Below, one piece after another: positions 1 through 32,649 of a stretch of DNA of 32,649 nucleotides. A program made the translations under genes and the position numbers. Source of the stretch: Dehalococcoidia bacterium (lineage in GTDB: Bacteria > Chloroflexota > Dehalococcoidia > Lucifugimonadales > Lucifugimonadaceae); NCBI GenBank assembly GCA_009693115.1, contig SHXW01000027.1:1-32649 (forward strand), written 5' to 3'. Each line of letters begins with the position of its first letter. Within the stretch, counting starts at the first letter, position 1. The notes beneath the pieces are model-generated. The model was not told the origin of the DNA and made no database searches. It saw nothing but the letters and a program-made list of their open reading frames with translations.

Positions 1-435
1 CTTCTTGCCGCCGCGCTCCGCCCTGCCCGGCTCCCAGAGCGCAATCCGGATGCTGGACATGATGAGTCCGACTGCGCTCTGCGCGCCCACCGTGGCCGCC
101 ATCATAGGGTCGTTCCAGCAGTTCTGCGCGGAAACCATGTATCCGCCCGGCTTCAGGAATGGCTTGCCAAGCTGCACCGCCCACGGGGTGTCGAATGACT
201 TGACGCAGACAAAGCCGATGTCGAACTTGTCCTGAAAGGCGAGCCGCTGCGTTTCGTGGATGTGAAAGACATGCGGCTTTGCGGTGAACGGCTCGTGCGG
301 CCCCTTCACGCTGAGGCCGCGCTTGCGGATGGCCTCGACATGCTCCGCCCACGGGTCGAGCAGGGTCACGTCGTTACCGGTTTGTGACAACCAGCCGCCG
401 AGGTAGCTGCCTACCGCGCCAGCGCCGACTATCAG
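1..435 (-). CDS. Ketopantoate reductase family protein, N-terminal part (runs off window)
   Basis: The reading frame is open to the window edge and gives about 145 residues. It begins with a Rossmann nucleotide-binding segment (LIVGAGAVGSYLGG), followed by a conserved Lys segment (VCVKSFDT) and a V-S-A-Q-N segment like the VxTxQNG region of 2-dehydropantoate 2-reductases (PanE/ApbA). These enzymes reduce a 2-keto acid with NADPH. In the frame of the protein there is no ATG, GTG or TTG between the upstream stop (451-453) and the Rossmann motif. The only ATG with a plausible ribosome site (start at 449, AAGG upstream) lies in another frame. Coordinates therefore begin at the first CTG of the Rossmann strand, and an indel or a non-standard start is likely. 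Many Chloroflexota carry PanE-like paralogs that are not in pantothenate synthesis, so the substrate is open. Confidence 0.75.
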   Translation of the reverse strand, partial: MIVGAGAVGSYLGGWLSQTGNDVTLLDPWAEHVEAIRKRGLSVKGPHEPFTAKPHVFHIHETQRLAFQDKFDIGFVCVKSFDTPWAVQLGKPFLKPGGYMVSAQNCWNDPMMAATVGAQSAVGLIMSSIRIALWEPGRAERGGKK

Positions 436-487
436 GATGCATCTGGCATCTCACTGCCTTCTCTTGCTTTGTGACCGCCTCAGAAAC

Positions 488-534
488 CCCTCTCCCTGCC
501 GGGTGCCTTTGGGCGCGGGTCAGGGTGAGGGAGA
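488..534. repeat. Dispersed CTCTCCC/GGGAGAG inverted repeat, copy 1
   Basis: TCTCCCT at 491-497 pairs with AGGGAGA at 528-534 around a GC-rich loop. The right arm carries the CAGGGTGAGGGAG string that recurs in related form at other gene ends in this window. The element sits between the 3' end of the enolase-family gene and the start of the ketopantoate-reductase-like gene. Confidence 0.55.
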
Positions 535-601
535 AGTCTGAACTCAAACGAAAGCTTCTGGAACTCAGGTACGTCCTTCCATAGATGGTTGCAAAACGGA
601 G

Positions 602-1867
602 TTACCCCTCGAACGGCCCTCGCGCCTTACGGCCTGCGTTCACCTTCCCGCGCGACTCCTCGAATTCGCGCTGAATGTCCTCGGGCGGGTAGGTGTAACG
701 CTTCTTCGAAAAAAGCCAGTTGTCAGCCGCCTCGTCGCTAATCTGCACAGTGGCGTCCGGGCGGTCCCTCACCTCCGGCCGCAGCTTCGTGCCGATCCCC
801 GGCAACTCCGGCGCGTGCATGTACCCGTTCTCGACCTTGATGTTCGGGCTGACGAACCTTCCATACCAGCCACGGTGCATAGCCCGGTTGTACTCCATGA
901 CCATCGTGTTCACCTGCGACATACAGATGGCCGCCGCGGCGAACATGTTCACCGGGCCGATGCAGTCGTGCGGAGTGACAGGGAGTTGGTGCACCGAGGC
1001 CAGCGTCGCTATCTTCTTCGCCTCCGAGATGCCCCCCGTCCAGGCGATGTCCATCATGGCGATGCGCGCTGCACCGATCTCGATAAACCTGCGGAACTGA
1101 TAGCGGCTCATAAGCCGTTCCGCCGCGGCGATCGGCGTACGGGTCTCGGCCTGGAGCCTCTGGTGCGCCTCTTCGCTCAGCGCCGAGACAAGCTCCTCGT
1201 GCCACATCAGTTTGTACGGCTCGAAGGCGTGAACGATGCGGATGGCGTTCGACAGGTTCCACTTGGCGTGGCCGTCGTTTGCTATGTCCATCTCAAGCCC
1301 AAGCGCGTCCCTGATGCGGCGCACGGGCCCGAGGGCGAAGTCCAGATCCTCCGGAAAGAGGAACGTCCCGTCCGACTCACGGGCGATGAAGTCCGTCGCG
1401 GATATTTTCAACCCCGTGATGCCTTCATCCAGGAGCGACTTCGCAACCCGCACAGGGTCGCGCCAGACGTCGTAACCGTCCTGGATTTCACCGTACACCC
1501 CGCAGGTGTTATAGACGTTGATCTTGTTCCTCACCGTGCCGCCGAGAAGCTCGTAAATCGGCATTTTCAGCGACTGGCCCTTGATGTCCCAGAGGGCCAT
1601 GTCTATCGCCGAAAGCGCCCGCACCTCTGCGCCACCGTACCCGGCGTGATCCGACCACCGAAACATCGTCTGCCACAGGCCCTCAATGTCCTGAGCGTCG
1701 CGGCCTATGAGCAGCGGCCCGAAGTGGTCATGCACCGCCGACTGCACCGTGCTGGCCGCGTACCATGTCTCGCCGAGGCCCACGATTCCGCCGTCCGTGT
1801 GCACCTGCACCCATATGACGTTCGGAAACTCTTTGACCCTGATTGTTTCCAGTTTGGTGATCTTCAC
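602..1867 (-). CDS. Enolase-superfamily (mandelate racemase/muconate-lactonizing-like) enzyme
   Basis: This is a 421-residue TIM-barrel enzyme of the enolase superfamily, which abstracts the alpha-proton of a carboxylate bound to Mg2+. Candidate metal ligands are D198 (IANDGH), E224 (MWHEEL) and E250 (AAERL). A His/Asp dyad is present at D273 (MMDIAWTGG) and H300 (TPHD). The usual second-strand KxK is K154-I-S156, so the second Lys is missing; this suggests a dehydratase-like mechanism using the His/Asp dyad rather than a two-base racemase. The GTG start at 1867 is chosen because it overlaps the upstream stop as GTGA and has GGAGG eight bases before it; a longer frame to 1960 would overlap the upstream gene. 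It is a close tandem paralog of the upstream gene. Substrate is unknown; hydroxy- or sugar acids are likely. Confidence 0.88.
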   Translation of the reverse strand: MKITKLETIRVKEFPNVIWVQVHTDGGIVGLGETWYAASTVQSAVHDHFGPLLIGRDAQDIEGLWQTMFRWSDHAGYGGAEVRALSAIDMALWDIKGQSLKMPIYELLGGTVRNKINVYNTCGVYGEIQDGYDVWRDPVRVAKSLLDEGITGLKISATDFIARESDGTFLFPEDLDFALGPVRRIRDALGLEMDIANDGHAKWNLSNAIRIVHAFEPYKLMWHEELVSALSEEAHQRLQAETRTPIAAAERLMSRYQFRRFIEIGAARIAMMDIAWTGGISEAKKIATLASVHQLPVTPHDCIGPVNMFAAAAICMSQVNTMVMEYNRAMHRGWYGRFVSPNIKVENGYMHAPELPGIGTKLRPEVRDRPDATVQISDEAADNWLFSKKRYTYPPEDIQREFEESRGKVNAGRKARGPFEG

Positions 1868-3180
1868 TTCGACACCCTCCTGCCGCCCTTCTTGGTACGG
1901 CCCACCGGCTCGGCCGCGCCGCCTGCGTGCGCCTGCGCCTTGCGGAGCTGGTGCGCCCATTCGAAATCTGCCGCCAGTCGCGGCGACCGGAGCGAGTACT
2001 CCTCGAAATGGTCAACTCCGCTCGTGCCCGGAGTATCGCTCACTTTCACCAGCACATCGGGCATGTCGCGCACTTCCGGCCGCAGCCTTGTCCCTATGCC
2101 GGGCCGCTGGGGGGCGTGCAGAAAACCGTCCCGGATATCTAGGTTGGGGTCAACGTACTTCGCGTACCAGCCCTCGAAGTACGGCCTGACATGCTCCATG
2201 ATCATTGCGCTCGGGCAAGCCATGCATATCTGCGCGCAGGCGAAAATGTTCACAGGCCCGGTTGCGTCGTGCGGCGCGACGGGCGCCTGGTGAGCCGACG
2301 CCAGCGTGGCGATCTTCCACGTCTCCGATATTCCCCCAGTCCAGATCAGGTCCGGCATGACGACGCGGGCGGACCCGTTCTCTATGAACTGCCTGAACTG
2401 CCACCTGGACAGCAGCCTTTCGGAGATGCACACCGGCGATTTCGTGTTCGCCTGCAGGATGGCGAGCGAGTCCGCGTTCATCAGCGGCATCAGGTCTTCC
2501 TGCCACATGATCTCGTAAGGCTCCATCGCCTGAGCGATCTGAATGGCGATGGGCAGCGACCACTTGCCGTGGCCGTCGTTCGCTATCTGAATTTGCATCC
2601 CCACGGCGTCCCGAACGTCCCGCAAGGGCTGAAGTGCCCGGTCAAGGTCCTTCGGGTGCAGGTAGTGCCCGTCCCACGCTCCCGCCATCGAAATGGTCGG
2701 GCCCATCTTCATCGCTGTGATGCCCTTATCGAGGTGCTGCTTCGCCAGTTCACCCGCTCCCACATGCGGCGCGCCTGTGGCATAGACACGGATCTTCTTG
2801 CGGACTGCACCGCCGAGGAGTTCGTAAACTGGCACACCCGCGGCCTGACCCTTGATGTCCCAGAGAGCCATGTCCAGCGCAGATATGGCGCGCTGCTCCG
2901 CTCCGCCATATCCGGCATGGTCCGAAAGCCTGAACGCGTCCGTCCAGTGCCGCTCTATGGCGAAGGCGTCCCGCCCAATGAGCAGGGGCCCGAACCAGTC
3001 ATGGATCGCAGCCTCCACGATGCTTGGGGCATACCACGTCTCGCCCAGGCCGACGATTCCCTTGTCCGTGTAAACCTGGACCCAGAGGATTCCCTTCGGC
3101 GCGTACCAGGCCTCGCCCACGGGGTCGTTGATCCTAATGGTCTCGATCTTGGTGATTCGCATGTTGTATCTCGCTGCCAT
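1864..3180 (-). CDS. Enolase-superfamily enzyme, tandem paralog
   Basis: 438 residues, same fold and architecture as the gene it overlaps by four bases. Shared landmarks are the capping-domain GLGETWYAP and DHAGYGGAE segments, the IANDGHGKW metal-ligand strand, MWQEDL, the Glu of SERLLSR, the Asp of MPDLIWTGG and the His of APHD. The second-strand motif is MKMG, so again only one Lys of KxK is kept. The C-terminus has a basic tail (RTKKGGRR). The ATG at 3180 has AGGA directly against it, which is too close; a second ATG at 3162 (MRITKIETI) matches the usual N-terminus but has no clear ribosome site, so the start is uncertain by six residues. A TATACT hexamer lies upstream at 3247-3252 on this strand, without a good -35. 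The pair is probably one transcript with related substrates. Confidence 0.87.
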   Translation of the reverse strand: MAARYNMRITKIETIRINDPVGEAWYAPKGILWVQVYTDKGIVGLGETWYAPSIVEAAIHDWFGPLLIGRDAFAIERHWTDAFRLSDHAGYGGAEQRAISALDMALWDIKGQAAGVPVYELLGGAVRKKIRVYATGAPHVGAGELAKQHLDKGITAMKMGPTISMAGAWDGHYLHPKDLDRALQPLRDVRDAVGMQIQIANDGHGKWSLPIAIQIAQAMEPYEIMWQEDLMPLMNADSLAILQANTKSPVCISERLLSRWQFRQFIENGSARVVMPDLIWTGGISETWKIATLASAHQAPVAPHDATGPVNIFACAQICMACPSAMIMEHVRPYFEGWYAKYVDPNLDIRDGFLHAPQRPGIGTRLRPEVRDMPDVLVKVSDTPGTSGVDHFEEYSLRSPRLAADFEWAHQLRKAQAHAGGAAEPVGRTKKGGRRVSK

Positions 3181-3423
3181 TCCTGGTGACTATCATGGGC
3201 GGGCGCTGATGTGGGATGTGCTAGTTCCCATCCGTGGAGCGGCGGCAGTATACGCCCGCCACACGAGGCTTCGTCCGGAGTTAGAATCCCACGGTCGCTC
3301 CATGGCAGTGGCTCTCAGCGCGGTTTCATGCTGAAGCCCTGTACATCGAAACGACGAACTTCATCGTTAAACCAAACCACCGGCAAGGAACCCGGAATAG
3401 TCCCGACACATTCTGGAGAACAC

Positions 3424-4389
3424 ATGAAAGCAGCACGCATATCGGCTCCCAAGAAGTGGGAGTTCGTTGACATCCCGGCACCAAAACCGCAGGACGGCGA
3501 GGCGCTGATCAAAGTGGACTGGATTTCGGTCTGCGGATCGGACATCCGCCTGGAGTTCGACAAGGACCTCCCAGAAGAGGATTTCCCCATCGCTCCGGGC
3601 AAGCCCATCCATGAGTGCGCTGGAACGATTGTCGAAAGCCGCACGCCTGAATACAAGGCAGGCCAGCGCGTCATCGTCATCCCGCGTCAGGGTGCAGGCG
3701 CGGTCGAATACACCGTGCAAACGCCGGACCGTATCATCGCCTTGCCCGACTGGGGCAGTCTGGACGAGTGGGTCATGTGCCAGCACACCGGCACAGTGTT
3801 GTATTCGGCCAAGCAGTGGGGCAACCCGGCCGGCAAACGCATCGCAGTGCTGGGACAGGGCGGCATAGGATTGAGCTTCACCATGATTGCAGAGAAGCAG
3901 GGAGCGGCCCAGGTGATCGGCCTCGACCTGCACGACTATCGCCTGAAGAAGTCACTGGAACTCGGCGCCACGGACACCATCAATCCGTCCCGCGAGAACG
4001 CCGCCGAGGCTATCAAGGAGATCACGAAGGGGCACGGTGTGGACATCGTTGTAGATGCCACAGGCGCACCGGAGGGCCTGGAGACCTGCATCAAGATGGT
4101 GAACAAGGAGGGGATGGTCATCTCCTTCAGCTTGGTCACGCCCCGCGCCGTGTCTTTCAGCCACGGCGAATGGATGTCCAAAAATCTGACAATCAGGGCC
4201 ACTGTGGTTGCAGCCACGAACCAGCCTGTCAAGGAGATCAGGGAAATAGTAGCTCTCCGGGACAGGGGATGGATCGACCCTGGCAAGCTGAAAACCCACA
4301 ACTGGAAGTGGGACCGCATGCAGGACGCTTTCGAGATGTACATGAAGCGCGAAGACAACGTCATCAAGGTAGCGCTGGCGGTTCCATAG
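3424..4389 (+). CDS. Zinc-type medium-chain dehydrogenase/reductase (alcohol dehydrogenase family)
   Basis: 321 residues. The GroES-like N-terminal domain has CGSD with C37 and an H63-E64 pair (PIHECAG), both typical catalytic-zinc ligands; C116 (VMCQHTG) may be the third. The four-Cys structural-zinc loop of classical alcohol dehydrogenases is absent. The Rossmann motif GQGGIG follows, with an acidic residue at the end of the next strand (GLDLHDY), which favours NAD over NADP. The start at 3424 follows TGGAGA by a normal spacing; the frame is open further upstream but has no similar support. It is divergent from the enolase pair. It probably oxidises a polyol or sugar-acid hydroxyl; the substrate cannot be told. 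Confidence 0.88.
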   Translation: MKAARISAPKKWEFVDIPAPKPQDGEALIKVDWISVCGSDIRLEFDKDLPEEDFPIAPGKPIHECAGTIVESRTPEYKAGQRVIVIPRQGAGAVEYTVQTPDRIIALPDWGSLDEWVMCQHTGTVLYSAKQWGNPAGKRIAVLGQGGIGLSFTMIAEKQGAAQVIGLDLHDYRLKKSLELGATDTINPSRENAAEAIKEITKGHGVDIVVDATGAPEGLETCIKMVNKEGMVISFSLVTPRAVSFSHGEWMSKNLTIRATVVAATNQPVKEIREIVALRDRGWIDPGKLKTHNWKWDRMQDAFEMYMKREDNVIKVALAVP

Positions 4390-4567
4390 AGCCCGTCTCC
4401 AATAAGTTCTCGCAGGCCATCGCGTTGGCAATCTGACGTTGGCGAACAGCAGCGCGTCGAAGGCAGCGAAGTACGGTTACAATCACGCACTGAACATTAC
4501 CCGCTATAACTCATTCAAATGGCACAAACCGCCGTGAACAACGGCGCCCGATCAAGGAGCAGGACTG

Positions 4568-5041
4568 ATGACAATTGCAGTTGGGCAGAAGGCACCGGAC
4601 TTCACCGCGATTGACTCGGACAACAAACCATTCACCTTGAGCCACATCAAAGGCAAGAACGTCGTCTTGGCCTTTTACCCGGCCACCTTCTCAGGTGTGT
4701 GCGACAAAGAGATGTGCACTTTCCGGGACTCAATGTCAGAACTCAACAAGGTCAACGCAGAGGTCGTCGGCATTTCTGTTGACCCTAGGTGGAGCGTCAA
4801 AGAGTTCAAGACCAAACACAACCTGAACTTTCCGCTCGTCAGCGACTGGGACCGCAAGATCATAAAGCTGTACGGCGTGGAATGGCCCAACTTCGGCGGC
4901 ATGCAGGGTTATTCCGCCGCGACGCGTTCAATCTTTGTGCTGGACAGTACTGGGACTGTGCGCTGGTCATGGGTCACGGACGGCCAGGGCAAGGAGCCGG
5001 ATTATGCCGCCATCAAGACTGCCCTCGCCGCGTTGAAGTAA
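4568..5041 (+). CDS. bcp: Peroxiredoxin, BCP/AhpE type
   Basis: 157-residue thioredoxin-fold thiol peroxidase that reduces peroxides in the cytoplasm. The peroxidatic site is P38-A-T-F-S42-G-V-C45, the PxxxT/SxxC motif. A second Cys at C50 is five residues on, the spacing of the resolving Cys in atypical 2-Cys BCP enzymes. The C-terminal TRSIFVLDSTGTVRW strand is typical of the family. AAGGAG at 4554-4559 lies eight bases before the ATG. The gene appears to be a single unit closed by the terminator at 5135-5161. Confidence 0.93.
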   Translation: MTIAVGQKAPDFTAIDSDNKPFTLSHIKGKNVVLAFYPATFSGVCDKEMCTFRDSMSELNKVNAEVVGISVDPRWSVKEFKTKHNLNFPLVSDWDRKIIKLYGVEWPNFGGMQGYSAATRSIFVLDSTGTVRWSWVTDGQGKEPDYAAIKTALAALK

Positions 5042-5052
5042 CTCAATCTCTC

Positions 5053-5065
5053 CTCCCTGCGGGAG
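5053..5065. repeat. Dispersed CTCCC/GGGAG inverted repeat, copy 2 (short)
   Basis: CTCCC-TGC-GGGAG lies twelve bases after the peroxiredoxin stop, followed by a G-rich GGCAGGTGTGGGGG tail similar to that after the copy at 23827. It looks like a degenerate member of the gene-end repeat family. Confidence 0.45.
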
Positions 5066-5134
5066 ATGGCAGGTGTGGGGGTCATATACGACAGGCAACG
5101 CCTGCGACGTGGGACAAGCTCGATTTGTCGAATC

Positions 5135-5161
5135 AGGAGCCCCGGTTCAACCGGGGCTCCT
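5135..5161 (+). terminator. Strong intrinsic-type terminator hairpin
   Basis: A perfect 13-base inverted repeat, AGGAGCCCCGGTT and AACCGGGGCTCCT around a single C; in practice a stem with a TTCAA-type loop. It is followed by TGTGCTTTTC, a short T-run. It lies about 95 bases after the peroxiredoxin stop. Confidence 0.75.
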
Positions 5162-5309
5162 GTGCTTTTCGCCAGCCTATCGACACCTCGCTCTACTAGT
5201 CGTAACCTGCCGCGGAACCTCTTTTCTGGGTCTTGCGTGCAGACCACAGGGTCCTCTGCGAGAGAGACACATGGCCGCTTAATATCACTTTCAAGCGCGG
5301 AGGCACACC

Positions 5310-7871
5310 GTGGCGAAGTTCGCAGAAGTCAATCTATTTCAGCTTTACAACCACTCCCGTGACGACGTCGCGCCATGGGAAGATCGCACCGCAGAGGCGG
5401 TCGCCAAGCTCCCAGGCGGAACGCAACGTTTCTGGGGCGTCCCATTCACAGCGGGAGATACCGACCCATCGAAACCAGGCCTGCTTGTCGCTGGCGACCG
5501 TGATTCGGTAACACCCATCACCGTACCTCTCACAGGAACAGCGTCACACATCGTCTTCGCGCATTTTTGCGACTCCCTCGCCCGTACGACCGTGGCCGGC
5601 CAGACAAGGGATTACCCGGCTCCCGTCGTGACCGCGCCAGGCGAGCATCTCGCGAACTATGTGATCGTGTACGCCGATGGCTTGGAGCATGTTGTGCCCA
5701 TCCGTCGGAGGTTCGAGGTGAACCAGGCGCAGACCCGTATGCAGAGCGGGTTCATGAACCGGGCACACCAGGGCCTGATGCCAATGGCATTGCGCGGTCC
5801 ATATCCGGCTGACATGTGGGGCAGATTCCAGACAGGCGTATCCGTGGGCCTTCCCGGCCGTCCGCTATCTGCCAGGGAGGACACGCTTTCCCGCATGAAG
5901 CCTGCGCCTTCCTGGTCCATCTATGCCATGGCGAACCCGTCACCGAAGAAGCGCCTGAAAGCTCTGAGGATTGAGCCAACAGGCGCCGCTGCCATCGGCA
6001 TCGGCGCGGTCACAAAGTTCAACGGCACCGCACACCCGCTCCGGCATGAACGTCTTGAGACCGTGCAAGTGGACTTACCGCGTGGCGCGGACCGCGCCAC
6101 CGCCGGGGCGGGAGCGGACATTGACCTGGGAGTCATCGCCCGGAGGTACGAAGTCCAGGGCTTCTATCCTGATGAGTGGTTAACCGCACCTGTTAAAGGC
6201 CGAGGCGAAGCCCCCGACAACCCGCCCAGGACCCTGGCGCTCGATATCGCCGGATCGAGGGACGCGACTCTCGTCGTGGCTGGTCAAGAGTTGTCAGCAT
6301 CTGACCTCTATTCAAAACATGAAGCGCGGAGTGCTGATGGACGGATCCACGCCCGTGTACTCACGCCGCTGAAGACGTGGGTCCACGGCAAGGTCGTAGA
6401 CACCTCAACAGGCAGGCCCACCGCTGCCCGCATCCACTTTCGCTCCGGAGACGGTCGCTACTTCCCGCCGTACGGACACAGGCACGAGGTCAACGACAAC
6501 TGGTTCGAGGATTACGGCGCGGACGTGAAGCTGGGCGACACCCAATACGCCTACGTTGACGGCACGTTCCAGGCCGAACTGCCGGTGGGCGAGGTGTACG
6601 TCGAGGCGATGAAGGGGTTCGAGTTCGAGCCTTTGCGAACCCGCATCCAGGTCAAGCCGGGCCAGCGAGAGCTTGAGATCAAGCTCGAACGCGCCGTCGA
6701 TCTCCGTAAGGAGGGCTGGATCACCGCAGATACCCACGTCCACTTCATCACGCCCGAGACGGCGCGCCTCGAGGGGCAGGCAGAGGGCCTCAATGTCATC
6801 AACCTTCTCGCCGCTCAGTGGGGTGACCTCTACACGAACGTTGGCGACATTACTGGGCGACTTTCCGGATCAAGCACTGATGACATGCTCGTCTGGGTCG
6901 GCACGGAAAACCGCCAGCACTTCCTGGGCCACATGAGCCTGCTCGGCGTGAAGGGTGAGCCGGTCTTCCCCATGTCCACGTCTGGACCGACCGAGGGCTA
7001 CATAGGCGACACCACAGTGCGCGCCATGTCGGAATGGGCGGACGAGGCGAAGTCACGGGGCGGGCTGGTAGTCATCCCACATTTCCCTTACCCACACTCC
7101 GAGATCATCGCCGAAATCGTACGCGGCCGTGTAGACGGCGTCGAGTTCTGGGACTTCTGGACTCCCACCATGGACACTTTTTCATTCCATGAGCTGTACC
7201 GCCTGCTTAACTGCGGCTACCGGGTGGCGGTTGTGGGCGGAACGGACAAGATGTCCGCCGGTATGCCCGTGGGAAACGTTCGGACATACGCTCACACCGG
7301 CGGCGAGGTGAGCTTTGACGCATGGGCACAGGCTGTACGCGCAGGGCGCACCTATACGACCTCAGGCCCTCTCGTGCGCTTCGCCGTCGAAGGCCGTCAG
7401 CCCGGTGACGAAATCAAGCTTCCTGCGAAGGGTGGATCCGTCCACGTCGAGGCCGACGTCACTTGCCTGTCAGGCCCGGTGAACAGGCTGGAAGTTGTCT
7501 ACAACGGCGAGGTCATCGCGCAGGCATCGTCACGAGGCGGAAGCAACACACTTAAGCTGTCCGAACAGGTGAAAATCCCCGGCTCCGGGTGGCTCGCTGC
7601 CCGGTGCGTATCGCAGCACAAAGTGTGGAGCATATGGCCGCAGCATATCGCCGCACACACGTCCGCCGTTTACGTGAAAGCCGGGCGCGATGAGGTCTTT
7701 GACAACCCGACCGCGAACTATCTGATCACGACCATGCAGGGCGGCATCGCATGGTTGGACACGCTGGCGACACGGGACACACCCGAACGGCATGCCGCCG
7801 TCCGCCACGTCTTTGAAGACGCCATCGCGCAGGTCCAGGGGAAACAAAAGGCGCACGGGCACGCGCACTGA
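5310..7871 (+). CDS. Large CehA/McbA-like PHP-domain metallohydrolase
   Basis: 853 residues, with no signal peptide. Roughly 1-340 is a beta-rich N-terminal region of unknown family. About 350-465 resembles a carboxypeptidase-regulatory-like beta domain (VHGKVVDTSTGRP; VDGTFQAELPVGEVYVEA). The PHP-type metal centre follows: D474-T-H476-V-H478, H591 (IPHFPYPH) and D646 (GGTDKMSAG). A C-terminal beta region ends in a His-rich tail (KAHGHAH). CehA and McbA hydrolyse carbamate and amide bonds, but this family is broad and mostly uncharacterised, so a phosphoesterase or amidohydrolase role is only a guess. The start is GTG at 5310, with GGAGG at 5299-5303 and a six-base spacer. It stands between the peroxiredoxin terminator and a convergent SDR gene. 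Confidence 0.85.
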   Translation: MAKFAEVNLFQLYNHSRDDVAPWEDRTAEAVAKLPGGTQRFWGVPFTAGDTDPSKPGLLVAGDRDSVTPITVPLTGTASHIVFAHFCDSLARTTVAGQTRDYPAPVVTAPGEHLANYVIVYADGLEHVVPIRRRFEVNQAQTRMQSGFMNRAHQGLMPMALRGPYPADMWGRFQTGVSVGLPGRPLSAREDTLSRMKPAPSWSIYAMANPSPKKRLKALRIEPTGAAAIGIGAVTKFNGTAHPLRHERLETVQVDLPRGADRATAGAGADIDLGVIARRYEVQGFYPDEWLTAPVKGRGEAPDNPPRTLALDIAGSRDATLVVAGQELSASDLYSKHEARSADGRIHARVLTPLKTWVHGKVVDTSTGRPTAARIHFRSGDGRYFPPYGHRHEVNDNWFEDYGADVKLGDTQYAYVDGTFQAELPVGEVYVEAMKGFEFEPLRTRIQVKPGQRELEIKLERAVDLRKEGWITADTHVHFITPETARLEGQAEGLNVINLLAAQWGDLYTNVGDITGRLSGSSTDDMLVWVGTENRQHFLGHMSLLGVKGEPVFPMSTSGPTEGYIGDTTVRAMSEWADEAKSRGGLVVIPHFPYPHSEIIAEIVRGRVDGVEFWDFWTPTMDTFSFHELYRLLNCGYRVAVVGGTDKMSAGMPVGNVRTYAHTGGEVSFDAWAQAVRAGRTYTTSGPLVRFAVEGRQPGDEIKLPAKGGSVHVEADVTCLSGPVNRLEVVYNGEVIAQASSRGGSNTLKLSEQVKIPGSGWLAARCVSQHKVWSIWPQHIAAHTSAVYVKAGRDEVFDNPTANYLITTMQGGIAWLDTLATRDTPERHAAVRHVFEDAIAQVQGKQKAHGHAH

Positions 7872-7888
7872 CAGCCAATGTATGAGTT

Positions 7889-7911
7889 CCCTCTCCCCGC
7901 AAGGGAGAGGG
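7889..7911. terminator. Inverted repeat between convergent genes (repeat family copy 3)
   Basis: CCCTCTCCC (7889-7897) and GGGAGAGGG (7903-7911) form a perfect nine-base stem with a CGCAA loop. It sits 17 bases after one gene and 12 before the end of the convergent SDR gene. No T-run follows on either strand, so any terminator action would be bidirectional and atypical. Confidence 0.55.
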
Positions 7912-7923
7912 TGGCTCCCGCTC

Positions 7924-8727
7924 CTATTTCGTCTTCGGGTTCGGCGCGCCGCCGGCAGCTATGACGCCTCCGTCAACGAGTATCTCCGTCGCTGTGACGT
8001 ATGCGGCATCGTCTGACCCAAGGAAAAGGATCACTGCCGCGATCTCCTCTGGAGTACCCCATCTGCCAAGCGGTATGCGTTGTGTGCGGGCGTCCCGCTG
8101 CGCCACATCGTCATGCGCCCATGTCGTAAATGGGGTGTGCACCCAGCCCGGAAGTACGGCGTTGACTCTGGTACCCTGCCCTGCGTACTGAATGGCTGCG
8201 ACCTTAGTGAATTGCAAAATGGCAGCGCGCGATGTGGCGTAGGCAGCGCCGTAGGCTCCTGCCATCTTGGATGCCATGGAGGAGATGTTGACTATGGCCC
8301 CGCCGCCTGACTGGCCTAGGAGCCCTGCGCAGATCTTGGTGCCCAGAAACACACCCGTCGCGCTCACGTCCATTACTCGCCGCCACTCGTCGACGGGAGT
8401 GTCAGTAATGGAACGGCGGTCGATTATTCCCGCGGCGTTGACGAGGAGGTCCAGCCGGCCATACCGCTTCCGGGCCACCTCGACAGCGGCCTTCCACTGC
8501 GATTCGTCGGTGACCTCAAGGTGGGAGTAAACAGCGTCGAACCCGGCTTTCCGCAGGCTCGCAGCGGACTTTTCGCCCGCCTCATCCTTCATATCGGTCA
8601 GCACGACGCCTTTGCCGCCCTCCCGCATGAACCTCCATGCAACAGCCCCGGAGAATCCCATCAACTCTCCGTCCACCGCTGACGCCGCACCTGTCAGGAC
8701 GGCGACCTTCCCGTCAAACCTACCCAT
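7924..8727 (-). CDS. SDR-family oxidoreductase with altered catalytic tetrad
   Basis: 267 residues, single Rossmann domain. The cofactor site is unusual: TG at 12-13 is followed by AASAVDGELMGFSG, longer than the normal TGxxxGxG. D45 at the end of strand two suggests NAD(H). The NNAG motif reads VNAAG (96-100). Of the classical Asn-Ser-Tyr-Lys tetrad, Asn is replaced by S122 (MDVSATG), Ser is kept at S150, Tyr at Y163, and Lys is replaced by R167 (Y-A-T-S-R). The C-terminal PEEIAAVILFLGSDDA and GxILVDGG features are normal. The ATG at 8727 has AAGGAG eight bases upstream, which excludes the longer frame. It may be a specialised or inactive dehydrogenase. Confidence 0.87.
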   Translation of the reverse strand: MGRFDGKVAVLTGAASAVDGELMGFSGAVAWRFMREGGKGVVLTDMKDEAGEKSAASLRKAGFDAVYSHLEVTDESQWKAAVEVARKRYGRLDLLVNAAGIIDRRSITDTPVDEWRRVMDVSATGVFLGTKICAGLLGQSGGGAIVNISSMASKMAGAYGAAYATSRAAILQFTKVAAIQYAGQGTRVNAVLPGWVHTPFTTWAHDDVAQRDARTQRIPLGRWGTPEEIAAVILFLGSDDAAYVTATEILVDGGVIAAGGAPNPKTK

Positions 8728-8907
8728 GCCGTTAGACTCCTTGCTTACCATCTGGCTGTCTCTGCATCCAGCGTATTGAATCCCTTTTACTTTCAGGGTG
8801 AGGGTCTGCTCGGGGGCAGACGCTCCGCGAACGCATTTCATTCACCCTTTCAACAAGCGCAGGCGAAGCCCAAACCCCTTCATGCCGGGAGTGTGGGTGC
8901 GGGATTT

Positions 8908-10014
8908 TCACCTGGCGAACTTCTTCACACTCTTCGGGTTAAGTTCCAGCCCGAGGCCCGGCTTGTCCGGATACGGCGTCCACATGCCGTTTACCGGCTT
9001 CGGATACTCGGTGAACCAGACATCGTCCGAAGCCTCGGAGACACCCAGATACTCGACGATGCGCAGGTTGGGCGTCGCACAAGCCGTATGGAGATGGACA
9101 AGCTGGACGGCGTGCGGGGCTACGGGCAGGTTGAAGGAGTGGGCCAGATGCGCCACCTTCATCCACTCCGTTACGCCTCCGACGCGGCCGATGTCCGGCT
9201 GCACGATGTCTACACCCCCTCGGACGATCAACTCCTTGAACCCGTATTTCGTGTATTCGTGCTCGCCGGTGGCGACCGGGATGGTAGTGGCCGTTGCGAT
9301 TTCGGCCAGGCCCTGAATATCGTCGGCCAGCACAGGCTCTTCAAACCAGCGGACGTTATAGTCCTCGAACCTCTTTGACATGGCGATCGCCTGCTTCGCG
9401 TAGTAGCCGTTGTTGGCGTCTACGAAAAGCTCCACGTCATCACCGACAGCTTTGCGTACCGCGGCCAGACGCTTCATGTCCTCCCCTTCCGACTGCCCAA
9501 AGTCCTTGGCCACCTTCATCTTGACGGCCTTGAAGCCGCGTGCCGTGTAGCCTGTCTGCTCTTTTAGTAGATCCTTCTCGTTGAAACTGGTCCAACCGCC
9601 AGAGCCATAGACTGGGACAGAATTGGTGTAGGAGCCGAGGAGCCGGTACAGGGGCAGGCCCAACGCCTTGGCCTTCAGGTCCCAGAGGCCGATATCCACG
9701 GCAGAGATGGCGCAGAAGGCGATGCCCTTACGGCCGAAACCGCGCACGCGCCAGAACATGTCGTTCCAAAGTTTTTCAATGCTGAACGGATCCTGGCCGA
9801 TGAGCAAGTCCTTGAGATTGTCCTCGATCACGGCCTGTACGGCACGCGGCCCCTGGCCGATGCCCAGACCCTCGAACCCCTCGTCCGTTTTAATGTGCAC
9901 AAAGAGGGCAGATCGTCCCTTTGCTCCAGGCTTGGGCGGCGGGATGGTGGCGTCCTGAATGACGAAACCGTCCGGGTCAACCATCCAAGTCGTCCGTACT
10001 TCCGTGATCTTCAA
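8908..10014 (-). CDS. Canonical mandelate racemase/MLE-type enolase-superfamily enzyme
   Basis: 368 residues with the full catalytic set: KMK on the second strand (AVKMKVAK), metal ligands in VDANNGY, WFEEP and TGEHEY, and the His/Asp dyad in QPDIGRVGG and APHAVQ. This is the arrangement of the mandelate-racemase and muconate-lactonizing groups, unlike the two paralogs at 602-3180, which lack the second Lys. The start is TTG at 10014, preceded by GAGGAGG with a seven-base spacer. It is upstream of the SDR gene on the same strand, with about 180 bases between them, and divergent from the MFS pair, which may carry its substrate. A sugar-acid dehydratase is the likeliest role. Confidence 0.9.
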   Translation of the reverse strand: MKITEVRTTWMVDPDGFVIQDATIPPPKPGAKGRSALFVHIKTDEGFEGLGIGQGPRAVQAVIEDNLKDLLIGQDPFSIEKLWNDMFWRVRGFGRKGIAFCAISAVDIGLWDLKAKALGLPLYRLLGSYTNSVPVYGSGGWTSFNEKDLLKEQTGYTARGFKAVKMKVAKDFGQSEGEDMKRLAAVRKAVGDDVELFVDANNGYYAKQAIAMSKRFEDYNVRWFEEPVLADDIQGLAEIATATTIPVATGEHEYTKYGFKELIVRGGVDIVQPDIGRVGGVTEWMKVAHLAHSFNLPVAPHAVQLVHLHTACATPNLRIVEYLGVSEASDDVWFTEYPKPVNGMWTPYPDKPGLGLELNPKSVKKFAR

Positions 10015-10183
10015 GTGAAAGCCTCCTCAGAATCAATCCCTTCACCCAGTCCCAACTTCCTGGGATACGGATGAGGTGGAAGTCACAGTCATTCACCAAT
10101 CCGGGCACCCCACTGGCGCGTAATCCGGGGCGGCGAGATTATAGGACTATTACGCGGCAAGAGAGGCCGCGCAGAAACTTCTT

Positions 10184-11473
10184 ATGACGACTCCCCCGGT
10201 TGCCCCTACGCAGGCGCCAGTCTCTGCGGACGGGCAGCCAGCATCAACCCATCCCGGCGCGCCTATACAGCGCGCAGGCAGACGACCCGCGGTTGTCACC
10301 ACGGCAGCGTCTGTGAACCAGGCCGTGACATCCGTGCCCGGCCAGCATGGTTCCAGCGCGATCTTCGCCGCTGTCGAAGGGGAATTCGGCTGGAGCCGCG
10401 ACCTTGTCGCAGGCGTAGCCTCGTTCGGGCGCGTCGGCGGGACGCTACTGGGGCCTCTCGAGGGCTGGCTGACGGACAGATTCGGCGCTCCCCTCATGCT
10501 CCTGCTGGGCATGCTACTCGGCGGCGCTGCCCTCATCGTCTTCTCTCGCATCGAGACCCCGGTCTCGTACTATGCCGCCTACTTCGTGATGTCCCTGGGT
10601 TTCAGCATCGGCGGCTTCACCCCGGCCATGTCCGCGGTGAACTCATGGGTCTCTTCGCAGCGCAGGGCCACCGCAATGGCCTTCGTCTTCGCCGGCCAGA
10701 GCGTTGCGGCCTTTCTGGTTCCATTGATGGCGCTCGGGTTCACGGTGTTTGGCTGGCGGGCAACGCTCGTCGTGGTCGGCCTGATCATAATGCTGTGCGC
10801 ACTCCCTGTTTCGCTCGCCATACGTGGTCGGCCGCCAAAGGACGCATCTGCCCGGGCGCCTGCCTACGCGGCGGGTGATTTCACAGTCAGAGAGGCTGTG
10901 CGCACACGCGCCTTCTGGGCCATCGCCACCAGCCACATGTTGGTGAATCTGTCCAACGCCGCCGTGTCCGCTCACCTGGTCCTGCACCTGAAGGATGAGG
11001 GCATGTCCCTTTCACAGGCATCATCGGTCCTGCCCGTGATGGGGGCGACCGCGTTCGCAGCGCATTTCCTGGGCGGGTACATGGGCGACAGGATGGACAA
11101 GCGCATCCCCGCCTTTGGCGCGATGCTGCTGCAGGCCTCGGCGGTTGCGCTGTTGCCGTTCGCACACACGTATGCGCTGGCAATGCTGTTCGGTGCCATG
11201 TGGGGGATGGGTGTAGGCGTGCGCTTCCCCGTGCTCCATGCCATGCGTGGAGACTACTTTGGACGACGGAAATACGGGACGATCCTCGGGCTTTCCAGCC
11301 TGCCACTGGCGATAGGCATGACGGTCACTCCATGGCTTGTAGGGCGCATATACGTGGCGCAGGACACATACATGTGGACCTTCCTCGCACTTGCCGCGTT
11401 CTGTCTGGCGGGATCATTCGTGGTATTGCTCGCCCGACGGCCTGAACGTCCGTCTCTTCGGACGCCCAATTGA
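10184..11473 (+). CDS. MFS transporter (OxlT/monocarboxylate-like)
   Basis: 429-residue inner-membrane carrier with many hydrophobic segments; a basic LAIRGRPP loop marks the middle, and GDRMDKR and GDYFGRRKYG are MFS loop motifs. The first helix region is unusually polar (VNQAVTSVPGQHGSS, then IFAAVEGEFGWSRD), a pattern shared with the next gene. About 40 Pro/Ala-rich residues precede it. The ATG at 10184 has only a weak, distant GAGAGG, so a later start is possible. It is divergent from the enolase-family gene, suggesting uptake of a small carboxylate; substrate unknown. Confidence 0.87.
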   Translation: MTTPPVAPTQAPVSADGQPASTHPGAPIQRAGRRPAVVTTAASVNQAVTSVPGQHGSSAIFAAVEGEFGWSRDLVAGVASFGRVGGTLLGPLEGWLTDRFGAPLMLLLGMLLGGAALIVFSRIETPVSYYAAYFVMSLGFSIGGFTPAMSAVNSWVSSQRRATAMAFVFAGQSVAAFLVPLMALGFTVFGWRATLVVVGLIIMLCALPVSLAIRGRPPKDASARAPAYAAGDFTVREAVRTRAFWAIATSHMLVNLSNAAVSAHLVLHLKDEGMSLSQASSVLPVMGATAFAAHFLGGYMGDRMDKRIPAFGAMLLQASAVALLPFAHTYALAMLFGAMWGMGVGVRFPVLHAMRGDYFGRRKYGTILGLSSLPLAIGMTVTPWLVGRIYVAQDTYMWTFLALAAFCLAGSFVVLLARRPERPSLRTPN

Positions 11474-11475
11474 AG

Positions 11476-12729
11476 ATGCGCACATCACATCCAAAGCGGA
11501 AAGGATTCTTATCCGAAAAGGGAGCGCGCATCACCGCGGCAGCCACGCTGAACCAGACTGTCGTATCCGTGCCCACGTTTCAGGGATCGAGCACGATTTT
11601 TGCCGCGGTCGAGAAAGACTTCGGGTGGCAGAGGGCGACGACTGCGGGAGCGGCATCGGCGGGTTCGCTCGCCAACGCCATGCTCGGCCCATTTCTGGGA
11701 GCAATGACTGACAGGATAGGGTCGGCTCGCATGATCCTGGTTGGCCTGTTCGTTGCCGGAACCGGATTCATCCTCTTTTCACAGGTGCGCACGCCGTGGC
11801 ATTACTACGCGGCGTGGACGCTGGTCTCTGTCGGCGTTTCGATAGGCGGTTTCACGCCTTCGATAGCCGCGGTGAACATGTGGATGTCCCACAGGCGCGC
11901 CAGTGCGATGTCCATCGTTCTGGCCGGCAGCAGCGCGGGCGCGGTCCTGGTGCCTCTGATGGCGTGGAGCATGACCGGTTTGGGATGGCGGACGACGGTG
12001 ATAGGGGTAGGCATCACATTTGCGTTGATAGCGCCTGCGATCTCATGGACTATGCGGGGCCGCCCGCCGGACATGCAGACCGGCGGCAACCGGTCTGCGC
12101 CCGCCAGCGACGGGGGCGTCAGTCAATACGATTTCACCCCGCGCGAGGCGCTTCGGACGCGGGCTTTCTGGACAATCTCGTGGTCCCACGCCCTCGCCAA
12201 CTTGTCCACAGGCGTCATTTCGTCGCAGGTTGTGCTGCATTTGAATGCTGTGGGGCTGTCGCTCACAAGTGCGTCATTGGTCATTCCGGTGATGGGCGGA
12301 GTCGCGTTCGTCTTCCAGCTGGTCGGTGGGCAGATCGGAGACCGAATGGGCAAGCGCGTCCCGGCATCGCTTTTTATCCTCATACAGGCCGTTGCGGTGG
12401 TTGTACTGGCCTTCACCAACGGCATGCTGATGGCGATGGCCTTCGCCGTGCTGTGGGGCATCGGCTTCGGAGGCCGGACACCGCTCTTGCACGCCATGCG
12501 AGGCGACTACTTCGGGCGCAAGCGTTACGCCACGATAATGAGCCTGTCCGCTGTCCCCATGGCAATCGGCATGACTGTCATGCCGTGGGTCGCCGGGAAG
12601 GTGTTCGACATTCAAGGCAACTATCAGTGGGTGTTCGTCGGCCTGGCGGTGGCATGCGCAGCCGGTGCGGGCATCATCCTGCTCGCCACGCCGCCCCCGT
12701 CACCCCGCAAGGAAGCAGCGCCGGGTTGA
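11476..12729 (+). CDS. MFS transporter, tandem paralog
   Basis: 417 residues, clearly a duplicate of the upstream carrier: same polar opening (LNQTVVSVPTFQGSS, IFAAVEKDFGW), same central TMRGRPP loop, and same GDRMGKR and GDYFGRKRYA motifs. The ATG at 11476 lies two bases after the upstream stop; a TTG at 11470 that overlaps the stop is an alternative adding two residues. Translation is probably coupled. Divergence is high enough that the two carriers may differ in substrate or act as a pair. Confidence 0.88.
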   Translation: MRTSHPKRKGFLSEKGARITAAATLNQTVVSVPTFQGSSTIFAAVEKDFGWQRATTAGAASAGSLANAMLGPFLGAMTDRIGSARMILVGLFVAGTGFILFSQVRTPWHYYAAWTLVSVGVSIGGFTPSIAAVNMWMSHRRASAMSIVLAGSSAGAVLVPLMAWSMTGLGWRTTVIGVGITFALIAPAISWTMRGRPPDMQTGGNRSAPASDGGVSQYDFTPREALRTRAFWTISWSHALANLSTGVISSQVVLHLNAVGLSLTSASLVIPVMGGVAFVFQLVGGQIGDRMGKRVPASLFILIQAVAVVVLAFTNGMLMAMAFAVLWGIGFGGRTPLLHAMRGDYFGRKRYATIMSLSAVPMAIGMTVMPWVAGKVFDIQGNYQWVFVGLAVACAAGAGIILLATPPPSPRKEAAPG

Positions 12730-12742
12730 AAAGAGCAGACCC

Positions 12743-13447
12743 GTGACGATAGAGATCGAGTTCTACAAATCCGTGATAGCCGGGTGCTTCCCTGATTTCA
12801 CGGTGAACACGCCAAGGTTCATCGGCGGGAGTTGGTGCCGGGTTTTTGTCGCAAACGAGGACACTTGGTTCAGGTTCCCTCACTCTGATAAGGCTCTCGA
12901 AGAGTTACCCCGCCAACGAGAGATATACGAACACATCGTAGGCCGGATGACCGTCCCCGTCCCGCGCTTCACGCTATATTCAACCGGATATCCTGCCTTT
13001 CCCTATCCTGTCGCCGGTTATTCACAGGTTCCCGGTGTTCCACTGGGATGGCGCGGGCTGACTTCGAACGCGGCGCACCACATTAGGGCCTTCCTGAAAC
13101 ACTTGCAGATAGGGGACCTCTCGGGGATCATGGATTTCGAACTGTCGCATATCGGCGACCCGGTGGTTGATTTCATCGCGCTGCGCGGCGAGCAAGGCCG
13201 CGAACGCACGAGTGAGGCGATTGACGAACACGGCGGCCCGCCTGACGCCGGTTTTGAGGCGAGGCTGGAGTTCTGGAGCAGAGTCTACGCCGCTCGCGAA
13301 CTGGCATATGGGATCGAGCAGAAGGCCGAAGTCCATATCCTGAACGGGAAGAGACGCCTCACACGAGCCATGGCCGGCGACGACATCATCGGTGGATGGG
13401 GGCTTGTCACGACATCAAGGAACGCCTCATGGCGCGGGATGGCCTAG
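12743..13447 (+). CDS. APH-fold protein lacking the catalytic loop (possible pseudogene)
   Basis: 234 residues of the aminoglycoside/choline-kinase-like phosphotransferase fold. The N-lobe is recognisable (VFVANEDTWFRFP, LPRQREIYEHI), and so is the segment after the catalytic loop (SGIMDFELSHIGDPVVDF). Between RAFLKHLQIG and DLSGIMDFE the HxDxxxxN catalytic loop and its surroundings are missing without loss of frame, so the catalytic Asp is absent. The usual N-lobe Glu of the E-R-E stretch is Gln. Family members are normally near 300 residues or more. The GTG at 12743 is 13 bases after the MFS stop; no good ribosome site is seen. Either an in-frame deletion mutant or a non-catalytic homolog. 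Confidence 0.7.
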   Translation: MTIEIEFYKSVIAGCFPDFTVNTPRFIGGSWCRVFVANEDTWFRFPHSDKALEELPRQREIYEHIVGRMTVPVPRFTLYSTGYPAFPYPVAGYSQVPGVPLGWRGLTSNAAHHIRAFLKHLQIGDLSGIMDFELSHIGDPVVDFIALRGEQGRERTSEAIDEHGGPPDAGFEARLEFWSRVYAARELAYGIEQKAEVHILNGKRRLTRAMAGDDIIGGWGLVTTSRNASWRGMA

Positions 13448-13457
13448 ACAGGTATTT

Positions 13458-13476
13458 CCTCGCCCTGAGGGCGAGG
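13458..13476. terminator. Inverted repeat between convergent genes (repeat family copy 4)
   Basis: CCTCGCCC-TGA-GGGCGAGG, an eight-base perfect stem with a three-base loop. It lies 10 bases after the APH-like gene and 6 before the end of the convergent RraA-family gene. There is no T-run. Confidence 0.5.
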
Positions 13477-13482
13477 GCACTT

Positions 13483-14172
13483 CTAACCCTTATCGGCCTT
13501 CTTCCATGCCTCGTACTTCTTCAGGGTGAACTTCGCGTCTGAGAAGTAATCGTGCATGACACGCTCCTTCTTACGAACCTCCGCGCACTTCTTCGCCACG
13601 TCCGCCGCTATTTCAACTGGGACGCGCGCCACGCCGTCGGCATCGCACACGAGGATGTCGCCGGGCCGGACGAGCAGGCCCGCCGCGTTCACGGGTCCGC
13701 CGTGCCTGACTATGCCGAACGGGCCATGTCCAGGGACGCGCGCCCTACCCCACAGGCCGCACTTCGCCTTCTTGATGCCCTCCACGTCCCTGACAGACCC
13801 GTCGACTATGACGCCCAGGCACCCCAGCGCCCGGTGGCGGTACGCCATGCCGTCTCCGAAGATCGCGCCCCTACCTTGAGGATGGTCAACATCCTTAAGG
13901 ACTGCGATGGTCGGCGCGCCTGCATTTGCAATAGAGTCGTAGTAGTCGTCCCAACCGACCTTGTGAGGCTGGTCATGTAGAGGGAATAGTTCGGCTGTGA
14001 CCGCATAGCCGACCAAGACGCCGAATTCAGGCAGCATGCATTTGATATCCGGGCCGGTATAGTCGTCATACTCGGGCACATACCCACGGACGAGGATGGC
14101 GGCGTTCTGCACAGTTGCAGAGTCATACGCTGCAAGCGTCTCAAGGACGGCTCCACCGACTTTGTTGATCAC
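13483..14172 (-). CDS. RraA-family protein (HMG/CHA aldolase or RraA-like)
   Basis: 229 residues. The central GDGMAYRHRALGCLGVIVDG stretch, the SVRD metal/active-site motif, PGHGPFG, and the closing RPGDILVCDADGVARVP are the hallmarks of the RraA/4-hydroxy-4-methyl-2-oxoglutarate aldolase family. These are cytoplasmic lyases or decarboxylases acting on oxo-acids; true RraA inhibits RNase E, which is less likely here. The start is GTG at 14172, with AGAGGTG closely upstream. The C-terminus is Lys-rich (KKYEAWKKADKG). Its neighbours in this window include hydroxy-acid enzymes and carriers, consistent with aldolase cleavage in carboxylate breakdown. Confidence 0.88.
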   Translation of the reverse strand: MINKVGGAVLETLAAYDSATVQNAAILVRGYVPEYDDYTGPDIKCMLPEFGVLVGYAVTAELFPLHDQPHKVGWDDYYDSIANAGAPTIAVLKDVDHPQGRGAIFGDGMAYRHRALGCLGVIVDGSVRDVEGIKKAKCGLWGRARVPGHGPFGIVRHGGPVNAAGLLVRPGDILVCDADGVARVPVEIAADVAKKCAEVRKKERVMHDYFSDAKFTLKKYEAWKKADKG

Positions 14173-14304
14173 TTGACACCTCTGCTGGTCAACTGCATCT
14201 CATATTGAGTGCGCCATTCGGTCAGGCCCAGAGCACCTGCGATGTCATTCTGGACAGAATGCGCAGCGCATGGTGAATGGCCTCAGTGGCGCCGACAGCG
14301 GACC

Positions 14305-14583
14305 TCACGCCCCGGCTTCCATCTTCACGACATCCGCCTCCACACTCATCGGCTCGCCTGGGAAGAAATCCCGCCACGGCTCAAATTGCTCGACGAACAT
14401 CCGGCCATCATCAACGGCAGCAAGGCCGCGAGTGGCGCGACCAGGGTCGTAGCCCTGGGTCTTTGCGATCGCTTCGACGCCGCGCTTTGTGACACGAACT
14501 CCACCGACGGAGAACTCCTGTCCATCTTCGGTCAGGACCATCAAGTCCATCCCTTTGCGAACTTCCTTCCAGTAAAGACGCAT
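14305..14583 (-). CDS. Small protein of unknown function (92 aa)
   Basis: I do not recognise a family. The sequence is charged and soluble, with MRLYWKEVRKGMDL at the start and a predicted beta-rich body (VLTEDGQEFSVGGVRVTKRG), no Cys, and no membrane segment. The ATG at 14583 has GAGGT five bases upstream, which favours it over an ATG 12 bases earlier. It lies about 130 bases upstream of the RraA-family gene on the same strand and 157 bases downstream of coaBC, so it may be co-transcribed with either. Codon use and composition match its neighbours, so it is probably real. Confidence 0.65.
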   Translation of the reverse strand: MRLYWKEVRKGMDLMVLTEDGQEFSVGGVRVTKRGVEAIAKTQGYDPGRATRGLAAVDDGRMFVEQFEPWRDFFPGEPMSVEADVVKMEAGA

Positions 14584-14740
14584 TTCTGACCTCATTCACG
14601 TTCTTGCAAGAGCGGCGAACGCCTGCACCGCCGTATGGTGATGGTTCGTTCGATAAGTGACTATTCCAGAGGCTGTCCTTTGGATCCGGGTTTCTCCATC
14701 ATCCGTCCATCTCCCAGGCGGGGACAGGGAGTTTGTGCAT

Positions 14741-15964
14741 CTATGTCAGATTCTTTCTGGCTCGCGTCAGGAGTTCGTGCGCTACCGCCAGCTTGTCCAT
14801 GAGAGGCAACGCCTCGTCGGTCCCGTCCGGGTAAACAAAGGTCACACGGTTAGTGTCCGTCCCGAACCCGCTGCCCGGTTCAAGCACATCATTTGCCACG
14901 ATAAACGCCGCACCCAGGTAATGCGCCTTCTCCCTGGCTTTGCGCGCCGCCTCACCCGTTTCGGCGGCAAAGGCCACCTTGATCAACTTCGGCCCGGAAA
15001 CTTCGGAAATTATGGCGGGGTTGCGAATAAGCTCGAGCGTCACCGTTTCCCGGCTGCCCTTCTTTATCTTCTCTTTCGCTGCCTCCGTAGGCCGGAAGTC
15101 TGCAACTGCCGCGGCCATGACGAGCAGGTCAGCATTCTTGGCAGCGCCAGCTATGGCGTCGCGCATGTCAAGAGCGGTCACGACATGGACCACAACAACA
15201 CCGACGGGGTCAGGCAGCGCAGTGGGACCGGCGACGAGTGTCACCAGCGCGCCGCGGTCTCTCGCCGCGGCGGCGACGGCGTAGCCCATTTTGCCCGAGG
15301 ACCTGTTGGCGATGTGGCGAACGGGGTCGAGTGGCTCCTGTGTGCCGCCGGCGGAGACGACTACCTTCCATCCAGCGAGGTCGCCTTGGCGGCCGAGAAC
15401 CCAGCGCACGTGCTCGACGATGCGCGCTGGTTCCTCCATCCTGCCCTTCCCAATCAACCCCGATGCGAGCCTGCCTTCTGCCGGTTCGACGATGTAGACA
15501 CCGCGCCTTCGCAAAGTTTCAATGTTCGCCTGCGTGGCTGCGTTGTCGTACATGTGCGCGTCCATCGCTGGACAAACGATCACCGGCGCGGAAGTCGCCA
15601 GCACGGCCGCGCCCAGGGGGTCGTCTGACAGGCCAAAGGCCAGCTTCGCAATGGAGTTCGCGGTGGCAGGAGCGATGACAACAGCGTCCGCCCGAAGAGC
15701 GAGGGCCACGTGGTCAATCGCAATATCTGAATTGGCCTCAAAGAGGCCAGTCGTGACTGGCCGGTGAGTTAAGCCGGCGAACGTGGCCGTGCCAATGAAC
15801 TCCTTCGCGCTAGGAGTCATCACCACGTCGACGGTCGCGCCTTGCTGGACGAGTTTGCTGGCAAGGTCGGCTGACTTGTATGCAGCAATGCTGCCGGTCA
15901 CACCCAGAATGACGTTTCGACCATCGAGCGACCTGTAAGGGTCGACGGCTGTGTTATCAGACAT
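14741..15964 (-). CDS. coaBC: Bifunctional phosphopantothenoylcysteine decarboxylase / phosphopantothenate-cysteine ligase
   Basis: 407 residues. It performs the second and third steps of CoA synthesis, making 4'-phosphopantetheine. The CoaC half (about 15-195) has GVTGSIAAYKS, the catalytic-His segment DHVALALRAD, the FMN-site APATANSIAKLAFG, and PAMDAHMY where many homologs have PxMNxxMW; Asp replaces Asn. The CoaB half has SAGGTQEPLDPVRHIANRSS, GKMGYA, AAVADFRP and a KIKK lysine. A strong GGAGGAGGG lies seven bases before the ATG. It follows coaX with about 80 bases between, forming a CoA block with acpS. Confidence 0.95.
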   Translation of the reverse strand: MSDNTAVDPYRSLDGRNVILGVTGSIAAYKSADLASKLVQQGATVDVVMTPSAKEFIGTATFAGLTHRPVTTGLFEANSDIAIDHVALALRADAVVIAPATANSIAKLAFGLSDDPLGAAVLATSAPVIVCPAMDAHMYDNAATQANIETLRRRGVYIVEPAEGRLASGLIGKGRMEEPARIVEHVRWVLGRQGDLAGWKVVVSAGGTQEPLDPVRHIANRSSGKMGYAVAAAARDRGALVTLVAGPTALPDPVGVVVVHVVTALDMRDAIAGAAKNADLLVMAAAVADFRPTEAAKEKIKKGSRETVTLELIRNPAIISEVSGPKLIKVAFAAETGEAARKAREKAHYLGAAFIVANDVLEPGSGFGTDTNRVTFVYPDGTDEALPLMDKLAVAHELLTRARKNLT

Positions 15965-16045
15965 CGTCGCGCCCTCCTCCTGTCAGGCAGCCTGAACAAG
16001 CGGCCTGGGACGGGGGCGTTACCTTCAAGGTATTGCACATGGCTC

Positions 16046-16822
16046 TCATCTGGACATCTCGTGCACAATCCGCAATCCCACCAGCGTCAGGTCAGGGTCC
16101 ACGTGCGTGAACACATCCGTGTGGCCGCTGATCAATGTCGAGAGGCCGCCCGTAGCGATCACAGTGCACCTGGCCGGATCCTCGGGTGAAAGCTCATCGC
16201 GGAACCGTTTCACCATGCCCTCCACGAGCCCCACGTACCCGTACAGCAAGCCTGACTGGAGCGACGTGACTGTGGTCCGTCCGATGGCTTTTGGCGGAGC
16301 GGCAATCTCCACCCGTCGCAGCTGCGCCGTGGCCTGATAAAGGGCTTCAGCCGCCACGTTGATGCCCGGGGATATTGCACCGCCGACGTACTCGCCATCC
16401 ACAGTTACGGCGTCAAACACCGTCGCAGTGCCAAAGTCAACGATCACGTCCGGCCCGCCGTAAAGGTTGAAAGCCGCCACCGCGTCCACAACACGGTCTG
16501 CGCCCACGTCCTGTGTACGGTCGTAGTTGACTCGGATTCCTGTCCGCACCCCGGGCCCGATGAGCAGTGGCTCACTCCCAAACAAGTCTGTCAGGGCCTT
16601 TCTTATGACACGAGTCAATGGCGGTACGACGGAGCACATGACGGTGGCGTCAACATCACCTGGGCGCACGCCTTTGGTTGCAAGCAGGCCAGAGATGAGC
16701 AGGACGTGTTCATCCTCTGTCTTCCTTGAGTCGGTGGCGTACGACCAGCGCGCCGCGATGCGGTCGCCATCAAACGCACCCACGGTGACATTGGTGTTGC
16801 CTATGTCAACTGCAAGGAGCAT
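16046..16822 (-). CDS. coaX: Type III pantothenate kinase
   Basis: 258 residues, the normal length. It phosphorylates pantothenate, the first step of CoA synthesis; type III enzymes are ASKHA-fold, need a monovalent cation and are not feedback-inhibited by CoA. Visible motifs are DIGNTN (phosphate 1), GADRVVDAVAA, DFGTATVFD (phosphate 2) and GGAISPG. The ATG at 16822 is chosen because family members begin at this first strand (MLLAVDIGNTN); a GTG 69 bases earlier would add a non-conserved tail. The ribosome site is only a weak AAGG. It probably has its own promoter (16909-16914) inside the acpS-nnr-coaX-coaBC run. Confidence 0.94.
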   Translation of the reverse strand: MLLAVDIGNTNVTVGAFDGDRIAARWSYATDSRKTEDEHVLLISGLLATKGVRPGDVDATVMCSVVPPLTRVIRKALTDLFGSEPLLIGPGVRTGIRVNYDRTQDVGADRVVDAVAAFNLYGGPDVIVDFGTATVFDAVTVDGEYVGGAISPGINVAAEALYQATAQLRRVEIAAPPKAIGRTTVTSLQSGLLYGYVGLVEGMVKRFRDELSPEDPARCTVIATGGLSTLISGHTDVFTHVDPDLTLVGLRIVHEMSR

Positions 16823-16908
16823 GCCCAAACTGCCTTCTGTCCTTTGCGTCCCTTTGAACTGATGCCGTGACTTAAGATCCTGCTCTGCCACATGAACCGC
16901 ATTACAGG

Positions 16909-16914
16909 ATTATA
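16909..16914 (-). promoter_or_regulatory. Candidate -10 element upstream of coaX
   Basis: A perfect TATAAT on the minus strand, about 90 bases before the coaX start and just after the nnr stop. No clear TTGACA lies 16-19 bases upstream, so this is tentative. Confidence 0.35.
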
Positions 16915-16927
16915 GGTTCCTGCGACT

Positions 16928-18499
16928 TCAGGTTGTACGGACCACCGCGTCTACCGTGTCTGCGGACAGGGCGAGAAACGCGTCGGGCAACGCAGCGGCG
17001 ACATCGCCTGCGGTCATGCCGGACTCGCCTCTGCTGCGGCGGACGATGTCTCCTGCCAGTCCGTGAATGTAAACACCCAAAGAAGCGGCACCGAACGAGT
17101 CCGACGGCATCTGCGCGAGGAGACCGGAGATTAGCCCAGCGAGGACGTCTCCCGTACCGGCTTTCGCCAGCCCGGAGTTGACCCACGGGCTGATGCGCAC
17201 ATCTCCGTCCGTGGACGCTATGACCGTTGCCGCTCCCTTGAGCACGATTATCTTGTTGAACTTCTTTGCCGCGGTTGTCGCTGCAACCAGCCGGTCTCCC
17301 TGGACCAAAGCAGTGGTTGTGCCAAGCAACCGCCCCATCTCGCCGGGGTGCGGCGTTAGTACGGCGGACCCAGCGACCCGCTCCCACCAGCGGTAGCCGG
17401 ACGCGAGGATGTTCAGAGCGTCGGCATCGAGGACGGAAGGCAGCGATTCTGGTTTGGAAGCGAGGAAGGCGGTGGCAAACTCTGAGGTCGGTCTGCCCTG
17501 CCCGAGTCCCGGGCCGATCAGCAGTGCAGACGCTTCATTCGCAGCCCTGAGCGCCTGTTGCGCCGATCTTACCGGATCAATCTCGCCGGACGGACCTTCA
17601 GCCAGCGGCAGATAGATCGCCTCCTCTATCCGGCCGGCGGCGGCGCGCCACACAGATTGGGGTGTGGCCAGTTCAACAAGCCCAGCGCCGGAACGTGTCG
17701 CAGCCCGCGTCGCGAGCAACGCTGCCCCGACGTAGCTGCGCGACCCTGCGATGATCAGCACCCGGCCGAACGTACCTTTGTGTGCGTTCCCCGGTCTGCC
17801 AGGGAGCAGGCTCTTCGCAATCTTGGGAGTGAGCCACTCTACATTGATGCCAGCGTCCACACCTGCTGGCAGTCCAATGTCCAGCACGGAGACATCGCCC
17901 AGGCGAGCCTCGACTGGCCGCAACACCGGCCCCAGCTTTGGAAGACCCAGCATGAGCGTCACATCCGCAGGGAGGCCGTTCGGATCGAAGGAACCAGTGT
18001 CGGATTCCACGCCGGTCGGCAGGTCAACCGCCACGATGGGACGCCCTGCGTGACGCGCCGCCCTTAGCGCACCTATGACTGGCTCGCCAAGGAGACGGTT
18101 CTGCCCCGTGCCGAACACGGCGTCGATGATAATGTCGGACTGTTGTAAAGACGCCAGCAGGCCAGCGGGCCCGCCGCAATCAGCGAACTCCAGCACTTTG
18201 ACGCCTGCCGCAACGGCCATGTCGCGGTGTGCGTCAGGCCGCTTGCGTGGCAGGATGACCATGCACTCCACACGCGCCCCCATGCCGGCCAGGTGACGGG
18301 CTGCCACGAGACCGTCGCCGCCGTTGTTTCCCGGTCCGACGAGCACCACGACCCTCTTCCACCATGGGTTGCCGAGCTTCTCTGCAACCGCGTTGGCGAT
18401 CGCCAGCCCGGCATTCTCCATAAGCCTGTCCTGCGAGACACCGGCATCGGCAGCACGCTGTTCCACATGGCGCATCTGGGCGGCTGTGACGGCCTTCAT
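16928..18499 (-). CDS. nnr: Bifunctional NAD(P)HX epimerase/dehydratase
   Basis: 523 residues. It repairs hydrated NAD(P)H. The N-terminal YjeF_N/NnrE epimerase domain (about 1-215) has NNGGDGLVAARHL, DAVFGTG and VDLPTGVESDTG. The C-terminal NnrD dehydratase domain (about 235-510) has GTFGRVLIIAGS, TPHPGEMGRLLG, VLKGAATVIAS and the nucleotide/catalytic AGTGDVLAGLISG. The ATG at 18499 overlaps the acpS stop as ATGA; a longer GTG start would run further into acpS. The acpS-nnr overlap is a common bacterial pairing and implies translational coupling. Confidence 0.95.
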   Translation of the reverse strand: MKAVTAAQMRHVEQRAADAGVSQDRLMENAGLAIANAVAEKLGNPWWKRVVVLVGPGNNGGDGLVAARHLAGMGARVECMVILPRKRPDAHRDMAVAAGVKVLEFADCGGPAGLLASLQQSDIIIDAVFGTGQNRLLGEPVIGALRAARHAGRPIVAVDLPTGVESDTGSFDPNGLPADVTLMLGLPKLGPVLRPVEARLGDVSVLDIGLPAGVDAGINVEWLTPKIAKSLLPGRPGNAHKGTFGRVLIIAGSRSYVGAALLATRAATRSGAGLVELATPQSVWRAAAGRIEEAIYLPLAEGPSGEIDPVRSAQQALRAANEASALLIGPGLGQGRPTSEFATAFLASKPESLPSVLDADALNILASGYRWWERVAGSAVLTPHPGEMGRLLGTTTALVQGDRLVAATTAAKKFNKIIVLKGAATVIASTDGDVRISPWVNSGLAKAGTGDVLAGLISGLLAQMPSDSFGAASLGVYIHGLAGDIVRRSRGESGMTAGDVAAALPDAFLALSADTVDAVVRTT

Positions 18500-18933
18500 G
18501 TGCGCGGTGCTCTGCCTGCCCGCCACGGACTTGGCGAAGGGTCAGGCCCAACTGCCTGTTCACCTGGGTCATCAGCTTCGCCAACAACTGACGCAACGGC
18601 GTATAGGCGCGAGTGGCTCATGCTTAATGCGATGCGGTGAATTCTCAGGCGTTCGCCCACGGCCTTTGCATTGCCGTGTAGAACAATCTCTGGTGCACGC
18701 CCGCGTTCCCGAACAACCTCAATGTCTTTCCACGGCACACCACGTACGCCGGTCCCGAGCATCTTCATCACTGCTTCCTTGGCGGCGAAGCGAGCTGCCA
18801 TCTGCGGGGCCCGGCCGCGGCAGTAGGCCTGCTCCGCGGGGGTAAATATCTTTTCGAGAAACCGGCTGGGGTAGCGGCGGGCCACATCAGCGATGCGGTC
18901 GATCTCGATCATGTCTATGCCTGTGTAGATCAT
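18496..18933 (-). CDS. acpS: Holo-[acyl-carrier-protein] synthase
   Basis: 145 residues. It transfers 4'-phosphopantetheine from CoA to apo-ACP. GIDMIEIDRI carries the Mg ligand D7; FAAKEAVMKMLG carries E53; WKDIEV and SMSHSRLYAVASVV complete the family signature. About 25 residues beyond the last conserved strand (GEADDPGEQAVG and on) form a Pro/Arg-rich tail longer than usual, running into the nnr start. The ATG at 18933 (or GTG at 18936) is chosen because the family starts at this strand; an in-frame ATG further upstream also has no ribosome site. Longer frames would include the palindromic repeat at 18973. Confidence 0.92.
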   Translation of the reverse strand: MIYTGIDMIEIDRIADVARRYPSRFLEKIFTPAEQAYCRGRAPQMAARFAAKEAVMKMLGTGVRGVPWKDIEVVRERGRAPEIVLHGNAKAVGERLRIHRIALSMSHSRLYAVASVVGEADDPGEQAVGPDPSPSPWRAGRAPRT

Positions 18934-19289
18934 CACAGCACCCGTAATCGTCTGCATTGAATTACTTATGAGATGCTGAAACATGTTCAGCATGACGGTC
19001 TCGGACTGCTTAACTTTCTCGCTCGGACGTGAAGAGCCGGCCCATGATTCACGGCCAATGATAGCTACGATACTTCGATTCGACAGTTGCAGGTGCCTGC
19101 CATCATGCTCTCTCTTCGGGCCGCGGATGCTGGCAGAATTTACAATACTTGGGTTGGTTCCGTTGGCTGTCGTTCGACCCGGGATGTTCCCCTCGCCCAA
19201 ACACACTCCCACGGGGGAAGCGCTTACGAGACGGCCTCTATCGCTTGCACAACCTCTGCCGGTCTTACGGCACCAAATGGAGGCGTAAT
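18934..19289. other. Divergent intergenic region acpS/folD
   Basis: About 355 bases between two divergent genes. It holds a palindromic repeat (18973-18993) and a TACAAT hexamer at 19141-19146 on the plus strand, without a recognisable -35. No coding signal is convincing. Confidence 0.5.
18973..18993. repeat. REP-like palindrome
   Basis: ATGCTGAA and TTCAGCAT flank ACATG, an eight-base perfect stem. The sequence resembles ATGCTGAAC-type palindromes scattered between genes in several bacterial groups. It lies 40 bases upstream of acpS. Confidence 0.5.
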
Positions 19290-19292
19290 ATC
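19279..19292 (+). promoter_or_regulatory. Ribosome binding site pointing to an ATC start for folD
   Basis: GGAGG at 19279-19283 is followed after six bases by ATC at 19290. The protein after this ATC begins TARIIDGK, where FolD proteins usually start. No ATG, GTG or TTG occurs in frame between 19248 and the conserved region. Confidence 0.6.
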
Positions 19293-20177
19293 ACAGCCCG
19301 CATCATTGACGGCAAAACGATATCCGCAAAGGTCCGGGCCGAGGTGTCGGAGGGCGTGCGCACGTTCAAAGGCGCAGAAGGCCGCGCACCCGGGCTGGTG
19401 GCGGTGCTCGTAGGCAATGACGCAGCATCGCATACCTACGTCCGCAACAAGGAGAAGTCGTGCATTGAGGTAGGCATGACCACCGAGGTGTGCCGTATGC
19501 CTGCTTCGACCACGCAGGACGAACTAACTACGGTCGTGCAGGCATACAACTCAGACCCCCGTTTTGACGGCATCCTTGTCCAACTCCCGTTGCCCCGGCA
19601 CATGAACGCCGCCATGGTCACGCGGTTCATAAACCCGCTCAAGGACGTGGATGGGCTGCACCCGGAAAACATGGGTCTACTTCTCGCGGGGGAGGCGCGG
19701 TTTGTGCCGGCTACGCCGCTCGGCGTGCAGCGCCTCTTGAGGGAAGACGGAATCAGGGTCGAGGGAGCGCGCGTCGTCATCTGCGGGCGCAGCAACATCG
19801 TGGGCAAGCCGCTCGCCGCGCTGTTGATGCAAAGGGGCGAAGGAGCCAACGCCACAGTCACCGTCTGCCACACCGGGACGCGTGATCTGGCAGTGGAGAC
19901 CAGACGTGCGGACATCCTGATAGCTGCAACTGGCAACCCCCGATCTATCACGGCAGATATGGTCAGACCGGGCGCGGTCGTGATTGACGTGGGTATATCG
20001 AGAATAGAAGATCTGACGACGAAGTCCGGGTTCCGGCTCGCAGGGGACGTTGACTACGGCCCGGTGTCGGAGATTGCCTCGGCCATCACGCCCGTACCGG
20101 GCGGCGTCGGGCCCATGACCATCGCCATGTTGCTTGACAACGTGTTGAGAGCAGCCCAACTGGCGACCAGCCGTTAG
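19290..20177 (+). CDS. folD: Bifunctional methylenetetrahydrofolate dehydrogenase/cyclohydrolase
   Basis: 295 residues, normal length. It interconverts 5,10-methylene-, methenyl- and 10-formyl-tetrahydrofolate with NADP. The active site Y-V-R-N-K (SHTYVRNKEK) holds the catalytic Tyr and Lys; GILVQLPLP, KDVDGLHPENMG, the NADP loop GRSNIVGKPLAALL, DVGISRI, GDVDYG and PVPGGVGPMTIAML all match. Conserved homology begins at ITARIIDGK, exactly where a GGAGG site predicts a start, but the codon is ATC. The nearest standard starts are TTG at 19245 or 19149, which have no ribosome site and add non-conserved residues. An AUC start or a single-base error at the ATG are both possible. Confidence 0.93.
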   Translation: MTARIIDGKTISAKVRAEVSEGVRTFKGAEGRAPGLVAVLVGNDAASHTYVRNKEKSCIEVGMTTEVCRMPASTTQDELTTVVQAYNSDPRFDGILVQLPLPRHMNAAMVTRFINPLKDVDGLHPENMGLLLAGEARFVPATPLGVQRLLREDGIRVEGARVVICGRSNIVGKPLAALLMQRGEGANATVTVCHTGTRDLAVETRRADILIAATGNPRSITADMVRPGAVVIDVGISRIEDLTTKSGFRLAGDVDYGPVSEIASAITPVPGGVGPMTIAMLLDNVLRAAQLATSR

Positions 20178-20204
20178 ATAGATGATGGGTTCCCCGCCCA
20201 CTCC

Positions 20205-20231
20205 TTGCACGGGAGTACCCTCATGTAGAAT
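20205..20231 (+). promoter_or_regulatory. Candidate promoter of the dehydrogenase operon
   Basis: TTGCAC at 20205-20210 and TAGAAT at 20226-20231, with a short 15-base spacer. The -10 matches five of six consensus positions. It lies about 90 bases before the E1alpha start and overlaps one arm of the inverted repeat at 20219-20264. Confidence 0.35.
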
Positions 20232-20264
20232 TGGCCGTCTTCTAAACGGGATAGCCACATGAGG
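20219..20264. repeat. Inverted repeat flanking the candidate -10, possible operator
   Basis: CCTCATGT (20219-20226) and ACATGAGG (20257-20264) are perfect eight-base inverted arms separated by 30 bases. One arm abuts the TAGAAT hexamer. It could be an operator or a leader hairpin. Confidence 0.35.
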
Positions 20265-20319
20265 CACACCGCGTAACTGCACCCCTTTGCGATCTGTAGT
20301 TATGACCTCCGGACAATGA

Positions 20320-21327
20320 ATGAACACACGCGCCGCAAAAGCAAAACCAAAGGCCCACGTCAACGGGGCCAACGATAAGCAGGAGTTTCTCGAGCTGTAC
20401 CGGCAGATGTGTCTGATCCGTCAGTTCGAGGAAGCCTGCGGCGAACAGTACTCCCGTGGCAATATCCGCGGCTTCCTTCACCTCTACATTGGCCAGGAAG
20501 CGATTGCCGCCGGCGTCATGCGCTCGCTGCGCGCTGAAGATTACGTCGTTACCCACTATCGGGACCACGGACACGCCCTTGCCCGAGGGCTGGACACCAA
20601 CCGCGTGATGGCGGAGCTCTTCGGGCGCGCCACCGGCCTGAGCAAAGGCAAGGGCGGATCAATGCACATCTTCGACGCCGCGAAGGGATTCATGGGGGGA
20701 CACGCCATCGTCGGGGGCCAGTTGCCGCTCGCAGCCGGGCTCGCCCTCGCCTGCCAGTACAAGGGGACGGGCGGCATTGCCGTCGTGTTCTTCGGTGATG
20801 GCGCTGTGAACCAGGGCGTATTCCACGAGACCATGAACCTGGCGGCTATCTGGGACCTGCCCCTGCTTTTCTTTCTTGAGAACAACCTGTACGGCATGGG
20901 CACGGCCGCGGAGCGCACACGCGCCGGCGGCGTGGACATTTACCCCATAGCCGGGAGCTACGGGATAGAAGCTGCGATGATCGACGGCATGGACGTGCTG
21001 GCGGTCAGGGAAGCCACCGGCGAGGCGGTAAAAAAGATACGCGCAGGTGAAGGGCCGAAGTTCATCGAAGCCAAGACCTACCGCTTCCATGGCCACTCGA
21101 TGGCGGACCCGGCCCGTTATCGCGATCACGCAGAACTTGATTACTGGCTTTCGCGCGACCCGTTGAAGTCGTTCCCAAAGATGATGCTGGACCGCGAGTT
21201 GGCTACCGCGGAAGAGTTGGCCGTCGTCCGCAAATCCGCCGATGATGAGGTTGCTTCCGCAGTCAAGTTCTCACTCGAAAGCCCACCTCCCGCCAAGAGC
21301 GAACTATTTACAGACGTTTACGCCTGA
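20320..21327 (+). CDS. pdhA: Pyruvate-type dehydrogenase complex E1 component, alpha subunit
   Basis: 335 residues. With the beta subunit it decarboxylates a 2-oxo acid on thiamine diphosphate and reductively acylates the E2 lipoyl group. The ThDP motif is GDG at 159-161 with NN at 188-189, bracketing AVNQGVFHETMNLA. THYRDHGHAL, KGKGGSMHIF and YRFHGHSMADPARYR are typical of PDH and acetoin-dehydrogenase E1alpha chains. The first 20 residues are a Lys/Ala-rich extension. The start has no strong ribosome site; an overlapping ATG four bases earlier is out of frame. It heads an operon with E1beta 22 bases downstream. Acetoin dehydrogenase (acoA) is an alternative. Confidence 0.92.
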   Translation: MNTRAAKAKPKAHVNGANDKQEFLELYRQMCLIRQFEEACGEQYSRGNIRGFLHLYIGQEAIAAGVMRSLRAEDYVVTHYRDHGHALARGLDTNRVMAELFGRATGLSKGKGGSMHIFDAAKGFMGGHAIVGGQLPLAAGLALACQYKGTGGIAVVFFGDGAVNQGVFHETMNLAAIWDLPLLFFLENNLYGMGTAAERTRAGGVDIYPIAGSYGIEAAMIDGMDVLAVREATGEAVKKIRAGEGPKFIEAKTYRFHGHSMADPARYRDHAELDYWLSRDPLKSFPKMMLDRELATAEELAVVRKSADDEVASAVKFSLESPPPAKSELFTDVYA

Positions 21328-21349
21328 GCTTGGGCCGCGGGAGTGCCAA

Positions 21350-22327
21350 ATGGCAGAACTCACGATCAGACAGGCTATACAGCGCGGCCTAGAAGAGGCC
21401 CTGCAGAACGACCCGAACGTCTTCATCATGGGTGAGGACATCGGCAAGTACGGCGGGGCCTACGCGGTCACATCGGGGTTCCTAGAAAAATACGGCCCCA
21501 AGCGCATCAAGGACACGCCGATTTCCGAGGCCACGTTCATCGGGGCGGGTGTTGGCGCGGCCGCCGCCGGCTTGAGGCCCGTGATCGAGATAATGTCCAT
21601 CAGCTTCTCACTGGTGGCCTTCGACCAGATCGTCAATATGGCCGCCAACCTGCGGTACATGTCAGGCGGGCAGATCAAGGTACCCATGGTCATCCGCGCC
21701 CCTACGGGTGCGGGTGCCCAACTTGCCGCTACCCATTCCCAGAGCTTCGAGACCTGGCTGGCGGAAGTGCCGGGTATCAAGTGCGTGGCACCGTCCACAC
21801 CGGCCGACGCGCTCGGCCTGCTGCGTTCTGCCCTGAGCGACGGCAACACCGTCATATTCGCAGAGCCGGCGCAGATGTACGGAGTCAAGGGAGACGTGCC
21901 GGACGGCCGCTTCACAGTGCCCATCGGCAAGGCCTCGGTTCAGCGCTCAGGCGGAGACGTAACGTTGGTCTCGTACGGCCACGGAATGCGCGTCCTGCAC
22001 AGTGCTGCTGAAGATCTGGCGAAGCGCGGCATCGAAGCCGAAGTCGTAGACTTGCGGTCTCTGAGCCCGCTGGACATGGACACCATAGTCGCGTCGGTTC
22101 ACAAGACCAACCGCGCACTCACCCTCGATATGGCCCGCCGTACGGGTGGCATCATGGCGGAAGTGGCCGCCCGCCTCCAGGAAGCGGCTTCGGACTGGCT
22201 TGACGGCCCGGTGGCGCGCGTAGGCGCTGAAGATGTCCCCTGGCCATACAACCGGGAACTTGAGCAGGAGGCCCTCCCCCGCGTCGAAGACGTGCTCGCC
22301 TCTCTCAAGAAGTCGTACGGCATTTAG
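21350..22327 (+). CDS. pdhB: Pyruvate-type dehydrogenase complex E1 component, beta subunit
   Basis: 325 residues, the standard length. The chain pairs with E1alpha to form the ThDP site; MGEDIGKYGGAYAVTSGF and TPISEATFIGAGVGAA (with the conserved Glu) are family signatures, and the C-terminal transketolase domain has VSYGHGMRV and VVDLRSLSPLDMDTI. CGGGAG lies six to seven bases before the ATG at 21350. A longer frame from 21242 would overlap pdhA and is not conserved. It is followed by about 180 bases before the E2 gene, with a small hairpin (GTCAGA/TCTGAC, 22366-22382). Confidence 0.93.
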   Translation: MAELTIRQAIQRGLEEALQNDPNVFIMGEDIGKYGGAYAVTSGFLEKYGPKRIKDTPISEATFIGAGVGAAAAGLRPVIEIMSISFSLVAFDQIVNMAANLRYMSGGQIKVPMVIRAPTGAGAQLAATHSQSFETWLAEVPGIKCVAPSTPADALGLLRSALSDGNTVIFAEPAQMYGVKGDVPDGRFTVPIGKASVQRSGGDVTLVSYGHGMRVLHSAAEDLAKRGIEAEVVDLRSLSPLDMDTIVASVHKTNRALTLDMARRTGGIMAEVAARLQEAASDWLDGPVARVGAEDVPWPYNRELEQEALPRVEDVLASLKKSYGI

Positions 22328-22505
22328 GGCCAACCATTGCGGTAATCGCCTCTTGAAGACGCTGTGTCAGAATCAGTCTGACGGATCCCACCCGGAGGCG
22401 GCGAGATTGTGTACTCTCTAACCCTGTCACTGTCTTCTGTTTGCAATGTCATCAGCGGTCGGACGTACCTGACAAGCGCGCCCGCCGCCGTCTGGAGGAA
22501 TTGAA

Positions 22506-23801
22506 TTGGCTACCAGAGTGACCATGCCCAGCATGGGCGCGGACATGACCGAGGGGACAGTTGCCAGGTGGCTCAAGAAAGAGGGCGAGGCCGTCAAGCG
22601 CGGCGACAAGATGGCCGAGATCGAGACAGACAAAACCGTCGTCGAGATGGAGGCCTACGCTGATGGCACCCTCCTGAAGGTTCTCGTGCCGGAAGGCCGC
22701 AAGGTCCCCGTGGGACAGCTCATCGCATGGCTGGGCCAGCCGGGGGAAAAGGTGCCGGAAGAGTCGGGCGCGCCCGCCGGACCTCTCGGGCCAGCCGCCC
22801 GCCCTGCTGCCCCACCGCCTACTTCCGCTTCGGCACCCTCTCCTGTTGCTACACGGCTAGCTGCCGCGTCAGCTCCCATGCCAGCGCGGCCGACACCCCC
22901 ATCCCCCCCACCCACTCCGGTAACGGAAGATGGCGACCGCACAAAGGCATCGCCCATCGCCCGTAAACTCGCAGAAGAGCAGGGCATAGACATATCAAAG
23001 GTCGTCGGCACGGGCCCAGGCGGGCGCATCACCCGTGATGATGTCCTGAACTACAAGCCCGCTCCGTCCCTGCCCTCTTCCTCGATAAACCGGCCGGCGC
23101 CGAAAGTCATCGCGCAGGACATCCCTCTCACGAGCATGAGGCAGGCCATCGCACGGGTCACCGTCCGCTCAAAAACCGAGGCTCCGCACTTCTACGTCAC
23201 TGTCGCCGTTGACATGACCGACACCATGAAATTCCGCCAGCACCTGAACGAGGCTCTGGCCGAATCCGGCATCAAGGTGTCAGTCAACGACATGATCATC
23301 AAGGCGTCTGTGAACTCAATCCTCAAGCACCCCAAGTTCAACACTTCGTTTGCCGGCGACAAGCTTCAGGGCCACGCGGACATCAACATCGGCATTGCTA
23401 TTGCGCTGGAGCAGGGGCTGATCGTGCCTGCGCTATTAAAGTGCCAGGGTAAAAGCGTAGTCGAGTTGTCCACAATGGCGCGTGACCTGGGTAACCGCGC
23501 ACGCGGCAAGGGCGGCACGCTGAGCCAGCAGGAGCTTACGCAGGGCACGTTCGGCATCTCCAACCTGGGAATGTTCGATGTTGTGAGCTTCGCCGCGATC
23601 ATCGTCCCCGGACAGGCTGCCATTCTCGCGACAGGAACAGTCAAGAAGACGCCCGTCGTCAAGGGCGGCGAAATCGAAGTGGCAGACATCATGCATGCAA
23701 CGCTCTCGTGTGACCACCGCGTGGCGGACGGCGCCGAAGGCGCTGTATTCCTGACCGAAATCAAGCGCAACCTGGAGAACCCTGCCCTTCTGATGGTGTA
23801 G
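22506..23801 (+). CDS. pdhC: Dihydrolipoamide acyltransferase (E2)
   Basis: 431 residues. It carries acyl groups from E1 to CoA. The single lipoyl domain (1-80) has the lipoyl-Lys K43 in EIETDKTVVE. A Pro/Ala linker (about 82-145) leads to the peripheral-subunit-binding domain (148-184: ASPIARKLAEEQGID, GTGPGGRITRDDV). The catalytic trimer-forming domain ends with the SCDHRVADGAEG active site (HxxxDG). The start is TTG at 22506 with GGAGG at 22494-22498 and a seven-base spacer. No E3 gene follows in the window, so a shared dihydrolipoamide dehydrogenase elsewhere is implied. Confidence 0.94.
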   Translation: MATRVTMPSMGADMTEGTVARWLKKEGEAVKRGDKMAEIETDKTVVEMEAYADGTLLKVLVPEGRKVPVGQLIAWLGQPGEKVPEESGAPAGPLGPAARPAAPPPTSASAPSPVATRLAAASAPMPARPTPPSPPPTPVTEDGDRTKASPIARKLAEEQGIDISKVVGTGPGGRITRDDVLNYKPAPSLPSSSINRPAPKVIAQDIPLTSMRQAIARVTVRSKTEAPHFYVTVAVDMTDTMKFRQHLNEALAESGIKVSVNDMIIKASVNSILKHPKFNTSFAGDKLQGHADINIGIAIALEQGLIVPALLKCQGKSVVELSTMARDLGNRARGKGGTLSQQELTQGTFGISNLGMFDVVSFAAIIVPGQAAILATGTVKKTPVVKGGEIEVADIMHATLSCDHRVADGAEGAVFLTEIKRNLENPALLMV

Positions 23802-23826
23802 TGTCTCGGCCGCTCTCAGTTATCCA

Positions 23827-23845
23827 CTCTCCCCTCGCGGGAGAG
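23827..23845. repeat. Dispersed CTCTCCC/GGGAGAG inverted repeat, copy 5
   Basis: CTCTCCC (23827-23833) and GGGAGAG (23839-23845) with a CTCGC loop, followed by a G-rich tail (TTAGGGGGTGGGGG). It lies 25 bases after the E2 stop and may end the dehydrogenase transcript. Confidence 0.55.
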
Positions 23846-23978
23846 GATTAGGGGGTGGGGGTTTCGCAAACACGGCTTTAGCTCATGCAGAGCCGTTCTG
23901 GACGTTGACACAGCCTGGCTGTCCCTTAGCGTTATTGATCCCGGTTCTTTTAACTTCTTCCTGCGAATCCTGCGCGCC

Positions 23979-25640
23979 ATGTATTCCTACTATCAGGAAC
24001 CCTTCACACCAGAAGAGGCAGCCGTCCTCGGCCGTTTCTTCACGAATACAGATCGCCCAGTGTTCGCACTCATCAACCTGCCCGAGGTCGTGAAGGGCGC
24101 TCTGTTCGCCCGCTACTCACGCAGCCCAAAATCGCTCCGCCGCCTGTTCCTTGACGAGTTCGTCGGCCACCCAGAGACAGGCATACAGGCTATTTCGGCC
24201 AGGCTCCCGCAGGAAGACCACACTGCGGCTCTTAAGCGCGCCGAAGGGCTGTACGAACGCGTCTTCTCCGAATATGGCGATGACTCTGTTGCCCAGCTCG
24301 GCGGCGCGCATCTGGCCTGCGAGCAGGCGTCGAACATCCTGACGAAAGTCCTGGAGTGGGGGCGACTGGGCGCATACCTCGAACAGAGCACCCGGTACAT
24401 CTATTACGACCGCAAGTTTGAATATCCCGACGGACGCAGGCAGTACCGCTATTTCGTCCCGCCGGAAATCGAGGCCGTCCCGGAACTCGCTGCCCGTTAT
24501 CAAGCCGACATGGATTGGCTTTTCGGCATGTATTCAGAGTTGGTGCGCGGGCTGACCGCCGAGCTTGAAAAACAGTTCCCTCTGGCTCCAGGAGATCCGA
24601 AGCCTGCGTGGGCCGCCGCCATCCGCGCAAAGGCATGCGACGCCGCTCGCGGGCTGCTGCCCGCTGCCACCCTTTCCAACCTGGGCATTTACGCCACCGG
24701 CCAGTCCTACGAGATGATGCTCCTGCGTATGCGGGTCCATCCGCTCCAGGAAGCGCGCGACTACGCAGACATGATGCTGTCTGAACTTCGTGAGGTGATC
24801 CCGGCCTTCCTCCGCCGCGTGGATGTTCCCGAGCGCGGCGGCGTCTGGTCAAAATATCTCGCTGATTCGGCACAAGCCACGCAGAGCATTGCCGCAAATA
24901 TCTCCAGCACCGGCCCTGCGTCTTCTGGTCCAGACGTGAAACTAGTCGAATGGGACCCAGAAGCCGAGACAAAGGTAGTGGCCGCTGCCCTCTTCCCTTA
25001 CTCAGATCTGCCTGATGACAGGCTGCTTGAGATAGCCGGAAGCATGTCCACCTCAGAGCGGGAACAGGTACTCAGGGGTTATGCCGGAGACCGCACGAAC
25101 CGCCGTCACAAGCCCGGACGCGCTTTTGAACGGACGTACTATCGCTTCGACATCCTGTGCGACTTCGGCGCGTTCCGTGACCTCCAGCGCCACCGCATGT
25201 TGACCATTGAATGGCAGCGCCTTGGCACAAAGCACGGGCATACGGAGTGGGAAGGGGCGCAGGATGCAGGCAGGCAGATGAATTGGGAAGCGGCAATGGC
25301 TCGTATGGCCTCGTTGCATGAAATCGTCGTAAACGCCTGCGGGGCGGAGGCCGCCCAGTACACAGTCCCGTTCGCCTACCGAGTCCGTTTCACGATGCAG
25401 CTAAACGCCCGCGAGGCCATGCACCTGCTTGAATTGAGAACATCGCCACAGGGACACGTCGGCTACCGTCGTGTATGTCAGGAGATGCACCGACTGATCC
25501 GAGACAAGGCCGGGCACAGGCTCATCGCCGACGCAATGAAGTTCGTGGACTACTCCGAACCGGGGCTGGAGCGTCTTGAGGCGGAAAAACGGTCTTTGGG
25601 CAAACGCCGGGCAGCCGGACAGGCAGACGCGCCGGAATAG
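23979..25640 (+). CDS. Two-domain ThyX-superfamily protein
   Basis: 553 residues, about twice the length of a ThyX flavin-dependent thymidylate synthase. Each half resembles one ThyX domain. The ThyX signature is RHRxxSxNxxSxRY. In the N-half the aligned stretch is WGRLGAYLEQSTRY (E135, S137 and R139), which keeps the second part but not RHR. In the C-half it is R404-H-R406-M-L-T-I-E-W-Q-R, which keeps RHR but not the later Ser/Asn residues. The C-half also has LELRTSPQGHVGYRRVCQEM, like the ThyX dUMP/FAD region. The start at 23979 fits the conserved N-terminus but has no strong ribosome site; TTGACA occurs at 23905-23910. Whether it makes dTMP is unknown; it may be a paralog with another flavin-linked role. 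Confidence 0.8.
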   Translation: MYSYYQEPFTPEEAAVLGRFFTNTDRPVFALINLPEVVKGALFARYSRSPKSLRRLFLDEFVGHPETGIQAISARLPQEDHTAALKRAEGLYERVFSEYGDDSVAQLGGAHLACEQASNILTKVLEWGRLGAYLEQSTRYIYYDRKFEYPDGRRQYRYFVPPEIEAVPELAARYQADMDWLFGMYSELVRGLTAELEKQFPLAPGDPKPAWAAAIRAKACDAARGLLPAATLSNLGIYATGQSYEMMLLRMRVHPLQEARDYADMMLSELREVIPAFLRRVDVPERGGVWSKYLADSAQATQSIAANISSTGPASSGPDVKLVEWDPEAETKVVAAALFPYSDLPDDRLLEIAGSMSTSEREQVLRGYAGDRTNRRHKPGRAFERTYYRFDILCDFGAFRDLQRHRMLTIEWQRLGTKHGHTEWEGAQDAGRQMNWEAAMARMASLHEIVVNACGAEAAQYTVPFAYRVRFTMQLNAREAMHLLELRTSPQGHVGYRRVCQEMHRLIRDKAGHRLIADAMKFVDYSEPGLERLEAEKRSLGKRRAAGQADAPE

Positions 25641-25658
25641 ATGTGAGCGCGCTATTCC

Positions 25659-25681
25659 CTCGCCAACCGGGAGAGGGCGAG
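25659..25681. repeat. Dispersed repeat, copy 6 (CTCGCC/GGCGAG)
   Basis: CTCGCC (25659-25664) and GGCGAG (25676-25681) around AACCGGGAGAG, about 20 bases after the ThyX-like gene. The TATTCCCTCGCC opening is close to that of the copy at 13458. Confidence 0.45.
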
Positions 25682-25729
25682 AGCATCACCCTGAACCAGA
25701 GCCGGTCATTTCAAGAAAGAATTTCGATC

Positions 25730-26098
25730 CTACGCCGCCACAGATTCTTCCCTGATGAACCTGACAATGGTCAACGGCGGACAGAAACCCAAAGTGAGCC
25801 CGAGTTTGTAATCGCGACAGATCCAGCCCGAACCGCCCAGTATGCCCACAGATGACTTCACCAGGTGGAAACCAGCACCGATTCCCGCAGGCCCATTCTC
25901 GATCTCATTGCATGCCCTGAAGAACAGCGTGGACAAGCATTCCTGATCGGCTTTCGGCAGTCCAATGGCGTGATCGCTCACACCGGCGCAATAGCTGCGC
26001 CGGAGCACCACGTGGATCCTCCGCCGCGACGAGTGAAGGCCACGATCCCATCAAGGGCTGGAAAAGGTCGCTCGCAAGTTGCAGACAGAGCCGGCTGA
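25730..26098 (-). pseudogene. Relic of a histidine-kinase C-terminal ATPase domain
   Basis: On the minus strand the translation shows decayed HATPase_c boxes: an N-box-like VCNLRATFSSP followed by an in-frame TGA stop, then a G1-box-like VSDHAIGLPKADQE, an F-box-like FFRACNE, and a G2-box-like GPAGIGAGFHLVKS, ending IVRFIREE. Key residues are lost (G1 DxGxG reads DHAIG; the G2 GTGLGL reads AGIGAG). Strand-like sequence DGIVAFTRRGG lies in another frame, so a frameshift is also probable. The kinase core upstream is gone, replaced by the end of the hydrolase gene at 26108. It fills most of the 466-base gap between two real genes. Confidence 0.6.
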
Positions 26099-26107
26099 CG
26101 CCTGTTC

Positions 26108-26980
26108 CTAGGCTCCAAGTCTGTCCTGAAGCCAGTGTTCCTGACTTTCATGATCCAGGTACCCGTAGCCGCTGTTGACCCGGGTTTCGCATTTCCCCTT
26201 GATGGCGCTCGCAAACGGTGCGGAAGGCGCAACATCAGACTTCAGACATGCAATCAGAGTTTCGGCCTTGATCTTCGGCGCAAAAGAAACCGGGTCATAT
26301 AGTTGGAGGGTTTCCGAAGCCTTCGGCCACTGGGACGGGTGCGTCCGCTTGAAGTCATTGAACTCCTGCAACGGGTAGTCGGAAATGGCGTCAAGTCGGC
26401 GCGGAGTATCTCGGAAGAGAAACTGCCCGTTGAAAAGTAGCACTTTCGTCTGCGGACGTAGCGCGGCACATATCGCAGCCACGTCGTTGCCTGCGATGCC
26501 GATCCGCGCCCTATCCACCTCAGGCCGGGCGAGCATCACGTCAAAGGAGCGGAGACTGTCTGCGACAATATCCCGCCACCGGAAGCTTCCGGCGTCAGGG
26601 AGGCCCTCTGTCATCAGACCAGGGTAGGCGGACTTGTACCCGCTATCCGACAGCCGCTGACCGCGGTGGCACACGGCCATCACCGCGTATTTCGCCCTGC
26701 GTTCCACACCGGGCACTCCCCTGACGCTGCCGTAGCCGGGCGTTTCGAGAAGCCCCGGAAATGGGCCTTTTCCCTTTGGGACCGAATAGTAGGCGAACAA
26801 CGGGTAACCGCCAACCCCTGCGAACCGGCAGGCATATACGGTTGACGACTCATTCGACCTGATCTTGATCTCTTCGAGTTCAGCTTTGCCTTTCGATATG
26901 GCTGCCGACTCATCGTCAACGAGCTTCCAGTATGACTCGAACGCGCTATTCAACTCTGAGCTTGGGGTTTTGGCGGTCAT
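26108..26980 (-). CDS. Alpha/beta-hydrolase of acetyl-xylan-esterase type with Asp at the nucleophile elbow
   Basis: 290 residues. It is related to the neighbouring AXE1-type hydrolase: shared landmarks are the YPGLMTEGLPD loop, the RWRDIVADSLRSFDVM helix and ARPEVDRARIGI. Where the neighbour has the Ser elbow GGSQGG, this protein has G164-N-D166-V-A168, which fits small-x-nucleophile-x-small with Asp as the nucleophile, as in dehalogenases and epoxide hydrolases. D249 (LKSDVAP) aligns with the neighbour's acid in LRDDVCP, and H277 (LDHESQ) is a candidate general base. The start at 26980 has GGAGG with a seven-base spacer and follows the upstream stop by one base, so translation is coupled. 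The activity could be hydrolysis by a different mechanism, or none. Confidence 0.8.
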   Translation of the reverse strand: MTAKTPSSELNSAFESYWKLVDDESAAISKGKAELEEIKIRSNESSTVYACRFAGVGGYPLFAYYSVPKGKGPFPGLLETPGYGSVRGVPGVERRAKYAVMAVCHRGQRLSDSGYKSAYPGLMTEGLPDAGSFRWRDIVADSLRSFDVMLARPEVDRARIGIAGNDVAAICAALRPQTKVLLFNGQFLFRDTPRRLDAISDYPLQEFNDFKRTHPSQWPKASETLQLYDPVSFAPKIKAETLIACLKSDVAPSAPFASAIKGKCETRVNSGYGYLDHESQEHWLQDRLGA

Positions 26981-26981
26981 G

Positions 26982-27959
26982 TCAGGGCCTCCTCACAGGC
27001 TCGGGCTGGAGCCGCTCGGCGAAAAACCGGTTCATGATCGGGTTGTGGCCTATGCCGCTCCCGGCATCATGCCCGCAGTTCTCGTAGGGGTAGAGTCGTT
27101 TGTCCTTGGAACCTATGGCGCTAAACAGTGCATACCCTGTCTCCGGCGGGCATACATCATCCCGGAGGCCTATGTTCACGATGATCGGGCAGGTGATCCT
27201 ACCCACAAAGTTATGGATGTCGTGGTAGTCCAATGCGATCCGCACCTTGTCTTTGCGGTCCGGGTGCAGGCGCAGGTAGTCGTTGATCTCCTCGTAGGGG
27301 TACGAGCGAGTAAGCGATGCGGCGTCCAACATCGAGCAGAGATAGGGAGCGCCCGCAGACGCGGCCTTCACCCGATCTGGTCTCAACGATGCCACCAGCA
27401 GTGTCAAGGCGCCGCCCTGGCTTCCCCCTTGCACACCAATGCGGGCCGGATCCACTTCCGGAAGACCCACAAGAAAATCGAATGCACGGACGGCATCCAC
27501 GTAAAAACCGCGGTATCCATAGGTCTCGTGGTTGTCCATGTTGTGGGTCAGAAGACCGGGGTAACCAGGATTGAAGTCGGAGTTGCTGCGAAGCTTACCC
27601 CTGGGAGCGGCTGAAAACGTCGCATAGCCCATCATGGCCAGATCTGTGGGCAGCTTCGGCTCGCTTACATAGCCGGGAACAAAGAGCATCCCAGGTAACT
27701 TCCCCTTGTGAACGCGCGGCCTGCAGTACCAACCGGCAATTTCGAGCCCGCCGTAGCTGTCATAGCGCGCCTCGAAGACCTCGACCTCAGGAGTCGAGCG
27801 CATAGGCACAGGCGTCAGGCGAGGGTTGAGCGGGACCCTTTCCGTGGCAGCAAGCGTCTTCTCCCAGAAACGGTCGAAATCAGCGGGCTTGGTGACGCTG
27901 CTCTTCCAGACACTTGGGTCCGCAGTGGGCGTGTAGGTTTTGGGGATGGCTGTTGTAAT
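26982..27959 (-). CDS. AXE1-family alpha/beta-hydrolase (acetyl-xylan/cephalosporin-C deacetylase-like)
   Basis: 325 residues from an ATT codon. The nucleophile elbow is GGSQGG, followed by the acid in GLRDDVCPP and the His in CGHDAGSG, so the triad is complete. YDSYGGLEIAGWYCRP and HNMDNHETYGYRG are typical of the family. The N-terminal segment KPADFDRFWEKTLAATERVPLNP is conserved in AXE1 proteins but lies upstream of the first standard start (GTG at 27809). The frame stays open to an ATT at 27957-27959 that has GGAGGAG seven bases upstream, and this gives full family length. It is the first gene of a two-gene unit. It probably deacylates a small ester substrate in the cytoplasm; no signal peptide is seen. 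Confidence 0.85.
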   Translation of the reverse strand: MTTAIPKTYTPTADPSVWKSSVTKPADFDRFWEKTLAATERVPLNPRLTPVPMRSTPEVEVFEARYDSYGGLEIAGWYCRPRVHKGKLPGMLFVPGYVSEPKLPTDLAMMGYATFSAAPRGKLRSNSDFNPGYPGLLTHNMDNHETYGYRGFYVDAVRAFDFLVGLPEVDPARIGVQGGSQGGALTLLVASLRPDRVKAASAGAPYLCSMLDAASLTRSYPYEEINDYLRLHPDRKDKVRIALDYHDIHNFVGRITCPIIVNIGLRDDVCPPETGYALFSAIGSKDKRLYPYENCGHDAGSGIGHNPIMNRFFAERLQPEPVRRP

Positions 27960-27973
27960 GTGCGTTCTCCTCC
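27957..27973 (-). promoter_or_regulatory. Ribosome binding site pointing to an ATT start
   Basis: GGAGGAG (27967-27973) with a seven-base spacer to ATT (27957-27959), in frame with the full-length esterase. No ATG, GTG or TTG occurs in frame for the next 50 codons, although those codons encode conserved AXE1 sequence. Confidence 0.6.
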
Positions 27974-28167
27974 GGATCGGACATGAACATCGTCAGCAGC
28001 GCCAGTCGGCACGTTATACCGGAGGAGCAACGCGGCGTCAACGACTGTGCCGCGTCTAGCCGCCTGTCAGGTCGAAGTTGGCAGGTCCTCCCCCGCCTTC
28101 AAGCGCTCTCCTCGCAATGGACGCTATCAATGGACGACCCAGTACCCGGATAGTAATTCGTCGCACC

Positions 28168-28394
28168 ACCAGCCATCAGCGGCATGGCGGCCGTCAGCCC
28201 AATCAGGTATCCAGCAGTGCTCACATGTGGCGGTCCATTTCACTTACTGGCAATCAGTGGGCGCTCAAGGCCTTCGGCAGCGACGCCACGATGATTGTCT
28301 GTTCCGTCGCACCTGCGAAGCCTATTGCGCAGAAGATCAGCCACATGAGGTACGGGCGGGTGGAGGACGCTGATCCTACGAACGCCACATAGAT
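28168..28394 (-). pseudogene. Relic of an MFS transporter N-terminus
   Basis: The minus strand encodes YLMWLIFCAIGFAGATEQTI followed by IVASLPKALSAH, like helix 1 of drug/metabolite MFS carriers with its DQTIV..ALP motif. A TGA (28254-28256) and a second in-frame TGA (28221-28223) interrupt it. After a frameshift, AGYLIGLTAAMPLMAG resembles helix 2. Nothing beyond helix 2 is recognisable. It lies in a 500-base gap upstream of the two hydrolases and is distinct from the MFS pair at 10184-12729. The rest of the gap shows nothing. Confidence 0.55.
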
Positions 28395-28459
28395 GAGACG
28401 GACGGGAGTTACAGGGGAATCCAGCATCCTAGGCTTGCATGCAGCTCACGCGCACGCGT

Positions 28460-28654
28460 TTAAGGGTCGGAGCAGTCTCGCATGTACCCGCAATTGATGC
28501 ATCGCAACTTGCAGTGGACATCCAGCATGACCTTACCGCAAATGTCGCAACGCCAAGTCACTTCCGGCTTTGCCACCGATGAGGTTCCTGACGCGACATG
28601 GCCTGCCTTTGCAGCCTGTACAGGTGGCCTCGGCATATCGAATTTCATCTGCAT
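28460..28654 (-). CDS. Small Cys-rich, zinc-ribbon-like protein
   Basis: 64 residues. The C-terminal half has two CxxC knuckles, WRCDICGKVM and LRCINCGYMRDC, with another Cys and a His between them (DVHCK), a layout that suggests one zinc site. The N-terminal half is Pro/Ala/Ser-rich and probably disordered. The ATG at 28654 follows GGTGA by six bases; a GTG nine bases earlier is an alternative. No family is recognised with certainty. It might bind nucleic acid or a protein. It stands alone between the MFS relic and an empty stretch. Confidence 0.6.
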   Translation of the reverse strand: MQMKFDMPRPPVQAAKAGHVASGTSSVAKPEVTWRCDICGKVMLDVHCKLRCINCGYMRDCSDP

Positions 28655-29065
28655 GTGTATCACCGTCTGCCTGAAGGCAACCGGGAACCGATCTGAGCGT
28701 GGTTGCTGCCGTACGATTTTTCAAAGGGGCTCACATGGACGACGTGATACGGCCGCGAACCACACACTGCCCGATTTATTGTGCCACGCGTCCTGAACCC
28801 TCTCCTTTGGAAGAAGGGGAATCCGCCAGGCGGATATTGGCTCAGATGTAACGCGGCGGCCGTAATGGTCCTTAAGGGATGCCCGGGCATCCGCACCCAA
28901 CCGGCCTGTCAACGCAAGCAACTCCCAGTCTGAAATTGCCTGGCAGTTCACCTTCTTCACTGCGGCCGTGTAGTGCGAATCCTACGTCCTGTACGCCAGA
29001 CCCACGCCGGATTAGAGGTTCACCTGAAACGGTATACGAAAACCGTCAGGGCTTGAATTCAGGCG
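28655..29065. other. Intergenic stretch without a convincing gene
   Basis: About 410 bases. A minus-strand open frame at 28721-28960 (79 codons, GTG start, no ribosome site) is protein-like in places (DWELLALTGRLG) but cannot be assigned, and could be a decayed gene. Confidence 0.4.
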
Positions 29066-30040
29066 TCACGACGGATTGTCGGGCCGGTGCGGCGTACTCC
29101 CCGCCGCCAGTTCACGCAATTGGCGCAAGGCGTTTTCAGCGAGCTTGAGGTCGGATCCCGCCGGAGCACGTTCGATGAACGCGGTAAGACTGTCAACGGC
29201 TTCCGAGAACCGTCCGAGTTCGGTCAACACTCGGGCCAGATCACTCAGGTTGCGCCAATCATCGGGTTCCAGCACCCCGGCCCGTTCACAAGCCCTGAGA
29301 GCACGCATGTAGTCTCTCGACTGCATATACGTCTGTTTCAGGTTGTTCTGCATTCTCCGCAGTGTCGCCTTTTTATCAAGAACAGGGAGAAGCCTCCGGC
29401 CGAGAATGGCGAAGCCCTCCCTTGGGATCTCCTTGCCGCGCAGCGCCATCGCCACGCATTCCTTCTTTGAAAGGAGCCCTCCACGGTTGAACGGGTCAAC
29501 AAATATCTCGGACGTGCCCTGCCCAGCCGCCAGGAGGAAATGAGACGGCATGCCGATGCTTCGGAACCTGTGCCCCGCCTTGCGGGCCACTTCGATATAA
29601 AGCACGGACAACGTGATCGGGATGCCCAGCTTTCTATCGATGACTTCGTTCAGAAAGCTGTTCCTGGGATCGTAATAGGCTTCGGTGTCTCCACGGAAAC
29701 CCTCTTCTTCAAAAAGGACCGTGTTGATCGCGTGTATCGCGTCGTAGGTGCCATGCCTGCCGGGGCCGGGTAGGGACGCCTTTACACGCTGTGATAGCAA
29801 CGCTATACGGCCGAGGTACAAGACGATGTCTAGGCCGGGGTACTCTTCAGCAGCGTAGCGCAGCGAGGCTGCGGCGAGGCTGATGTCCTCGTCGGGCTGC
29901 GAGACTTCCCGTATAAAGGCCTGTCTGGCCGATAAAGGCACAGTCCCCAAAATGACCTCGGGCCTGACCACAGGCAGGTCTGGACACACCTCAGCCATCA
30001 AGCAATTATCTGAATATTCTCTGATGGGGCCAGGGGCCAT
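29066..30040 (-). CDS. SirB1-family protein: transglutaminase-like domain with C-terminal TPRs
   Basis: 324 residues. The transglutaminase-like core is recognisable in ATLxYAAEEYPGLDI-type and NSFLNEVIDRKLGIPITLSV sequence, followed by YIEVARKAGHRFRSIGMPSHFLL and FVDPFNRGGLLS. The catalytic Cys of true transglutaminases is not evident, as in other SirB1 proteins. Residues about 225-310 are TPR-like helices (NLKQTYMQSRDYMRALRACE and WRNLSDLARVLTELGRFSEA). The family is cytoplasmic and its function is poorly defined, perhaps a protein-binding scaffold. The ATG at 30040 has GAGGG seven bases upstream; an ATG at 29998 is an alternative. Confidence 0.87.
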   Translation of the reverse strand: MAPGPIREYSDNCLMAEVCPDLPVVRPEVILGTVPLSARQAFIREVSQPDEDISLAAASLRYAAEEYPGLDIVLYLGRIALLSQRVKASLPGPGRHGTYDAIHAINTVLFEEEGFRGDTEAYYDPRNSFLNEVIDRKLGIPITLSVLYIEVARKAGHRFRSIGMPSHFLLAAGQGTSEIFVDPFNRGGLLSKKECVAMALRGKEIPREGFAILGRRLLPVLDKKATLRRMQNNLKQTYMQSRDYMRALRACERAGVLEPDDWRNLSDLARVLTELGRFSEAVDSLTAFIERAPAGSDLKLAENALRQLRELAAGSTPHRPDNPS

Positions 30041-30161
30041 TACCTAGCCCTCATGCTATGGGCTCCGGCCGGGTAGGAGGGACCCTGAGACCGTTTGTCC
30101 TTGGCCGCATTCTAGCCGCGGCCGGGGGCACAGGCAAAGTACGCATGGCTGAATTTGAAAC

Positions 30162-30190
30162 TTGACACACTTTTCCCGCCCTGCCAGACT
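30162..30190 (+). promoter_or_regulatory. Candidate promoter upstream of the TPP riboswitch
   Basis: A perfect TTGACA at 30162-30167 and, after 17 bases, CAGACT at 30185-30190, which matches three of six -10 positions. Transcription from here would include the whole riboswitch. Confidence 0.35.
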
Positions 30191-30296
30191 CGGAGCAGAC
30201 TGTCTTCGCCGCCCATGCCCCGGAACGACAACAGGGCGTGTGGGGGCGGGATGGACCTCGAAAAAGGCAGTAGGGACTATCGAAAACTGAATACCG

Positions 30297-30391
30297 CACC
30301 GGGGGAGCTTGGGTAGGCCAGGCTGAGAGGCTCCGACGTTTTCGGGGCGACCCCTGAACCTGATCTGGGTAATGCCAGCGGAGGGAGACGC
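30297..30391 (+). promoter_or_regulatory. TPP riboswitch (THI element)
   Basis: The conserved core is present in order: GGGGGAGC, GGCTGAGAGG, ACCCCTGAACCTGATC, then TGGGTAATGCCAGCG and GAGGGA. Spacing and sequence match the bacterial TPP aptamer, including the CUGAGA and GAACCUGAU internal loops. It lies about 110 bases before the ABC ATPase gene and is followed by an intrinsic terminator, so thiamine diphosphate should switch transcription off. Confidence 0.93.
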
Positions 30392-30410
30392 GCTCTGGCG
30401 TCATGTTTTG

Positions 30411-30449
30411 AGCCGCCGCCACTTCTCTGGCCAGCGGCTTTTTGTTTTG
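30411..30449 (+). terminator. Intrinsic terminator, riboswitch expression platform
   Basis: AGCCGC (30411-30416) pairs with GCGGCT (30434-30439), with inner GCCA/TGGC pairing, and is followed by TTTTTGTTTTG. It sits 20 bases after the aptamer, the normal layout for transcription attenuation. Confidence 0.85.
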
Positions 30450-30504
30450 TCCCAAACTGTGCGATCAGAACTGCTCGGCGTTGAAGCCGCTCTGAGACAC
30501 CAGT

Positions 30505-31335
30505 ATGAATTCACAGACTGCCGCGCTAGAGATTCAGAACCCCACCGGGACGGGAAGGCCGCGTCTTGAGGTCCGACGTGTTACCCGCACGTGGGCGTCC
30601 ATGTCACCCGGCGGCAGGACTGACGTCGTGCTTCAAGATGTGAGCCTGTCAGTGGGCGCAGGAGAGTTTGTCGCCGTACTGGGTCCCAGCGGTTGTGGAA
30701 AAAGCACGCTCCTGAATGTGATCGCAGGCCTCCAGGTGCCCGACTCAGGCGAAGTCTTGCTCGATGGCGACCCTCATGCCCAGCGCATTGGCCGTGTGGC
30801 CCACATGCACCAACGTGACCTCCTCCTACCGTGGCGCACTGTCATAGAAAACGCACGACTCGGCCTCGAACTCGGTGGAATACCCGTGGCGGAGGCAGAC
30901 CGGAGGGCGAGAGAGGTCGCAGATCGGTTCGGCTTATCGAAGGTCGCGGACTCCTACCCCTGGAAGCTGTCGGGTGGCATGCGGCAACGGGTCGCCTTGT
31001 TGCGAGCGACATTGCCTGATCGTAGCGTGCTCCTGTTAGACGAGCCGTTCGGCGCTCTCGACGCCATCACCCGCGCCGACCTACAGAAGTGGCTCGCGGA
31101 GGTCCTGAACCGTTCAAACAGGGCCGTCGTCCTCGTCACTCACGACATTGAAGAGGCGCTCATCCTTGCCGACCGGGTGTATGTAATGGCCGGACCGAGT
31201 GGGCGGATAGTTGATGAAGTCAGCGTCGCCCTGCCGAGACCTCGGCCGGAGGGTATCGCCACGTCCGAGCTTTTTGTAGCCCAGAAGCGAAGGCTGCTCG
31301 CTGCCCTGGCCGGACAGGAGGGCATGGAGCGATGA
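30505..31335 (+). CDS. thiZ: ABC transporter ATPase for a thiamine precursor
   Basis: 276-residue cytoplasmic ATPase. Walker A is GPSGCGKST, the Q-loop HMHQRDLLLPW, the signature LSGGMRQR, Walker B SVLLLDEPF with its Asp/Glu pair, and the switch His lies in LVTHD. The sequence is of the nitrate/sulfonate/taurine group to which ThiZ belongs. Control by a TPP riboswitch and the NMT1-type binding protein downstream indicate uptake of a pyrimidine thiamine precursor (HMP or formylaminopyrimidine). Its stop overlaps the permease start as ATGA. The start at 30505 has only weak ribosome-site sequence; about 20 N-terminal residues precede the conserved domain. Confidence 0.92.
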   Translation: MNSQTAALEIQNPTGTGRPRLEVRRVTRTWASMSPGGRTDVVLQDVSLSVGAGEFVAVLGPSGCGKSTLLNVIAGLQVPDSGEVLLDGDPHAQRIGRVAHMHQRDLLLPWRTVIENARLGLELGGIPVAEADRRAREVADRFGLSKVADSYPWKLSGGMRQRVALLRATLPDRSVLLLDEPFGALDAITRADLQKWLAEVLNRSNRAVVLVTHDIEEALILADRVYVMAGPSGRIVDEVSVALPRPRPEGIATSELFVAQKRRLLAALAGQEGMER

Positions 31336-32159
31336 GAGCGTCCGAAACATTCACGCCTCAATTGCCTTCGAACGTTGCCTACCAGCGCGCGAAAACACTG
31401 GCAGCCGACTGGCTACCGCCCACCGCGCTCGCCGCCACAGCCATCGGCGCATGGGAGGCCGCGGTCAGGGTGTTAAGCGTCCCCGCCTGGCTACTGCCCC
31501 CGCCCAGCTCTGTCCTCGCTGTGACGTGGAACTCGTTCGGCCTGCTAATGGGCCACGCAGGAACGACCCTGCTCGAAATCATACTGGGATTCACTCTCGC
31601 AACCGTGTGCGGGGTCTCGCTCGCGGCCGGCATCGCCTCTTCAAGGCTGCTTGAACGCTCAATCTACCCCTTCGTGATCGCATCTCAGACCGTCCCAGTC
31701 ATCACCATCGCCCCGCTGTTGCTGGTCTGGGTCGGTCCGGAAATTACATCTAAAGTCATAGTCGTGGCGATCATATCCTTCTTCCCGATCACGGTGAATC
31801 TGGTGGACGGCCTGCGAGCGAGCGACCGCGAAATGGTGGATATGTTCCGGACGCTGGGAGCGACCAAACGCCAAGTGTTCTTAAAGCTACAGACGCCTTC
31901 CGCCCTACCCTACCTGTTCTCAGGGCTAAAGGTCGCCGCCGTCGTATCGGTGATAGGCGCTGTAATAGGCGAGTGGGTGGGTGCGCAGGGTGGCCTGGGT
32001 TGGTTAATGCGCGTGTCCGCTCCCCAGCTCCAGACGGCCCGCGTTTTCGCTGCCATCCTCGTTCTTTCGGTGCTTGCCATGCTCTTATTCATGGCAGTGG
32101 CCGGAGCCGAGAAGTGGGCACTCCGCAACTATCCGCGCTCCAACACTTCTAGACGGTAA
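31332..32159 (+). CDS. thiX: ABC transporter permease for a thiamine precursor
   Basis: 275 residues with about six hydrophobic helices, an inner-membrane binding-protein-dependent permease. The ATPase-contact EAA loop is visible as DREMVDMFRTLGATKRQVF and the following Leu/Pro-rich LKLQTPSALPYLFSGLK. Its ATG overlaps the ATPase stop by four bases. A small hairpin (TGGAAT/ATTCCA, 32176-32190) lies between this gene and the binding-protein gene and could tune their relative expression. Confidence 0.92.
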   Translation: MRASETFTPQLPSNVAYQRAKTLAADWLPPTALAATAIGAWEAAVRVLSVPAWLLPPPSSVLAVTWNSFGLLMGHAGTTLLEIILGFTLATVCGVSLAAGIASSRLLERSIYPFVIASQTVPVITIAPLLLVWVGPEITSKVIVVAIISFFPITVNLVDGLRASDREMVDMFRTLGATKRQVFLKLQTPSALPYLFSGLKVAAVVSVIGAVIGEWVGAQGGLGWLMRVSAPQLQTARVFAAILVLSVLAMLLFMAVAGAEKWALRNYPRSNTSRR

Positions 32160-32210
32160 AAAGACCTGTATTTGCTGGAATCACATTCCAACATTGAAAA
32201 GGCGGACAAC

Positions 32211-32649
32211 GTGAAACGACTTATTGCAACTACCCTCGCCTCCTTGATCAGCATCACGGTGCTGGCGGCAACGGCCTGCCGCGGCGGAACGGACGAGGTG
32301 ACACTCGCGCTCGATTGGTTCCCGAACTCGAACCATGCCGGTATCTATGAGGCCTTGAAGCGCGGCTATTTTGAAGCCGAAGGCATCAAGGTCAAGGTTT
32401 ACACTCCGCCCGACCCAGCGACGATCCTCCAGACCGTCGGCGCTGGACGGGATGATTTCGGCATCTCCTACCAGCCGGACCTGCTCCAGGCCCGCAGCGA
32501 AGAGGTGCCGGTAGTCTCGGTCGCTGCCATCGTCCAGCACCCCCTTAACTCGATCATGGCCCTCAAGTCGTCAGGCATCGAGCGGCCTTCGCAGCTTCGA
32601 GGAAAAAAGATCGGCTACCCCGGCATAGCGTCGAACAAGGGCATGCTCG
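32211..32649 (+). CDS. thiY: Thiamine-precursor binding lipoprotein, NMT1/THI5-like (runs off window)
   Basis: The first 146 residues are present. A basic start and a hydrophobic stretch lead to a lipobox-like A-A-T-A-C23, so it should be a lipoprotein facing outward. DWFPNSNHAGIYEALKRGYF and the following EAEGIKVKV are the NMT1/THI5 signature of ThiY proteins that bind formylaminopyrimidine or HMP. DFGISYQPDLLQAR and LRGKKIGYPG are also typical. The start is GTG at 32211 with AAGGCGG upstream. It completes the riboswitch-controlled importer. Confidence 0.92.
   Translation, partial: MKRLIATTLASLISITVLAATACRGGTDEVTLALDWFPNSNHAGIYEALKRGYFEAEGIKVKVYTPPDPATILQTVGAGRDDFGISYQPDLLQARSEEVPVVSVAAIVQHPLNSIMALKSSGIERPSQLRGKKIGYPGIASNKGML

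Follow-up and report, generated by a model that had tools for sequence, protein, structure and literature searches.

An AXE1/CE7 esterase gene of Chloroflexota is paired with a paralog lacking the catalytic triad, a probable pseudoenzyme subunit

A stretch of 32,649 nucleotides from a Dehalococcoidia bacterium (contig SHXW01000027.1; the window) carries two adjacent paralogs of the acetyl xylan esterase (AXE1/CE7) family. The upstream gene, B, encodes a canonical esterase, and the downstream gene, A, encodes a protein with the CE7 fold but without the catalytic triad. Most likely, several Chloroflexota classes have a hetero-oligomeric CE7 esterase in which A is the pseudoenzyme subunit. We assign a probability of about 0.62 to the reading that A is a non-catalytic subunit in a mixed CE7-type ring with B, that only B hydrolyses the substrate, and that D166 of A, at the former nucleophile elbow, is not a nucleophile. 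The retention of A beside B, together with their fusion in one genus, suggests such a non-catalytic partner and not a second unusual enzyme.

The open reading frame of A was confirmed at 26108–26980 on the minus strand (290 aa). It matches the Pfam model PF05448 (AXE1) with an E-value of 1.2e-21 and 77.2 bits, where the curated cut-off is 21 bits, and the source genome has no AXE1 match other than A and B. Against NCBIfam, A gave no match and B gave only weak matches below the cut-offs. The predicted structure of A, built from 16 homologs, is a complete CE7 fold (pLDDT 87.4), aligning to 1l7a over 277 residues with a Z score of 31.3 and an rmsd of 2.3. The reference structures for this acetyl xylan esterase/cephalosporin C deacetylase fold (PF05448) were those of B. 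subtilis (1l7a/1ods), T. maritima TM0077 (1vlq/5fdf) and Paenibacillus PbAcE (6agq). The fold is common to A over nearly the whole chain, including the N-terminal extension and the interface loop between strand 99–103 and helix 134–150. Unlike the CE7 enzymes, A has no GGSQGG elbow, no acid, no base and no His loop, and its elbow helix is shorter. Because A scores above the AXE1 cut-off, it would be annotated as an acetyl xylan esterase and so inflate carbohydrate esterase counts, a likely mis-annotation that the present analysis corrects.

Gene B, at 26982–27959 on the minus strand (26982–27809 in the ORF list), matches PF05448 with an E-value of 2e-49 and 168.6 bits and, like the known CE7 enzymes, has an intact triad. 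Its GGSQGG motif occupies residues 128–133 of the listed ORF, with the nucleophile Ser codon at 27420–27422; the acid Asp (GLRD) is encoded at 27159–27161 and the base His (CGHD) at 27069–27071. Across 87 B sequences the GxSQGG motif and the triad are intact, with columns of 100% Ser, 100% Asp and 99% His. The open frame of B runs upstream of the listed GTG with homology continuing there, and this, together with a GGAGGAG ribosome-binding site at 27967–27973, places the start further upstream. The homologous start has no ATG, GTG or TTG, and an ATT, a rare start codon, is found instead at 27957–27959, 7 bases from this strong ribosome-binding site. Unless a base there is an assembly error, B probably starts at this ATT (27959) and is about 325 aa long. 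A promoter scan of 25650–28250 found nothing; a TTGACG-17-TATAAC pair upstream of B, spotted by eye, fails the rule used in that scan.

Genomes with a match made up 128 of the 250 from the same order. The extracted set contained 90 distinct sequences of A and 91 of B. A single-protein scan of the named-genome collection gave one locus, from an uncultured Dehalococcoidia. The class-level search did not find the pair outside the order, and the phylum-level search recovered A/B pairs in other Chloroflexota classes. These classes, which share the conserved pair, are mostly uncultured.

The joint alignment comprised 80 A sequences of the type found in the window (D-type), 8 of a second type with GxGLGG at the elbow (GxGLG-type) and the 87 B sequences. 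In D-type A all three catalytic columns of B are lost: the Ser column is a gap, the acid Asp column holds mixed residues and the His column is mostly Tyr. The nucleophile motif GxSQGG is likewise absent, and in its place stands G-N-D with a four-residue deletion. Of the two readings in the initial annotation, that of a possibly non-catalytic second protein is the one supported. In GxGLG-type A the Ser is replaced by Gly, and the acid Asp and His columns are kept. This type, seen at loci L055, L057/L155, L065, L066, L070, L159, L160 and L014, has a separate clade of B as its partner; G191 and G192 are among the genomes that carry both types of pair, at different loci.

In a quick tree with some long branches, A forms one clade (SH-aLRT 99) whose inner groups mirror those of B, and the dead and live paralogs are inherited together. 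Among close pairs, dN/dS was 0.04–0.21 for A (all pairs) and 0.03–0.25 for B, as obtained by a simple counting method with dS often high; A evolves faster than B, but under purifying selection. The frame is intact in the relatives, and on this ground and the dN/dS values a recent pseudogene was rejected.

The sequence G164-N165-D166-V167-A168, with the D166 codon at 26483–26485, replaces the elbow in A. The ORF, this segment, D249, H277 and the adjacent GGSQGG paralog are all where the initial annotation placed them. In the model of A, strand 155–164 corresponds to the strand carrying the CE7 nucleophile; a single turn residue, N165, links it to helix 166–174, which begins at D166, so D166 would sit at the elbow site. 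The position is acidic in all 80 D-type A of the order (Asp in 71, Glu in 9) and in 11 of 12 A from other Chloroflexota, the remaining one (L169) having Gly. The elbow of A is, however, four residues shorter than that of B, the Ser-Gln-Gly-Gly of B has no counterpart, and D166 can be aligned either to the Ser or to Ser+4, each placement matching one Gly. Judged from the alignment, D166 is not a simple Ser-to-Asp swap. The idea of an Asp at the nucleophile elbow holds as regards its conservation and its modelled position at the elbow junction, but not as a direct substitution.

A model of the natural B-A fusion described below agrees with this placement. In the B half, the nucleophile S171 is the turn residue between strand 160–170 and helix 172–183; in the A half, S483 is the turn residue between strand 473–482 and helix 484–492, which starts at E484, the counterpart of D166. 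By the secondary structure of the models, the nucleophile turn slot in A is taken by the variable residue that precedes the acidic one, and the elbow helix of A is about one turn shorter. Two A proteins (L010:248-1111 and L048) have SGPN at the elbow and the same length there as B; the tree suggests that this is a secondary insertion.

Haloalkane dehalogenases and epoxide hydrolases are α/β hydrolases with an Asp nucleophile, in which the His base and the acid are also conserved. A resembles them in having an acidic residue at or beside the elbow turn, and its near-invariance, together with D276 in 79 of 79 sequences, is what would favour an active hydrolase of this kind with Asp/Glu 166 as nucleophile. 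Unlike them, A has no conserved His base or acid. D249 (codon 26234–26236), described initially as a retained acid, is Asp in 10 of the 80 D-type A, alongside Gly in 38, Glu in 16 and Ser in 8, as against 100% Asp in the acid column of B. H277 (encoded with D276 at 26150–26155), taken for a retained base, lies in a column with His in 22 of 80 and Gly in 52, and the invariant catalytic His of B falls opposite Y274 of A. The loop that bears this His has about 12 residues in B and 5 in the A half of the fusion. Among 12 A proteins from other classes, the H277 column has His in 3; two of the 12 (L175 and L176, from another Chloroflexota class) stop short of the final strand and helix, and the D276/H277 region is absent from them. 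Conservation and modelling thus bear out D166 as conserved and near the elbow, and do not bear out H277.

Further points against catalysis by residue 166 are the Glu in 9 of 80 sequences, the Gly in L169, the missing Gln of Ser+1 together with the elbow deletion, and the placement of the acidic residue, in both models, as first residue of the helix with the preceding residue forming the turn. An Asp-nucleophile mechanism for A was rejected on conservation, and we regard it as very improbable. The proposal that the pair combines two mechanisms on one substrate is not supported: the triad partners of A are not conserved, Glu stands for Asp in 9 of 80 sequences, the Gln that follows the Ser of B is absent, and the sister subtype has Gly in place of the Ser.

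The genes are arranged so that A lies directly downstream of B. One base separates the B stop codon (26982–26984) from the ATG of A (26980), and the GAGGAGG ribosome-binding site of A (26988–26994) lies within the end of B. The order B then A on the same strand was found at 121 of 128 A-bearing loci, a figure that does not represent independent events because loci overlap. The seven exceptions are two contig starts (L012 and L036), two fusion pieces (L024 and L049), L135 and G156, where B and A are separated by gaps of 0.9 kb and 2.6 kb respectively, and G096, which has no B within 8 kb upstream of A.

Six genomes, all of one genus, have B and A joined in a single 612-codon frame, which gives 609 aa when read from its ATG. 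The six fusions are equal in length and 70–96% identical, with a linker near residues 310–330. L024 and L049 are two further fusions that are cut by contig ends. The model of the fusion contains two CE7 domains with a pTM of 0.78, which is higher than would be expected for two unplaced domains.

CE7 enzymes are hexamers with their active sites toward a central tunnel, and their dimer interface is the β5-α4 loop (PMC6209228). Residues 104–133 of A (RGQR...PGLxT; 26582–26671), between strand 99–103 and helix 134–150, match this loop. Within it, R109 is invariant in D-type A (80 of 80) and position 117 is Ala in 95% of D-type A and Ser in the protein of the window. Among the positions conserved in both subtypes of A and different in B are R109 and A117 in the interface loop, and V86, A140, L204 and W283 elsewhere.

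From the loss of the catalytic residues, the positions conserved specifically in A, the fixed gene order and the fusion we infer that A is a non-catalytic subunit acting with B. On this reading B is an AXE1/CE7-family esterase of the ordinary Ser-His-Asp kind, and A is an ancient duplicate that retained the CE7 fold and lost the catalytic residues. The two proteins would be made together from one operon and assemble as a mixed CE7-type ring in which B alone hydrolyses, with A shaping, gating or stabilising the cavity that they share. D166, where the shortened helix begins, may have a structural role or contact a ligand, perhaps together with R109 and D276.

The loss of the catalytic columns with persistence of the fold and of purifying selection would also fit a protein that works by itself, for example in ligand binding or as a carrier, adjacent to B for co-expression and forming no complex with it. 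The 2.6 kb between A and B in G156 and the lack of a nearby B in G096 are in line with such a role, and G096 also counts against the mixed ring. Fusion and adjacency could also arise from shared regulation alone, and interface loops are conserved in homo-oligomers as well, which likewise weakens the case for the mixed ring. An independent A accounts poorly, however, for an equal-length fusion fixed in six genomes, for the fixed order and near-zero spacing, and for A-specific conservation located in the oligomer interface loop, and we consider it unlikely.

A chemical role for A is possible because the near-invariance of D/E166 and D276 exceeds the needs of a mere scaffold. D166, D276 and R109 might form a new polar site in the emptied pocket, such as a metal site, a carboxylate pair or a substrate anchor, used in binding or in new acid-base chemistry and possibly presenting substrate to B. 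The three positions are conserved not only in D-type A, as given above, but also in the other classes (D166 in 11 of 12, D276 in 10 of 10 and R109 in 12 of 12). Both acids are nevertheless predicted to lie at helix starts, where Asp and Glu are favoured for capping, and GxGLG-type A lacks both acids yet keeps R109. We judge such a site distinctly improbable. The version in which the D/E166-R109-D276 site of A cooperates with the serine site of B across a shared cavity, in a mixed ring or in the fusion, strikes us as similarly doubtful.

The preferred arrangement, a mixed ring of A and B, differs from the known CE7 enzymes, which are described as hexamers of one chain type (PMC6209228). A literature search that covered few subscription papers found no such active/dead pair described for CE7. 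Should A and B prove to act as one complex, the CE7 esterases would include one that has a dedicated dead subunit. ClpP/ClpR and the mixed proteasome β subunits are assemblies of active and inactive paralogs. The A/B pair is like them in that a live chain and a dead paralog are kept together and would be expected in one ring, and unlike them in that we infer the assembly, its geometry and the contribution of A. The natural fusion makes the pairing directly testable with one construct.

The neighbouring genes were also considered as a source for the function of the pair. Pyruvate dehydrogenase and ThyX genes, with ECF sigma/anti-sigma genes, lie near it at some loci, and iPGM-like, DUF192 and epimerase genes at others. 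Because the surroundings differ among loci, no pathway could be read from them. In the window itself, 23979–25640 encodes a 553-aa protein of the ThyX family that matches the Thy1 model in two stretches, and this gene adjoins a pyruvate dehydrogenase operon (20320–23801).
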